Assembly: GCF_013408825.1 (NCBI RefSeq) | Contig: NZ_JACCBZ010000003.1 | Coordinates: forward strand, 558,001-622,000 | DNA: 64,000 bases | Reading direction: 5' to 3' | Source of the DNA: Mucilaginibacter tundrae | GTDB lineage: Bacteria; Bacteroidota; Bacteroidia; Sphingobacteriales; Sphingobacteriaceae | Shown here: positions 1 through 64,000 of the stretch, piece by piece | How the letters are laid out: every line of letters begins with the position of its first letter | Position numbering within the stretch: the stretch's first letter is position 1 | The notes under the pieces: model-generated | What the model saw: only the letters and a program-made list of their open reading frames with translations | Told to the model about the DNA's origin: nothing | Database searches by the model: none | Made by a program: the position numbers and the translations under genes

Positions 1-508
1 TACTTGTCAACGCGTCTTTTATAAATACGTTAGTATAGTTATCCATAAAGGTAACATCGTGAGTTCCCTTAGGGGCAAATAGCGCCACCAGCATTAATAT
101 ACTTGGATTTTTTTTACGAACAGTTAAGCCCAAACGCTGCACATCCTGTGGTAAACTTGGTGTCGCGATACCCACACGATTTTGTACATCAAGGGCGGCA
201 ATATCTATATTAGTACCCACCTCAAAGTTGGCTATCATACTCATTTGGCCGTTACTGGTACTATTGCTTTGCAGGTAGGTCATGCCTGGTGTACCATTTA
301 CCTGTACTTCAATAGGTGTTGCTACCGTTTGTTCTAATGTTACGGCATCCGCACCCGGGTAATTAGCCGTAATCTGCACTGTTGGTGGTGTAATTTCCGG
401 ATATTGCCCTATTGATAAAGTGGTTATAGATAAAATACCAACCACAACAATTACTAATGAAATAACTATTGCTGTAACCGGCCTTCTTATAAAAGTATCT
501 GCGATCAT
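1..508 (-). CDS. RND efflux pump inner-membrane subunit (N-terminal part, runs off window)
   Basis: Partial gene; only about 169 N-terminal residues lie in the window, read on the minus strand from an ATG at 506-508. The protein begins MIADTFIRRPVTAIVISLVI, the typical start of AcrB/MexB (HAE1) pumps: a short cytoplasmic helix, then TM1. It continues with YPEITPPTVQITANYPGA and a TVATPIEVQVNGTPGM-like stretch, both hallmarks of the porter domain. Family role: proton-driven export of drugs, detergents or other amphiphiles across the inner membrane to a periplasmic adaptor and a TolC channel. It is the third gene of a tolC-MFP-RND operon, 57 bp after the adaptor gene. Substrate cannot be told from this fragment. 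Confidence 0.93.
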   Translation of the reverse strand, partial: MIADTFIRRPVTAIVISLVIVVVGILSITTLSIGQYPEITPPTVQITANYPGADAVTLEQTVATPIEVQVNGTPGMTYLQSNSTSNGQMSMIANFEVGTNIDIAALDVQNRVGIATPSLPQDVQRLGLTVRKKNPSILMLVALFAPKGTHDVTFMDNYTNVFIKDALTS

Positions 509-565
509 TCGTTTGCTGTTAGAAAGATGAATTCCGTGTTGTTATTGTGTAATTCTTATAGCTGA

Positions 566-1711
566 TTATTTTCCTGCTCCCGTACTTCCGCTCGCACCGG
601 CCGCTCCCGGTTTGCCAAGTGTGATTTTGCCTTTATCGCGCAAGCGCTGAAAGCCATCGGTTATTACCTGGTCGCCTTGTTTCAATCCTGATAAAACAAC
701 CACATCATCACCTATGCGCGGGCCCAATTTTACCTTATGCTGTATGGCAATAGTATCCTGCGATACAAAAACAAAATACTCGCCCATTTGCTCCGTTACC
801 GATTTGTACGGAATTTGCAAACGCTCTCCTGATGCACTATTAAGCACCAATAGCACGCAGCTCATACCATCTTTAAGTACATCGTTATCATTATCAAACT
901 GCACCCGCACTATTATGGTACCGGTTCCGTTGTTCACGCCCCTGTCAATGGTTAAAATTTTACCGGGCTTGTTATAAGTGGTACCATCTGATAGTTGTAA
1001 TTTAAAAGTTGAATCGGTAGCATGTTTTTGGTAGGTATAAAACCGGCTGATGTCCTGTTCATTTACCACAATATCAACCCCAATTGGCTGCTCACTTGAT
1101 ATGGTATTTAATAAGGTAGTACCCGGGCTAACTTCAGACCCTAACCTAACCTGAGATATACCGATCCTACCTGTAAATGGTGCGGTAATAGTAGCATAAG
1201 AAAGATCTGTTTTGGCTGATAGCACCGCGGCATTAGCTACCTGAACATTTGCCTTTCCCGATTCATATGCTGCCTGTGCCTGGTCAACAGTTTGGCGGGC
1301 AACGGCATCATTTTTAAGGAGCATGGTATATCTGTCAATGTCTTTTTGATCCTTAACCAGGTTAGCTTTAGCGCTGGCCAAATTAGCCACTGCCTGATCA
1401 TAAGCAGCAACATATTTTCGACGGTCTATTTCATATAGTGGTGTACCTTTTTTTACTACATCGCCTTCCTTAAAGTAAATAGCAGTAATAAAGCCTGCTA
1501 CCTGGCTGCGTAATTCTACTGAATTTAACGCCACTACTGAACCCTGGTAGTTATCGTAATAAACCGCGTCGGCAGTCTTTGCCTCTGCAACGTAAACAGG
1601 TGTCGGTGGCAATGCTGTGCTTTTTGCATCTTTTTGATGGCATGCCGAAAAGAACAGCGTTAACGGACTTAATAATAATATATATTTATGCTTCATATTG
1701 TGATAATTCAT
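566..1711 (-). CDS. RND efflux periplasmic adaptor (membrane fusion protein), lipoprotein
   Basis: A 381-residue periplasmic adaptor of the AcrA/MexA family. A lipoprotein signal ends at Cys24 (LTLFFSAC), so it is probably anchored to the inner membrane. The biotinyl-lipoyl-like segment (VELRSQVAGFITAIYFKEGDVVKKGTPLYEID) is followed by a coiled-coil hairpin rich in Ala/Gln (about 100-165), a second lipoyl half (TITAPFTGRIG) and a beta-barrel/MP domain; the C-terminus is a Gly/Ala tail. It bridges the RND pump and the TolC channel. The ATG at 1711 lies only 2 nt after the tolC stop; an in-frame ATG at 1696 would give a more standard signal peptide (MKHKYILLL...). Family assignment is firm, start less so. 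Confidence 0.94.
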   Translation of the reverse strand: MNYHNMKHKYILLLSPLTLFFSACHQKDAKSTALPPTPVYVAEAKTADAVYYDNYQGSVVALNSVELRSQVAGFITAIYFKEGDVVKKGTPLYEIDRRKYVAAYDQAVANLASAKANLVKDQKDIDRYTMLLKNDAVARQTVDQAQAAYESGKANVQVANAAVLSAKTDLSYATITAPFTGRIGISQVRLGSEVSPGTTLLNTISSEQPIGVDIVVNEQDISRFYTYQKHATDSTFKLQLSDGTTYNKPGKILTIDRGVNNGTGTIIVRVQFDNDNDVLKDGMSCVLLVLNSASGERLQIPYKSVTEQMGEYFVFVSQDTIAIQHKVKLGPRIGDDVVVLSGLKQGDQVITDGFQRLRDKGKITLGKPGAAGASGSTGAGK

Positions 1712-1713
1712 GT

Positions 1714-3030
1714 TTATTGTACATTAAGTATACCTAATGCTTTTTCAAGATCTATTTTGCTCGATAGCAATTGGAACAACGCGTTATAATAATTTAATTC
1801 GGCAGTACGTAAGTCAGATTGCGCTATAATAACATCCAGATACGTTTTTATTCCTTCGCGATATTGCAGGCTTACTACCTTATATACATCTTTAGCAAGG
1901 TCGACATTCTGATTTAATAACTGCCAGTTGGTATAATTGCTTTTATAGTCTGACAGCGCCTGCACATACTCTGTATTAATAGTGTTCTGTGAGTTTACAA
2001 TATCAAGGTCAGCACGATCAACCTGTAACCTGGCTTTGCTCAAATTCTGCAAGCGTTTAGTTCCGGTAAAAATCGGGAAAGACAATGTAACCCCTGCGTA
2101 TAAAGTAGGATAATCATTACTATACAAATTGGAAAACTTTGTGTTTAAGTAAACAAGGTCATAAGCACCAACAGCTGATATTGACGGTAAAAAGCTCCAC
2201 CTGTAATATTGTACATTTAAATTTTGCAGGCTTTTTGATGTTTGCAGCAATTGGTATTCAATACGGTTATTATAGTTTAATTGTTGGTTGGTATCAATAG
2301 TAGCCTCACTTACATAACGTGTTGAGTCGTAACTTAACAATAAATTTTTATCAGCGCCAATACCCATAATTTGTTTCAGATAAGCTGTTTTACTTTTTAT
2401 AGCTTCCTGTGTTTGCTTGCGGGTAGCAATTGAATTATTTAAGGAGATAGTAGCCTGTTTATAATCTGTTTTATCAACAACACCAGCCTGGTAACGGTTA
2501 TAAGCATCTTTTAAGCTACGTTGCAACCTAACTATATCTTCGTTTAATATGTCAAGTTGCTTTTCTGATAATAATACATCAAAAAAAGCCTTACTAACGT
2601 CCGATACCACATTTATCTGGCTGCTAACTGTATTCTGTTTATAATAAAGGCGCGAATATTTGGCCGATTTAGCAGCCAGTAAAACATCATTATTATATAT
2701 AACCTGGCTGGCTTGCAACCCTAAACTGGAATATTCATCAATAGGAGAAACTACTGCGGGATTAGCGCTTGTAACCGGGCTGCCTTTAAAATAATGTAAA
2801 TATTCATTTGATGAATTGAGCTGAGGCAACCAATCAGCTAATGATATTCGAATATTTCTTTCATTAATTTGCTCATCAATTTCCGCCTGGCGCAGCACCG
2901 GTTGATTGCGTAATGCAAACCCAATACACTGTTTTAACGTAACTACAGTATCAGTAGTTGATTGGGCAAAAAGAACTTTAGGTAAACAGAATGTTAAATT
3001 AACTATGACAAGTAGATAGATTTTTTTCAT
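1714..3030 (-). CDS. TolC family outer-membrane efflux protein
   Basis: A 438-residue outer-membrane factor with an N-terminal Sec signal peptide (MKKIYLLVIVNLTFCLPKVLFAQ). Two OEP repeats follow: the first begins TLKQCIGFALRNQPVLRQAEIDEQ, the second includes YAGVTLSFPIFTGTKRLQNLSKA, the usual internal strand/helix signature of TolC proteins. Long Gln/Asn/Ala-rich helices make the periplasmic tunnel. It is the first gene of the efflux operon, the adaptor and pump following within a few bases, so it most likely works with them rather than with a type I secretion system. Length is normal for Bacteroidota TolC-like proteins. Confidence 0.94.
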   Translation of the reverse strand: MKKIYLLVIVNLTFCLPKVLFAQSTTDTVVTLKQCIGFALRNQPVLRQAEIDEQINERNIRISLADWLPQLNSSNEYLHYFKGSPVTSANPAVVSPIDEYSSLGLQASQVIYNNDVLLAAKSAKYSRLYYKQNTVSSQINVVSDVSKAFFDVLLSEKQLDILNEDIVRLQRSLKDAYNRYQAGVVDKTDYKQATISLNNSIATRKQTQEAIKSKTAYLKQIMGIGADKNLLLSYDSTRYVSEATIDTNQQLNYNNRIEYQLLQTSKSLQNLNVQYYRWSFLPSISAVGAYDLVYLNTKFSNLYSNDYPTLYAGVTLSFPIFTGTKRLQNLSKARLQVDRADLDIVNSQNTINTEYVQALSDYKSNYTNWQLLNQNVDLAKDVYKVVSLQYREGIKTYLDVIIAQSDLRTAELNYYNALFQLLSSKIDLEKALGILNVQ

Positions 3031-5691
<2,661 letters not shown>

Positions 5692-5695
<4 letters not shown>

Positions 5696-6678
5696 AAAAA
5701 CGGGTTTTAATAACCGGTGCAAGTGGCTTTGTGGGTTATCATCTGATTGAAGAAGCTTTGCATAGTAACCTGGATGTATATGTCGCGGTGCGTAAAACCA
5801 GCAAGGTCGATCATCTTAAACATTTCAATATCACCTATACCTATCCCGACTTAGGCAACCTGATCACCCTAAAAAAGGAGTTAAAAGAAAAACAATACGA
5901 TTATATTATCCATGCCGCCGGTGTTACCACCGCCAGGACCGCCGACGAATACAACACTGTTAACGCCGAATACACATTTAACCTGGCAGCGGCGGCGAAA
6001 TCGACTGATATAAATTTAAAATCCTTCATATTGATCAGCAGCCTTGCAGCAGTGGGGCCGCTCAACACTTTATCGGGTATAATTAGTGAAGATACATTAC
6101 CAAATCCAATAACAGCTTATGGTAAAAGCAAACTTTTAGCAGAAGAAAAGCTAAAAAGCATTACTTCATTAAACTATACCATTCTAAGGCCTACCGCTAT
6201 ATATGGCCCCAGAGATAAAGACATATTTATCTTTTTTAAACAGTTAAAACTGGGAATTGAGCCTTATATAGGCAATACAGAGCAAAAGCTAAGCTTTGTT
6301 TACGTTAAGGATCTGGCGGCGGTAGCTATTAAAGCGCTCTATATCAGCAACCGGAATACCTATAATTTAAGTGATGGAAACTTTTATAGCCGCTATGAAT
6401 TAGCTACAATTGCTAAAAATGTTCTAAATTTGAAAACCGTAAAGTTTCATCTCCCTGTCAATTTTGTGAAATTAATCGCTTTGATATCAGAAAAAGTCAG
6501 TTCTTTGAGCAGCAAAGCAGCTGTACTCAATTCTGAAAAATTGCTGGAATTAATGGCCGTCAATTGGTCTTGTGAAATTGACAAAGCTAAATACGACCTC
6601 GGTTATTATCCCCTGTTTAACCTTGATGCCGGCTTAACTGAAACACTTAACTGGTACAAAACGAATAAATGGCTTTAG
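5692..6678 (+). CDS. NAD(P)-dependent epimerase/dehydratase-like reductase, candidate ketosphinganine/ketoceramide reductase (CerR-like)
   Basis: A 328-residue extended short-chain dehydrogenase. The Rossmann dinucleotide motif GASGFVG sits at residues 9-15 and the catalytic pair is Tyr143-Lys147 (TAYGKSK). ISSLAAVGP precedes it, supplying the Ser of the triad, and RPTAIYGPRDKD is the typical extended-SDR substrate loop. It overlaps the GNAT gene by 4 nt and lies directly after spt-GNAT, the arrangement expected for the enzyme that reduces the 3-keto group of the sphingoid base or ceramide. CerR of Caulobacter belongs to the same epimerase-like family. Function is inferred from operon context; a nucleotide-sugar epimerase cannot be excluded from motifs alone. 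Confidence 0.78.
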
Positions 6679-6708
6679 CTACAAATAAGTTAACATAAAA
6701 TAAAGTAA

Positions 6709-8031
6709 ATGAAAAGTAACATTCAACCTGCCAAAGGAAAGCTTGGAATATTAATACCAGGATTAGGCGCGGTAGCTACTACACTGATTGCTGGTGTTGA
6801 AGCTGTAAAAAAAGGTATATCACAACCTGTAGGCTCCCTAACTCAAATGGGAAACATTCGTTTAGGTAAGAGAACGGAAAACCGTAACCCAAAGATTAAA
6901 GAGTTTGTGCCTATTGCCGACCTTAATGATATTGTTTTTGGTGGATGGGATGTATACTCAGATAACGTATACGAGGCTGCTATGCATGCCAAGGTACTTG
7001 AAGAAAGCCTGCTAAATAAAGTAAAGGACGGATTAGAAGTAATTGTGCCGATGAAGGCCGCTTTTGATCAAAACTATGCTAAAAACCTTACTGCTACCCA
7101 CGTTAAAACGGGTACCCGTTATGAGCTTGCCCAACAGGTAATGCAGGATATTAAGGATTTCAAAGCGAAAAATGATTGCGACCGTATCGTATTGATCTGG
7201 TGCGGATCAACTGAAATATATTACGAAACCTCAGCAATTCACGAAACTGTTGAAGCTTTTGAACAAGCATTAGTAGATGATGATAAGCTAATATCACCAA
7301 GCATGATATACGCTTATGCAGCATTAAAAATGGGCATACCTTATGTAAACGGTGCTCCTAACTTAACCGTTGATACCCCTGCTTTAGTTGAACTTGCAAA
7401 ACGCACTAACACTCCAATTGCAGGTAAAGACTTTAAAACAGGCCAAACTTTAATGAAAACTATACTTGCGCCAGGTTTGGCAGCACGTTCATTAGGTGTT
7501 TCTGGCTGGTTCTCTACCAATATCCTGGGTAATCGCGATGGTTTAGTACTGGATGATCCGGATAATTTTAAAACAAAAGAAGTTTCAAAATTAGGTGTAT
7601 TAGAAGATATTCTTCAACCTGAAAGAAACCCTGAGTTATACGGTGATTTGTATCACAAAATACGTATCAACTACTATCCTCCACACGGTGATAATAAAGA
7701 AAGCTGGGACAACATTGATATTTTTGGCTGGTTAGGTTATAAAATGCAGATCAAGATCAATTTCCTTTGCCGCGACTCTATTTTAGCAGCGCCGATTGCA
7801 TTGGATTTGGCTTTATTTATTGATTTGGCTAAGAGAGCTGAAATGAGCGGTATTCAGGAATGGTTATCATTCTACTTAAAATCACCGCAAACAGCACCAG
7901 GCCTGCCTGCTGAAAATGATATTTTCAAGCAATTAATGAAACTACAAAACACTTTACGCCACATGATGGGCGAAGATTTGATCACTCACCTGGGTTTAGA
8001 TTATTACCAGGAATTGGTTGATACTTTATAG
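6709..8031 (+). CDS. ino1: myo-Inositol-1-phosphate synthase
   Basis: A 440-residue member of the Inositol-1-P synthase family. It converts glucose 6-phosphate to 1L-myo-inositol 1-phosphate with bound NAD. Seen: an N-terminal Rossmann region (LGILIPGLGAVATTLIAGVEAV), VIWCGSTEIYY, and the family block GVSGWFSTNILGNRDGLVLDDPDNFKTKEVSK. A central MQIKINFLCRDSILAAPIALDLALF stretch lies in the domain that carries the active-site lysines. It begins 30 bp after the reductase gene and ends 3 bp before the phosphatase gene. It supplies the head-group precursor for the CDP-alcohol phosphatidyltransferase downstream. Homologous to MIPS of the characterised Bacteroides thetaiotaomicron inositol-lipid cluster (BT_1522-BT_1526). 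Confidence 0.93.
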   Translation: MKSNIQPAKGKLGILIPGLGAVATTLIAGVEAVKKGISQPVGSLTQMGNIRLGKRTENRNPKIKEFVPIADLNDIVFGGWDVYSDNVYEAAMHAKVLEESLLNKVKDGLEVIVPMKAAFDQNYAKNLTATHVKTGTRYELAQQVMQDIKDFKAKNDCDRIVLIWCGSTEIYYETSAIHETVEAFEQALVDDDKLISPSMIYAYAALKMGIPYVNGAPNLTVDTPALVELAKRTNTPIAGKDFKTGQTLMKTILAPGLAARSLGVSGWFSTNILGNRDGLVLDDPDNFKTKEVSKLGVLEDILQPERNPELYGDLYHKIRINYYPPHGDNKESWDNIDIFGWLGYKMQIKINFLCRDSILAAPIALDLALFIDLAKRAEMSGIQEWLSFYLKSPQTAPGLPAENDIFKQLMKLQNTLRHMMGEDLITHLGLDYYQELVDTL

Positions 8032-8034
8032 TAA

Positions 8035-8490
8035 ATGTTGTTTTTTAAACTGAGTGCCACCAGCCTTGGCATAGGTTATATTGGCAAAGGCGCCGGAACA
8101 GTAGCTGCTGTTGCGTGTTGTATTTGCTGGTATTTCGCCTGGGTTGGTGGTTATCCACCCACTATATTATCTGTAATAATTACTTTGCTTATCACCATCT
8201 TAGGTGTTTGGGCAGGTAATAAAGTTGAGCCGCTTTGGGGTAAAGATCACCAACGAGTAGTGATTGATGAAGTTACAGGCATGTGTTTCAGTTTACTTTT
8301 TTTACCGGTAAATGTAAAATATGTGTTATGTGCATTAATACTTTTCCGGTTCTTCGATATCAAAAAGCCTCTTTTTATAAGGGAAATGGAACATTTCAAC
8401 GGAGGATGGGGCGTTATGGCCGATGATGTGCTCGCGGGTATTTATACTAACATATTACTACAAGCCGTTGTAGCATTTAAATTATTTTAA
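8035..8490 (+). CDS. PgpA-family membrane phosphatase, candidate phosphatidylinositol-phosphate phosphatase
   Basis: A 151-residue membrane protein with about four hydrophobic segments. PgpA signatures are present: IGYIGKGAGTVAA at the N-terminus, VIDEVTGM in the middle, and FRFFDIKKPLFIREMEHFNGGWGVMADDVLAG near the C-terminus, which carries the metal-binding DD pair. PgpA normally removes the phosphate of phosphatidylglycerophosphate. Here the gene is wedged between MIPS and GtrA, so it is more likely to act on phosphatidylinositol phosphate, as reported for the homologue in the B. theta inositol-lipid cluster. Starts 3 bp after MIPS; its stop shares one base with the next start (TAATG). Confidence 0.85.
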   Translation: MLFFKLSATSLGIGYIGKGAGTVAAVACCICWYFAWVGGYPPTILSVIITLLITILGVWAGNKVEPLWGKDHQRVVIDEVTGMCFSLLFLPVNVKYVLCALILFRFFDIKKPLFIREMEHFNGGWGVMADDVLAGIYTNILLQAVVAFKLF

Positions 8491-8864
8491 TGTCAACCAC
8501 TTTTATCAAGGCACAAGCCTCTTCAATTATTTCCACATTCTTCGATTTACTAATCACAGTAGTTTGCAAAGAGTTTTTAGGGTTTTGGTATGTTATTGCC
8601 AGCTTTACCGGCACTTTTGCCGGTGGCGCTATTAATTTCGCTTTGGGCAGGCGCTGGGTATTTGACAGTCGCGACAAAAAAGTACCTGTTCAATTAGTAA
8701 AATACTTGATAACATGGGGTGGCAATATGCTTTTAACCACCTTTGGCGTGTTTTTTGTAACACATTATTGCGGTATTAGTTACTTTATATCAAAAATAAT
8801 AGTAGCCATTATTGTAGGCATAGGGTATAACTACATGTTACAAAAGAAATTCGTATTTGCTTAA
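8490..8864 (+). CDS. GtrA family membrane protein
   Basis: A 124-residue protein with four predicted transmembrane helices and the GtrA hallmarks: FIKAQASSIISTFFDLLITVV in the first helix, GGAINFALGRRWVFDS in the middle, and GIGYNYMLQKKFVFA at the C-terminus. GtrA-like proteins help move lipid-linked sugars or related lipids across membranes, though the mechanism is poorly known. Here it overlaps the phosphatase gene by one base and sits inside an inositol-lipid operon, so a role in translocating an inositol lipid or its precursor is a fair guess, not shown by sequence. It is the last gene of the tightly coupled first block. Confidence 0.85.
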   Translation: MSTTFIKAQASSIISTFFDLLITVVCKEFLGFWYVIASFTGTFAGGAINFALGRRWVFDSRDKKVPVQLVKYLITWGGNMLLTTFGVFFVTHYCGISYFISKIIVAIIVGIGYNYMLQKKFVFA

Positions 8865-8991
8865 TCTACAAGCAGATAACATTAAAAAACAAAGTCCCAT
8901 AAATAGTGGTTCTCGTTTTTTGACCTTTAAACTACATTAACTACCAACTTATTGCTTTTCACACATAAAATTAATCAAACGATTAATTAAC

Positions 8992-9022
8992 TTTGCGGCA
9001 ACAGTACTCAATATTTGATTTG
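8992..9022 (+). promoter_or_regulatory. Candidate Bacteroidota promoter (TTTG-N19-TTGATTTG)
   Basis: TTTG at 8992-8995 and TTGATTTG at 9015-9022, separated by 19 bp, match the primary sigma-factor consensus of Bacteroidota (TTTG-N19/21-TAnnTTTG) with one mismatch. It lies about 165 bp upstream of the DUF5686 gene, in the only sizeable gap of the inositol-lipid locus. It probably starts a second transcription unit. Prediction only. Confidence 0.42.
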
Positions 9023-9185
9023 ATACTATAATATAAAACTTTGAGTTAAGTAACAACGTAACTAAAACATGCTCTTTAATAGCGTATTAACTTAACGAAA
9101 CGTTTATTTGCCAATGGATTGTTAATTATCACAAATAATCTCATTGGTAAAACAAAAACTGTTTTTGTTCACTTGCATAAAATAC

Positions 9186-11744
9186 ATGGATTATAAATAT
9201 TTACTAAAGAAGTTTTCATTATTAGTATTTGCGTTACTGCTTACCAACGCTTTGTTGGCGCAAACCACTACTGTTGTGAGTGGTACAGTAAACGATGCAA
9301 GCACTAAAAAGCCGTTATCCTATGTAACTGTTGTGTTTGCAGGTAGCTCTATAGGTGCGAATACTGATAGCCACGGAAAATTTAACATCAGCACCACACA
9401 AACCTTTGATCATATAAAAATATCATTTGTTGGCTATAAAGATGCCGTTTTACCTATAGTTGCAGGCCAAACACAGGTTGTAAACGTTAGGTTGTTTCCG
9501 CAAGCACAGCAATTGAGTACGGTGACGATAAAGGCTGGTAAAAAACCAAAATATCGTAACAAAGGTAACCCTGCTGTTGAGCTGATCCGTCAGGTTATTG
9601 ACCACAAGCCACAAAATCGTCCTACTGCATACGATTATGTACAGTATAAAGAATATGACAAGATGGTATTTTCTTTCGCTAACGTATCAAGTACGCTATC
9701 AGATAAAAAATTCTTCCATAAATATAAGTTCATTATTGATAACCGCGACAGTACATCTGTACCCGGTAAATCATTATTACCAGTATACCTCGACGAAAAG
9801 TTAGAAGATGTATATTATCGTAAATCGCCTTCAAAAACTAAAACTAATATTCTTGCCCAAAAGAAAGTTGACTTTGGCGCCGCCGTGGATGCAGAAGGTG
9901 TAAGTCAATATTTTAAACACATGTATGCTGATATTGATATTTATCAAAACAGCATATTTTTAATGACCAACAACTTCCTTAGCCCTATTGCTGCCAGCGG
10001 ACCAACGTTTTACAAATATTTTATTACAGATACCTTAGTTATTGACGGCAAAAAAGTGGTTGAATTAAGTTTTACCCCACGTAACACCACCGATTTATTA
10101 TTTATGGGTAAAATTTACATTACCCTCGATGGCAACTATGCAGTGCAAAAGGCAAGGTTATATGCCAATAAAAACATCAACCTTAACTTCGTAAAAGACT
10201 TAAATGTAGATCTTACTTTTGAGAAAAATCCTGATGGCCGTTACCATCTAAGTAAAAACAGCATGATTGCTGATTTTGGTTTCAATAAAAATAAAGATGG
10301 TGGCTTATACGGTACAAGGACAGTTACATTTAGCGATTACAAGGTAAATGCCCCCCTTCCGGATAGCGTTTATGCTGGCAACGAGGTTACTGAACTTGAT
10401 AATTCATCAACCCGGACGGATCAGTACTGGACTCAGAACCGCTTAGATACTCTTACTACTGCCGAGTCTAAAGTTTATAAAAACACTGACAGCTTAAGAA
10501 ACATGCCTTCATTTAAAAGGCTTACTGATATTGCAACTATATTATTAGCAGGCTATAAAGGCTTTGGCTGGTTTGAAGTTGGGCCAGCGAACACCTTTTA
10601 CAGTTTTAACCCTGTTGAAGGTTTAAGGTTGCGGTTAGGTGGCCGTACCACTCCTGAACTGAGTACAAGGTACTATTTTGAAACCTATGCAGCTTATGGG
10701 TTTAAGGATGAAAAATGGAAATACTTTTTAAGTGCAACCTATTCACTTAACGATAAATCGATCTATAAATTTCCGCAAAATTATATCCGGGCAAGTTATC
10801 AGAAAGATGTAACGATACCGGGCGAAGACTTACAATTCGTACAGGAGGACAACTTCTTGTTATCATTTAAACGTGGTAATAACGATAAATACTTATACAA
10901 CGATTTCTATCGGTTAAATTATGTACATGAGTTTGATAGTCACTTTTCTTATAACTTAACATTTACTAATCGTACGCAATCGCCTGCGGGTTCACTATCA
11001 TTTTTAACTGAACAGAATGGTAATACCACTAACATACAGGATTTAACTACTTCTGAAGCCAATTTACAATTCCGATATGCCCCGGGTGAACAATTTTATC
11101 AGGGCAAAATATATCGTATACCAATCCCTAATGCTTTCCCTGTATACGAACTCGATTTTACACAGGGATTTAAAGATGTGCTTAATAGCAGTTATTCATA
11201 TCAAAAACTACATCTACAAATTGACAAACGTTTTTATAACTCACAGTTTGGTTTTGCTGATGTAAGGGTTGAAGCCGCGCATATCTTCGGACAGGTACCT
11301 TATCCATTGTTAAATATTTTCCGGGCGAATCAAACATATGCGTATGACCTGTACTCTTATAACTTAATGAACTTTTTGGAGTTTGTTGGTGATCATTATG
11401 AGAGTATTAATATTGATCAGCACTTCCAGGGTTTCTTCTTCAACAAGATCCCATTGTTGAAGAAATTAAAATGGCGCGAGGTGGCATCATTTAAGGGAAT
11501 ATGGGGTGGTTTGAGCGATCAAAATAACCCTGCTTTACACTCTAATTTATACCAATACCCGCTTTATCCTGATGGAAGGCCAATTACTTACGCATTAGGA
11601 AGTACGCCATATATAGAAGCCAGTGTTGGTATTGAAAATATTTTTAAGTTTGTACGTGTTGACTTTGTTAGGCGATTCACTTATTTGGATAATCCTGATG
11701 TTGCCAAATACGGCGTACGTGTATTAGTTCAATTTGATTTTTAA
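9186..11744 (+). CDS. DUF5686 outer-membrane protein with CarboxypepD_reg-like N-terminal domain
   Basis: About 852 residues from the ATG at 9186 (MDYKYLLKKFSLLVFALLLTNALLAQ), which gives a clean signal peptide; the longer frame starts at a TTG (9144) and is less likely. An N-terminal carboxypeptidase-regulatory-like beta domain (VVSGTVNDASTKKPLSYVTVVF... DSHGKF) is followed by a DUF5686 region. The C-terminal half is rich in aromatic beta-strands and ends in VLVQFDF, as in outer-membrane barrels. Related proteins are common in Bacteroidota, function unknown. It sits between the GtrA gene and the phosphatidyltransferase gene, so a role in outer-membrane placement of inositol lipids is conceivable but not shown. 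Confidence 0.82.
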   Translation: MDYKYLLKKFSLLVFALLLTNALLAQTTTVVSGTVNDASTKKPLSYVTVVFAGSSIGANTDSHGKFNISTTQTFDHIKISFVGYKDAVLPIVAGQTQVVNVRLFPQAQQLSTVTIKAGKKPKYRNKGNPAVELIRQVIDHKPQNRPTAYDYVQYKEYDKMVFSFANVSSTLSDKKFFHKYKFIIDNRDSTSVPGKSLLPVYLDEKLEDVYYRKSPSKTKTNILAQKKVDFGAAVDAEGVSQYFKHMYADIDIYQNSIFLMTNNFLSPIAASGPTFYKYFITDTLVIDGKKVVELSFTPRNTTDLLFMGKIYITLDGNYAVQKARLYANKNINLNFVKDLNVDLTFEKNPDGRYHLSKNSMIADFGFNKNKDGGLYGTRTVTFSDYKVNAPLPDSVYAGNEVTELDNSSTRTDQYWTQNRLDTLTTAESKVYKNTDSLRNMPSFKRLTDIATILLAGYKGFGWFEVGPANTFYSFNPVEGLRLRLGGRTTPELSTRYYFETYAAYGFKDEKWKYFLSATYSLNDKSIYKFPQNYIRASYQKDVTIPGEDLQFVQEDNFLLSFKRGNNDKYLYNDFYRLNYVHEFDSHFSYNLTFTNRTQSPAGSLSFLTEQNGNTTNIQDLTTSEANLQFRYAPGEQFYQGKIYRIPIPNAFPVYELDFTQGFKDVLNSSYSYQKLHLQIDKRFYNSQFGFADVRVEAAHIFGQVPYPLLNIFRANQTYAYDLYSYNLMNFLEFVGDHYESINIDQHFQGFFFNKIPLLKKLKWREVASFKGIWGGLSDQNNPALHSNLYQYPLYPDGRPITYALGSTPYIEASVGIENIFKFVRVDFVRRFTYLDNPDVAKYGVRVLVQFDF

Positions 11745-11771
11745 TTTAAACAACCTAACATCGTATATTTA

Positions 11772-12503
11772 ATGATGGAACAGCAAACCTCCGCAAGGAA
11801 AAATCTTCAACTGGGTATTTACAAGGTTATCGATCCTTTTGTTAAGGTATTGATAAAACTTGGCCTTACCCCTAATGCGGTAACCACTATTGGTTTTGTG
11901 TTGAACATTGGTGTTGCTGTCATTTTTATAATAGGCGGAGAAAAGGGTAACCGTGGCGATCTTACCTATATTGGCTGGGCAGGTGCTTTAATATTATTTG
12001 CAGGGTTATTTGATATGCTGGATGGACAGGTTGCAAGGCTCGGTAATATGAAGTCGACTTTTGGCGCTTTGTACGACTCTGTACTCGACCGTTACAGCGA
12101 ACAAATCATGTTCTTAGGTATTTGTTATTACCTGGTTGCACATCACTACTTCCTAAGCTCTATATTCGCTTTTATAGCCCTAATGGGGTCAATGATGGTT
12201 AGCTATGTACGCGCACGTGCCGAAGGCTTGGGAATTGAATGCAGCGGTGGCTTAATGCAACGCCCGGAACGTGTAGTAACCATCGGCGTTTTCGCTATTA
12301 TTTGTGGTGTTGCATCATTATATATGGGCGGCGACTATAAGTTATATCTACCCGGTATTAAATTTCACGTTTTTGAAACCATGTCGATATTTACCATCCC
12401 AATAACCGTGATGGCATTATTAACCAACATTACAGCCTATAACAGGCTAATGGGATCAAAAAAATCCATTGAAGAAATGGAAAAAAACAATAAACAAGAT
12501 TAA
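11772..12503 (+). CDS. CDP-alcohol phosphatidyltransferase, candidate phosphatidylinositol-phosphate synthase
   Basis: A 243-residue membrane enzyme with the complete CDP-alcohol phosphotransferase signature: Asp81, Asp84-Gly85, Ala88-Arg89, Gly98, Asp102, Asp106 (D-x2-DG-x2-AR-x8-G-x3-D-x3-D). Six hydrophobic segments fit the family fold. The aspartates bind Mg2+ and CDP-diacylglycerol; the acceptor alcohol varies. Because MIPS and a PgpA-like phosphatase are encoded in the same locus, the acceptor is most likely inositol 1-phosphate, giving phosphatidylinositol phosphate. The homologue in the B. theta inositol-lipid cluster has that activity. Starts 27 bp after the DUF5686 gene. Two ATGs overlap at the start (MM). 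Confidence 0.88.
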   Translation: MMEQQTSARKNLQLGIYKVIDPFVKVLIKLGLTPNAVTTIGFVLNIGVAVIFIIGGEKGNRGDLTYIGWAGALILFAGLFDMLDGQVARLGNMKSTFGALYDSVLDRYSEQIMFLGICYYLVAHHYFLSSIFAFIALMGSMMVSYVRARAEGLGIECSGGLMQRPERVVTIGVFAIICGVASLYMGGDYKLYLPGIKFHVFETMSIFTIPITVMALLTNITAYNRLMGSKKSIEEMEKNNKQD

Positions 12504-12703
12504 TCTGCTTACTTAGATTTGATCGTTTTTATGTGGAGAACTTCAACCATTGTAAAATATCATATCTTAGCAATAATTATACTAAGCATTTATACTTCAA
12601 AAAAACTTTAGTAAAATTGCAACTGGCTAATTTCAGCCTACAATATTTATTTAATTTCATAAACAGGCAGAGAAATTTCGAACATTTTAAACCCTGATGT
12701 ACC

Positions 12704-13324
12704 ATGAAAAAAAACTATATCTCCAATTCACAGGAATCAGTAAGGATGTTTAAAAGCGATCTGTTGGAAAACTTATCCAAGGTTCATTTTACAGTGCCCT
12801 TATTTATATTTATACCTGTTATTGGTATTTGTATTTACAAATGTTTTGAGCTTTCATTAGGCATAATCAGTTTTGCCGAATTCTTTTTGCTTGGCTTATT
12901 TATATGGACTTTAGTTGAATACATTATGCATCGATTTGTATTCCATTACATGCCACCTGATAAGCCATGGGCAATGCGCTTGCACTTTATTTTTCATGGC
13001 GTGCACCACGACTATCCAAGCGACGCTAAAAGGCTGGTATTACCACCATCTGTAAGCATACCGCTGGCAACAGGATTCTATTTTCTATTTAAAGCGATAT
13101 TACCCCTTAATTGCATTTTTGCTTTTTTCCCTGGATTTATCTTAGGTTATCTTTTTTATGATATATCGCATTATGCCATACATCATTTTAATTTTAAAGG
13201 TAAAATCTGGAAAAAAATAAAACAACACCATATGCTGCATCATTACCAAGACCCCGGTAAGGGTTATGGTGTAAGCTCACCCCTATGGGATAAAATATTC
13301 CGGTCAGATTTTATAAAAAAATAG
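12704..13324 (+). CDS. Fatty acid hydroxylase superfamily protein (di-iron), candidate ceramide fatty-acid 2-hydroxylase
   Basis: A 206-residue membrane enzyme with four or so membrane helices and the eight-histidine di-iron pattern: His76 and His81 (HRFVFH), His94/98/101/102 (HFIFHGVHH), His156/160/161 (HYAIHH), His175/176/179/180 (HHMLHH). The layout resembles Scs7/FA2H-type ceramide hydroxylases without the cytochrome b5 domain. 2-Hydroxylated N-acyl chains are common in sphingolipids of Sphingobacteriaceae, so the likely substrate is the ceramide acyl chain, or the sphingoid base at C4. The gene is 4 bp upstream of the AUR1-like gene, supporting a role in inositol phosphoceramide. Position of hydroxylation is not deducible. 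Confidence 0.85.
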   Translation: MKKNYISNSQESVRMFKSDLLENLSKVHFTVPLFIFIPVIGICIYKCFELSLGIISFAEFFLLGLFIWTLVEYIMHRFVFHYMPPDKPWAMRLHFIFHGVHHDYPSDAKRLVLPPSVSIPLATGFYFLFKAILPLNCIFAFFPGFILGYLFYDISHYAIHHFNFKGKIWKKIKQHHMLHHYQDPGKGYGVSSPLWDKIFRSDFIKK

Positions 13325-13328
13325 CGTA

Positions 13329-14264
13329 ATGGGGGCTATTGATAATAGCGTAAAAATTAATTTCAAGTCGGTAACAATTGTTTCGCTTCTATCAGTTGCG
13401 TACCTTTTGCTATCTTCTTTTTTGATTGGATACAAATCCGATCAGCTTACATTGGTATTTATATTCAATATCATGTTTTACTTGTCGGTACCTACCCGCA
13501 AGTTTATATTGGGTTTTTCCATATTTATTTTTTACTGGGTGATTTTTGATTATATGAAGGCTATCCCTAATTATAATTACAACAAGGTACACATTGCTGA
13601 TCTTTATCACTTTGAAAAACACATCTTCGGTATCAATCTAAATGGCAAATTAGTTACCCCTAACGAATATCTTAGAATTAAAGGAACAACATTCTTAAAC
13701 ATAGTAACCGGCCTATTTTATTTATGCTGGATACCTGTACCATTGTCATTCGCAGCTTATTTATTTTTTAAGAATAAAAGGCAGTTCCTTTATTTCGCAT
13801 TCACATTTTTACTGGTTAACCTGTTGGGTTTTGTAGTATATTACCTATACCCCGCAGCACCACCGTGGTATATACAAACCTATGGTTTTACTTTCCATCC
13901 ATTAACGTTAGGCAGCACCGGCGGCTTATCTAAGTTTGACGCCTACTTTCATATCAATCTATTTAAATCCATTTACTCAAAGGGATCGAATGTATTCGCG
14001 GCTATGCCATCGTTACATTCCGCATATCCTGTTATAGTAGTTTATTATGGCTTTAAAAACCGTTTAAAATGGGCCAATGCTTGTTTTATTGTTGTGATGC
14101 TTGGCATATGGTTTACAGCAATATATGCAAGCCATCATTATGTATTGGATGTTATTGCAGGCATACTAACCGCAACCATTGGTATCAATCTTTTTAACTT
14201 TCTTGTAAAACGGGTTGGCTTTATAAAGCGCTTTATAGATAAATACGAAGCTATTATTCAATAA
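13329..14264 (+). CDS. PAP2 superfamily AUR1-like enzyme, candidate inositol phosphoceramide synthase
   Basis: A 311-residue polytopic membrane protein. It carries the AUR1/PAP2 active-site blocks: YPAAPPWY at 174-181, MPSLHSAYP with His230, and ASHHYVLD with His270 and Asp274. Fungal AUR1 transfers inositol phosphate from phosphatidylinositol to ceramide, and the B. theta cluster contains a PAP2 protein proposed for that step. Here the gene ends a locus that already holds genes for ceramide and phosphatidylinositol, so inositol phosphoceramide synthase is the natural assignment. The PAP2 family also includes plain lipid phosphatases, but the extra APPWY block and the size favour the AUR1 type. 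Confidence 0.85.
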   Translation: MGAIDNSVKINFKSVTIVSLLSVAYLLLSSFLIGYKSDQLTLVFIFNIMFYLSVPTRKFILGFSIFIFYWVIFDYMKAIPNYNYNKVHIADLYHFEKHIFGINLNGKLVTPNEYLRIKGTTFLNIVTGLFYLCWIPVPLSFAAYLFFKNKRQFLYFAFTFLLVNLLGFVVYYLYPAAPPWYIQTYGFTFHPLTLGSTGGLSKFDAYFHINLFKSIYSKGSNVFAAMPSLHSAYPVIVVYYGFKNRLKWANACFIVVMLGIWFTAIYASHHYVLDVIAGILTATIGINLFNFLVKRVGFIKRFIDKYEAIIQ

Positions 14265-14474
14265 TTAATGGTCGTAGTACTTAGTGTACTAATTACTGTA
14301 CTATTACATTCTAATCAATATTGACTTGTTTATTCACACTGAATTAGTTTTCCACATTTTCGCTTGGCTAATAGCAATTTAACCTATCCTTGCTTCATTA
14401 TATACCGCTGGTTTAATAATGCATTAAACGGGCATGCTATTTGAATATAGTTATATATTCAAAGGCTAATTTTT

Positions 14475-15298
14475 ATGAAGATACTATTTACAATTTCAGT
14501 TTTCATGCTCTTAGGCATTGCGAAACTATCAGCAGCTCCGGTTGATCCTGATAGCCTGAAACAACAAGTTACTGTAGCCAGCGACTCATTAAAAGCGCCA
14601 TTGTATACTCAAATTGCTGGCACCTATCTTAACTATGATACAATAACCAGTAAAAGAAAAAGATATATTTATCAGGAAAACGCAATTGCTTATACTTTGC
14701 AAGCCATTCATTATTACTCAAGATATAACGATACCACCGGATTACGCTTAAGTTTTGATAACCTGGCTAAGGTATACCGGTCAGAAAAGAAATTTAGTCA
14801 GGCCAAATGGTTCATCTTACAGTCAAACACGTTATCACGTGCTAAAAATGATGTACCGAACATCATATCTTCGTTGTTAGAATTAGCGTTGATCAAAACA
14901 GATATTAAGGATTATAAGCTTGCAATGCGTGATTTGAATGAGGCATTAACATTATCATCCGCAAACCATTTCCCTAAAACAGAAGCTGATGTACAAATGG
15001 GTTATGTTACGCTTTATAATAACATGAAGTTGTACACTAAAGCCGATATTGCCTTAAAAAGACATGACGCTATAAACGATAGTATCCTACATAGTCAGGA
15101 TGTAAAAGTGGCCGTAGCTACTGATTCTATTCAGCGCAAAAAAAAAGTATATCTAACCAGCACCAAGCGGCTTTACAAAGCAAACTCTTCCAGGAGAATA
15201 GCCTTGTTATAATTTTAATAATTGTTATTGCGTTACTAAGCATTACTATACTTTTCTACAAACGCCGCCGCCGTAAACTTCGCAGGCATCAAAATTAA
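14475..15298 (+). CDS. Secreted/anchored TPR protein split by a -1 frameshift at an A9 run
   Basis: The zero frame gives a 245-residue protein ending at 15212: signal peptide (MKILFTISVFMLLGIAKLSAAP), then TPR-like helices (about 60-200). After the run of nine A at 15138-15146 (codons 222-224, KKK), a -1 shift opens a frame to a TAA at 15296-15298. That frame encodes SISNQHQAALQSKLFQENSL, a hydrophobic helix (VIILIIVIALLSITILF) and a basic tail (YKRRRRKLRRHQN). A TM helix plus stop-transfer tail is exactly what TPR proteins of this family have at the end, while the zero-frame tail is unconvincing. The 274-residue product would need slippage, or the reference has lost one A. No kinase or HTH domain follows. 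Function unknown. Confidence 0.65.
15138..15146 (+). repeat. A9 homopolymer at the frameshift point
   Basis: Nine consecutive A residues after CGC inside the TPR gene. Ten As would join the N-terminal TPR part to the membrane-anchor frame; eight As would end at a TAA a few codons later. Such tracts allow polymerase or ribosome slippage and are also common sequencing-error sites. Confidence 0.7.
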
Positions 15299-15332
15299 AC
15301 TACTGTCGGTTTTCATAGTCGAATAAACAGAT

Positions 15333-15905
15333 ATGAAAAGATTAATTGAAATCTGCTTGTTTGCTATAATATGTTTAACAGGCCTTAAAGCATATAGCCA
15401 AACAACCGGAACAGCAGAATTTAAGCATGAGTTTTTAAGGCAAATTAACCGTGTACGTTCAACAGGATGCACTTGCGGAACCACCTATATGCCCCCTGCA
15501 CCACCCATGGTTTGGAATGATAATTTGGAAAAGGCCGCAAAAGGCCATGCCTGGGATATGTCAAACAATAATTATTTTAGCCATACCAGCAAGGATGGAC
15601 GCAGTATGGAAGACCGTATTGTTTTCGCGGGCTATATCTTTAATGGATTTAAGAGCTTCGCGATAGGTGAAAATATAGCCTTTGGCCAAACCAGTATTAA
15701 TGAGGTGATGAATGGATGGCTTAAAAGCCCCGGCCACTGCAAAAATTTATTGAACCAGCAATTTAAAGAAGTTGGTGTAGCCGAAAATCACAATTATTGG
15801 GTGCAGGATTTTGGTGGCCGCAAATCATTCTCCGCGCTGCAGCAAAGCGAGATACGCAGTGGCCGACTTAAGTTAATCTCAACAAGTGGCGGATCAGGGC
15901 ATTAA
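15333..15905 (+). CDS. Secreted CAP-domain (SCP/PR1-like) protein
   Basis: A 190-residue protein with a signal peptide (MKRLIEICLFAIICLTGLKAYSQ) followed by one CAP domain. Family features seen: an N-terminal helix with INRVRSTGC, MVWNDNLEKAAKGHAWDM, YFSHTSKDGRSMEDRI, IGENIAFG, and the CAP signature SPGHCKNLLNQQFKEVGVAE. The His/Glu residues that form the CAP metal site are present. Extra cysteines at CTCG near residues 45-50 may form a disulfide. CAP proteins are secreted with varied, mostly unknown roles in bacteria. It stands alone and converges with the DUF1456 gene, overlapping by 4 bp at their 3' ends. Confidence 0.9.
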   Translation: MKRLIEICLFAIICLTGLKAYSQTTGTAEFKHEFLRQINRVRSTGCTCGTTYMPPAPPMVWNDNLEKAAKGHAWDMSNNNYFSHTSKDGRSMEDRIVFAGYIFNGFKSFAIGENIAFGQTSINEVMNGWLKSPGHCKNLLNQQFKEVGVAENHNYWVQDFGGRKSFSALQQSEIRSGRLKLISTSGGSGH

Positions 15906-16126
15906 CTGGCTTTCGGTCCGCGTTTGTAAATGATCAGCCCATTTAAAAAATTACGCAATATCTGGTCGCCGCAAGGCTTAAAATTCGGATGATCTTCCTT
16001 GCGAAAAATTGCCCCCAGTTCGGTTTTAGTTATTCTAAAATCTGCTAATTGCAGCACTTCAATAATGTCATCATCGGTAAACTTTAGGGCAACCCTAAGT
16101 TTTTTCATAATATCATTGTTGCTCAT
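15902..16126 (-). CDS. DUF1456 family protein, single-repeat form
   Basis: A 74-residue protein matching one DUF1456 (YehS) repeat: SNNDIMKKLRVALKFTDDDIIEVLQLADFRITKTELGAIFRKEDHPNFKPCGDQILRNFLNGLIIYKRG. E. coli YehS has two such repeats (about 156 aa), so this is a half-length version; nothing suggests truncation, since start and stop are clean. Function unknown. It lies 8 bp downstream of the DEAD-box helicase gene on the same strand and is probably co-transcribed, hinting at an RNA-related role. Confidence 0.8.
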   Translation of the reverse strand: MSNNDIMKKLRVALKFTDDDIIEVLQLADFRITKTELGAIFRKEDHPNFKPCGDQILRNFLNGLIIYKRGPKAS

Positions 16127-16134
16127 ATCTGTTA

Positions 16135-17436
16135 CTATCTTGAAATTTCAATTTTAACCTTTTTATTCTTGATTTTTTCAGTTTTTATCAAACTTACAAC
16201 CTTTGCAATCTTATTGCTTTTTACGGCGGCATATGAGGTATGGTCTAAAACCTCAATCAAACCCAGATCCTCTTTTTCCAGCTCACCTTTCTTAAGTAAT
16301 AAACCTACAATATCTACCTTGTTAACCTTATCCTTTTTGCCTGCGGCGATATATAAGGTTTCCCATTGCGTTGGTCTTGGTAAAGTATTATGTGCCGGTA
16401 ACTCCTCAATGTCAGGCACTACCTTTAAGTATGATGGCAATTCATCAGGAGTAAGTATCAAATAAGATGTTCCCTTGGCATGCATACGTGCCGTACGGCC
16501 ATTACGGTGCAGGAAAGCTTCTTCGTTATGTGGTAACTGATAATGGATCACATGCTCAATTTCGGGAATATCCAAGCCACGAGAGGCCAAATCAGTAGTG
16601 ATCAACAACCGGTGACTGCCATTCCTGAATTTCAGCAATGCGCGCTCCCTATCCTCCTGCTCCATCCCGCCATGAAATATATCATGTACCAATCCCTGGT
16701 GCCATAACAATTCGCTAATGCGCTCCACAGCGTCACGGTGATTACAGAATATCAACGTAGCCTCATTCCCGATCTTACATACCAGAGAAAAAAGCACATC
16801 TAACTTATCCTCGCCATCAGCTATAACAGCTTTCAATTTAAGGTCGGGTACATTAGATTTGTTGCGCAAAAAGTTCAATTCTATCGAATGCTTCACCCCA
16901 GTGAATGACGGTATGTCCTGCATTTGGGTAGCAGATGTTAATACGCGTTTTTTTATGGAAGGCAGTTGCTTGATGATGTACGACATATCCTCCTGAAAAC
17001 CAAATTCAAGCGCTTTATCAAACTCATCCAAAATTAGTGTTTGAATTTTATCTGTACTAAAAGCTTCGCGGCGTAAATGATGCGCTATACGTCCCGGGGT
17101 ACCAACTAACAAAGCGGGCGGTTGCGAAAGGTTGTCCCTTTCTATTTTAGTGGAATGCCCGCCATAACAACAATTCACTTTAAACCCGTTCCCCATGGCT
17201 TTAAATACCTGTTCAATCTGCAAAGCAAGCTCACGCGAAGGAACCAATATCAATGCTTGTACCTGCGGCACGTTAGCATCTAATACACTTAACAAAGGCA
17301 ATAAAAATGCAAGAGTTTTACCGGAGCCGGTTGGCGCTAACAAAATGATATCGCTTTTTTTATCGGCATTTAGCGCCGCATTTTGCATTTCGTTTAATGC
17401 GGTTATCTTTAAATTGTCTAGTACCTTCTTTATCAT
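16135..17436 (-). CDS. DEAD-box ATP-dependent RNA helicase
   Basis: A 433-residue RNA helicase from the ATG at 17436 (MIKKVLDNLKITALNEMQNAAL); a longer frame to 17469 adds 11 unconserved residues. Motifs in order: Q-motif Gln18, Walker A APTGSGKT (34-41), PSRELALQ, GTPGR, motif II as DEFD instead of DEAD, SAT, then the second RecA domain with TDLASRGLDIPEIEHVIHY and HRNGRTAR. The DEFD variant occurs in several Bacteroidota helicases of this type. A short Lys-rich tail (KIKNKKVKIEI) may bind RNA. It unwinds RNA duplexes, probably in ribosome assembly or mRNA turnover; the specific target is unknown. Upstream of DUF1456 in one transcription unit. Confidence 0.93.
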   Translation of the reverse strand: MIKKVLDNLKITALNEMQNAALNADKKSDIILLAPTGSGKTLAFLLPLLSVLDANVPQVQALILVPSRELALQIEQVFKAMGNGFKVNCCYGGHSTKIERDNLSQPPALLVGTPGRIAHHLRREAFSTDKIQTLILDEFDKALEFGFQEDMSYIIKQLPSIKKRVLTSATQMQDIPSFTGVKHSIELNFLRNKSNVPDLKLKAVIADGEDKLDVLFSLVCKIGNEATLIFCNHRDAVERISELLWHQGLVHDIFHGGMEQEDRERALLKFRNGSHRLLITTDLASRGLDIPEIEHVIHYQLPHNEEAFLHRNGRTARMHAKGTSYLILTPDELPSYLKVVPDIEELPAHNTLPRPTQWETLYIAAGKKDKVNKVDIVGLLLKKGELEKEDLGLIEVLDHTSYAAVKSNKIAKVVSLIKTEKIKNKKVKIEISR

Positions 17437-17523
17437 TTGCTTTTGCTTAGAAAGTGCAAAGATAACCATTACAATCCCCGCAAAACCAACTTAATGTATC
17501 AAGGGGATAAATAGCCCACATTG

Positions 17524-18078
17524 TCAGAAAAAAAGTTCCTGTATCAGGAAAAACAAGCCTACTGCAGCAAAGCCCAGGCTCACAAACCATAACGGCCTTC
17601 GGCGGGTTATAATTGAGATTGCGCCAATAGCAATTGAAGCTTGAAAAAGCGTCACTCCCCGGGCAAGCACATCATGCCGCTCAACATGGGTATCAGATTC
17701 TTTCTGATACTCAGTAGCTTTTTTCATGATATCCTGTTGCTGTTGCTTGTATTTGGCTATTTTTTTATTATCAACCGTATCCGATTGTTTACCCATAACT
17801 ACTAGTACATGATCAGTAGATGCCAGCAACTCTGCCTTAATTCCTTTTGACTGATAAAACGCCCATTGGTCTGATGCATGTATTTGGGTTAACATCGCGT
17901 CATCAGCATGGTTACCTGCTAAAAGGCCGGTAATAGCCGCCAACACCGCAATAACTGCAGTAGATAACGCCACATACATTACCCATCTATCTTTACTTTC
18001 GCTATGATGTAATATTTCATGAGCATGCTCATTGCTTTGCTCGTGAATTTTTTCGGAATAATCTTCTATTTCGTCCAT
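17524..18078 (-). CDS. DUF4337 domain-containing membrane protein
   Basis: A 184-residue protein from the ATG at 18078 (MDEIEDYSEKIHEQSNEHAHE); the longer frame begins at a TTG and adds nine residues. A His/Glu-rich N-terminus precedes TM1 (WVMYVALSTAVIAVLAAITGLLAG). The central helical part contains ASDQWAFYQSKGIKAELL, the DUF4337 signature, and two C-terminal hydrophobic helices follow (VTLFQASIAIGAISII, PLWFVSLGFAAVGLFFLIQ). Function unknown. Monocistronic by spacing. Confidence 0.85.
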   Translation of the reverse strand: MDEIEDYSEKIHEQSNEHAHEILHHSESKDRWVMYVALSTAVIAVLAAITGLLAGNHADDAMLTQIHASDQWAFYQSKGIKAELLASTDHVLVVMGKQSDTVDNKKIAKYKQQQQDIMKKATEYQKESDTHVERHDVLARGVTLFQASIAIGAISIITRRRPLWFVSLGFAAVGLFFLIQELFF

Positions 18079-18149
18079 GTAATTATGTTTAGGATCACAA
18101 AGCAAATATAGTACGAATTATTACGACAGTAAATATCAAGTTATGCTAA

Positions 18150-18413
18150 TTACGCAGCCTTATTTTGTTGATGTTTAATAAAATCGGCTATAGTTATTAA
18201 TTCATCACGGGTAAATTCAGTTTGGCCGTTGTATATCCAATAATCCATTTGTTCATCAAACTGTATATCACCCAGGTTCAATCCCCCTTCGGTTAATCTG
18301 TAATTTCCATTTTCCGACAAGCAACTTGCTGCCATTTTACTATCAATAGATGTAATTGTAATGCTGTGTTTGCCGTCTGTTAAATTAAATGCGTGTTGTA
18401 AAGAAGTATTCAT
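18150..18413 (-). CDS. Small hypothetical protein
   Basis: An 87-residue acidic cytosolic protein with no signal or membrane segment: a beta-rich first half (DGKHSITITSIDSKM) and a helical C-terminus (TRDELITIADFIKHQQNKAA). I do not recognise the family. Good codon flow, an ATG start and sensible spacing (71 bp before the DUF4337 start-side neighbour's 5' region, 57 bp after truC) suggest a real gene. Confidence 0.6.
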   Translation of the reverse strand: MNTSLQHAFNLTDGKHSITITSIDSKMAASCLSENGNYRLTEGGLNLGDIQFDEQMDYWIYNGQTEFTRDELITIADFIKHQQNKAA

Positions 18414-18469
18414 ACTGTAATAACTGATTTGGTGATCTTTTGTTTAAAGTTGACAGACAGATTGCCCGA

Positions 18470-19147
18470 TTACCAATTCATCAAAGCCATAACTCTTTTA
18501 AATTCAGGTTGTAAAGGCGCTTCAATATTGATAACATTTTTGGTGAGGGGGTGAGTAAAAGACAAACTTGACGCATGTAATAACATTGTAGTCATCTCCC
18601 AGTTTGATTTAAAAAACCGGTTTTGTTTGTTGCAGCCATGGGTACGATCGGCTATTATGGGATGCGACACGTGCGCCATATGTTTCCTGATCTGGTGCAT
18701 ACGACCAGTTGAAGGTGTAACTTCTATCAACGAATATCTGGATGTTGGATGCGAGCCCAGTGGCACATCTATTTCGGCGCGCTTTAGCGTGATATAACTT
18801 GTAAAAGCTTCCTGAAGTGTTCCGTTTTCTTTTCTTAGTGGATAATCAATATCCTCGATATCAGGTGTATGCCCACGAACAATAGCATGGTATTTCTTTT
18901 TCACCAGGTTATCTGCAAATTGTTGGTGCATAGCTATTTCTACATCTTTATTAAACGCGAATAGCAATACACCAGCCGTTTTTCTGTCCAGCCTATGAAC
19001 AGGGTTTACCCACTGTCCTACCTGGTCGCGCAATATTTGCAAGGCAAACTCCTCAACATCCGCGGCTATGGCTGAACGATGAACTAACAAATCATGTGGT
19101 TTATTTATAGCAATTAAATGCTCATCACGATATAAGATCTCTAACAT
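18470..19147 (-). CDS. truC: tRNA pseudouridine synthase C-like protein (RluA family)
   Basis: About 225 residues from the ATG at 19147 (MLEILYRDEHLIAINKPHDLLVHRS); the longer frame to 19273 adds 42 unconserved residues. The RluA-family catalytic motif is HRLDRKTAGVLLFA, with the aspartate of HRLD as nucleophile. ATSGRMHQIRKHMAH-type residues (STGRMHQIRKHMAHVSHPI) and the C-terminal LLHASSLSFTHPLT block are also present. TruC makes pseudouridine 65 in some tRNAs; the short length without an S4 domain fits TruC rather than RluD. It is divergent from the DUF6377 regulator gene. Confidence 0.88.
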   Translation of the reverse strand: MLEILYRDEHLIAINKPHDLLVHRSAIAADVEEFALQILRDQVGQWVNPVHRLDRKTAGVLLFAFNKDVEIAMHQQFADNLVKKKYHAIVRGHTPDIEDIDYPLRKENGTLQEAFTSYITLKRAEIDVPLGSHPTSRYSLIEVTPSTGRMHQIRKHMAHVSHPIIADRTHGCNKQNRFFKSNWEMTTMLLHASSLSFTHPLTKNVINIEAPLQPEFKRVMALMNW

Positions 19148-19342
19148 TTTGCCGTAAAGATAACCTATTAGATACAATGGGCTGAACCTGTTGATGAACT
19201 GTCCCTGTTTTTTAATATTTACAAGGGTAAATTGATTATTTTTTATAATTTTAAGAAAGATAAATCGGTCCAATTAATAGCCGGCTGATTATTGACCAAT
19301 TTATACACTATTTTTGAAAACTGCTTGATTATTAGATCATTC

Positions 19343-20947
19343 ATGAAAAGAATTATACTCCTGATTCCTTTTTTATTATTTTTTTTTTCGGCATTTTCTA
19401 ACCAGAACTACGATACCTTATTGAATAAACTGAACGATGTTTTAGACAATAAAAAAACATTCGACCAGCAAAAAACAATAAGAATCGAAAAGCTGGAAAC
19501 CTATCTGAATAGCAGCCGTATTAATGATCTGAATTTTAGGTATAACTTGTATTTAAGCCTATACAATGAGTATAAATCATTTAATTATAATAAAGCTTAT
19601 GACTATGTTCAGAAACTACAGCAGACAGCTCATTTTTTAAATGACCCTTCAAAAATTGCCGTTAGTAAAATTAAGCTTGGCTTTATATTACTCTCGTCGG
19701 GGATGTTTAAAGAAACCTTTGACTCGCTTAAAACAGTTAACGTAAAGGTTTTAAATAATGACGCGAAAAAGGAATACTACTTTTTAACCGCCCGGACATA
19801 TTACGACTTATCTGACTTTGACAAGGATAATTATTACACGCCCCTTTACGTTAAGCGTGCCAGCATGTATACCGACTCAGGTACCGTGCTATGTAACAGT
19901 AACTCTTTTGAATATATTTATTATTCCGGCTTAAAATATCTCAAAACAGGCAATAGTGATAAAGCCATTACAGCGCTTAAGCAACTTATAGATACGTACA
20001 AACTTACTGATCATCAATTCGCGGTTACCGCATCTACTTTGAGTGATATTTATATACGAAAAAATGAACCCGACAGCGCTATATCCCTATTAATAAGAGC
20101 CGCAATGGCCGATGTACGCTCATCAACCAAAGAAGCCGCCGCTATGACAAACCTTGCGCAGCTATTATACCAGAATGGTGATGTAAAAAACGCCTATATA
20201 TATATTAAGCAAGCTATGGATGATGCCATATTTTATGGCGCAAGGCAAAGGAAACTACAAGTAAGCGCCATACTACCCGTTATTGCCAGCGACAGGATAA
20301 ATAATGAGGAAGAACAGAAACGCGCGCTCTTCTTTTACGCATCGTTGTTAACTATTTTGGTGAGTATAGTAATTGTGTTTTCGGTGATTATTTACAAGCA
20401 GCTACAAAAATTAAAGGTTGCCGATAAAATAATACTAGACACAAACCACCACCTGGAAAAAAGCATTATAGAATTAAACGAAGCCAATACGATAAAAGAA
20501 GAATACATAGGTTATTATTTCAACCTGATATCAGAGTATATAAACAAGCTCGAAAAATTTAAGCGATCTGTTGATAACAAGCTTACCACAAAACGCTATG
20601 AGGACATACGTATACTGGTGAACAACATCAACCTTACAAAAGAGCGTGAAGAATTGTTTATTAATTTCGATAAAGCTTTTCTTAAGATCTTCCCGAATTT
20701 TGTAAATGGCTATAATGAATTGTTTTGTGAAGAAAACCGGGTTAAATTATTACCCAACCAGTTATTAAACACCGACCTGCGCATATTCGCCCTGGTGAGG
20801 CTTGGAATTAGTGATACAGAAAAGATAGCTCACATACTTGAGTATTCTGTAAACACCATATACAATTACAAAGCCCGTATAAAAAGTAAATCCATCATCC
20901 ACAATGATGAATTTGAGCATGCTATAATGGCTATAAAAGCCATATAA
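19343..20947 (+). CDS. DUF6377 transmembrane TPR regulator with C-terminal HTH
   Basis: A 534-residue protein from the ATG at 19343 (MKRIILLIPFLLFFFSAFS), which supplies a signal peptide. A periplasmic TPR-like region (about 30-320) is followed by one TM helix (FFYASLLTILVSIVIVFSVIIY). Then come a cytoplasmic coiled coil (DKIILDTNHHLEKSIIELNEANTIKEEYIG), the DUF6377 core and a C-terminal LuxR/sigma-4-like HTH (LGISDTEKIAHILEYSVNTIYNYKARIK). Such proteins commonly sit beside susC/susD pairs in Bacteroidota and are thought to sense signals in the periplasm and bind DNA directly. It lies 412 bp upstream of the PUL 1 susC gene, so it is the likely regulator of that PUL. Confidence 0.85.
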   Translation: MKRIILLIPFLLFFFSAFSNQNYDTLLNKLNDVLDNKKTFDQQKTIRIEKLETYLNSSRINDLNFRYNLYLSLYNEYKSFNYNKAYDYVQKLQQTAHFLNDPSKIAVSKIKLGFILLSSGMFKETFDSLKTVNVKVLNNDAKKEYYFLTARTYYDLSDFDKDNYYTPLYVKRASMYTDSGTVLCNSNSFEYIYYSGLKYLKTGNSDKAITALKQLIDTYKLTDHQFAVTASTLSDIYIRKNEPDSAISLLIRAAMADVRSSTKEAAAMTNLAQLLYQNGDVKNAYIYIKQAMDDAIFYGARQRKLQVSAILPVIASDRINNEEEQKRALFFYASLLTILVSIVIVFSVIIYKQLQKLKVADKIILDTNHHLEKSIIELNEANTIKEEYIGYYFNLISEYINKLEKFKRSVDNKLTTKRYEDIRILVNNINLTKEREELFINFDKAFLKIFPNFVNGYNELFCEENRVKLLPNQLLNTDLRIFALVRLGISDTEKIAHILEYSVNTIYNYKARIKSKSIIHNDEFEHAIMAIKAI

Positions 20948-21359
20948 ATACAGGCTTATACTTTATATTGTTTATATAGGGTTTATATTTTACCCCTGCG
21001 GCATACTATTTAATACATTGTTTTTCAATCACTTAAATACAAAAAGGCTTTCAATTCTTTTATATTTTAGTTTTGAAACTTGTTGCAAATAAATTAATCT
21101 ACTCTCTTTGATATGAGAATTACGGCAAGCTAAACCATAGGCTGTAATTGCTAATTATAACCGCTTTAAAACTTTTATTGAATTATGAAAATGTATCAAA
21201 ACCTTAACCGGGTATTGAATCGCTTTTTTGTATGCACAAATCCGCATATGCAAAAAATGCAGCTTAATACCCATCTGCTTTCCGGATAAAAACTATCTGG
21301 CCCGCAGACAAGTAACCAAACAAAAAGCTTATCAATTAATAACCTAAAATGAAATCATT
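20948..21359 (+). promoter_or_regulatory. PUL 1 intergenic leader with weak promoter candidate
   Basis: 412 bp between the DUF6377 gene and susC. A CTTG at 21079-21082 and TCTCTTTG at 21103-21110, 20 bp apart, resemble the Bacteroidota promoter with two mismatches. If used, it leaves a leader of roughly 240 nt before susC that contains a short ORF (21185-21289). No clear inverted repeats or operator-like direct repeats were seen. The sequence does not carry the module found in front of the PUL 2 operons. Confidence 0.3.
21185..21289 (+). CDS. Possible 34-aa leader ORF upstream of susC
   Basis: ATG at 21185, TAA at 21287-21289, encoding MKMYQNLNRVLNRFFVCTNP followed by HMQKMQLNTHLLSG. The pattern (MYxNL... 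then a basic turn and Met-Lys/Gln-Leu) is reminiscent of the short N-terminal stretch preceding signal peptides in some STN-type SusC proteins of this family of bacteria. It is in a different frame from susC, so it may be a relic of an older start or a leader peptide. Low confidence that it is expressed. Confidence 0.25.
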   Translation: MKMYQNLNRVLNRFFVCTNPHMQKMQLNTHLLSG

Positions 21360-24300
21360 ATGTATAAAAAACAATTACTATTAAAGTTACTTTTTTGTCC
21401 TTTGCTTTTATTGATATCCCTGTCGTCATTAGCGCAGGTATCAGTTTCAGGTAAAGTTATCGATGAAAAAGGAAATCCCTTTCCTGGCGTAACCATTTTG
21501 ATAAAGGGCACAACAAACGGAACAAATACCGATGTAAATGGTAATTATACCATAAACGCGAAAAATTCAGACGTATTAGTATTCACAAGTGTTGGATATT
21601 CCAGGCAGGAAATAGCCGTAAGCAACCGCAACACGATTAATATTACCATGCAGCAAGGCGACCAACATTTAGATGAGGTTGTTGTTGTTGGCTACGGCAC
21701 ACAGAAAAGAAAGGATCTTACAGGTTCAATATCATCTGTTAAGGGTGATGTATTTAAAGACCAACCCATCACAAACCCTTTAGAAGCTTTAGAAGGCCGT
21801 GTTGCAGGTGTAAATGTAGTTACAGCCTCTGCCGCTCCGGATGCAGTCCCGCAAATTATTATACGCGGCATTGCTTCATTCTATCAACCCAATCCACTGT
21901 ACATTGTTGATGGGATAAGGCAATCAGATTTAAACAATGTTAATCCGCAGGATATTGCAACTATTGATATTGCGAAAGATGCAGCCTCAGCAGCAATCTA
22001 TGGCTCCGCTGCAGCAGGTGGTGTAATCCTTATCACCACTAAAAAGGGATCAAATGTTGGTGCGCCGCCATTAATTACTTTTAGTGCAAGATCGGGTGTA
22101 ACCAAGCCTAAATTGGTACAACTGCTTGATAAAAATGACTATTTAAAAGTAGAAGGCATTTTAAATCCAACTGTTTTTACAGGCAAAGGAGGTTTAGATA
22201 CACTTGCAAATACCAATTGGGTTGATGAATTATACCGTACAGGTACTGAACAAAACTACAATTTATCAATTTCAGGTGCTTCAAACAATATCAATTATCT
22301 GATATCAGGATTTTACAATCAACAAACAGGTATATTCATTCACAACTACTCAAACATTGGTGGTGCACGTGTAAACACCGATTATAAATTGAGTAAGTAT
22401 CTAACCATTGGCGAGCAAATAGATGCATCTCAACGCATTACTTCACCACTTGTAGGTGCCCAGGCCAGTTTGGCAAATGCGCCATTCCGTACACAACCTA
22501 TTATTCCGGTTTACAATGAAAATGGTTCATATGGTACCGAACCTGCCGGATATGGAGCACAATACTCAGGCCCTAACCCTTTAGGGGCAGTTAATTCAGC
22601 AAGCGCGCAGGATACCAAAAACAATTTTCAGGGTAATTTATACGGCGACCTGAAATTGCCTTTCCATTTAGATTTTAGAACAACGTTAGGTTATAGCTAT
22701 TACCTTGAAACAGAAGATATATTCCAAAATACATACAATTTTGGCCCTGTATCATCAAATGTAAATTCTTTAAGCAAATCATATGCTCAAAGCAGCCAAT
22801 TGTTAACCAATTATGTATTATCATACAACCAAAGTTTTGGTAAGCATAACATCAGCGCGTTAGCAGGCTACGAACAAATTGTTGATAAAACAAACAATAT
22901 ATATGCTGGTGAAAGTTATGTAGGTATCCCAGGGTATTCATTTGTACAAACATCACAATCAGCATTAAATCTTTCAGGCGCTTATGATCCGCAAAGCCTT
23001 ATAAAATCGCAGTTTGCAAGAGTAAACTACAACTATAACGAACGTTATTTTTTATCTGCTTCAATAAGGCAGGATGCTAATGATGTCGCCTTCGGCCCTG
23101 ACAAACAAAAAGGTGTTTTCCCAGCTGCGTCAGCAGGTTGGACAATTAGTGAGGAGCCTTTCTTTCAAAAAATATTACCAGCCATAAATAATTTGAAATT
23201 ACGTGGCAGTTATGGCCAATTAGGTAACAGCAATATCGGACAATATCCGTTCACTGCTCCTTATCAACAGTTTAATATAAGTACAGGTATTGCGGGTGGT
23301 GCGCAAGGATTCGCTCCGGGTCAACCATTCCAAATCGCGAATACTTTAAGTGGCCTTCCAAACCCGAACCTGCATTGGGAAACTATTACTGAAACCAACG
23401 TAGGAATTGACGGTGAAGCGCTACACGGTGCACTTTATTTTACCGCAGAATGGTATAATAAGAAAACATCTGATCTAATCTACTCGCTAACATTGTCTCA
23501 AAGTAGCGGTTTTACCTCGCCTTATGTAACCAATATTGGTGATGTGGACAACCATGGCCTCGACTTTATGGCAGGCTACCGCCACAAATTCGGAAAACTT
23601 GGTGTTGACGTAAGTGCTAATGCCAGCTTTAATACAAACAAAGTTACTAAACTAAGCGGTGCGGCTACTGATGCTGTATATGGTGGGTATAACTGGTATA
23701 CGCCCGACCCTGGTAACGTAGGTTTTAGTGCACAGCCTAACCAAACTATAACAATTACTAAAGTCGGCTTACCATTCGGTTCATTTTATGGCTACAAAGT
23801 TTTAGGCATATTCACTAACCAGGCTGCAGCCCAAAAGCAAGTTATTAATGGTCAGCATGCTAATGTTGGTGACTTAATTTATGCCAATACCGACGGTAGT
23901 ACCGATGCAAATGGCGACGCTACCATTGACCAGAATGACAGGCAGGTAATAGGTAACCCTAATCCTAAAATGGTTTATGGTTTTAATCTTCACTTCAATT
24001 ACCAGGGATTTGATTTGGCCATGTTGTTTAATGGCGTTGCGGGCGTACAACTATATAATGGTGTAAAAGCCTATGAGCAAACCGTTTTCCAGGACGGCAA
24101 CTCAACCAAGCAAATTTTTAACGATTCATACTTTGGGTCAAACGGGCTTACTTCTCAACCAAGATTAGGAGTACCTACCACAGGCGGTTTCACCTTAGAT
24201 CCAAACCAGAATTACTCTTCGGTAAACAGTTATTTTGTTGAAAGCGGTGCTTATTTAAAGCTTAAAAACATACAATTAGGTTATACTTTCTCAGGGAATG

Positions 24301-24512
24301 TTTTAAACCAGCTGGATGTGAAGAGCCTGAGAGTATTTGTGATGGCTAACAACCTATTAACCTTTACCCATTACAAAGGCCTTGATCCGGAGTTAGGCAG
24401 CGAAATGTCGAATGGTGGATCGATCAGCCCTACCTCGCAAGGTATTGACGCAGTAACAAATTATCCTCAGGCCAGGATTTACTCGGCTGGTGTTGATGTT
24501 AGTTTTCAATAA
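21360..24512 (+). CDS. SusC/RagA family TonB-linked outer-membrane receptor (PUL 1)
   Basis: A 1050-residue TonB-dependent transporter. Signal peptide (to about 25), carboxypeptidase-regulatory-like domain (VSVSGKVIDEKGNPFPGVTILIKGTTNGTNTDVNGNY), a TonB-box-like LDEVVVVGYGTQKRKDLTGSIS, then the plug (PLYIVDGIRQSDLNNVNPQDI... AASAAIYGSAAAGGVILITTKKG, the SusC signature) and a 22-strand barrel ending in SAGVDVSFQ. It imports oligosaccharides together with the SusD-like lipoprotein encoded 21 bp downstream. No STN domain, so not an anti-sigma signalling type. Given the adjacent SusB-type GH97, the ligand is probably an alpha-glucan-derived oligosaccharide. Confidence 0.95.
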   Translation: MYKKQLLLKLLFCPLLLLISLSSLAQVSVSGKVIDEKGNPFPGVTILIKGTTNGTNTDVNGNYTINAKNSDVLVFTSVGYSRQEIAVSNRNTINITMQQGDQHLDEVVVVGYGTQKRKDLTGSISSVKGDVFKDQPITNPLEALEGRVAGVNVVTASAAPDAVPQIIIRGIASFYQPNPLYIVDGIRQSDLNNVNPQDIATIDIAKDAASAAIYGSAAAGGVILITTKKGSNVGAPPLITFSARSGVTKPKLVQLLDKNDYLKVEGILNPTVFTGKGGLDTLANTNWVDELYRTGTEQNYNLSISGASNNINYLISGFYNQQTGIFIHNYSNIGGARVNTDYKLSKYLTIGEQIDASQRITSPLVGAQASLANAPFRTQPIIPVYNENGSYGTEPAGYGAQYSGPNPLGAVNSASAQDTKNNFQGNLYGDLKLPFHLDFRTTLGYSYYLETEDIFQNTYNFGPVSSNVNSLSKSYAQSSQLLTNYVLSYNQSFGKHNISALAGYEQIVDKTNNIYAGESYVGIPGYSFVQTSQSALNLSGAYDPQSLIKSQFARVNYNYNERYFLSASIRQDANDVAFGPDKQKGVFPAASAGWTISEEPFFQKILPAINNLKLRGSYGQLGNSNIGQYPFTAPYQQFNISTGIAGGAQGFAPGQPFQIANTLSGLPNPNLHWETITETNVGIDGEALHGALYFTAEWYNKKTSDLIYSLTLSQSSGFTSPYVTNIGDVDNHGLDFMAGYRHKFGKLGVDVSANASFNTNKVTKLSGAATDAVYGGYNWYTPDPGNVGFSAQPNQTITITKVGLPFGSFYGYKVLGIFTNQAAAQKQVINGQHANVGDLIYANTDGSTDANGDATIDQNDRQVIGNPNPKMVYGFNLHFNYQGFDLAMLFNGVAGVQLYNGVKAYEQTVFQDGNSTKQIFNDSYFGSNGLTSQPRLGVPTTGGFTLDPNQNYSSVNSYFVESGAYLKLKNIQLGYTFSGNVLNQLDVKSLRVFVMANNLLTFTHYKGLDPELGSEMSNGGSISPTSQGIDAVTNYPQARIYSAGVDVSFQ

Positions 24513-24533
24513 TAACCATTTAAAATTATCAAG

Positions 24534-26357
24534 ATGATAAAGAAAAAATATATAACAGCACTCGCACTTATTTTATTAGTGGGATGTAAAAAAACTCCAT
24601 CGGATACGGGTTTTACTAATGAATATAACAGTAGCACTTATCCTGCTACAGTAACCGAATTACAAAGCGTATTGGTTTCATGCTATTCTAACTTGCGTGA
24701 TCAGGGTATATTCGGTTTCCACTTTTTACCTAAGGCATTGTCAAATTCAATGCACACGGTTAACTCTGAATATAATGGAGATCCGGGGTGGAACGAAATG
24801 GCCGCAAATAACCTTACTGTTGGTAATGAGTATGCCTCAGAAACTTGGGCAGCCTTATATACTGGGATTAAAAACTGTAATGTTACCCTTTATGCAGCCG
24901 CAACCTTGTTAAACACAGACCATTCGGCTGCTGATCAACAAACCATTAACCTGATAGAAGGCCAGGCTTATTGCTTACGTGGATGGTACTATATGGAACT
25001 GGAATGCCTGTATGGTCAGGATTACATGAAGGCCGGCGGTGTAAACGGCAGTGAATTAGGAGTTCCAATATATAGCGCACTGCCAACAAACTTAGCCGGA
25101 ACACAAGTAGCACGAAGCCCTGTAAAAGATGTTTGGGCATTAATTATCAGCGATGAAAAGCAAGCCGCCACCTTACTTAAAGGCGAGGTTTGGCCTTCAA
25201 CTGATTTAGCAAGAGCTACCGAATGGTCGGCAAAAGGTTTGTTAGGTAAAGCTTATGTTTATACCGAGGATTGGGCCGATGCTCAAACTACCTTATTGGA
25301 TGTTATCCAAAACAGTGGTAAATCACTAATGCCTTATTCAACTTACTTCAATGCCTTTAATGGACAAAATAAATTCAATAGCGAATCATTGCTGGAATTA
25401 TATGTTGATCAAAACTCAATGGGCGGCTATGGTATATATAGCAGCGCGGCAAACTCTTCTACAATTAATGGGCTGATCTGGTCGCCAAATACATTTGGCG
25501 GCGGCGATGGAACAGAAGGCAGTGTATTGTCACTGGGCTATGGCAATGAGTTTTTCCATGATCAAAACGTAATACGTTTCGGCTTTCCATTAAGCTCGGT
25601 ATATAACTTGGTAGCAAACCCTAAGTATAATGCTTCACAGCCAGCATCATATTTAAATCCTAAACTAATTCAGGATCCTACGTATACCCAGGCATCATTA
25701 AATGTCCGTACCCACCAAACAGCCGACCCTCGCTTATTTGTTAATGCCTTACAGCCATGGGTTGATTCAGTTCAATTTGATGGAGTTAATTTCGCAAAAG
25801 TAGCCAAGACAATTGTTTACGCTTTTCAAACTAATCATTATGGTTTTAGTGTAAGAAAATATTCACCTATTGATTATAACGAAAATACGATCAACTCCGA
25901 TAAATGGGATTATTACCTGTTGCGTTTAGCTGATGTATATTTATTATATGCTGAAGCTAATATCAAAGGTGGTAATACGGTTGTAGGTTTGGAATATCTG
26001 AACAAAGTTAAACGCAGAGCTTATGGTTTACCTATCAACACAGCTTCAGCTATTGATTATGCATCACTTACAGATGCAACACCTGCCAATAATTCGCTTG
26101 ATCCTGATCCTGTATTAGGTCACAATCCGCTTTACTATGAGCGTTGGGCCGAATTATTTAACGAAGGTTCGTGGTGGTTTGATGTGTGTAGATGGAAAAT
26201 TGGCGATTCAGAAGCCGCTTATTACGGTTCGGCTTTAAATGCAGTACTGCCTCTAACATCAACATTTGTTGATAGCAAATCATATACCTGGCCTATACCG
26301 CTAAGTGAATTGAATACAAACAGCAAAGCGGTGCAAAATCCCGGATATACTCATTAA
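24534..26357 (+). CDS. RagB/SusD family nutrient-uptake outer-membrane lipoprotein (PUL 1)
   Basis: A 607-residue lipoprotein: signal sequence with lipobox LVGC (Cys18). The SusD fold is shown by TPR-like blocks (GQAYCLRGWYYMELECLYG, EWSAKGLLGKAYVYTEDWADAQTTL) and the C-terminal YYLLRLADVYLLYAEANIKGG and YYERWAELFNEGSWWFDVCRW motifs. It caps the SusC barrel and binds glycan at the cell surface. Follows susC by 21 bp and is followed by a strong hairpin-plus-T-run terminator. Confidence 0.95.
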   Translation: MIKKKYITALALILLVGCKKTPSDTGFTNEYNSSTYPATVTELQSVLVSCYSNLRDQGIFGFHFLPKALSNSMHTVNSEYNGDPGWNEMAANNLTVGNEYASETWAALYTGIKNCNVTLYAAATLLNTDHSAADQQTINLIEGQAYCLRGWYYMELECLYGQDYMKAGGVNGSELGVPIYSALPTNLAGTQVARSPVKDVWALIISDEKQAATLLKGEVWPSTDLARATEWSAKGLLGKAYVYTEDWADAQTTLLDVIQNSGKSLMPYSTYFNAFNGQNKFNSESLLELYVDQNSMGGYGIYSSAANSSTINGLIWSPNTFGGGDGTEGSVLSLGYGNEFFHDQNVIRFGFPLSSVYNLVANPKYNASQPASYLNPKLIQDPTYTQASLNVRTHQTADPRLFVNALQPWVDSVQFDGVNFAKVAKTIVYAFQTNHYGFSVRKYSPIDYNENTINSDKWDYYLLRLADVYLLYAEANIKGGNTVVGLEYLNKVKRRAYGLPINTASAIDYASLTDATPANNSLDPDPVLGHNPLYYERWAELFNEGSWWFDVCRWKIGDSEAAYYGSALNAVLPLTSTFVDSKSYTWPIPLSELNTNSKAVQNPGYTH

Positions 26358-26366
26358 TAGTTGGTT

Positions 26367-26402
26367 AAGTACGGAGCCCCTAAAAAGGCTTCGTGCTTTT
26401 TT
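26367..26402 (+). terminator. Intrinsic terminator after susCD (PUL 1)
   Basis: A 12-bp stem with two G-T pairs (AAGTACGGAGCC at 26367-26378 with GGCTTCGTGCTT at 26387-26398) around an 8-nt loop, running into a T stretch to 26402. It lies between the susD and GH97 genes, so much susCD transcription should stop here. Confidence 0.75.
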
Positions 26403-26544
26403 AAGCTCTCCGGAAAAATCATCTTAATACAAATGCTATCCAAATAGAACTATTTGAGTGAATACTCGTGCCATTTTTTCACCAAAACATACTTGCAATC
26501 AATGCTTCAACCTATGAAGCTTACACAATTAAATTATCCAAAAA

Positions 26545-28683
26545 ATGAAAAAAATACTTACCTGCATCATTAGTCTGTTATTGCTTAACCGTGTTATGGC
26601 GCAGCAGGCTACTCCCATTAGTGCAAGTATGAATAAAGTTAAGCTTGATTTTATGCTCGATGCAGGTGGACGGCCTGAATATAAGGTTGACTATGCTGGA
26701 AAACTATTGATAAACGTATCGCGCCTGGGGATAAAACTTGCAAACGATATTTCGCTCGACAGCAATTTCGTAGTGATAAACACAGAAAGAAAATCTGTTG
26801 ACGAAAATTGGAAACCTGTTTGGGGCGAAGTAAGCACCATACGTAACCATTATGAGCAGGTAACCATCCATCTAAAGCAAAAAAACAATTTGGGCAGGTT
26901 AATGGATATTGTTTTCAGGGTATTTGAAGATGGTGTAGGTTTTAGATATGAATTTCCAGTCCAGCCCAACTTAAAATATTTTATTGTATCCGATGAGGTA
27001 ACAGAATTTGCCCTAACCGGAGATCATAAAACTTTTTGGATACCCGGCGACTATGATACCAACGAATATCCTTACAGTACCACCAAAATAAGTGAAATTG
27101 ATAACCGTAGTGTAGTTAATGGATCAGATGATATAGCTGTTAAAGTGTGCCCCGATAAATATGCCGTGCAAACACCTTTAATGATGAAAACTGCTGATGG
27201 CTTATACATAAACATACACGAAGCGGCTTTAGTGAATTATAGCGCGATGCTATTGCATGTAGATACCAAAACACTCAAACTTAAAGCAAGCTTAGTGCCT
27301 GATGCAGTTGGAAATATGGCTTATATGCATGCCGCTTGCCACACACCGTGGCGAACCATCATTGTAAGCAATAAAGCAGGAGAAATACTTACTTCAAAAA
27401 TCATTTTAAATTTAAATGATCCATCGAAAATTGAGAATACATCATGGATAAAACCCATGAAATTTGTTGGTGTATGGTGGGAAATGCAAACTGGTAAAAG
27501 TACATGGAACTATTCGAACCGGTCAGATACCGTTGGTGCTGATGGCCAGCTTATACCTAACCATAAACATGGCGGAAATACCCCCAACGTTGAACGCTAT
27601 ATCGATTTCGCGTCAAAAAATGGAATAAAGGGTGTTTTGGTTGAAGGTTGGAACTATGGCTGGGAAAATTGGTTTGGCAACTGGCAAGAAAACGTATTTA
27701 GCTTTGTTACCCCTTACCCTGATTTTGACGTAACTGCGATAACCCAATACGCCAAAGCTAAAGGTGTAGTGATGATCATGCATAACGAAACATCAGGCTC
27801 TGCAACAGATTATGAGCGCCAGATGGACACAGCTTTCCGCTTTATGAATAAGTATGGGTATACGTCCGTTAAAACAGGTTACGTGGGTAAAATCATACCG
27901 CGTGGAGAACATCATGACGGTGCATGGATGGTAAATCATTATGTGCGCGCAGTGCAAAAAGCCGCTGAATATCATATCATGATTGATGAGCATGAACCGG
28001 TTAGGCCAACCGGCTTACAACGTACCTACCCTAACTGGATGGCTTGCGAAGCCGGTCGGGGCAACGAATACAATGCATTCGGACATGGTGATAAACCTGA
28101 GCACGAAACTATAATGCCGTTTACCCGCTTTATGGGTGGCCCTATGGATTTCACCCCGGGTATACTTAAGGTTAAAGATTTTACTGTTTTACCAAATAAG
28201 CAGGTACATACTACACTGGTAAAACAACTGGCGTTGTATGTGGTACTTTACAGTCCTATTCAAATGGCGGCCGATCTGCCTGAGAATTATGAAAAATACG
28301 CGGATGCATTCCAGTTTATTAAAGATGTTGGAGTTGATTGGGATGACACAAAAATTATTCAAGCCGAACCAGGGGAATACATTACTACTGCGCGTAAAGA
28401 AAAAGGAACAGAAAATTGGTTTGTTGGCGCAGTCACTAACCAGGATGGGCGTGACGAAATCGCGCCTCTCGACTTCTTAAACAAAGGGCAAAAGTACATA
28501 GCAACTATTTATGCCGATGGCGATGATGCTGATTGGGACAAAAACCCGGAATCGTATAAAATCACTTCTTATTTAGTTGATGCAAATACCAAAATCAAAT
28601 TAAAATTGGCACCTGGCGGTGGCGCTGCCATAAGTATTAAACCTGTTAACATTGATATTAAAGGATTAACAAAATATAAATAA
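26545..28683 (+). CDS. Glycoside hydrolase family 97, SusB-type alpha-glucosidase
   Basis: A 712-residue secreted enzyme with signal peptide MKKILTCIISLLLLNRVMAQ. An N-terminal beta-sandwich (about 25-290) is followed by a (beta/alpha)8 barrel and a C-terminal beta domain (ending GGGAAISIKPV). Three glutamates align with the catalytic residues of B. thetaiotaomicron SusB at a constant offset of 24: Glu415 (HNETSG), Glu484 (DEHEP) and Glu508 (GRGNEY), equivalent to SusB Glu439, Glu508 and Glu532. That pattern marks the inverting, Ca2+-dependent alpha-glucosidase branch, not the retaining alpha-galactosidase branch. It likely acts on maltooligosaccharides or other alpha-glucans imported through the adjacent SusCD pair. 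The gene stands 187 bp after susD, behind a terminator. Confidence 0.93.
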   Translation: MKKILTCIISLLLLNRVMAQQATPISASMNKVKLDFMLDAGGRPEYKVDYAGKLLINVSRLGIKLANDISLDSNFVVINTERKSVDENWKPVWGEVSTIRNHYEQVTIHLKQKNNLGRLMDIVFRVFEDGVGFRYEFPVQPNLKYFIVSDEVTEFALTGDHKTFWIPGDYDTNEYPYSTTKISEIDNRSVVNGSDDIAVKVCPDKYAVQTPLMMKTADGLYINIHEAALVNYSAMLLHVDTKTLKLKASLVPDAVGNMAYMHAACHTPWRTIIVSNKAGEILTSKIILNLNDPSKIENTSWIKPMKFVGVWWEMQTGKSTWNYSNRSDTVGADGQLIPNHKHGGNTPNVERYIDFASKNGIKGVLVEGWNYGWENWFGNWQENVFSFVTPYPDFDVTAITQYAKAKGVVMIMHNETSGSATDYERQMDTAFRFMNKYGYTSVKTGYVGKIIPRGEHHDGAWMVNHYVRAVQKAAEYHIMIDEHEPVRPTGLQRTYPNWMACEAGRGNEYNAFGHGDKPEHETIMPFTRFMGGPMDFTPGILKVKDFTVLPNKQVHTTLVKQLALYVVLYSPIQMAADLPENYEKYADAFQFIKDVGVDWDDTKIIQAEPGEYITTARKEKGTENWFVGAVTNQDGRDEIAPLDFLNKGQKYIATIYADGDDADWDKNPESYKITSYLVDANTKIKLKLAPGGGAAISIKPVNIDIKGLTKYK

Positions 28684-28854
28684 TTTTCATCGGCCTGCGT
28701 AATATAAATTGGTAAAGATTATAGTTATTGAGCCAAACAAAATATGGCAAATAGTATTTAATAATTAGCCTATGTTAAGCACAATCAGCACAGTTAACAT
28801 AAACATAATATTAAATTCACATCAATTTGCTATACATTTGGCGTACAAAATCTT

Positions 28855-29259
28855 ATGAAACAACCAAAACAAAAATCACCTGTTAAGTCGGCACGTAAAA
28901 CCGCAAAACAGGATATACAACAACGACTTATTGCTGCTGTAAAAGCGATAGCTTTAAAATTTGGCCAGGACGAAGGAAAACTGACAAAAAAGTTCGAGAA
29001 AAAATCAAAAAAACTCGCCAAAAAAATATCTGAAGAATTAAAAATAGATAAACCTGCCGTAGCTAAAAAGCCTAAGGAAGTAAAAGCGCCATCTTCAGAA
29101 GTAAAACCAGCAAAAACAAAAGCTGCTGCTGCACCTATTAAAAAAACAACCGAAAGCAAACCGGTTGAGAAAAAAATAACCGAGAAAAAAACTGTCGTTA
29201 AAAAAGCTACCGAACCAAAGGCCCAAACCACTAAAACGGACGCTGTTAAAAGCAAATAA
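28855..29259 (+). CDS. Lysine-rich histone H1-like protein
   Basis: A 134-residue protein with about 30% lysine plus many alanines and prolines. Residues 1-60 can form an amphipathic helical region (QQRLIAAVKAIALKFGQDEGKLTKKFEKKSKKLAKKISEEL). The rest is a low-complexity K/P/A/T/E tail (KKPKEVKAP, KKTTESKPVEKK) like eukaryotic H1 tails. Similar small proteins in Bacteroidota are thought to bind DNA non-specifically. An antiparallel open frame on the other strand is only a shadow of this composition. Followed by a perfect terminator. Confidence 0.8.
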   Translation: MKQPKQKSPVKSARKTAKQDIQQRLIAAVKAIALKFGQDEGKLTKKFEKKSKKLAKKISEELKIDKPAVAKKPKEVKAPSSEVKPAKTKAAAAPIKKTTESKPVEKKITEKKTVVKKATEPKAQTTKTDAVKSK

Positions 29260-29288
29260 CAAATTATTCAATTGGCGTCTTTGCTATT

Positions 29289-29327
29289 AATAACTTCTTT
29301 GATCTAAATCAAAGAAGTTATTTTTTT
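29289..29327 (+). terminator. Intrinsic terminator, 15-bp perfect stem
   Basis: AATAACTTCTTTGAT (29289-29303), 4-nt loop CTAA, exact complement at 29308-29322, followed by T7. It ends transcription of the H1-like gene. Confidence 0.85.
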
Positions 29328-29402
29328 ATATGCCTGTTTATTACAGCTCAAAATATTATCTTCAAAAATTATTAAAATGCCTGTCAACGCTGTTTTAAAT
29401 TA

Positions 29403-30479
29403 ATGGTAAGTATTAAACCAGCTAAAAAAAAGCTTAAAAAACTAGAAGCCGTTAGGGGATTTGCCGCTGTTTATGTTGTCTTGCATCATTTGTTTGCCGC
29501 TCGGCTTATAATTGCAGGAAAAGATTTTTCAATCCTGTTCCGGTTTGGCCAGGAAGCAGTGATACTTTTCTTTCTGTTATCAGGATTTGTTATTCAATAC
29601 GCGTTCTCGCTCTCCACTGATAAATCATTCAGAACATTCTTTACAAAGCGCTTTTTACGGATATACATTCCTTTAATTTGTGTATTTATTGCCAATTATT
29701 CGTTAGATGCCATACAATCCAGGAGTTTTTTACGGGTAGATTTCCATTCCCTTGCAGCCACGTTACTAATGCTGCAGGATACATCCTTTCTTAAGCCTCA
29801 TGTAATTGCTGATCCCTTTTTGGGTAATACTCCGCTATGGTCGCTATCGTACGAATGGTGGTTTTACATGGTATTTTTTTTAGTTATTGCCAAAATTCAT
29901 AAAAGGCCATCACAGTTTGTTTACATCCTTGGTATTCTATCAGCAATTACGTACGTCATCTACCCTAATTTTATCAATAATGAATTAATGTATTTGGTAA
30001 TATGGTGGGTTGGTGCCGATATGGCAAAACTCTATTTACAAAACAAAGAAATTAATCTGCGTTCACTTTTAATTCCATTAGCAGCGCTTAGTGCTGTAAC
30101 TTTAATATTAATCATTAACGTTATGGTTCATAATCGCCATGTATCCGCAGGGGTATACCCATTTTTGGAATTAAGGCATTTTATTTTCGCGCTGATAACT
30201 GTTATAGCTGCCCTTATATGGAAGAAATTGAATTGGCGGGGTTTCAACTCAACAATAGGACTATTTGAGCACATAGCGCCAATATCCTTCGGAATTTATA
30301 TTTCCCATTGGTTTTTAGTGGCCGATGCTTCTTATTTAAATGGAGCGATTACTAATACTGCCTTAAGAACGTGCTGCTATATATTAATATGCATTGTTTT
30401 CGCTTATATTATTGAAAGGGTAATTTACATTAAGCTAAATAAATGGCTGTTAATTAGATTCACAGGTACAAAAAAGTGA
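29403..30479 (+). CDS. Acyltransferase family 3 (OafA/YrhL-like) membrane protein
   Basis: A 358-residue integral membrane O-acyltransferase with about ten hydrophobic segments. The family N-terminal motif is KLEAVRGFAAVYVVLHHLF, with the catalytic His in the first helix. FFLLSGFVIQYAFS and FFTKRFLRIYIPL follow (the R/K-R-x-x-R-I-x-P motif), then NTPLWSLSYEWWFYM. Members acetylate or acylate surface polysaccharides, peptidoglycan or antibiotics. A Lys-rich start (KPAKKKLKKLEAVRG) sets the topology. Monocistronic; substrate unknown. Confidence 0.92.
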   Translation: MVSIKPAKKKLKKLEAVRGFAAVYVVLHHLFAARLIIAGKDFSILFRFGQEAVILFFLLSGFVIQYAFSLSTDKSFRTFFTKRFLRIYIPLICVFIANYSLDAIQSRSFLRVDFHSLAATLLMLQDTSFLKPHVIADPFLGNTPLWSLSYEWWFYMVFFLVIAKIHKRPSQFVYILGILSAITYVIYPNFINNELMYLVIWWVGADMAKLYLQNKEINLRSLLIPLAALSAVTLILIINVMVHNRHVSAGVYPFLELRHFIFALITVIAALIWKKLNWRGFNSTIGLFEHIAPISFGIYISHWFLVADASYLNGAITNTALRTCCYILICIVFAYIIERVIYIKLNKWLLIRFTGTKK

Positions 30480-30509
30480 ATATAATTGCTTTAAATATCA
30501 AATCGTTAA

Positions 30510-31271
30510 CTATTTTGCTGTCGCCCAAAAAATGGCATTGGTAAACATTGTTCTGTAATCTTTACTTTCGAACAGAATGGGCGAATGACCCATAAAAATA
30601 TACACGTTCCGGGCTTTGTAGTTAAGATTTGTCCAAACTACAGGATGATCCCCACCCATTTTAATATCGGAGTTTGGAACGTAAGTCGATTCATCAACGG
30701 TAGCCAATACATGAACATTTGGCCTTGGATCTTTATCGTACGTATACCACTCTTCTTTTTCCACCGTAAACGTCGGCGATACGCCATTCATAACAGGGTG
30801 CTGTTTGTCTTCCACATTAACAGTAGCTTTTACGAAGGTGGCTATATAGTTTTTAAACTCAATATCTCCCATAAACTGGTGAAACCATCCCCACATCGGG
30901 TAGCCATCAAATTCGCCAATCAATGTAGCGTGGTGAAACCCTATCCATCCTCCCCTGCCTTCGGCAATATACTTTTCAAAGGCAGCCACTGCTTTATCTT
31001 TCCAAGCATAAGGCGCATAATCCAGCTGGATGAATAATTGATACTTAGATAGGAATTTGTCATCAATACTATCTGTATTCTGAATATAATCAATGCTAAA
31101 ATTACTATCCGCAGCCAATTTGTCCAGCCAAACCCTTGCGGCTTTTGAATATTCGATATGATGACCACCGTTTTCATACAGGGCTATCACATGAAAGCGA
31201 GGTGACTTTATTTGCGCACTTGCCGCGTTTAGGTTAAAAACACAAAATAACAGCAGCAAAAGTTTTCTCAT
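30510..31271 (-). CDS. Secreted ThuA-like domain protein
   Basis: A 253-residue protein with a signal peptide (MRKLLLLLFCVFNLNAASAQ) and one ThuA (glutamine-amidotransferase-like) domain. Motifs: LYENGGHHIEYSKAARVWLDKLA near the start, GWIGFHHATLIGEFDGYPMWGWF in the middle and HPVVWTNLNYKARNVYIFMGHSP at the end. The class I amidotransferase Cys is absent, as usual for this family. ThuA proteins are linked to sugar metabolism and are frequent in Bacteroidota; exact chemistry is unknown. Stand-alone gene convergent with the acyltransferase gene. Confidence 0.88.
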   Translation of the reverse strand: MRKLLLLLFCVFNLNAASAQIKSPRFHVIALYENGGHHIEYSKAARVWLDKLAADSNFSIDYIQNTDSIDDKFLSKYQLFIQLDYAPYAWKDKAVAAFEKYIAEGRGGWIGFHHATLIGEFDGYPMWGWFHQFMGDIEFKNYIATFVKATVNVEDKQHPVMNGVSPTFTVEKEEWYTYDKDPRPNVHVLATVDESTYVPNSDIKMGGDHPVVWTNLNYKARNVYIFMGHSPILFESKDYRTMFTNAIFWATAK

Positions 31272-31510
31272 AGGTTGATGTTTAATAAATTACTACATGA
31301 TTGCACAAAAGCACAAACCTTTGTTAACACTACTAAACGTAATTTAGGCTTACAATTGTTATCCATCGTTCAAAAATACACTATCTTAATCTTTATTTCA
31401 CATCTCGGTTTCGCATGTATTCTTAAGCATTAGTTCGAATTAATTTTAATCAATTTCTAATGCCACCCTCAGTTTAACTACAGATTTTTATTTTATACTT
31501 GCTGATTGTA

Positions 31511-32338
31511 ATGCCCCTATTTATGCTATTGATTAAATCATACTTTATTACTAATCCGTCTTCATCGCAAGTAATTTTATATGGTGGAATAATTGTGAGT
31601 TTATGGCTGATTGAAGCTGTAGTGTTAACATCATCATGGAAAGATAAATGGAAACATACGCTCACCAATATGTTTTTCATATTTACTGCCTTACCAGTAC
31701 AATTGTTTATGACAATATTTGTGCTGATGATATGCGTTTGGTCACTTAGTCACCATTGGGGGCTGTTGTATGTATTACCTTATTCCAACAGCATATTTGT
31801 GAAATACATAATAGGATTTGTGCTGCTTGATTTTTGCGAATACATATACCATGTAGTTATGCATAAGGTTAAAACATTGTGGAATTTTCATTTAATACAC
31901 CACAGCGATCTTGATCTGGACGTATCAACTACGGTAAGGGAACACCCTGTAGAAACTTTTGTAAGAATGTGTTTTTTAATTATCTGGGTGTTTTTATTAG
32001 GGGCTTCGTTCGGAGTTTTATTATTGCGCCAAACCATACAAACCATTGCCAATATTACATCACATACACAATTTAAGCTTTCGCCTAAAGTTAATGATAT
32101 AGTAAGCCTGGTTTTTATTACCCCGAATTTACACCACGTGCACCATCACTACGAATTACCTTACACTGATTGCAACTATGGTGATGTATTGAGCATTTGG
32201 GACCGGATTTTTAAGACCTACTACAACGACATGCCTAAAAGTGAAATCACATTCGGCATTGATACCCATATGGATAAACAGATCAATTCTAATTTCATTA
32301 AGGTATTAAAAATTCCATTTGCAAAAAGAAGCTCTTAA
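31511..32338 (+). CDS. Sterol desaturase / fatty acid hydroxylase family protein
   Basis: About 275 residues from the ATG at 31511 (MPLFMLLIKSYFITN); the longer frame starts at a TTG. Four to five membrane helices. The histidine boxes of the di-iron family are HVVMHKVKTLWNFHLIHHSD, HTQFKLS and LHHVHHHYELPYTDCNYGDVLSIWDRIFKTYY. It belongs to a different branch from the hydroxylase of the inositol-lipid locus, closer to the C5-desaturase/alkylglycerol monooxygenase type. Substrate unknown; it could modify a sphingoid base or a carotenoid. No operon partner is obvious. Confidence 0.87.
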   Translation: MPLFMLLIKSYFITNPSSSQVILYGGIIVSLWLIEAVVLTSSWKDKWKHTLTNMFFIFTALPVQLFMTIFVLMICVWSLSHHWGLLYVLPYSNSIFVKYIIGFVLLDFCEYIYHVVMHKVKTLWNFHLIHHSDLDLDVSTTVREHPVETFVRMCFLIIWVFLLGASFGVLLLRQTIQTIANITSHTQFKLSPKVNDIVSLVFITPNLHHVHHHYELPYTDCNYGDVLSIWDRIFKTYYNDMPKSEITFGIDTHMDKQINSNFIKVLKIPFAKRSS

Positions 32339-32429
32339 TTACTATGAACCATTCTAGTAGCGGTACATTTTATTCTTCAGAATAAAATCAAAATGTGCCT
32401 ATACCTTCATTAAAAATATCTCACTTTAT

Positions 32430-33671
32430 ATGCTATTTGTATTGAGGTACCTTTTAATATTAGCATTAATTTATAGCCCGGCAATACTACATGCACAGGA
32501 TCAAAAGTTTGTTCCGTTAGCTAAATACCCCAAAAGTGATACCCTTGCAAAAAAGCATACTGATACCTTACAACAGTTAGATCTATATGACATAATAGGT
32601 TCGCTGTTTGGCAATAAACGAAATAGTGAAAATGATACTATAACAACCAAACCTGTATTTTCGGTAGTACCAGCATTGGGTTATACTTTGCAATCAAAAT
32701 TAGCTTTGACCTTGGCCGGAAATATTGCCTTTAGAACAACTAAAGATTCAAAAATATCAACCATAACTATTAATACGGCTTATACCCAAACCAAACAAAT
32801 CATTATCCCCATCCAATCCAATATCTGGACAAAAAACAACGATTATGACTTTGTTGGAGATATACGCTACCTTAAATACCCGCAAAGCACTTACGGGCTG
32901 GGCAGCAATTCCAATATCAAAGATGAAGATCCAATGGATTACGATTTCTTTAGGTTTAGTGAGATCGCTTTAAAGCGTATATGGACAGACTTTTATGCGG
33001 GAATTGGTTATATAGCCGATGTACATTGGAATGTTACCCATAAAGGGCCGCTGGATGGTGCACCATCGGATTACACGAAGTACGGAGCGCAATCACATTC
33101 AATATCTTCGGGGATCACTTTGAATACTTTATATGACAGTAGAGACAATTCGATAAATCCCTATCGCGGTTTTTACGCATCGCTGCAATACAAAGATGAT
33201 GGAGATTTCCTGGGCAACTTGCATAATTGGCAGGCGATGATTATTGATATACGCAAATACATTAAGTTTCCATCGGGTTCAGATAATGTATTAGCGCTTT
33301 GGTCATATGATTGGTTAGTGTTAGAAGGTAGTCCGCCTTATCTTGATTTGCCTGCCAACACATGGGACACCTATAGCGGAACGGGAAGAGGATATATTCA
33401 AGGCCGTTTCCGGGGGGCACAAATGGTGTACGCGGAATCGGAATATAGATTTAAACTTACCAATAATGGCCTTTTGGGCGGCGTTATATTTGTAAACGCA
33501 CAATCTTTTTCTGCAGCACAAGGAACAAGCCTCCAATCTATTCAACCTGCTTTTGGCCCAGGAATACGCCTTAAATTGAATAAAGTATCTCGTACCAATA
33601 TAGCTATTGACTATGGTTTCGGCCGTGAAGGATCAAGAGGTATGTTTATAAATGTTGGCGAAATATTTTAA
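32430..33671 (+). CDS. BamA/TamA family (surface antigen D15-like) outer-membrane protein
   Basis: A 413-residue outer-membrane barrel with a signal peptide (MLFVLRYLLILALIYSPAILHAQ). A short linker leads directly into beta-strands (VFSVVPALGYTLQSKLALTLAGNIAF, SSGITLNTLYDSRDNSINPYRGFYASLQYK). The latter is the D15 'DSRDN..NP..G' signature. The end, INVGEIF, is a barrel terminal strand. No POTRA domains, so it is not the assembly factor BamA itself but one of the smaller 'Bac_surface_Ag' barrels. Role unknown. It converges on the DyP gene with a shared terminator in between. Confidence 0.85.
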   Translation: MLFVLRYLLILALIYSPAILHAQDQKFVPLAKYPKSDTLAKKHTDTLQQLDLYDIIGSLFGNKRNSENDTITTKPVFSVVPALGYTLQSKLALTLAGNIAFRTTKDSKISTITINTAYTQTKQIIIPIQSNIWTKNNDYDFVGDIRYLKYPQSTYGLGSNSNIKDEDPMDYDFFRFSEIALKRIWTDFYAGIGYIADVHWNVTHKGPLDGAPSDYTKYGAQSHSISSGITLNTLYDSRDNSINPYRGFYASLQYKDDGDFLGNLHNWQAMIIDIRKYIKFPSGSDNVLALWSYDWLVLEGSPPYLDLPANTWDTYSGTGRGYIQGRFRGAQMVYAESEYRFKLTNNGLLGGVIFVNAQSFSAAQGTSLQSIQPAFGPGIRLKLNKVSRTNIAIDYGFGREGSRGMFINVGEIF

Positions 33672-33694
33672 TTTAGAATTAAACTGATGCAACA

Positions 33695-33723
33695 AAATCC
33701 CTTGGTCTTAAACCAAGGGATTT
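33695..33723. terminator. Bidirectional intrinsic terminator
   Basis: A 12-bp perfect stem (AAATCCCTTGGT at 33695-33706, complement at 33712-33723) with a 5-nt loop, between the convergent BamA-like and DyP genes. A and T bases at the stem base let it work in both directions. Confidence 0.7.
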
Positions 33724-33744
33724 AGATATAAATGCTTATTTGCA

Positions 33745-35274
33745 TTAAGAAGGTAAAGCACCTGCCGCAATAGCCTTTAAAGCGTTTATACCGGGTATAA
33801 ATAAATACAAGCTACCGTCGGTGCGTATAAAACGTGTCATATTAGGCACATCTACTTTTGCTCCCTCCTCCGTTATATACTCCAGGTATTTGTGCATTGG
33901 ATCCCCATCCTGCGCATGGCTTCCAAAAAGTGGATCAATTCCGCTTCTATTATTGGTAGCATCAGGGTTTCTAAACTTTCCCTTAGATATCCAATTTTTC
34001 ATTATAAACTGAAACTGATTAAATAAATGGCATCCAATAAATAATCCTATTAGGCCTCTTTGTATACCGTCTGGCTCACCCTCTACATATTTAGGGCCAT
34101 ACGGCGAAGCACGGCGCATTACCCTGTTTATACCAGCATAATTTACATTACCTGTTACGTTATAATCATCTCGAGGATTAGCCCTGCGGATGTGTGCCGC
34201 ATATGGGCATATTTCGCCTAAAGTATCATTGTGTTTCGGTCCTTTTTGATGATCGGTTGGGGTAATGTAATTAAAATTGGTATAATCAAATCCTTTTAAC
34301 TCAGGATTAGGTGCAGTGGGCGATATTACCAACGGAGTACCATCAGCCCATCGTCCGCACATTTTAGCAGCAATCAAATCAGGGTCTTCGCCTTGAGCTA
34401 TAAATGCTTTAAATGCTTTTACATCCTGATAAAGAAATCTAAACGCTGCAAACCCGCCATTATATAACAATTTATGTGCTTTATAAGGACTTTGGTTATT
34501 ATAGGCGAAATTATACGATGGAACCACAGGCCTATCATCATAAGTAAGCTCGCCGTCCCTAACATTCATTAATTTATTATTCCAGGGCACATCACCAATT
34601 CTTGGTTGCGATAAGCTGTCCTTATAATCAAAGTGAATATAATCAATCTTGTCCCCTTCATCAATCGGTTCTGAATCTTTGATGAAAGCTGGCATTAAAG
34701 CGGGTTTGCCATTAACAACGGGAATCATTTTCATCAATTTATCATAATAAACTTCACGGTCACTTTCTATCTGCGTAAAAAGCGTTATCTGAAGGTGCAA
34801 ATCGTTACCGCTTGGATCTGGTGGGTTTGGTAACAGCCAATCATTTTTACCTCTTGTCCACCAATTAGCCGGTGCACTATCATCCGTATCGCCAATATTA
34901 AGGCAGTTATCACTGTCTGTAGCACCTTTTTTAAATACACTAAATAACTCACGGCTATTATCGGCTACGGTTTTACAATTAACATCGCCTATCATTTGCA
35001 AAAGCCCGGCATAAGTAAAAGCGATATTAAGACAATAAGGAGGTTTATAGCCACGATCCCAGGGCTTGGCCGTGGTAATATTAAGTTCGGCGTTACTCCC
35101 TGATGCCAAATTTTTGCAGAACAATTGCGCACCTGGAATATCCTGGATATTAAGAATAATATATTTAATATAATTAAATCTATACCCTCTTAGTATAAGT
35201 CCCTGAATATCGTCCAACGCCGGATTTGGTAAGATCGCCGGTTTTTCTAATTTGTTGTTTGTTAGTTCTTCCAT
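33745..35274 (-). CDS. DyP-type heme peroxidase (atypical)
   Basis: A 509-residue protein from the ATG at 35274 (MEELTNNKLEKPAIL); an in-frame TTG 15 bp upstream overlaps the preceding gene and is less likely. DyP features: an N-terminal start DIQGLILRGYRFNYIKYIIL, the distal motif region as KDSLSQPRIGD (the canonical form is GxxDGxSQP), and the proximal heme-ligand block CPYAAHIRRANPRDD with His361 and Arg363. The catalytic Asp (Asp219) is kept but the flanking Gly residues of GxxDG are replaced. No signal peptide. DyPs oxidise dyes, lignin models or porphyrins with H2O2. It starts 5 bp after the stop of the partner gene, so the two are co-expressed. Confidence 0.82.
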   Translation of the reverse strand: MEELTNNKLEKPAILPNPALDDIQGLILRGYRFNYIKYIILNIQDIPGAQLFCKNLASGSNAELNITTAKPWDRGYKPPYCLNIAFTYAGLLQMIGDVNCKTVADNSRELFSVFKKGATDSDNCLNIGDTDDSAPANWWTRGKNDWLLPNPPDPSGNDLHLQITLFTQIESDREVYYDKLMKMIPVVNGKPALMPAFIKDSEPIDEGDKIDYIHFDYKDSLSQPRIGDVPWNNKLMNVRDGELTYDDRPVVPSYNFAYNNQSPYKAHKLLYNGGFAAFRFLYQDVKAFKAFIAQGEDPDLIAAKMCGRWADGTPLVISPTAPNPELKGFDYTNFNYITPTDHQKGPKHNDTLGEICPYAAHIRRANPRDDYNVTGNVNYAGINRVMRRASPYGPKYVEGEPDGIQRGLIGLFIGCHLFNQFQFIMKNWISKGKFRNPDATNNRSGIDPLFGSHAQDGDPMHKYLEYITEEGAKVDVPNMTRFIRTDGSLYLFIPGINALKAIAAGALPS

Positions 35275-35279
35275 GATAC

Positions 35280-35981
35280 TTAGCTGCAATCTGGTTTAGT
35301 TGATTGAGCGAACTCCACATCAGTTAAAGGTGGGTAAGGCCATAATTCAACGCCAGTTACACCATTAACAGCGTAATTAGTTAAAATATTACTTACGCTC
35401 AGGCCAGGGAAGGTAGCCCCAAAAAGTGGGTTCGTGAGATCAGCAGGGGCAACATATGCTTTACCCGCGGCAGTGGGATCAGCAAAATTGTAAGCCATTA
35501 ATAAACAGTTAAAAGCATCCGGATTTGACACTACCCCACCGTTCTCTTTAATATAATTTGCAGAGTTAGGTCCGTTAGGATCTATACCCGGTATATTGCT
35601 CTCATCCATTATGCTAATTATAGCATTTAAGCCTTTTGCAATAGATGGCTGCTGCACAAATGCACCAATATAATCAGCAAACTCAGCATCATAGATAGCT
35701 TGTACAACTAACAGATCTTTATCTGGCATAGACTGAAAAGTAGTTACCGGGAGTTTAGATTTGGAACCTGCCGGCACAGCATAAAACATAAAAAAATGGA
35801 CTCCTGTTTGGGCACGCATATCTGGCCCCGGATCGTCCGTAGCTGTTTTAGAAGCATGGTGAAGCAAGTGAGCGGCTTCGAGCGCTTGCTTAAATAATCC
35901 TTTTTTTACGGGTAGAAACAGAAACAACATGTGCTGTTGATCTGGAGTGCCCACATAAGTGATAGCATTTGAATTAGACAT
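35280..35981 (-). CDS. Hypothetical protein coupled to the DyP gene
   Basis: A 233-residue protein without signal peptide or TM segment. The N-terminal part (QHMLFLFLPVKKGLFKQALEAAHLLHHAS) and TGVHFFMFYAVPAGS recall the alternating strand-helix and '(V/T)HF..' strands of ferredoxin-like dimeric alpha/beta-barrel domains, the same fold class as DyP. I do not recognise a named family. It is immediately upstream of the DyP gene (5 bp to its ATG). It may be a partner subunit, a second domain split from it, or a substrate-handling protein. The fold suggestion is only by eye. Confidence 0.65.
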   Translation of the reverse strand: MSNSNAITYVGTPDQQHMLFLFLPVKKGLFKQALEAAHLLHHASKTATDDPGPDMRAQTGVHFFMFYAVPAGSKSKLPVTTFQSMPDKDLLVVQAIYDAEFADYIGAFVQQPSIAKGLNAIISIMDESNIPGIDPNGPNSANYIKENGGVVSNPDAFNCLLMAYNFADPTAAGKAYVAPADLTNPLFGATFPGLSVSNILTNYAVNGVTGVELWPYPPLTDVEFAQSTKPDCS

Positions 35982-36124
35982 TTTGTGATAAGGTTAAGTT
36001 TTCCTACTCTATTCAGGCTTTTCGGATACGCCTCTTTAGTTCAAATATAGTTTATAAAATTTACATTGTCCACAACAAAACTGTCGCGACTAAAAAGTTT
36101 AATTTAGTTTTCAAGTATCCGTGC

Positions 36125-36164
36125 AAAAAAAATACCCGCTCCTGAACATGCAGTCACGGGTATT
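36125..36164 (-). terminator. Intrinsic terminator of the PUL 2 transport operon
   Basis: Read on the minus strand: AATACCCG, 18-nt loop, CGGGTATT, then T8 (the A run at 36125-36132 on the plus strand). It lies just after the last gene of the SusC-SusD-SGBP operon. Confidence 0.75.
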
Positions 36165-36182
36165 CATCAATTAACCAATCAA

Positions 36183-37427
36183 TTAATATTTTTCAACTCT
36201 GATATTATCAATAGCCACTGTGAAATTATTAACCACAGTTGTTCCAGCATTTATAAACATAATACTGATAGACCCATTACCTGTTGGGCCAAGTAAATCG
36301 GTAAGTGATGGTAACGGCGAACCTGAACCATCAGCACCTCCGCTAGGAGTTGTTTTAAAATTAGATAAAGGAATTACTACAGTTTGCCAACCATTTGTAA
36401 CGAAAGGGGTTGTTGTACCGTCGCTATTTTTCCATGGTTCATAAGCGGCCAGGTAAGTCCAGGTGTAGTTATTCACAATATAAATTGAGCCATTTACCCA
36501 AGGTGTAGCTGCCGGAACATCAATTTCAAATTTTAAAGCCCAATTGGCCGGGTTATCTGAAAGATCCGCAACCGGAACCCATTGCGTTGGATTGAGGTTT
36601 ATTGATCGCCCACCATCATACCATGCAAAATCGTTCGCAGGAATAGAAGATGCATTTAGTACAGCGTAATAGCCGGTATTGCCAGGATAAGCTGTAGAGC
36701 TATTTGTAGGATTTGAACTTAACCCCCATGAATAATTATTTATCGCATCAAAATTTGTTGCTACACCTGTAACAAAATCATCAAATAATAAAACAGAAGT
36801 ACCTGTACCATAGCGGTTAACTACTTGAATAGGTCCGCCTGTTGTAGCGCCTTGCGGCACAGTAAAAGCTAACGTTGTACCCAAATCATTAGTTACAATG
36901 CCGGATGATACTGTTATCCCGCCTGGTAAAATAACTTTATCGATATAAAAGAAGTTAGAGCCATAAACAGTAACTGTTTCTCCTGGCAGGGCATCTTCAT
37001 TTGACATTGATGTAATGACTGTTGCAAGAGGAACTACGGGAAAGCTATAAGTAACCTGGCCGGTTGCTGTTACTACCGTTATTGTATTTAGTTTTGCCTG
37101 ATTAAGCGTAGCAAAAGGGATAGCAGGCACCTTTACAGGTAAACTGTTATCAGAACCTAAAGCATTGTTTAAGGAGGCTGCTACGCCATCAAAATACACC
37201 TGTTTTACACCAGTAAAATGACTGCCCTGTAACACCACATAATTACCCGGATTCGCGGCTTTAAGCACACTATCATTTGGAGAGGCGGCGTATGCCCTTA
37301 CCTGGGTAATCACTGGATTACCAGAACCTACATTGGCATCCTTTTTACAGGACGACTGTATAAATGCTGCCATTGCTAAAGCCAGCAAAATAGGTGCATT
37401 TATAATATATGATGAAGTCTTTTTCAT
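36183..37427 (-). CDS. Surface glycan-binding lipoprotein with IPT/TIG domains (PUL 2)
   Basis: About 414 residues from the ATG at 37427 (MKKTSSYIINAPILLALAM); the longer frame adds ten residues. Lipobox FIQSSC (Cys27). Two IPT/TIG immunoglobulin-like domains follow: NPVITQVRAYAASPNDS...PGNYVVLQGSHFTGVKQVYFDGV, and VITSMSNEDALPGETVTVYGSNFFYIDKVILPGG. A C-terminal beta-sandwich (about 230-414; WALKFEIDVPAATPWVNGSIYI, FTVAIDNIRVEKY) probably binds glycan. This matches the SusE/F-position surface glycan-binding proteins of Bacteroidota PULs. Third gene of the SusC-SusD-SGBP operon, probably binding xyloglucan at the cell surface. Confidence 0.87.
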   Translation of the reverse strand: MKKTSSYIINAPILLALAMAAFIQSSCKKDANVGSGNPVITQVRAYAASPNDSVLKAANPGNYVVLQGSHFTGVKQVYFDGVAASLNNALGSDNSLPVKVPAIPFATLNQAKLNTITVVTATGQVTYSFPVVPLATVITSMSNEDALPGETVTVYGSNFFYIDKVILPGGITVSSGIVTNDLGTTLAFTVPQGATTGGPIQVVNRYGTGTSVLLFDDFVTGVATNFDAINNYSWGLSSNPTNSSTAYPGNTGYYAVLNASSIPANDFAWYDGGRSINLNPTQWVPVADLSDNPANWALKFEIDVPAATPWVNGSIYIVNNYTWTYLAAYEPWKNSDGTTTPFVTNGWQTVVIPLSNFKTTPSGGADGSGSPLPSLTDLLGPTGNGSISIMFINAGTTVVNNFTVAIDNIRVEKY

Positions 37428-37473
37428 ATTTAAAACTTTAAATTGTTTAATAATCATTTTCAGTTTATTACTG

Positions 37474-39060
37474 TTAATAATAAGGCACAGGTGTTTTGGT
37501 TAACAATGGATCTGAAGAAACCTCAGCTGCAGGGTAAGGCAGATAATATACCGGGTTAACACCCGTCAGAACAGTAGGCTCGGTCACAGCGCCCGATGTA
37601 TAAGTAAATGTATTACGGTGCTGCGCTTTTATAAAGGCATCGGCTGCCGTTGGGTTGTAATCATGCCACCTTTTTAGATCAAACCAAAATTGGTATTCCA
37701 ATGCCAGCTCAAGCCTCCGCTCATTAAATATATCCTGCCATGTTAATGAGGTTTTGGTTGGTACGCCAGCCCTGGTACGTATTAAATTAAAATATTTTAA
37801 AGCATCGGGATCTGTAGTACTTGCATTGGTACCTAAAATAGCCTCGGCATATATCAGATACACGTCTGATAAACGTAACAGGTAGTTAGGACTTGCGTCA
37901 TGCATCAGTGTTATATTCATATTATTATTTGCCAATGGACCGCCATCAACGTATTTTTTAACATAGGCACTGGTTGCATTGGTCATGCTATAGCCATTCG
38001 GGTTTGCCGCTGTTACTAATTCAGGGTAAGTATCACCGTTAAGCATAAAAGTTGCTTTGCGTCGCAAATCGCCGGGAGAAGCGGCAAAAGCATCATACAA
38101 GTCTTTACTAATAGCCATGCCGTCCCAGCCACCACCACCTACACCATCAATATTATCATCACCTTCAATACATGTTTCCCTAACATCATTAGTACCCCAA
38201 CCGGCCGTTGGTGCAACAGTAAATTGAAGCCCGAAAAGCATCTCGGCGTTATTATTGTTTTGAGTCAAAAAGGCACTGTAATAGTTTGGAAATAAGCTTA
38301 ATCCGCTGTTATTAGCCACATCGCCCGCCCAAAATTTGGCGCTATCCAAATCAGCTTGTACACGTGTACCGGTGATGCCAGATCTTGTTAAAAATACTTT
38401 AGCCAATAAACCTTCGGCAGACCATTTATTAACCCGGCCAGCCTGTGGATCTGTTGAAGGCAAATTTTGGGCCGCGTAATGCAGGTCATTTATGATAAAC
38501 TTGTAAACGTCGCTTTGTATATTACTATGTAACAAAGGCGTAGTTACCACACTGGTACTATTGTCAACAATTGGTACCGCGCCCCACAATTGTGTAAGAT
38601 AAAAATAGGCTGCTGCACGCATAAATCTTGCTTCGCCAATAGCCTGTGTTCTAGCCGTTCCTAATGATGCTGGGCTATAGCTTTGAATATTAAGCATAGT
38701 GGTATTTGATTGTGCTATTACATCGTATAATGATTGCCAGCCGAAATCAAGCCCTACAAAACCAGTGTTTATACTAAAATTTGTGAATTGAGGACCATAA
38801 GCATTGCCTGCAACCGCGTTACCCGAAAGAAGTTCGCCCACAAATACTATAAAATCACCTTGAGAATTTTCATTAAATGACCACCATGGAGTGGTATATA
38901 AATTTGCGGTAGCGGCTCTAAGTTCTGCCGCATTTTGATAATAAGTACTTGCAACCAGTTTATTGGTTGGAATACCTTTGCTCTCAAATTGTTTATTGCA
39001 TGCACTTAATCCAAGTGCTCCAGATAAAAACAAGATGAATGTTTTTTTAATATTTTTCAT
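37474..39060 (-). CDS. RagB/SusD family outer-membrane lipoprotein (PUL 2)
   Basis: A 528-residue SusD-like lipoprotein with lipobox LSAC (Cys21). Family blocks: AIGEARFMRAAAYFYLTQLWGAVPIVD, KWSAEGLLAKVFLTRSG, YLLRLSDVYLIYAEAILGTN and DIFNERRLELALEYQFWFDLKRW. It forms the lid of the SusC transporter encoded 22 bp upstream and binds imported xyloglucan oligosaccharides, by locus content. Confidence 0.95.
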   Translation of the reverse strand: MKNIKKTFILFLSGALGLSACNKQFESKGIPTNKLVASTYYQNAAELRAATANLYTTPWWSFNENSQGDFIVFVGELLSGNAVAGNAYGPQFTNFSINTGFVGLDFGWQSLYDVIAQSNTTMLNIQSYSPASLGTARTQAIGEARFMRAAAYFYLTQLWGAVPIVDNSTSVVTTPLLHSNIQSDVYKFIINDLHYAAQNLPSTDPQAGRVNKWSAEGLLAKVFLTRSGITGTRVQADLDSAKFWAGDVANNSGLSLFPNYYSAFLTQNNNNAEMLFGLQFTVAPTAGWGTNDVRETCIEGDDNIDGVGGGGWDGMAISKDLYDAFAASPGDLRRKATFMLNGDTYPELVTAANPNGYSMTNATSAYVKKYVDGGPLANNNMNITLMHDASPNYLLRLSDVYLIYAEAILGTNASTTDPDALKYFNLIRTRAGVPTKTSLTWQDIFNERRLELALEYQFWFDLKRWHDYNPTAADAFIKAQHRNTFTYTSGAVTEPTVLTGVNPVYYLPYPAAEVSSDPLLTKTPVPYY

Positions 39061-39082
39061 ACTCTATACTTTTAAATAATAG

Positions 39083-42000
39083 TTATAGTCCCAAATTAAT
39101 TCCGAATGTATAAATACGCGGTGTGGGGTATCTACCCCAATCAACCCCTTGTGTTAATGCATTGCTGCCATATCCTGATTCGTTTGGAACATTGGAGCCT
39201 ATTTCGGGATCATACCCGTCATATTTTGTTATTGTAAATACATTTGCAATGTTGGTATACACTTTTAATGAATGAATGTGCAGTTTGGCAACTATGTTTT
39301 TAGGAATATTATAGCCTAAAGACAAGTTATTTAAGCGTAAATATGAGCCACTTTGTATAAAGCGTGAAGAAATACGCGTATTATCATTAGGATCTCCCGA
39401 CTCACGGAAACCAGGGATTGTTGTATTGGGATTAGTAACATACACATCGTTTATATTACTAAGTGATCCGGTATTATTAATTAAGGCAACATGTGCATAA
39501 TTTGTAAGGCTTTCAAATTCACCGGTTATCTGGCTATTTGGGTCCTCATGTAAAACCTCGTTGTAGTTTAATATTTTATTACCATAGCTACCGGTAAAGA
39601 AAACCGCCAGGTCAAAGGCTTTATAGCTGAAGGTATTATTAATACCATAGGTAAACTTAGGCAATGGCGAACCCAGGTCGGTTTCATCACTTGCGTCAAT
39701 TACCCCATCGTGGTTTAGGTCTTTATATTTAATATCTCCAACCCATACCCCATTAGCGTAGCCAATAGCTCCTTGCGAAGGTGATGATAACAATTCAGCT
39801 CCATTTTTAAAGACGCCTTCGGCAACATAGCCATAAAAATCACCTATAGAACTTCCAACAGCGGTACGGCTAACTACAACACCATCGTTGTTAATTCTAC
39901 CGTACAAGGCGTTATTATCATTAACTAGTGATAATACTTTATTACGATTTAAAGAAAATACAAGCCCTGTGTTCCATGTAAAATTCTTACCCTGAATATT
40001 ATGCGTATTTAATGATAGTTCAAACCCCCTGTTATCTACAGCACCTGCGTTAACCCAAGGAGCTGCCAAATATTCCCCGGCTGTACCGGCACCACTACCA
40101 CTTGTACCAGCATAGGCATTTAGGGGATCTTGTAATAACAAATTATTTGTTTTACGATCATAAACATCCGCGGTAAATTGAATGCGGCTTTTAAACAAAC
40201 TCAAGTCGATACCTGCATCTAAACTTTTTGAGCTTTCCCATTTTACATTACTATTAGGAATGTTTGAAGGATAAGCACCCTGCCCAAGCCCTACAGTACT
40301 TAAACCAATAGCCGAGCCATAAGTGTATGGCGGTAGATTGGCATTATTGGTAAGGCCATAACTCAACCTGAATTTTAACTGATCAATGGATTTAACATTT
40401 TTCAAAAAATCTTCTTTCTCTACATTCCATGATGCGCCAAAAGCATAGGTACCAATCCATCTGTTATCTGGTTGGCCATCTTCACCACCCGGATTAAAAT
40501 TCGAGCTGTAATCATAACGGTAAGTTGCTGTAAGATTATACTTATACATATACCCTACATTTGCACGTGCCATGTACGACTCAGTTGCATAAGTACTTTG
40601 TCCACCGCCATTTGTTGCAGTGGTAGCAGTACCTAAATCCAAATCCTGCGGGTTATTAGCAAAAAAACCAGTACGGCCTCCATTCAAATAAGTATAAGTA
40701 CCATTACTTGCCTCATGACCGGCAATTGCATTAACATTAAAGTTAGATGCATAATTATCGTAGCTTAAATAGTTACGAACAGTAAAGCTTTTATTATTGG
40801 TTGCAGAAACCGCGGCACTATTTATTGGTTGTAATACTCCGTCAACTACAAAGGTAGGGTAAAACTGATTTACGTTACCATAATCAAAATTACCCGTTAC
40901 TTCATTATGTAGTTTCAGGTCTTTTGTAAAAAGGACATCTGCATAAACATTACCATAAGCTTGGGAACGTTGCACCTCGTTAGTATTAAGTGAAGCAGCA
41001 GCAACCGGGTTAGGATTATAGCTATTAGGTGTGCCTGCTTGTGGAATAGCACCTATACTTCCATCTGAATTCGTGACAGGTATATCTGGTGTAAGCCCAA
41101 GGGTAGCGTTTATAAGGCTATATACGCTCGCATTTACATTTTCTTTTATACCAGAGAACGATAAATTTGTCCCAATTGTTAGCCAATTGGTAGTTTTATT
41201 ATCCAGGTTAATTTTAAGTGTGGTACGTTTAAAATTTGAACCTGCAACAGTACCATCCTGACTTAAATAGCCTCCGGCTATAAAATAGGTTGTCCTGTCA
41301 TCGCCTCCGCTAATTGATAAATTATTATTAGTCATACCGGCATTCCTAAATATGGCTTGTTGCCAGTTGGTACCGGTACCTAAATATTTGGGGTTAGCAA
41401 AATCAGCATCAGGTGTTGCACCTGTAACCGCATCTTTTGCATTTATATAGGCCGCATATTGCTGTAAATTCATCATCGGTAAATCTTTTGGAACTTGCTG
41501 AATGCCATAATAGGTGTCAAAAGATAGTTTAGGCTGGCCCTTTTTACCCCGCTTGGTAGTAACTATAACAACACCATTACTACCTTGTGAACCATAAATG
41601 GCAATAGCCGAAGCATCTTTCAATACATCTATTGAAGCGATATCATTTGGATCAATGGTTGATAGTGGATTATCGTCAGTACCCGCATTACCCATATAAA
41701 CACCACTTGTTGATGATGGCTGGCCTGGCTGAATAATAACTCCGTCAATAACATATAATGGATCGGTACCGGAATTTAATGAACCTAGCCCGCGTACTTG
41801 TATAGTAACACCACCGCCCGGCTGACCCGAATTTTGCGTTACAGTAACGCCTGCTATCTTTCCTTGCAAAGCTTGATCGAACGTGGTAGATACCGTGCTG
41901 GCAATATCACTTGCTGATACTGACCCTATAGAACCGGTCAAATCCTTACGCTTTGAAGTACCATAACCAATTACAACTACCTCATCAAGCGAACTATTGG

Positions 42001-42313
42001 TTACTGATAGTTTAACATTAATTGTATTATTTTTCCCAACGGGTATTTGTTGAGTAACATACCCCAAAGAACTAATAACCAGAACGTCACTAGGCTGCAC
42101 CATTATTGAGAAACTACCATCAACACCCGATACTGTTCCTCTTGATGCGCCTTTAACGGTAATAGTTACTCCAGATATTGCTTGTGAATCGTCGGCATTG
42201 GTTATTTTACCATTAACCCTGAGTGTTTGTGCATAACTTGAAAGCCCCAATAACATGCATGCTATAAATAGTACAATGCTGTATCTCGTTTTTTTTCGTA
42301 AAATTTTTTCCAT
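39083..42313 (-). CDS. SusC/RagA family TonB-linked outer-membrane receptor (PUL 2)
   Basis: A 1076-residue TonB-dependent transporter. Signal peptide (MEKILRKKTRYSIVLFIACMLLGLSSYAQ), carboxypeptidase-regulatory-like domain (LRVNGKITNADDSQAISGVTITVKGASRGTVSGVDG), SLDEVVVIGYGTSKRKDLTGSIGS, plug with DPLYVIDGVIIQPGQ and DASAIAIYGSQGSNGVVIVTTKRGKKG, then the barrel to the end (IYTFGINLGL). First gene of the transport operon, preceded at 42581-42665 by the regulatory module shared with the enzyme operon. Confidence 0.95.
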   Translation of the reverse strand: MEKILRKKTRYSIVLFIACMLLGLSSYAQTLRVNGKITNADDSQAISGVTITVKGASRGTVSGVDGSFSIMVQPSDVLVISSLGYVTQQIPVGKNNTINVKLSVTNSSLDEVVVIGYGTSKRKDLTGSIGSVSASDIASTVSTTFDQALQGKIAGVTVTQNSGQPGGGVTIQVRGLGSLNSGTDPLYVIDGVIIQPGQPSSTSGVYMGNAGTDDNPLSTIDPNDIASIDVLKDASAIAIYGSQGSNGVVIVTTKRGKKGQPKLSFDTYYGIQQVPKDLPMMNLQQYAAYINAKDAVTGATPDADFANPKYLGTGTNWQQAIFRNAGMTNNNLSISGGDDRTTYFIAGGYLSQDGTVAGSNFKRTTLKINLDNKTTNWLTIGTNLSFSGIKENVNASVYSLINATLGLTPDIPVTNSDGSIGAIPQAGTPNSYNPNPVAAASLNTNEVQRSQAYGNVYADVLFTKDLKLHNEVTGNFDYGNVNQFYPTFVVDGVLQPINSAAVSATNNKSFTVRNYLSYDNYASNFNVNAIAGHEASNGTYTYLNGGRTGFFANNPQDLDLGTATTATNGGGQSTYATESYMARANVGYMYKYNLTATYRYDYSSNFNPGGEDGQPDNRWIGTYAFGASWNVEKEDFLKNVKSIDQLKFRLSYGLTNNANLPPYTYGSAIGLSTVGLGQGAYPSNIPNSNVKWESSKSLDAGIDLSLFKSRIQFTADVYDRKTNNLLLQDPLNAYAGTSGSGAGTAGEYLAAPWVNAGAVDNRGFELSLNTHNIQGKNFTWNTGLVFSLNRNKVLSLVNDNNALYGRINNDGVVVSRTAVGSSIGDFYGYVAEGVFKNGAELLSSPSQGAIGYANGVWVGDIKYKDLNHDGVIDASDETDLGSPLPKFTYGINNTFSYKAFDLAVFFTGSYGNKILNYNEVLHEDPNSQITGEFESLTNYAHVALINNTGSLSNINDVYVTNPNTTIPGFRESGDPNDNTRISSRFIQSGSYLRLNNLSLGYNIPKNIVAKLHIHSLKVYTNIANVFTITKYDGYDPEIGSNVPNESGYGSNALTQGVDWGRYPTPRIYTFGINLGL

Positions 42314-42580
42314 CTGTGTACAGAAATTTTAAAAGTTAGTTAATAATTGGTTCATAATTTTTAGGTATTGATTGTTTTAGGTTAGTTTTTATTTCATAAT
42401 TTATAGGTTAAGTATAGTAAAGCATCGCTTTTATAGCTTGTTAAACAGTATTAGATCATTAGCATTACATATACAATCGATTGCCGAAAGCATAACACAC
42501 TACTTCTATCTACTAAATCTTAAAAAAAATAGCCGGGTTAAGGACTAATTACAATTGGTTACTAATTAATATGATTGCCA

Positions 42581-42665
42581 AATAATGCATCATATTACTG
42601 GAATGAAGATATTAATGAACATTTTATAAGAATGTAACATTTGTAACTATTGATGTAACTAATGT
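42581..42665 (-). promoter_or_regulatory. Regulatory module A in front of PUL 2 susC
   Basis: In the 429-bp gap between the GH29 and susC genes. Plus-strand reading: AATAAT (42581-42586), 17 bp, TGAAGATAT (42604-42612), 21 bp, then two direct 12-mers, TGTAACATTTGT (42633-42644) and TGTAACTAATGT (42654-42665), 21 bp apart. The same elements with identical spacing precede the GH74 operon (49163-49247). Two 12-mers in direct repeat, two helical turns apart, fit binding by an AraC-type HTH dimer. The obvious candidate is the hybrid regulator at 49313. On the minus strand the ATTATT(TG) element is a plausible -7 box, with TCTTCA in place of the -33 box. It is 268 bp before the susC ATG; the rest of the gap shows nothing further. 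Confidence 0.75.
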
Positions 42666-42742
42666 TTATATTTATATAATAACTTGATTTGCAATATATT
42701 ATATTCATATCAATATCCTTAATCGTGTTATTTCAATATTAT

Positions 42743-44389
42743 TTAAGCCGGAAATATCTTAAAACTATAAGCTGGCTGCTCTAGCAGGTTATCAGGTAGT
42801 TTAATGATCAAAGCATCGGTACTTCGTTCAAAATATAATTGCTGACCTGTGCCCAGTAATCTTACCGATGCGATGCCGCCAGGATAATGCATACTGTTTA
42901 GTTTTAATGATTTCAGCGTGGCCTTCCTGTCAGGTGGTAATCCTAAAGCGATCGCGTAAAGCAAATTTCCTTTGGTCGTAAACCGATAGTCGTTGCCGGA
43001 AAATGGTTTGTTTTTTCCCTCCGAAAAATTTTGCGGGTTGGCGTCATCCACAACTTCGGCAGACGGGCCTTCACCGTAGATACCCCATGGCCGCGTACCG
43101 AAAATACATTCGCCATTAATCTTATTCCAGGCAGTTATTCCTGCTACTATGGCTTGCTCTTCACTATCAATTGTGCCATCGCCTCTAACAGGCACGTTTA
43201 ACAGTAAGTTGCCATTTTTACTTACCACATCAATCAAAGTGTGGATTACCGTTTTTGCGCTTTTGTATCCTTTATTATCAAATATCCGCCTGTCGTAGTG
43301 CCAGTTTCCCAAACAGGTATCAGCCTGCCATGGCAGCGGCTGGATAGTATTGCTTTTACCACGCTCCAAATCCCAAACCATACATTTTCTCTGCTGCTCG
43401 GTAAGGATTTTGCCTGTCAACACAGCTTCCAGCTTGCCTTTATGGCGTTTAATGCTGCTGTTATACAAATGAGCTGCGAGCTGCAAGCCTACATCACTTA
43501 TGCCATAAAAAGGCAATACTACATCGTCAAAATAAATGATATCAGGGTTGTACTTATTGATGAGATCGACGGTGCGGTTAAAATACTTTTGCAAATATTT
43601 TTGATCAGGCACGCTGGCGCCGTGTGTCCAATCCCACTGATCGCCGCCGGATAATCCCGGCGTATGACGTTGCGCATATAATTCCTGCGGATCATAATCC
43701 TCCCACCAGGTACTTTTGCCGCTTTGTTTGGTGATATTGCCATCGTAAGGTACACCAGCCAAAGGCCCATTTTTATCAGCACCCTGCGCGGGTTCATAAA
43801 ACATCCAGGTATGCGATGCGTGTACACTTACGCCGAATCTTAAATCGTTATTTTTTGCCGCTTTTGCCCATCCGCCGATAAGATCTTTTTTGGGGCCGAT
43901 ATTAGTAGCATTCCAACGCTGGTAAAGGCTATCATAATTGTCAAAATTATCATGATGGTTAGCCATCGCCATAAAATACTTTGCACCTGCGTTTTTATAC
44001 AGGTTGACTAAATGTTCGGGGTCCCAATTCTCCGCTTTCCATTCATTAATCACATCCTTAAAACCAAATTTTGAAGGGTGTCCGTATTTTTTAAGGTGAT
44101 AGTTATAAAAATCGTCGCCTTCCACATACATCAAGCGTGCGTACCAATCTCCATGTTCGGGTTGGCATTGCGGGCCCCAATGCGCCCAAATACCAAACTT
44201 CGCATCGCGGTACCATTCGGGTGTTTGATAGTTTTGCAAGGAATCCCATTCCGGTTTAAACGGACCAGGCGCAATGCTTTCGCCATAAGTAAGATCACCA
44301 AACAAGCTGTTTGTTTTACCCAATGCCTGTGTAACAGCCAAAGCCGGTAATGCCGAAAGCGCCGATTTAATTAACGTTCGCCTTTTCAT
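42743..44389 (-). CDS. Glycoside hydrolase family 29 alpha-L-fucosidase
   Basis: A 548-residue exported enzyme. The N-terminus MKRRTLIKSALSALPALAVT has a twin-arginine-like start. GH29 barrel blocks: WYRDAKFGIWAHWGPQ (about 59-74), GAKYFMAMANHHDNFDNYDS with His145-His146, and NPDIIYFDDVVLPF where Asp288 corresponds to the catalytic nucleophile. A C-terminal beta domain follows. Family role: removal of terminal alpha-L-fucose from oligosaccharides or glycoproteins. Third gene of the GH74-GH31-GH29 operon (4 bp after GH31), so its natural substrate is probably the fucosyl residue on xyloglucan side chains. Plant fucogalactoxyloglucan is the implied target. Confidence 0.92.
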   Translation of the reverse strand: MKRRTLIKSALSALPALAVTQALGKTNSLFGDLTYGESIAPGPFKPEWDSLQNYQTPEWYRDAKFGIWAHWGPQCQPEHGDWYARLMYVEGDDFYNYHLKKYGHPSKFGFKDVINEWKAENWDPEHLVNLYKNAGAKYFMAMANHHDNFDNYDSLYQRWNATNIGPKKDLIGGWAKAAKNNDLRFGVSVHASHTWMFYEPAQGADKNGPLAGVPYDGNITKQSGKSTWWEDYDPQELYAQRHTPGLSGGDQWDWTHGASVPDQKYLQKYFNRTVDLINKYNPDIIYFDDVVLPFYGISDVGLQLAAHLYNSSIKRHKGKLEAVLTGKILTEQQRKCMVWDLERGKSNTIQPLPWQADTCLGNWHYDRRIFDNKGYKSAKTVIHTLIDVVSKNGNLLLNVPVRGDGTIDSEEQAIVAGITAWNKINGECIFGTRPWGIYGEGPSAEVVDDANPQNFSEGKNKPFSGNDYRFTTKGNLLYAIALGLPPDRKATLKSLKLNSMHYPGGIASVRLLGTGQQLYFERSTDALIIKLPDNLLEQPAYSFKIFPA

Positions 44390-44392
44390 AGG

Positions 44393-46804
44393 TTATAATT
44401 TAACCGACAACTGTTTACCGTAGTAGCTGATTGTTTTATCAGCATGATCAGTAACCCCGGGATCAGCACCATGAGAACCGTTCACCAATACAATATTAAA
44501 CTTGCGCTTTGTCAACATGCCCGGGAATTTGCCTTTACTATCGGATATCGTTAGCACATGTTGTTTATCGTCCCATTTTAGTTTGAAAGTTGAATAACTG
44601 CCATGCTCGTAATTATAGTTATTGTTTTCATCGGTATAGTAAGTAAACTCGCCATCAGCGCCCGGATAAATTCTTAGCTCGATATTGTCATCCGGCTTTT
44701 CGGTTGAATATTGCATCACCGGGCCCATCGGAATAATTGATCCCGCTTTTACGTATAGCGGCATGGTTTCGATAGCAGCATTGGCGTCAATCGTTTGTCC
44801 GCCATTGTAGGTTTTACCTGTCCAGAAATCGTACCAGGTGGTTCCTGACGGCAGGTAAACATCGCGGGTGGTTTTCCCGGCCGACGCATTGCTGCCGGTA
44901 TATAATTGTTCGGTTACCGGGTTCACCATAAAGGCCGGGCCAAACATATATTGATCGGGGATATTGTATACATTTTTGTCGTTCCTGAAATCGAAAGCCA
45001 GAGAACGCATAATGGTGTAATTATCGGTAGTTACTTTGCCTGCAAGCGAATAGATGTACGGCAATAAGCGGTAACGCAGCTTGTCGTATTTCACTAATAT
45101 TGCCCGGGTTTTATCATCCCAGTTTTTGGAGAAGATGGCACGCTCACCTTTGCCATGGATGCGGAAGATCGGGCAGAAACTACCAAACTGGAACCAACGG
45201 GTGAACAGTTCACGATACTCCGGTTTCGACCAATCTGGCGCACCCCAGTTAAGGTGGTAGCCACCGATATCGGATGTCCAGTATGGAATACCGGAAACAC
45301 AGGAATTAATACCTTGTGGTACTTGCCTTTTGAAAGACTCAAAAGTACAGGTAATATCCGAAGACCATAAGGTAGCCGCGTTGCGTTGTTCTCCGGCAAA
45401 TGATTGCCTGATCAGGAAGAATGCCCGTTTACCCGGAATATCCCTGCGCCAGCCCTGGTAGATGCCTTTTGAGTGTTCCAGCGAGAAAGTGTTGAAATAA
45501 TCGATCCCTTTGCCTGGCCAAAAATCGGACCGGCGGCGGGCATCCAGTAAAGTACCGTTATCCGGTTCGCATTGGTCAACCCACCAGGCATCCCAATCGT
45601 ATCTTTTGATCAGGCTGTCCCTTGCCTGCTCCCAATATAATGCACGTGCAGCAGGGTTATGTGCATCGTAATAGCTATCATAAGTATGGGTTACCACATT
45701 ATTCCAGGTAATATCGGTCATACCACCCATTTTTTTGAGTGCATCATAGTTTGGAGTGCCCTTGCCAAATACCGGCCAGATAGATATCATTCCATGTATA
45801 TGATCTTTATGTAACTCGTCCAGCATTTTTTTAGGGTTGGGATATCTGTCAGGGTTCATAATATGTGAGCCGATTGGCAACGGATCCCAGTAATACCAGT
45901 CCTGCACAATTACATCAAGCGGGATATGGTTATTTCGGTAATTATTTTTTACAGAGATGATCTCATCCTGGCTCATGTACCTATCCTGCGACTGAAACAA
46001 ACCAAATGCCCATTTTGGGAACATCGGCGCTTTGCCGGTTGCGGTGCGATACAGATCGATGATATGATCGAAAGTTGGCCCATAGAAGAAATAGTAATCC
46101 ACCTGTTTTCCGCTTTCTGACACGTATTTAAACTTAGTGTTGTTGGCCTCAGCACCATAAAAACTTGATGCGGAGTAATTATCCCACATCAACCCGTAAC
46201 CTTTGGTTGATAGCAAAACAGGGATCGCGCCTGTCATATATTTAATCAACATATCTTGATTGCGGCCTTTATAGTTGATAGAAAGAGAATCAACCGGGTG
46301 ACAGCCTAAACCGAATAAAGCTTCATCAGCCGGGGAATTAAATTCTGTGGTGCAGTTATAAGTGTTTATGCCGGCTATAGTGGCGGCTTGCATAGTTTTA
46401 TTGTCCGCTTTATCTTCAGCGGTTATTAACACCCCTTGTTTGGTGAGGTAGCTGATGGCGTTGGTTGCTTTGTTAACCACAATTTTTAGATGGGCGGTGC
46501 TGATCACAACATCATTACCCTCGTCTGCCACAGAAAAACTAACCGGAGTGTTCCACTTGTTATTAACTACAAGTGATTCTTTGGTTTGAAAGGTATTGAA
46601 CACCGTGTATTTTACTTCGACAATATCAGTGCTGCATATTTTTATTTTCATGAGGCCTTTATCCAGGTTAAAAAGAACACCGTCGGATTGCTTTTTAAAG
46701 TCGCGGATAACTGCGTGAACAGGCTGTACCATGATTATTCCTATCAGCAACAATAAAGGCTTAAATAGCTTATTTAGTTTAAGATGTAAGTTTTTATATA
46801 ACAT
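44393..46804 (-). CDS. Glycoside hydrolase family 31, probable alpha-xylosidase
   Basis: An 803-residue exported enzyme with an N-terminal hydrophobic signal (to about 31). Order: N-terminal beta-sandwich (to about 255), GH31 (beta/alpha)8 barrel, two C-terminal beta domains. Catalytic nucleophile Asp410 in WWVDQCEPD and likely acid/base Asp483 in WSSDITCTF. The family block IPLDVIVQDWYYWDPLPIGSH is that of bacterial alpha-xylosidases. Compared with the Bacteroides ovatus xyloglucan-PUL enzyme it lacks a PA14 insert. It should release alpha-1,6-xylose from the non-reducing end of xyloglucan oligosaccharides. Lies 21 bp after GH74 and 4 bp before GH29. alpha-Glucosidase specificity cannot be excluded from sequence alone. 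Confidence 0.9.
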   Translation of the reverse strand: MLYKNLHLKLNKLFKPLLLLIGIIMVQPVHAVIRDFKKQSDGVLFNLDKGLMKIKICSTDIVEVKYTVFNTFQTKESLVVNNKWNTPVSFSVADEGNDVVISTAHLKIVVNKATNAISYLTKQGVLITAEDKADNKTMQAATIAGINTYNCTTEFNSPADEALFGLGCHPVDSLSINYKGRNQDMLIKYMTGAIPVLLSTKGYGLMWDNYSASSFYGAEANNTKFKYVSESGKQVDYYFFYGPTFDHIIDLYRTATGKAPMFPKWAFGLFQSQDRYMSQDEIISVKNNYRNNHIPLDVIVQDWYYWDPLPIGSHIMNPDRYPNPKKMLDELHKDHIHGMISIWPVFGKGTPNYDALKKMGGMTDITWNNVVTHTYDSYYDAHNPAARALYWEQARDSLIKRYDWDAWWVDQCEPDNGTLLDARRRSDFWPGKGIDYFNTFSLEHSKGIYQGWRRDIPGKRAFFLIRQSFAGEQRNAATLWSSDITCTFESFKRQVPQGINSCVSGIPYWTSDIGGYHLNWGAPDWSKPEYRELFTRWFQFGSFCPIFRIHGKGERAIFSKNWDDKTRAILVKYDKLRYRLLPYIYSLAGKVTTDNYTIMRSLAFDFRNDKNVYNIPDQYMFGPAFMVNPVTEQLYTGSNASAGKTTRDVYLPSGTTWYDFWTGKTYNGGQTIDANAAIETMPLYVKAGSIIPMGPVMQYSTEKPDDNIELRIYPGADGEFTYYTDENNNYNYEHGSYSTFKLKWDDKQHVLTISDSKGKFPGMLTKRKFNIVLVNGSHGADPGVTDHADKTISYYGKQLSVKL

Positions 46805-46825
46805 AATTTTGATATACTTTTTAGT

Positions 46826-49069
46826 TTAATTAGATTGAACCATATCGCCATAAAAAATACCTCTGCCATGCGTGCCGATGTATACACGCCCGTACTTTTT
46901 AGGATCGCCTGTTATTTGCAGGATGAGCCCCCATCGGTGCTGGTCATCATTGATTCTTCGCCAATTTTTGCCTTCATCATCTGAGCGAAAAACACCGTCC
47001 ACTCCATCAATCGTTCCTGCAAGGTATAGTGCAGGGTATTTACTTTGAGGCGCTGCTTTGCCTAAACCAAATGCATGAATTTCGGATACGTGCGCTATTT
47101 TTTGAAACTTGTTGATTTTGTCGGAATTTCGATACAAACCATCAAAAGCGGCTATCCAGAGCTGGCCTTCTTTGCAGGGAACAGTGTAGAGCCTGTCCTG
47201 ACCACCACGGTTATCACCGCGGTTACGGCTACGTTCAGGTAAACCGCCTGCTAAATTTAAATTTTGTTGTTGGAAGGTTTTGCCGCTATCAATGCTGGTA
47301 AATAATTCGCCGTCAAATAACGCCATCGAGTAAAACTTTGCCGGGTTTATTGGATCTGCTACGATTCGGGTATTTACAGGTAGGCCGGATACAGGCCTCC
47401 AGTTATTACCTTTATCGCTTGTGACGTAAGGTATATTATTTTGCGGCGTCCAAATCCAGTTTTGTCCATCTGCGGATACACTGATGGAGCCGCTCCTGCT
47501 TCCAGAGAAAGGATTGCTTTGTGTGGGTTGCCATTGCTTGCCGCCATCTAAGGAATAGCCAATGTTTCCGCCGCCAACCTGGGTCGAACCTTCACCTACT
47601 CTAACTATGATGTCACTATTTTGCGCACCACAGCTTATGCCGGTCGTGTTGGAAAAGTGTGGATTTATAAAATTGCCCTCAGGTGCTGGTTCGTCCAAAT
47701 TATTATGTACAAAGCCACCATAATCGCCAATGGCTGAGATTAATTGGACGCCTGCATTCGGACTTAGCAAATCCAAGCCCACAGTTTCTTCAATACCGGT
47801 ATTTTTCACAGTCCAAGTTGTGGGTTTATTAATATCCGCATTCGTCAGATCGTATGTTTCATGTAGGCCGTAGCCGGTAGTAAACATGGCGTGGTTGCTA
47901 TTGGCCGGGTCAATCTTTAAATCAAATAACCAATGGATGCCTGTGTGTGACACATAAGGTGCGGAGCTGTAATCATATCTACCTTTAATTTCACCCGTAA
48001 ATATGGGTTTCCAGCTGTTTCCCGCATCAGTACTCCGAAAAATATCGTCACCACCAGCTTTTCCATAGCGATGGAAGGTGCTTACCATAATGGTTTGCGG
48101 ATGCTCCGCATCTACAGTTACAGCGGCATAGCCAAAGCCCTTTCCTTTTTCAGGATCGGGCTTTATTGGGGTGATATTTTTCCATTGCCCGAAATTGGTA
48201 TTGAACTGATAAACTGCGCCATCGGTCATAATACTCGGGCCGGGACTGTTACCATAAGTAAGATAAAGCGTCTCATCTGCCAGCAACACCGCGTGTGTAG
48301 GTATTAAATCAGTAGGCTGACCGGGCACCGGCGACCATTTATTGCCACCATCGGTGCTTTTGTACAGATTTGCTTTTCCTTGCTGGGAGATGCCGATGTA
48401 AATAACTGCGCTTCTATTATCTATCTTAGTCTTCGCATCAAACAAAACAAAGATGATCCCGCTGAGCCTTGACCAAAATCTAGTTGAAGTATCGGGAGAG
48501 AGCATAGCGGATGAAATGCCGTTTACCTGATACCAGTTTAAACCATGGTCTTCACTTTTCCATAGACCATCCAAACGGGTTCCCATGTAAATAATGTTGC
48601 CATTGTTGGGGTCTACAGCCATGCGCTCACCATTGCCGCGGCCATTTTCGTTGCCGCCCATGCGGAAGGGAACATCAATTTGTTTAAAAGTTTTACCCTG
48701 ATCAGCAGAAACCAAAATGGCATTATGGCCTTTCGAACCCGTATAAGTGCCACAAGCCATATAAAGTCGATTAGTATCGTTAGGATCAAGTGCTATACTT
48801 TCAACACCCATCAGATTATTGTTTTTGTAGGACACCCAATCCAGCAGGGGGTTCCACGACTTAGTTGCATCATTCCATTTGTAAGCGCCGCCCATATCGG
48901 TACGGCAATAGAGCAGGCCTTTTTTTGTTGGATGATAAATAATACCATCCACAAATCCGCCGCCTCTTATTTGGACGCTTTTCCAGTTATAGTTCTGCGT
49001 TACTTGCTGCGCCGGGGCTGACAGACTAAACAATACAGCCATTGAAAACAAAAAGGTTAACCGGATCAT
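46826..49069 (-). CDS. Glycoside hydrolase family 74 xyloglucanase
   Basis: A 747-residue secreted enzyme (signal MIRLTFLFSMAVLFSLSAPAQ). It has the tandem seven-bladed beta-propeller architecture of GH74, with repeated BNR-like Asp-box motifs (SADQGKTF, SEDHGLNWY, STDGGNKW, SDDEGKNWRR). The GH74 N-terminal block YNWKSVQIRGGGFVDGIIYHP leads to RTDMGGAYKW with catalytic Asp58. The second catalytic Asp is Asp449 in SAIGDYGGFVHN. It cleaves the beta-1,4-glucan backbone of xyloglucan. First gene of the enzyme operon, 94 bp downstream of the core of regulatory module B. No lipobox, so it may be periplasmic or released. Confidence 0.92.
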   Translation of the reverse strand: MIRLTFLFSMAVLFSLSAPAQQVTQNYNWKSVQIRGGGFVDGIIYHPTKKGLLYCRTDMGGAYKWNDATKSWNPLLDWVSYKNNNLMGVESIALDPNDTNRLYMACGTYTGSKGHNAILVSADQGKTFKQIDVPFRMGGNENGRGNGERMAVDPNNGNIIYMGTRLDGLWKSEDHGLNWYQVNGISSAMLSPDTSTRFWSRLSGIIFVLFDAKTKIDNRSAVIYIGISQQGKANLYKSTDGGNKWSPVPGQPTDLIPTHAVLLADETLYLTYGNSPGPSIMTDGAVYQFNTNFGQWKNITPIKPDPEKGKGFGYAAVTVDAEHPQTIMVSTFHRYGKAGGDDIFRSTDAGNSWKPIFTGEIKGRYDYSSAPYVSHTGIHWLFDLKIDPANSNHAMFTTGYGLHETYDLTNADINKPTTWTVKNTGIEETVGLDLLSPNAGVQLISAIGDYGGFVHNNLDEPAPEGNFINPHFSNTTGISCGAQNSDIIVRVGEGSTQVGGGNIGYSLDGGKQWQPTQSNPFSGSRSGSISVSADGQNWIWTPQNNIPYVTSDKGNNWRPVSGLPVNTRIVADPINPAKFYSMALFDGELFTSIDSGKTFQQQNLNLAGGLPERSRNRGDNRGGQDRLYTVPCKEGQLWIAAFDGLYRNSDKINKFQKIAHVSEIHAFGLGKAAPQSKYPALYLAGTIDGVDGVFRSDDEGKNWRRINDDQHRWGLILQITGDPKKYGRVYIGTHGRGIFYGDMVQSN

Positions 49070-49162
49070 AACTTAGGTAAAATATTATAAGACCGCACAG
49101 TTAGCGCCCACGGAAATAATGCACACATCAATACCATTTAATAAATAGCTTTTAGGTAACGG

Positions 49163-49247
49163 AATAATTGGTTTATAACAGAAAGTGAAGATATAGGGTA
49201 GCCCATAAAATGATAGTAACATTTGTAATTTTGAATGTAACAAATGT
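49163..49247 (-). promoter_or_regulatory. Regulatory module B in front of the GH74 operon
   Basis: Plus-strand reading: AATAAT (49163-49168), 17 bp, TGAAGATAT (49186-49194), 21 bp, then AGTAACATTTGT (49215-49226) and TGTAACAAATGT (49236-49247), 21 bp apart. Every element and every spacing equals that of the module before susC at 42581-42665, while the spacer bases differ. It lies between the hybrid regulator gene and GH74, reading toward GH74 on the minus strand. Probable binding site and promoter controlled by the HTCS protein. Confidence 0.75.
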
Positions 49248-49312
49248 TTACGCAGGACTAATTGACTGATATACAATAGATATAATCAGGAAATATCGCC
49301 ATTGGGTAGGTA

Positions 49313-52300
49313 TTACGCACGCTTTTGCAGCACAAATTCCGATGGCAGCATATTAAATTCATCCTTAAATGACCGGGCGAAATATTGAGGGGTATTAAAG
49401 CCTACTTCGTAGGATACTTCGGCAATGTTCATTTGGCTATGTTCTAATAAATGAGCAGCCTTTTTAAGGCGTTGCGACCTGATGTATTCTACCGGAGATT
49501 TGCCGGTGATAGTGAGCAATTTTTTATAAAGGGTATTTCGGTTCATGCCCATGTGCCTGCTGAGCTCATTAACAGATAGGGCCGGATTAAGCATATTGTC
49601 GCCGATGTATCTAATGATTTCCTTAACAAATTTTTCATCGGTTGACGGCAAAATTGGTTCTGCCGATTGCACATCTAATTGGCGGGTATAGGTTTTTTTG
49701 AAGGTAGCCTGTAAGCTCAACAAGTTCCTGATCTTGGAAATAAGTATCTCGAAATTAAATGGCTTGGTCATGTAATCATTGGCACCAATTTCAAGTCCTT
49801 TTAATTCCTCTTCTTCTCCAATAAGCGCTGTTAGCAGGATGATGGGAATATGGGATGTGCGGCTATCATTTTTAATTTTGCGACATAGTTCTTTACCATT
49901 CATCTCAGGCATGCTGATATCGCTCACCATAATATCCGGGTGCAGGGCCAGGGCTTTTTGCCAGCCCTCTTTACCATTTACAGCTTCAATTACATGATAG
50001 TTATCTTTCAGATTGTCTTTTAAATAGAACCGGAAATCATCATTATCCTCTACTAGCAACACACATTGTTTTTTATTTGATTTTAGGCGCGCGCCTGAAT
50101 TTGTTTCAGGTTTGGCTTCGTCCTCCATCTGGGATGCCATATTGTCTAAAGATTCATCCGGGTGTATATCATCCAAAGCTAAGACTGGCAGATGGATAAT
50201 AAAACAACTACCATGATCTGGTTCGCTTTCCACTGAAATATCGCCGTGATGCATACTTACAAACTCCTTGGTAATCGCTAAACCTATACCGCTACCTTGA
50301 TTTAACATGGAGCCGGGAAGGTTATTTTGGAAGAAACGTTCAAATATGCGGTCGTGTTTATCTTTAGCGATGCCTATACCAGTGTCAATCACCTTAATTT
50401 CAATCAATTCGGCATCTGTTTTTTTACGACAAAGATTAACTAACACGCTCACATGGCCGCCTTTTGGCGTAAATTTAAACGCATTAGAAAGGAGGTTAAA
50501 TAATATTCGTTCTATCTTATCATGGTCAAAATTTGTTTTGAGCGACTCTATGTCAGCATCAAACACAAAACCAATACCTTTCTCTTCAGCAATATCGCTA
50601 AACGAAAAACTTATCTCTTTGATAAACTTAATAATGTCGCCCGGCTTGGCATGCAACTTCAGTTCCTGCACTTCCATTTTACGGAAATCGAGCAATTGGT
50701 TCACCAGGTTTAGCAAACGTCGTGCGTTTTTACGGATCATATTCAACTGCAGTTTTTGCTCGGTATCAATAGTATGATTATACATTTTGTCGACCGGCGC
50801 CATAATCAGAGAGAGCGGCGTTCTGAATTCATGGCTAACATTGGTCAGGAATTTGGTTTTCAGCTTATCAATATCGTGCATCCGTTCAATTTCCTGCCGT
50901 TCCTGCTCAATAATCAACTGGGTTTCCATCTTTTCCTGCCTCAAGGCAAACTCGCGTCTTATTTTTTGGATTCCCCGGTGGCGAATAAATAAAAGAATGC
51001 CTATGAGAATGAGCACATACAAAACATAGGCAATTGGTGATTCCAAAAACGGTGGATTTACGTGGATTTTCAGAGCGATCGTATCCTTATTAGCTATATC
51101 ATCTGGATTTGTAGCCTTTACTTTAAAAATATAGTCGCCTGCATCCAGATTTGTGTAGGTGGCCTTTCGATTGTTATTATCCGCCGTGATCCATCCCTTA
51201 TCAAAACCCTGTAGCATGTACTGGTATTGCACCTTATTCGGATTGAAAAAGTTGAGCGCCGCAAACTCTATGGTAAAAACGTTATCGCTGTGATTAAGGG
51301 TTATAGCCGATGTTTCTGTAATTGCTTTTTTGAGTATAACATGGCCGTTTATAGCTTTATCAACGGTTACACTTTTGCCAAAAAGCTGAAAATCGGTAAA
51401 AATGAGATTAGGTTTATTTACATCGGGTTTTATGCTTGACGGGTCAAAAAGATTGAACCCATGCCCACCGCCAAATATTAATTCGCCTTTACTTGTTTTA
51501 AATGCAGCGTTTACGTTAAACTCCCGTCCCTGTAAACCATCGGCCTCATCAAAATTTTCAAACTGAAAATTATAACCATTTGTTGTAGTCGAAAGCGTAA
51601 TTCGACAAAGGCCATTTGAGGTGCTGAGCCACATTTTGCCGCTATTATCTTCAAGTATATTAATTATAAAATTGTCAGGCAGTCCGTTTTCTTTTGTTAA
51701 TGATATAAAGCGGTTAGTTCTTAAATTTAATATACTCAGCCCATCGCGCGTACCTATCCACATCAGTCCCCTGCTATCCTGAGTAATGCTGTTTACATTA
51801 TACGTTATCAGGCTATTTTTATCGTTATCCTTATGCGTATAATGGCCTATGCGGCCATTGCTTTTCATAATTACGTCTATGCCTGCGTAACCACCAATCC
51901 ACATATTGCCATCCCGATCTTCAAAAATAGAGGATATAAAAGGTGACGTTATTTGTCCCTTATCATAAGGGTGCAAGAATATCTTTTTTGAACGATCGAA
52001 AATATTTAGGCCACCTGCAAGTGTGCCCACCCATAAACGGTTTGATGAATCTTCGACTATGCTCCATACACGATCGTCTGAAATACTGGTTGCGATTTTG
52101 TCATCATGGCGATAATGGGTAAATGTTTTGCCGTCAAAACTATCCAAACCTCCAAAATAAGTACCTATCCACAACGTTTGGTTATGATCGATACACAAGC
52201 TCACTATTATATCATTACTAAGGCTGCTTTTATTTTGCGGGTTGTTTTTATACTGCGTGTATTTGTTGGTTTTGCGGTTAAAGTAAATTAACCCACCTCC

Positions 52301-53467
52301 ATTGGTTCCTATCCACAAATTCCCTTGCCTGTCCTCAACAAATTTGTCAACATCCTCAAAACTCAGGCTTGATGGGTCGGATGTGAAATGCTTATAAAGC
52401 GGAAACCTTATAATATTTTTATGATAGTAACTTATACCCTCCTTAAAAGTACCAGCCCACATAACGCCTAAATCATCCTTATAAAGCACCACACTATTCT
52501 GACTTAATGATTTGGCATCATCTTCCCTATTCAATAAATACGTGACCTTAAATTCCTTTTTATTCAACAGGTTTATGCCACCATGATCCGTTGCTATCCA
52601 TATAAGCCCATCATCAGCCTGGTAAACATTGTTGATGACATCCGCGTTTAACCTCGCCCCTGTGGATGACCTATTAATATGAGTAAGTATATTTTTTTTA
52701 GGGTTAAAGTAGTACACTCCCATATTTACATCCGACGCATAAAGCCAAAGGTCACCATCGCTATCTACCATTATTGAATAAAGCAATGGTTTTGCATTAT
52801 TTATTTTGCTTAAAACATTGCTACTGAAATTTATTTGACTACGCTCGATGTTTAGTTCTTCAATAACACCTGTGCTGTAAATAAACCACATATTGCCATT
52901 TGTATCTTCAGAAATATCCGCGACATTATTTGAAAATAGTGACGGATTTGAATTTAGCCCATGACTGTAATGATAGGTTTTCTTGTCAACTGGATCGTAA
53001 CGATAGGCGCCTGAATTAGGATATATGAACCAAAAATTACCTTTACTGTCTTTTTTAATTTTGGTAAAATCGCTACCTGGCAGGTTCAATGATTTAAGCC
53101 AGGGTGACAGATCACTGTTAAATTGCTCGGTAGCTAAATTATATATACAAGGCCCATTACGGGTTGTTATCCATAGATTTTGATTCGGGTCTTCGTAAAT
53201 ACTTTGAATATAATCATCGTTGATCGAACTTTTATTATTCGCGATATGCTTGAATACTTTAAAAGTGTACCCGTCATAACGATTGAGGCCTGCCATAGTG
53301 CCAAACCACATAAAACCCTTTGAATCTTTATAAATACAGTTTACCTGATTGCGCGAAAGGCCATTGGTGATATCAAGATGTGAAAATTGGTATTTATTGT
53401 TTTGCGCAAGCGAAGTATAAAACCCACCAGAAATTAGGAATAGCACTAAAACTAACTTCAAACGCAT
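49313..53467 (-). CDS. Hybrid two-component system regulator (HTCS)
   Basis: A 1384-residue one-protein two-component system. Signal/anchor sequence at the N-terminus, then 14 or so 'two-component regulator propeller' repeats (LDITNGLSRNQVNCIYKDSKGFMWFGT and later IWIAT, LWIGT, MWIGG units), and a Y_Y_Y domain (YQYMLQGFDKGWITAD). TM helix about 815-835, HisKA with phospho-acceptor His879 (NVSHEFRTPLSLI), HATPase (NLLSNAFKFTPKGGHV, DTGIGIAKDKHDRIFERFF), receiver with Asp1183 (MVSDISMPEMNG) and a C-terminal AraC-type HTH. It senses an oligosaccharide in the periplasm and activates the neighbouring PUL. Adjacent enzymes imply a xyloglucan oligosaccharide signal; the shared modules A and B are its likely sites. 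Confidence 0.95.
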   Translation of the reverse strand: MRLKLVLVLFLISGGFYTSLAQNNKYQFSHLDITNGLSRNQVNCIYKDSKGFMWFGTMAGLNRYDGYTFKVFKHIANNKSSINDDYIQSIYEDPNQNLWITTRNGPCIYNLATEQFNSDLSPWLKSLNLPGSDFTKIKKDSKGNFWFIYPNSGAYRYDPVDKKTYHYSHGLNSNPSLFSNNVADISEDTNGNMWFIYSTGVIEELNIERSQINFSSNVLSKINNAKPLLYSIMVDSDGDLWLYASDVNMGVYYFNPKKNILTHINRSSTGARLNADVINNVYQADDGLIWIATDHGGINLLNKKEFKVTYLLNREDDAKSLSQNSVVLYKDDLGVMWAGTFKEGISYYHKNIIRFPLYKHFTSDPSSLSFEDVDKFVEDRQGNLWIGTNGGGLIYFNRKTNKYTQYKNNPQNKSSLSNDIIVSLCIDHNQTLWIGTYFGGLDSFDGKTFTHYRHDDKIATSISDDRVWSIVEDSSNRLWVGTLAGGLNIFDRSKKIFLHPYDKGQITSPFISSIFEDRDGNMWIGGYAGIDVIMKSNGRIGHYTHKDNDKNSLITYNVNSITQDSRGLMWIGTRDGLSILNLRTNRFISLTKENGLPDNFIINILEDNSGKMWLSTSNGLCRITLSTTTNGYNFQFENFDEADGLQGREFNVNAAFKTSKGELIFGGGHGFNLFDPSSIKPDVNKPNLIFTDFQLFGKSVTVDKAINGHVILKKAITETSAITLNHSDNVFTIEFAALNFFNPNKVQYQYMLQGFDKGWITADNNNRKATYTNLDAGDYIFKVKATNPDDIANKDTIALKIHVNPPFLESPIAYVLYVLILIGILLFIRHRGIQKIRREFALRQEKMETQLIIEQERQEIERMHDIDKLKTKFLTNVSHEFRTPLSLIMAPVDKMYNHTIDTEQKLQLNMIRKNARRLLNLVNQLLDFRKMEVQELKLHAKPGDIIKFIKEISFSFSDIAEEKGIGFVFDADIESLKTNFDHDKIERILFNLLSNAFKFTPKGGHVSVLVNLCRKKTDAELIEIKVIDTGIGIAKDKHDRIFERFFQNNLPGSMLNQGSGIGLAITKEFVSMHHGDISVESEPDHGSCFIIHLPVLALDDIHPDESLDNMASQMEDEAKPETNSGARLKSNKKQCVLLVEDNDDFRFYLKDNLKDNYHVIEAVNGKEGWQKALALHPDIMVSDISMPEMNGKELCRKIKNDSRTSHIPIILLTALIGEEEELKGLEIGANDYMTKPFNFEILISKIRNLLSLQATFKKTYTRQLDVQSAEPILPSTDEKFVKEIIRYIGDNMLNPALSVNELSRHMGMNRNTLYKKLLTITGKSPVEYIRSQRLKKAAHLLEHSQMNIAEVSYEVGFNTPQYFARSFKDEFNMLPSEFVLQKRA

Positions 53468-53597
53468 AAAACTTATAATTGGCTGTCAAATCTACATTAT
53501 AAATTTAGCAATCATTTATTCAATACCAATACCTGTGAAAGTTAATCAAAAACATCAGTATAAGTAATTAATTATAAGCATCTTATAATATTTTATA

Positions 53598-56477
53598 CTA
53601 ATTATTTATAAAGCTTCCATCACCCCTGCGTTGCATTAATTTGCCATGCCGTTTTGCCGCGCCGCTCCATTTTTGAAGATTGATGCGAAAACTTACCATT
53701 ACGTACCGGCTTAATGCGTTGGATTTAGTATCGGTATAACCCGTTGGCGTAGTTACACGGGTAACAAAGTTATTCTGATCAAACAGGTCGAAAAATTGCA
53801 CGCTTAATATGCCATTTCGTTTTTTGAATAGTTCCTTTTCAAAATAAGCATTAACCACAAAGGGGTTTTTTGTTAGGTTGGAGCTGATACCCGTTACATA
53901 ATTTTTACTTGCGCTGTAACCCACCAGCCAGGTTTCAAATAAATATACTTTCCCGTCTACACTTAAAGCTGCGGTTCTAACATTATTATCTGGCGCGTCA
54001 GGCAGGGAATTACTGGATTTGGTAACATCATAAGAAACATAAGGATTTATCTCAAACCAATCGTTCGGGTCTATACGCGGACCCAGGCGTTCATTGAATG
54101 TCCACGAAGTGGAGAAATTCTCAACATTATTGGTCATGGCGATATTATAGCCATAATTGATGGTTCCGTTTAATTCCAGGTTGTATTTCCGGTCATCATA
54201 TTGTTTAGCGATATTATAATTACCTGCAACCGCATAAGCGCCGCTAAGGTTCAGGTAGCGGGTATCCGTTATAAAGCTTTTGGTGGTTTTACCCGCGTTG
54301 GTAATGTCTATCGGCACTAATATATTATTAGTAACCACTTGGTTATTAATAGTTGATGCATTTACATTGGCTGATAGATTCATTTGCGAATTGGCGATGT
54401 AGTTGTTGTACTGCGCTGTTACCGCATTGGTGAACGATGGCTTAAGATCAGGGTTACCTATTACCGGGTTTTGCGGGTTGGTTAGGTCTGTATAGGGTTG
54501 CAATTCATTAAACGTAGGCTCGGTGGGCGTGCCTGTATAGTAAATGGAGAATTTTTCCTGTCGTGACCATGAATACTGGTACCGAAAGATTGGGATCAGC
54601 GTGAAATCCGAATGATCGACTGTACCTGCATAGCCCTCCCTGGAGCCCTGCAAAAGCGTAGGGATTGCCGTAACGCCAAGCGATAAGTTATAGTTGGTCT
54701 TATTCAGCCGGTAATTTAAAGCAATACGTTCCTCAGTGAACGAATAGTGATAAACGTTGGTTAAACTATCAATCGGTGTACTGTGGCCCAGGCTATCAAT
54801 ATTATTGGTAAAGGCATTATTGTCGTATCCCCGGTAAATAAGCTGTGAATTAAATTCCAATTGGGAAACCAGGTTTAAAGGTTCAACATAAGTTAAACTC
54901 GCACGGAAGCTATTAGATATATTACCGCGCTCAACTACTCTATGTACCAGTGAATCTAAAAAAGGCGTAGTTAAACTGGTGCTATCGTTGTAATACAAGA
55001 TATGATTATCCTGTTGATTAGTTTGCTCCTGATTAGTATGGGTGTAACTTAATTGTAATGAAATATTTCTTCTCTTCTTTTTAAATATATGCTGGTAGAA
55101 AAGTGTCGCGCCATAACTAGGGGCCGTACTGCTTGCATCGGTATTACCGAGTGATGTTTGATGAATAACCCCGGTTTGGTAGTATTGAGAAATATTGTCA
55201 TTATTTGAGCCCGAAAAACTATAAGTAGGCGTAACCCGCATATAGTTAGCACTATCTATGCTATATTCCATATCAAAGCTTGCAGTGTGAGATTTGGTGA
55301 TATTATTTGCCACACTATTATTAGTAAAAGTTGTATTTGCCCCGGATGGATAGGGTTTACCGGTTTGCGGGTTGATGGTTCCCGGAGCATATAGCTGAAC
55401 GCCATCACTACTGTTGATGGAATTGACATCTGTATAATTATAGCCGTAACTCATGTTAACCTCTATTTTCTTGCCCCAATCATCCCGGTAGCTAAAAGTA
55501 GGGGTAACTGTTTTTGTGGTACCACCGCTGCCGCCGCTACTGCTCGAGCTGCCATAGTTACCACCCGCGCCGCTATTGATGCCTGTGCTGGCTACACCGT
55601 TCACTGTATTCTTAAAACTTCCTATAAGACCTATTTGCTGATTAGCATCTATGCGTTGTAAAAACAATCGCTCGTCGTATCTATCATCACTGCCAGCTCC
55701 CGCAGTTACGCGGCCAATGTCACCTACCGAGCGGTCTGCCCGGGTAGTTATATTCAATACCTTTTGTGGGGTGCCGTCCTTAACACCGGTTCTCGCAGCT
55801 TCATCGCCATAATCGTCAACGATTTGTATTTTTTCAACGATATCAGCAGGTAAGTTTTGAATGGCCTGTGCCACATTTCCGCCAGCATAATCTTTCCCAT
55901 TTAACCTTGCTTTCATTACCTGCTGCCCCTGGTGTGTTAAGGTACCGTCTGAGCCTACTTCCATACCTTCCATTTTCCGGAGCAATTCGTCAACGGTAGC
56001 ATTTTCACGTACTTTATAATCGCTGGCTTTATATTCCACCGTATCTGTTTTATAAGTGATACTTGGGGTACCATTTATTTTAACCTCTTTAAGCATATAC
56101 GTGTCCGATTTAAGGATGATCGGATCCAACACTACCTTTTTTGACGCATCATTATTTAAGTATTTACGGGCTGACGAGACGTAGCCAATTTCGGTAATTG
56201 AAAGAATGAACGTGGCAGATTTTACATTTTTAAGAACGAATATACCATCAGCATTTGTGGATGTTCTTAATGTATCGGTTTTAGAAGTTAATGTAATAAT
56301 AGCACCAATAATCGGACTATCAGTTGTATCCTTTACAATACCGCTCACTTCCCTGAAAGGCAACGGCGGCGGAAGCGGAGCAGAGTTTCGGCTTTTTGAC
56401 ATCCCCCCGCGGCTAACTTGGGCAAACAATTTAGGGGCAATTAAGATCACAAATAACAATAGGTATAGTTTTTTCAT
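53598..56477 (-). CDS. TonB-dependent-receptor-like outer-membrane beta-barrel protein
   Basis: About 959 residues from the ATG at 56477 (MKKLYLLLFVILIAPKLFAQ); the frame upstream begins with GTG. After the signal comes a carboxypeptidase-regulatory-like domain (REVSGIVKDTTDSPIIGAIITLTSKTDTLRTSTNADGIFVL), a plug-like segment (ATVDELLRKMEGMEVGSDGTLTHQGQQVMKARLNGKDYAGGN) and a large barrel of the 'outer membrane beta-barrel family' (OMP_b-brl_3) type. A Gly/Ser-rich loop lies around residues 295-310. There is no SusD partner, so it is not a classical glycan SusC. It is encoded 11 bp after the Gly-rich sugar-binding-like protein, suggesting joint function. Substrate unknown. Confidence 0.85.
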   Translation of the reverse strand: MKKLYLLLFVILIAPKLFAQVSRGGMSKSRNSAPLPPPLPFREVSGIVKDTTDSPIIGAIITLTSKTDTLRTSTNADGIFVLKNVKSATFILSITEIGYVSSARKYLNNDASKKVVLDPIILKSDTYMLKEVKINGTPSITYKTDTVEYKASDYKVRENATVDELLRKMEGMEVGSDGTLTHQGQQVMKARLNGKDYAGGNVAQAIQNLPADIVEKIQIVDDYGDEAARTGVKDGTPQKVLNITTRADRSVGDIGRVTAGAGSDDRYDERLFLQRIDANQQIGLIGSFKNTVNGVASTGINSGAGGNYGSSSSSGGSGGTTKTVTPTFSYRDDWGKKIEVNMSYGYNYTDVNSINSSDGVQLYAPGTINPQTGKPYPSGANTTFTNNSVANNITKSHTASFDMEYSIDSANYMRVTPTYSFSGSNNDNISQYYQTGVIHQTSLGNTDASSTAPSYGATLFYQHIFKKKRRNISLQLSYTHTNQEQTNQQDNHILYYNDSTSLTTPFLDSLVHRVVERGNISNSFRASLTYVEPLNLVSQLEFNSQLIYRGYDNNAFTNNIDSLGHSTPIDSLTNVYHYSFTEERIALNYRLNKTNYNLSLGVTAIPTLLQGSREGYAGTVDHSDFTLIPIFRYQYSWSRQEKFSIYYTGTPTEPTFNELQPYTDLTNPQNPVIGNPDLKPSFTNAVTAQYNNYIANSQMNLSANVNASTINNQVVTNNILVPIDITNAGKTTKSFITDTRYLNLSGAYAVAGNYNIAKQYDDRKYNLELNGTINYGYNIAMTNNVENFSTSWTFNERLGPRIDPNDWFEINPYVSYDVTKSSNSLPDAPDNNVRTAALSVDGKVYLFETWLVGYSASKNYVTGISSNLTKNPFVVNAYFEKELFKKRNGILSVQFFDLFDQNNFVTRVTTPTGYTDTKSNALSRYVMVSFRINLQKWSGAAKRHGKLMQRRGDGSFINN

Positions 56478-56488
56478 ACACACCCAGG

Positions 56489-57349
56489 TTATTGATTAGT
56501 AATTTTGGCAGCCAAAGTATATTTGCCCCAAAAATCAGTGGGGCTCATCATATCTGATACATCCGCACTTTTCCCACCACCAAAGCCGCCACCGAACCCT
56601 CCTCCTCCACCGCTTCCACCAGTACGGCCTCCTCCTCCAAAACTGTTACCTCCGCCAAAACCACCACTCCCACTAAACGGTAAACCATTAATTTTAATAT
56701 TATAGGCGAGTTCTTTTTGATTATCGGCTGTTATTTTAAGCAACCTGAGTGGAATTGCTAATTCATAAACTAATATGCCTTTGTTGTCAATATTAGCTGC
56801 TGCTTTTATTCCATATTCGTTGTAAATAGAAATAAGAGTATCAGTAATATCTGCAAAACCTATCGCACTTATCTCTTTGCTAGTGGCCAATGTTTGATTT
56901 TGCTGGGTTACGATGGCCGCTGTGTCAGGGGCATCTTCTTGCTCGAACCCGCCTCTTCTGCCACCGCGTCCTACTCGCCCGCCAGTGCGTTTGATGATTG
57001 GAAAAGTGGTGGTAAATGCATTCTTTGTCTTTTTCTTCCCCTCTGTATTCAGGGTAAAGCTTATGCCTCCCGCCAAGATTTTATTATTATTATCCAGATC
57101 TGTTGATTTTATGGCGAGATAAATATTTTTATCATCATTTGCTATTGTATACCAAAGCTGTACATTTTTATTATAGGCCTTTAAGCTTTCGCCCCATTCG
57201 GTAAGCTTTCCATCAATTTTTACTGCTGCGGGGGCCCATATATTACCTATTTGGGCATTTTGAACTTTCTGAGCCATAAGTGTTAGATGAACACTTAATA
57301 ACATTAACGTAAGAATCGGTTTTCTTATACTATAAGATACTTTTTTCAT
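56489..57349 (-). CDS. Secreted CBM9-like domain protein with Gly-rich C-terminal region
   Basis: About 286 residues from the ATG at 57349 (MKKVSYSIRKPILTLMLLSVHLTLMAQ), the only start that gives a signal peptide. The body starts with WAPAAVKIDGKLTEWGESLKAY and has YTIANDDKNIYLAIKSTD, features of CBM9-like domains. Two low-complexity stretches interrupt it: GGRVGRGGRRGG around 145-155 and a long GGGFGGG/GGNSFGGGG/GGSGGGGGFGGG segment around 225-262, followed by a conserved-looking end (MSPTDFWGKYTLAAKITNQ). Upstream partner of the TonB-receptor-like gene. Function unknown. Confidence 0.75.
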   Translation of the reverse strand: MKKVSYSIRKPILTLMLLSVHLTLMAQKVQNAQIGNIWAPAAVKIDGKLTEWGESLKAYNKNVQLWYTIANDDKNIYLAIKSTDLDNNNKILAGGISFTLNTEGKKKTKNAFTTTFPIIKRTGGRVGRGGRRGGFEQEDAPDTAAIVTQQNQTLATSKEISAIGFADITDTLISIYNEYGIKAAANIDNKGILVYELAIPLRLLKITADNQKELAYNIKINGLPFSGSGGFGGGNSFGGGGRTGGSGGGGGFGGGFGGGKSADVSDMMSPTDFWGKYTLAAKITNQ

Positions 57350-57647
57350 ATCTGCTAAATCTATAAATTGGACTAGAAAAATAAAAAGGATAGTGCGGTT
57401 TTGATGTGGTTTAATCCAGTTTTCATTGGGGTATGAAGTTACGACCAAAGTTTTAATGAAACTAGTTTGTCATAGAAATGTTGCTTAGCTATTATAAAAT
57501 TGCTGCGCACTTAATTAGTAAATAACAATTTAACAAGGCTTGCCTTTATTGTTTTTTCCAGTCATTTTAATTACATTCCGAAAACACGACCAGGTAACAA
57601 TTTGGTTACCAATTGTTTTCGGGCGAAATTGAAGATATATTTATCGA

Positions 57648-58052
57648 ATGAGAAAACCCCTACTTGTTCTTCTGTTGCTATCGTTCGTTATAACTGCAAA
57701 AGCACAACAGAATAATAAACCTACCGACGCCGTGCCTGGACAATCACAAAATACAAACCAGGAAACCGAACCCGAACCACCGGGAGGAATCGATGTGTTT
57801 ATGAAGTATATGAAAAAACTTGATAATCGCTTGTATAATGGCGCACAAACCGGCAAGGTAACTTTAAGTTTCGTTGTTGAAAAAGACGGCAGCTTAACAG
57901 GCTACAAAATAGCACATTCACTTAATAATGAGGCTGATGGGATAGCTATCCAGGTTGTAAAAGACTATAACCAAAAGTGGAAACCGGCAATGAAAAACGG
58001 CCAGCCTGTAAGTGCGGAATACACTATTTCGGCACCATTTGGAATAGACTAA
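57648..58052 (+). CDS. Secreted TonB C-terminal domain protein
   Basis: A 134-residue protein with a cleavable signal peptide (MRKPLLVLLLLSFVITAKAQ) and one TonB_C domain (GKVTLSFVVEKDGSLTGYKIAHSLNNEADGIAIQVVKDYNQKWKPAMKNGQPVSAEYTI). Unlike true TonB it lacks an N-terminal membrane anchor and a long Pro-rich spacer; there is only a short QNTNQETEPEPPGG linker. Many Bacteroidota encode such free periplasmic TonB_C proteins; their role is not known. Stand-alone gene. Confidence 0.85.
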   Translation: MRKPLLVLLLLSFVITAKAQQNNKPTDAVPGQSQNTNQETEPEPPGGIDVFMKYMKKLDNRLYNGAQTGKVTLSFVVEKDGSLTGYKIAHSLNNEADGIAIQVVKDYNQKWKPAMKNGQPVSAEYTISAPFGID

Positions 58053-58704
58053 ATATACAGCATTGCAAAAGCCCCCCGTTTTTTACAAAAAATATTAGAT
58101 GCTTTCATTTTTAGACATTACAGATCAATATGGTTGACATTAAAAAACTATAAAAATTCCGATAAGTGTTCGTTGTACAATAAATTTTGAAGATTAATAA
58201 AAAAGGATAAATGAGCAATAGGTGTTTGCCTGTAATCTAATTTTCTCTTTTCTTGCGACTGAAGTTCAAAAAAACTATATGTTGTACCGGTTAAATAGCG
58301 ATGGAAGTATTTTCAAAATATAAATCTGTAACGATTGTAGAGATAATGCTTTTACCGAAGATTTTTCTTCTTTGTTTCAGCACCGCAACACGATTAAAAA
58401 CTCTCGAACTCAAGAAGTTGAATTGTAGTTTCTCTAATAGGTTAATACCTTCAAACATCCGTCTCCCTTTCCTATAATAATCGCATGAACCACAAAATTT
58501 ATTCATCAATCACTCCAAACGCTGCAAGTTGTGAAATGTGCAACCCAATGTTATATTTCCAAAGATTATGATGGCAACAAACGGTGAAAATGTTAAATTG
58601 TTTAACTTTTATTTAATAGTTTCGTAAAATTAAATAAATGGGAAGCCACATATCACCTGCTTACAACAGGATAATCTATAAACCTGTAATGGACTAGCAA
58701 GTAT
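58053..58704. other. Long intergenic region without recognised gene
   Basis: 652 bp between the TonB_C gene and the TPR histidine kinase gene. A 72-codon open frame on the minus strand (58291-58509) has no recognisable domain and is preceded by an in-frame stop. No hairpin with a T run, repeat or promoter stands out; the last 150 bp before the kinase gene are very A+T-rich and should hold its promoter. Confidence 0.4.
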
Positions 58705-60717
58705 ATGAAAGTACTAAAAATTATCCTGCTAGGGTTAATCATCTCCACGCAGGCTTCGGCACAAAATCAATTACCAAAACTACTTATCCGCCTGGAAAAA
58801 ACAGGGCGAGACACCAACCGCGTATTGACCTTTAACGCAATTGCAAATTATTACAAAAACATCAACCCCGATTCAGCAGTTCATTTTGCACGGCGGGGTA
58901 TTAGCTTATCCGGGCAACTGAATTATACTTATGGCTCGGCTATGTTAAACCTGCTTTTAGGCGAACTGGATATGCGCCAAGGAAAAGTAACGGAAGCAAA
59001 ATCCGAGTTCGAAATTTCACTTGACGAATTTGAGAAGATCAGAAACGAAAAAGGTATAGCAGCTGTGAATAATGGATTTGGTGTTTTAGCCGCAAGACAG
59101 GGGGACTATAACGGAGCTACCCCACATTTTTTAAAGGCTTTATCAATTTTCGCGAAACTAAAAGACATCAATGGGATCGTTCAGTCCTATATCAAGTTGG
59201 GTACGGTTAACTTGCAGATCGGAAACCTGAATAAAGCACTTGATTACTATACCGAAGGGATAGAAGAAGCTAAAAACCTCCCGGTATCCAATACAATAGG
59301 AACACTGTTAAATGATATTGCGCTCGTCTACATTAAAAAGAACGATTACCCCGGAGCGCTGAAATATTTAAAGGACGGTCTGAAAAAAATTACTGATCCA
59401 GAATTGACAGATGTACGCGTTTTACTATTAATCAATGCAGGTGGTGTTTATCAAAAATTGGGCAATATTAAGACAGCGTTCCAGTATGAAAATGAAGCTT
59501 TACTCGTGGTTAAGAGGATGCACCTGCGGGAACTGGAGGCTAATACGTTGGTGACCCTGGCCTCTTTATTGCAAAAAGAAAAACCTGATACCAGCGTGGT
59601 CCTTCTTCACCAGGCAATGTTCATAGCCAAAGAAATTAATCAAAATTACCTTATGCTCGATGTTTACCAAGGGATGGTAGACTTGCTTAAACAACAAGGT
59701 AATTATAAGGAAGCTGAACGAACGCTTGAAAAGAGAAATGTATTACAAGACAGCTTGTTCACTTTACAGAAAGCTAAAGATATCGCAGACCTCCAATCCA
59801 GCTATGAGCTGGCCAATTCAGCTTTAAAAATGCAACAGTTAAAGCTAAATAACCAACAAATAAAATACAACCGAAATATTATCCTGGCAGTGGCGATCGG
59901 TATACTTATACTATTTATCGTCGTCCTTTTCTTTTATCAAAGGACACGGAAACTCAACACAGAACTGGTCAAACGAAGAAACGTCCTTAGCCAACAAAAA
60001 GAAACACTGGATCAACAAAACAATTTTAAAGATAAGATTTTTTCCATTATCGGTCATGACCTTAGAAGCCCCATAGCAACTATCGTCAACCTAATGGAAG
60101 TTGCAGAAGAAAACGATCTATCAGCAGAAGAATTCCACGAGCTGGTGCCGCAACTCAAGGCACAAAGCAATGCCACCTTGGATATTCTGGACAAATTACT
60201 GATCTGGGGCAGATCACAGCTTAAAGGAACCCGCTATAACAGGTCTATTTTTAATGCCAAGGGGCTCATTACTAAAAACACGGCCCTCTACAAGAACGCC
60301 GCGTTACAAAAAATGATCACCCTGACAGACTGCAGCCCCGATGAATTACTGATGTATGCAGATAGCACTCAAGTTGATTTTATCATACGAAATTTGCTGG
60401 CTAATGCGATTAAATATACACATGCTGGAGGAGCGATTGAAATAGCGGCTATAATAAATCAGCCAGCAGCATTCAACGCCATCGTGATAAAAGATAATGG
60501 GATTGGCATTGCAAAAGAATCACAACAGCTGATATTTGAACGGGAAAATCTGAGCATAGAGGGCACTGCAAAGGAACAGGGAAATAGCATCGGCTTAATG
60601 CTCTGTAAAGAATTTGTTGAGGAAAACAACGGAAGGATTGAACTGGAGAGTGAGTTGGGGCGAGGATCTCGTTTTGTGGTATATTTTCCGTCGGATATAA
60701 GCGTCAAATATTTATAA
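58705..60717 (+). CDS. TPR-containing sensor histidine kinase
   Basis: A 670-residue protein. Signal peptide (MKVLKIILLGLIISTQASAQ), six or so periplasmic TPRs (about 35-350), a coiled-coil exit, TM helix near 393-412 (IILAVAIGILILFIVVLFFY). Then HisKA with phospho-acceptor His451 (FSIIGHDLRSPIATIVNLME) and HATPase with N box (FIIRNLLANAIKYTHAGGAI), G1 (DNGIGIA) and G2 (GNSIGLMLCKEFVEENNGRIELES). No receiver or DNA-binding domain and no response regulator nearby, so it is an orphan kinase. Convergent with the lasso cyclase gene, 10 bp apart; any link with the lasso cluster is speculative. Confidence 0.92.
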   Translation: MKVLKIILLGLIISTQASAQNQLPKLLIRLEKTGRDTNRVLTFNAIANYYKNINPDSAVHFARRGISLSGQLNYTYGSAMLNLLLGELDMRQGKVTEAKSEFEISLDEFEKIRNEKGIAAVNNGFGVLAARQGDYNGATPHFLKALSIFAKLKDINGIVQSYIKLGTVNLQIGNLNKALDYYTEGIEEAKNLPVSNTIGTLLNDIALVYIKKNDYPGALKYLKDGLKKITDPELTDVRVLLLINAGGVYQKLGNIKTAFQYENEALLVVKRMHLRELEANTLVTLASLLQKEKPDTSVVLLHQAMFIAKEINQNYLMLDVYQGMVDLLKQQGNYKEAERTLEKRNVLQDSLFTLQKAKDIADLQSSYELANSALKMQQLKLNNQQIKYNRNIILAVAIGILILFIVVLFFYQRTRKLNTELVKRRNVLSQQKETLDQQNNFKDKIFSIIGHDLRSPIATIVNLMEVAEENDLSAEEFHELVPQLKAQSNATLDILDKLLIWGRSQLKGTRYNRSIFNAKGLITKNTALYKNAALQKMITLTDCSPDELLMYADSTQVDFIIRNLLANAIKYTHAGGAIEIAAIINQPAAFNAIVIKDNGIGIAKESQQLIFERENLSIEGTAKEQGNSIGLMLCKEFVEENNGRIELESELGRGSRFVVYFPSDISVKYL

Positions 60718-60727
60718 TATATTAGCT

Positions 60728-62650
60728 CTATCGGTTGATGCTAAATTCTTTAAATTGCCTTAAAAAACAAATGGTGTATATAGCTTTAGGTATATGCAGC
60801 ATGGCCAGTTGGTTTTTAAATTTATCTGTTTCATTATCAGCAATGGGTAAGTTAGCATATAACTTCATTTTTTCTACATCAACAACTTCACGCACAGGGT
60901 CGTTGCTTTTTATACTGTCAAAAAATCCCTTTGTCTGGCCTACCTGCGAATTATAGCGGCGTAAATAATCAGGCGAAAAAGGGGATTTAGTGTTGCGCCA
61001 CTGTATTTCGGGCGGTAAGATACCGTCAAGGCCTATGCGTACCATGCTACGCTTATAACCATTTCGTATTTTGAAATGTGAGGGGGTATTAAGACAAAAC
61101 TCCAATAGCCTTTTATCGCTAAATGGATACCTGAATTCGGCAGGACCCTGTATTGTATTTTCGATCCCTTTGTCATGCCGACCTTTAATATTGACAAGCT
61201 GATTTTCACGCTGATCAGGAGTTGTTTTGAAAATATCAATGTGTTTATCACGTTTCAAAGCGGTGGCCCTTTCCCTAAGCTCATTTGCAAATTCGGGCTT
61301 GAAAAAATTGTAGCCGTTGATATTAATATCCACTTTATCGCGCTCCCTGTATAGGACTTTCAAAAAGTCCGGCGCAAAAGGCTTAATTACCTGCGATCGT
61401 AATTGGAGAGCAATACTGTCTCCAACAACAGTCTTCCTGGCATTTAACTCTTTCCATAATAGTTGCCATTTGAATTTGCTAAATAACTCCGCATAAAATC
61501 CATCGCCATAATTGGTGGCACTTAACTCGCCCAATAAACCATCCAGGATAACCCTTGAGTTTAAGCCTGCTGCTTTTTCATAAAAATCCCTAACCAGGTA
61601 ATGCCGTGAAGAAATACTGGGAGAAGATAAATTACTCAATTTATCCATATAGCTTAAAAAGCCTTTATCCTGCGGCGTCGAATAGTGGATGGTTACATTA
61701 GGGAAAGATTTGAAAAGATCAATATAATAACGCTCGTCATTGAAAACGAGGTCATTTTCATCGGGCAAAACAACTGAAAAAACATGCAACTCCTTATTTT
61801 GCTTCTCCAATATTTTCGCAGCAACGCTCACTATCGAAGAGGAATCCAATCCGCCGCTCAGCAACGCGGTTACGGGGAACCCGCTTCTGAGTCGGCATGA
61901 AACCGATTCAAAGAAAACCTCTCGAAAAGCTTTCCTGTATTCTTCATCGTTTTTAAAATTGAGTTCTTCGCCTAATTCGGGCTGCCAGTACCTGCTAGTT
62001 TTTACGCCATTTGCACCTGCAGTAAGTATCGTTGCGGGCAACAACTGGTAAATATTTGTAAACCAGCTTTCCTCTTGCGCCACGCGATACAGATCCGAAT
62101 CAACCAGCTTGGCAAGCCTGTCATAATTTGGTGTAGTTTTAATACCCGGAATGGTTTTTATAGCTTGTATATCAGATGAAAAAATTATTTTTTGCCCATC
62201 GTTGTAATAAAATAATGTACCATTGCCTATATGGTCATTACAACAAAACAGCTCGCGCTTTTGCTGATCCCAAATGGTGAAAACATAATCGCCGAGTAAA
62301 TGGTACACACAGTTATTCTGCCATCGAATGTAGGCGGCCAGTATAAGTTGGGCATCGCCCATTATGGCACGTACAGTATGCGGAATTGCCAGTTTTGCGA
62401 AAAGTTCATCCCGGTTATCCAAACGGATATTGCCGGCAATTGTCATTCCTGATTCGGCGCAATATAGGGGCAATAGCTCATCATTTGATTCGGGTGTAAC
62501 ATGATAGCTGGCTTGAATGAAGGCAATGTGGGAATCATGCCAGCGATGCAGAATATCATGAGGGCTGTCTATACCCGACTGTAGTGCTGCAAGATCATTT
62601 TCACGATCATACGCGGTAGAAGTGGTTAGTATTCCGGAAAAAACTGTCAA
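60728..62650 (-). CDS. AsnB-like lasso peptide macrolactam synthetase (lasso cyclase)
   Basis: A 640-residue asparagine-synthetase homologue. The frame opens with TTG at 62650 immediately after an in-frame stop, and no later ATG would keep the N-terminal domain, so TTG is the start. The N-terminal glutaminase-like domain (TVFSGILTT...) lacks the catalytic Cys2 and so cannot hydrolyse glutamine. The C-terminal domain keeps the PP-loop SGGLDSSS near residue 263 for ATP binding. This is the pattern of lasso cyclases, which adenylate an Asp/Glu side chain and let the core N-terminus attack it to close the macrolactam ring. The linked PqqD, transglutaminase-like and YxxP-leader precursor genes upstream make the assignment firm. 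Confidence 0.9.
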   Translation of the reverse strand: MTVFSGILTTSTAYDRENDLAALQSGIDSPHDILHRWHDSHIAFIQASYHVTPESNDELLPLYCAESGMTIAGNIRLDNRDELFAKLAIPHTVRAIMGDAQLILAAYIRWQNNCVYHLLGDYVFTIWDQQKRELFCCNDHIGNGTLFYYNDGQKIIFSSDIQAIKTIPGIKTTPNYDRLAKLVDSDLYRVAQEESWFTNIYQLLPATILTAGANGVKTSRYWQPELGEELNFKNDEEYRKAFREVFFESVSCRLRSGFPVTALLSGGLDSSSIVSVAAKILEKQNKELHVFSVVLPDENDLVFNDERYYIDLFKSFPNVTIHYSTPQDKGFLSYMDKLSNLSSPSISSRHYLVRDFYEKAAGLNSRVILDGLLGELSATNYGDGFYAELFSKFKWQLLWKELNARKTVVGDSIALQLRSQVIKPFAPDFLKVLYRERDKVDININGYNFFKPEFANELRERATALKRDKHIDIFKTTPDQRENQLVNIKGRHDKGIENTIQGPAEFRYPFSDKRLLEFCLNTPSHFKIRNGYKRSMVRIGLDGILPPEIQWRNTKSPFSPDYLRRYNSQVGQTKGFFDSIKSNDPVREVVDVEKMKLYANLPIADNETDKFKNQLAMLHIPKAIYTICFLRQFKEFSINR

Positions 62651-62730
62651 TTATAAATATTTAGATCTCACAATACAGAGTTGTATTTTAGTTCTGTTAT
62701 TTTGCACTGGTTTCTGCTTACATTGAACCA

Positions 62731-62904
62731 TCAACTTCCGGCAGCATCATCAGTTTCCCCACCGTCCGAGCCACCGGATCCGGTGGCTTTTACCAGATCA
62801 TTAATGTTGCCATACACTTTTATTGAGGGTGTGCTGTAAATTTTTTTAGCGGTGTGTTCTGCCGGGATATCTGAAACCTGCATTTTTGGTTCGTTTATGT
62901 TCAT
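62731..62904 (-). CDS. Lasso peptide precursor (57 aa)
   Basis: ATG at 62904, TGA at 62731-62733. The leader (MNINEPKMQVSDIPAEH..., then IYSTPSIKVYGNINDLVKAT) carries the RRE-binding pattern Y23-x2-P26-x-I28-x3-G32 typical of lasso leaders. The core is very acidic and small-residue-rich: ATGSGGSDGGETDDAAGS (40-57) with a C-terminal Ser. Three cleavage registers are possible. Counting from G32, Val38 takes the usual Thr(-2) place and the ring would be Ala40-Asp47 (8 residues). Taking Thr41 as -2, the ring is Ser43-Glu50 (8 residues). Starting at Gly42, the ring is Gly42-Glu50 (9 residues). It lies between the B2 and cyclase genes. No bulky plug residue is present. Confidence 0.85.
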   Translation of the reverse strand: MNINEPKMQVSDIPAEHTAKKIYSTPSIKVYGNINDLVKATGSGGSDGGETDDAAGS

Positions 62905-62955
62905 AACTTTGTTTGTTTATATTTAGTTATTCTATCAATCCGTTTGAATCTTTAT

Positions 62956-63383
62956 TTATAAAATAGCTGTTTCAAAAGCGATGTAATTTTTATTTATACT
63001 CATATCTTTCGTAAAAGCTATTCCATTGTATTCCAGCCATGAGTGCGCGGCAAGTTTTTCATTCTGCTTTTTCATGCCAAATTTAAGTTGTACATATATC
63101 CCTCGTCTTTTCATCAACCACCAGTGTGCCGTAGATATAGCAAGACAATTGGTATAAGGGCAAAACAGTAGGAAAACTCTACTGATCTGCCATAGCTACT
63201 TGTGTCAAATAACTTGCTCCGGGTTTGAATTTTACGCTCAAAAACAGACAATAACCTTATGGTATTATTGAATCCCCCCAATTTAATGCAAACTCTGAGA
63301 AACACAGCCAGAAGCAAAGCGCTAAAAGCAAAAAACTTCTCTCCGGCAGGCAAACGCTCAGGCAGTATCATGCGTTTCTTCAT
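62956..63383 (-). pseudogene. Lasso leader peptidase B2 (transglutaminase-like), reading frame broken
   Basis: The N-terminal frame starts at ATG 63383 (MKKRMILPERLPAGEKFFAF) and by itself ends at 63114. The catalytic half is in the -1 frame, from about 63192 to a TAA at 62956-62958. It reads WQISRVFLLFCPYTNCLAIS, then HWWLMKRRGIYVQLKFGMKK and NEKLAAHSWLEYNGIAFTKD. Cys (codon at 63147, NCLA), His (63045, AAHSW) and Asp (63006) form the expected triad of B2 peptidases. Joined, the protein is about 142 residues, the normal B2 length. The shift falls near 63193-63200, with no obvious homopolymer. Either a lost base has inactivated the gene, or there is a sequence error or an unusual frameshift. 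Its start overlaps the PqqD gene stop by 4 nt. Confidence 0.82.
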
Positions 63384-63664
63384 CTTTGCAAAGTAAGCAG
63401 TTGATAGTTTTCTAATGTTTTTAGCAGGGAATTCAAATCCCTCTCCAACGTTTCTTTATCAATATCATATTCAGCCATAAACCTATCTACCGCGGCAGGA
63501 ATGTTTAATCCGTCAGCAAATAATTGCCAAAACATGGCGGCAACGCTATCAAGACCAAAATACAGTTCTGTTTCTGTGTTGAGCAGTACATATTCTTCAC
63601 CAAGGTTCTGAAAAAGTACATTATTTGAAATATTTACCCCGGCAGTAAGCGCTGACTCTGTCAT
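63380..63664 (-). CDS. PqqD-like RiPP recognition element (lasso B1)
   Basis: A 94-residue stand-alone PqqD-family protein. NNVLFQNLGEEYVLLNTETELYFGLDSVAAMFWQLF is the typical RRE winged-helix start, and the C-terminal helices end with LERDLNSLLKTLENYQLL. In lasso systems this protein binds the precursor leader through its YxxP region and presents it to the B2 peptidase. It is the first gene of the cluster seen here and overlaps the B2 start by 4 nt (ATGA). Confidence 0.92.
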   Translation of the reverse strand: MTESALTAGVNISNNVLFQNLGEEYVLLNTETELYFGLDSVAAMFWQLFADGLNIPAAVDRFMAEYDIDKETLERDLNSLLKTLENYQLLTLQR

Positions 63665-63783
63665 TTGGCGGTTGCTTATTTATCAAATATAATGTTTTTA
63701 AAGAAATGAGGGAACGGGTTTTTATGTTTACTGTGTTAAATAATAGGTTACGTGCCTGGCCATAAGCTCTTAACAAGCTTCAA

Positions 63784-64000
63784 TTATTTACATATGCTTC
63801 CTCCAATAACGCTACCATGGCCTATCATTGTTTTTCCGCCTAATATTGTGCTTCGGGCATAAATAGTTACATTATCCTCTACCGTTGGATACCTTTTAAC
63901 GTCAGATAAACCTTTGCTTACCTGGGCAGTTCCTAACGCTACACCTTACTAAATACAAACATTTTTGCCGATAACGATTGTGGCACCAATCGCGATATCG
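63784..64000 (-). pseudogene. Serine O-acetyltransferase remnant (hexapeptide-repeat C-terminus)
   Basis: Minus-strand frame entering from the window edge. Translation gives DIAIGATIVIGKNVCI, two consecutive stops (TAG 63949-63951, TAA 63946-63948), then GVALGTAQVSKGLSDVKRYP, TVEDNVTIYARSTILGGKTM and IGHGSVIGGSICK, ending at TAA 63784-63786. These are left-handed beta-helix hexapeptide repeats of CysE/EpsC-type serine acetyltransferases. The two stops sit where the family has YQ in 'IYQGVTLG', and the usual ending after IGGN is missing. So it is a broken gene. It lies upstream of the lasso genes on the same strand. Confidence 0.75.

Follow-up and report, generated by a model that had tools for sequence, protein, structure and literature searches.

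A minimal lasso-peptide locus with a frame-broken leader-peptidase gene in Mucilaginibacter tundrae

The window analysed in this study (a 64,000-nucleotide stretch, G000:C3:558001-622000, of a 4.83-Mb genome assembled in 24 contigs) contains what is, judged by its sequence, a genuine minimal lasso-peptide locus with the gene order B1-B2-A-C and a predictable product. The gene for the leader peptidase, B2, is broken, and this feature, touched on only in passing in the initial annotation, is the main functional fact of the locus. We consider it quite probable that the B2 protease was lost recently from an otherwise preserved minimal locus, which is probably silent or dependent on help from elsewhere in the genome.

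Results

Gene content of the locus

The four genes lie on the minus strand and follow each other from high to low coordinate:

B1, 63380..63664 (-): stand-alone PqqD-like leader-binding protein (RRE), 94 aa, intact; binding is predicted
B2, 62956..63383 (-): transglutaminase-like leader peptidase, with a frame change near 63160-63170
A, 62731..62904 (-): 57-aa precursor; predicted leader 1-39, core 40-57 (ATGSGGSDGGETDDAAGS) and predicted ring Ala40-Asp47
C, 60728..62650 (-): asparagine-synthetase-like lasso cyclase, 640 aa, intact

The original interpretation as a lasso cluster is borne out by a PqqD-like B1, a B2 family match, a lasso-cyclase-like C and a conserved precursor. The order, strand, coordinates and gene content of the B1-B2-A-C set also stand; since B2 is split over two frames, however, the description of the set as complete for the three biosynthetic proteins holds for gene content only.

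B1 matches the Pfam PqqD family (E=5.8e-15) and the NCBIfam model lasso_PqqD (E=2.8e-10; 40 bits versus a cut-off of 80), and among solved structures its top match is TbiB1 (E=3.1e-15), with TfuB1 also present among the PDB matches. The cyclase carries the Pfam Asn_synthase and GATase domains, as well as the motif SGGLDSS, invariant in an alignment of five cyclases (A1), which places it with the asparagine-synthetase-like cyclases; its best NCBIfam model is lass_lactam_cya (E=7.6e-116; 388 bits versus a cut-off of 525).

A tree built from 39 cyclases places the window protein with the nearest metagenomic cyclases, P0002-P0008 (eight rows, support 100/100), P0002 and P0003 being its closest relatives, apart from the clade of tailored Mucilaginibacter clusters and far from the cyclases encoded on contig C11 of the same genome. 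The protein search behind these relatives scored the 8000 candidates with the most shared words, and the best 120 of 143 matches were listed. With P0004 as outgroup, the window cyclase has 39 differences of its own versus 33 for P0002, and likewise for P0003 (p=0.56); with P0004 and P0005 together the counts are 23 versus 18 and 26 versus 18 (p=0.53 and 0.29). In each comparison the window protein has the larger count, but never significantly so, and at 52 near-invariant columns it shows no departure.

Such cyclases are rare. Matches at 1e-138 or better were found in five of the 149 same-genus genomes (nine at 1e-50), in 4/399 genomes of a family-level draw at 1e-70 (all of this genus), in 5/400 of an order-level draw at 1e-90, and in 1/395 of a class-level draw at 1e-100, the single match being the genome itself. 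A first contig scan of genomes with the window cyclase as query returned no relatives.

Upstream of B1, also on the minus strand, a stretch running from window positions 63785-64000 to about position 16050 of the flanking segment L006 resembles, by eye, the end of a serine acetyltransferase gene and has an internal stop. The flanking segment L007, outside the window, carries a CBASS-like operon (6429-10012, minus strand) encoding a nucleotidyltransferase, an E2-like protein, a TIR-STING effector and an ion-channel protein, and a ShosA-like gene (13987-14943).

The B2 frame break

The B2 coding sequence consists of a 5' ORF of 89 aa (63383-63114) and a 3' ORF of 53 aa starting from 63117. The latter matches Pfam Transglut_core3 (E=9.4e-9) and by itself scores 30.1 bits against NCBIfam lasso_biosyn_B2, under the cut-off of 33, while B2 translated with the stops read through reaches 47.1 bits. 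Comparison with an intact 142-aa homologue, P0124, locates the switch: the 5' part is identical at 50 of 75 positions, up to P0124 residue 75, and the 3' part, in another frame, at 57 of 69, from P0124 residue 74. The change of frame thus falls near window positions 63160-63170, just before an Asn-Cys-Leu segment whose Cys we take to be the catalytic one. The gene is recognisable as that of a lasso leader peptidase, but it is split.

A search of a large protein collection with the 89-aa 5' ORF (E up to 1) gave two relatives. One is P0124, 67% identical to this ORF; the other, P0123, is the same truncated 89-aa B2 with one substitution, i.e. a second allele (known as protein only), and it stands for six member sequences, possibly including that of the window itself. 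P0123 and the precursor allele P0121 agree in the length of their longest contig (5342 bases), as do P0124 and the cyclase P0003 (3038 bases), from which we infer that each pair may share one contig. The recurrence of the truncated B2 in a second allele makes an assembly error an unlikely cause of the break, an error common to both being conceivable. Within the genus, 18 B2 matches were found at 1e-6 in 15 of the 149 genomes, and internal stops occur in the window copy only. A search of the genome itself gave three B2 matches: the window copy and two intact genes on C11.

Precursor, cleavage register and core

By profile model alone the assignment of the precursor would be weak, since its score against NF033528 lasso_cyano (E=3.5e-4) is 20.5 bits versus a cut-off of 33. 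Its identity is better supported by comparison: a gapless leader motif and the core residues Asp8-Gly9, both present in seven relatives, together with conserved alleles, argue for a lasso precursor more strongly than the model score. The motif reads Y23xxP26xI28xxxG32 (YSTPSI, with Ile replacing the Leu of the usual YxxPxL). When the precursor's own residues were shuffled 200000 times, the pattern [YFW]..P.[LIVM]...G arose in 404 cases; it occurs in five of the 424 window ORFs of 30-100 aa, the precursor included.

The seven relatives come from six clusters, and two of them are a near-copy pair in L046. The clusters were reached through cyclase homologues in four same-genus genomes (39-42% identity) and, by a scan of named genomes, in L046 (46%) and L050 (37%); a precursor search in 100 same-genus genomes, in which 11 of 18 rows lay in frames of at least 446 residues and were set aside, gave the precursors of G096, G008 and G040 and that on the genome's own contig C5. 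All precursors were anchored on YxxPx[LI]xxxG and aligned without gaps.

The cleavage register had been left open in the initial annotation because Val38 stands where Thr is usual and Thr41 follows three residues later. The alignment closes this question: Asp8 recurs in every one of the relatives aligned without gaps, and L050 has Thr exactly at the place of Val38, which sets the predicted cut at Lys39|Ala40 with Val at -2, as in the other six relatives. A core starting after Thr41 is rejected on the evidence of the same relatives and of the Thr(-2) of L050. The predicted ring would then join Ala1 and Asp8, so that among the several Asp/Glu residues once regarded as candidates for ring closure Asp8, present in all eight aligned precursors, is now favoured. 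Under independence the chance of this agreement would be 4.7e-8, a value not to be taken literally because the sequences are related and L046 contributes two near-copies; for the window precursor alone an acidic residue at core positions 7-9 is expected with a probability of 0.55, and only the comparison counts.

Several properties of the precursor that had been noted at the outset were confirmed. It is very acidic, with a computed charge of -4.2 at pH 7 versus -0.2 to -3.2 in the seven relatives, and its core is devoid of F, W, Y, H and C, i.e. of plug residues and of a disulfide. The cores of all seven relatives have a tail Cys, and five have a tail aromatic residue (Phe in G008, Tyr in G040 and Trp in G136, G096 and L050); the pair of L046 copies has none. 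Conservation in homologous clusters, proposed as a check, was found in all seven relatives for the leader motif and Asp8-Gly9. Two further alleles, likewise known as proteins only, keep the 57-residue frame, P0121 with one change (in the core) and P0122 with two (in the leader), so that the 18-residue core differs at one position across them; the C-terminal Ser57 is present in the window and in both alleles. The computed monoisotopic mass of the core minus water is 1492.555.

Tailoring genes and other lasso loci

The stretches around the related clusters encode 2OG-Fe(II)-oxygenase-like, HPr-kinase-like and JmjC proteins, and in some cases a PhyH-like protein, a sulfotransferase or a Trp halogenase (Pfam was run on the protein set of L040, and the other stretches were matched to L040 proteins by tblastn). 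Searches at 1e-4 with the tailoring-type proteins of L040 and L008 as queries gave no hit in the window, nor in L006 and L007, which reach 18 kb past it. The paeninodin-like phosphorylation at this locus that the C-terminal Ser had suggested is not upheld, as tblastn (1e-4) showed no HPr-kinase-like match in the window and these 18 kb. Phosphorylation of the terminal Ser could come only from elsewhere, for instance from the kinase-like genes on C11. By comparison, among 16 other Mucilaginibacter lasso stretches with B2, 15 have an HPr-kinase-like match (weak in L081 and L082, with 67 and 74 bits), and the only one without it, L077, stops at a contig end just past B2. Nor was an ABC transporter, another of the neighbours proposed for a search, found among nine flank and nine window proteins (Pfam, 1e-5).

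Trp halogenase-like genes lie beside the lasso clusters of L040 (12131-14344, plus strand), L038 (3182-5410, minus strand) and L050 (15239-16777, minus strand), exactly the three of six related clusters with a tail-Trp core. None was found where the core has Phe (L037), Tyr (L039, a short contig) or no aromatic residue (L046); at L037 5185-5259 a residual 25-residue halogenase match of 84% identity is left. This tracking of tail Trp suggests the existence of halogenated lasso peptides in Bacteroidota; a known halogenated case is chlorolassin of Lentzea (PMC12518702).

Two further lasso clusters reside in the same genome, on C11 (L008, G000:C11:78000-97900), with kinase-like, sulfotransferase-like and oxygenase-like genes and with precursors at 8280-8462 (+) and 13757-13900 (-), in both of which the leader Tyr is replaced by Trp. 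This contig carries two intact B2 genes, two B1 matches and three HPr-kinase-like matches. Predicted cores whose tail is free of F, W and Y (limits set by eye) are also found in L008 13757-13900, L042, L043 10920-11060 and L080; an aromatic residue in the tail region is present in L041, L008 8280-8462, L081, L082 and the second L043 core, which speaks against plug-less cores as a rule of the genus. The motif recovered no precursor in L044, L076, L077, L078 and L079, and these are excluded from statements on cores.

Elsewhere, an orphan lasso-precursor-like ORF in L045 (8989-9156, plus strand) resembles one of the C11 precursors, the 19-kb stretch around it giving no match to B1, B2 or C, and L053 (7169-9767, plus strand), on a contig labelled as a Methanobacteriaceae archaeon, has B1-, B2- and C-like lasso genes, which could be a matter of binning.

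Discussion

By analogy with the known class, B1 would bind the leader through YxxPxI...G, B2 would cut after Lys39, and C would join the freed amino group of Ala1 to Asp8, giving an 8-residue ring and a 10-residue tail, GGETDDAAGS. With the frame of B2 broken, as it is in this lineage, the locus is unable to remove the leader by itself, and silence is its most likely state. Pseudomycoidin reportedly forms without a leader and leader peptidase. The loss of B2 appears to be recent, because its 3' part still shares 57 of 69 residues with P0124 and because the cyclase has not changed significantly more than its relatives.

Since C, B1 and A are intact, the locus might alternatively still be in use and obtain its B2 from another source. 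In that case a C11 B2 would remove the leader in trans, with possible phosphorylation of the terminal Ser by a kinase from C11. The intact B2 genes, the B1 matches and the HPr-kinase-like matches of C11 and the lack of a significant rate excess in the window cyclase are consistent with this; cross-recognition is nevertheless doubtful, since the C11 precursors have Trp for Tyr and the C11 cyclases are distant, and we regard such service as rather unlikely. We give even less credence to an extension of this idea, according to which the window belongs to a class of short, Gly/Ser/Asp-rich Mucilaginibacter lasso peptides without an aromatic plug, where a charged group on the terminal Ser would replace the plug and the window locus, having given up tailoring genes and a protease of its own, would live off C11 enzymes. 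The putative members (the window, one cluster on C11, L042, one in L043, and L080) end in Ser, and HPr-kinase-like genes adjoin all of them but the window.

Taking into account that the tail Cys and aromatic residue are absent, that nearby tailoring-gene matches are lacking, that B2 is broken and that a remnant resembling a broken serine acetyltransferase gene (by eye) adjoins, the whole locus might be a decaying relic whose plug-less acidic core results from drift rather than selection. Such decay seems improbable given a single core change in 18 residues across two other alleles, a cyclase that evolves no significantly faster than its relatives, and aromatic-free cores in other Mucilaginibacter clusters. 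Ribosomal frameshifting across the break could yield some active B2, and the break is indeed common to two alleles, with both halves open and conserved and the other three genes intact; but neither P0124 nor any of the remaining 17 of the 18 B2 matches in the genus has an internal stop, and a classical slippery heptamer was not seen (by eye), which leaves this explanation with very little probability. Recent loss of B2 from a minimal locus thus remains our preferred reading.

Leaders with Ile/Val(-2) are an already published, known type. In the study describing BsfA of Bradymonas, Ile(-2) was validated experimentally and Ile/Val(-2) was noted in putative precursors of Acidobacteriaceae and Sphingomonadales, every Ile/Val(-2) cluster reported there encoding a kinase or phosphotransferase (PMC10368454). 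The window locus shares with BsfA the split B1/B2 pair, the YxxPxL-type leader, a hydrophobic residue at -2 and a ring predicted at Asp8, whereas it differs from these clusters in its broken B2 and in having no nearby HPr-kinase-like match (PMC10368454). With paeninodin and pseudomycoidin, as described, it has in common the C-terminal Ser and the split B1/B2 pair; unlike these systems, it shows neither an HPr-kinase-like match nor, in the 18 scanned neighbours, an ABC transporter, and its core has no aromatic residue (PMC8498205, PMC9266682). Bulky plugs or disulfides are the stabilisers usually described for lasso peptides (PMC8498205). The tailored clusters L037-L040 (Mucilaginibacter), L046 and L050 share a homologous cyclase (37-46%), B1, B2, precursor and register, but add 2OG oxygenase-like, HPr-kinase-like and JmjC genes, in some cases a Trp halogenase, and their cores have Cys and mostly a tail aromatic residue. 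In the literature searched, lasso peptides and Mucilaginibacter occurred together in a validation list of names and nowhere else.

Our analysis adds a Bacteroidota Val(-2) lasso locus without a nearby kinase-like gene, unlike all clusters of the Ile(-2) study as reported. Plug residues, a working protease frame and nearby tailoring-gene matches are all missing from this locus, in which the cyclase is still conserved. If its leader were indeed removed in trans, the genome of M. tundrae would provide a natural test of the exchangeability of lasso proteases within one cell.
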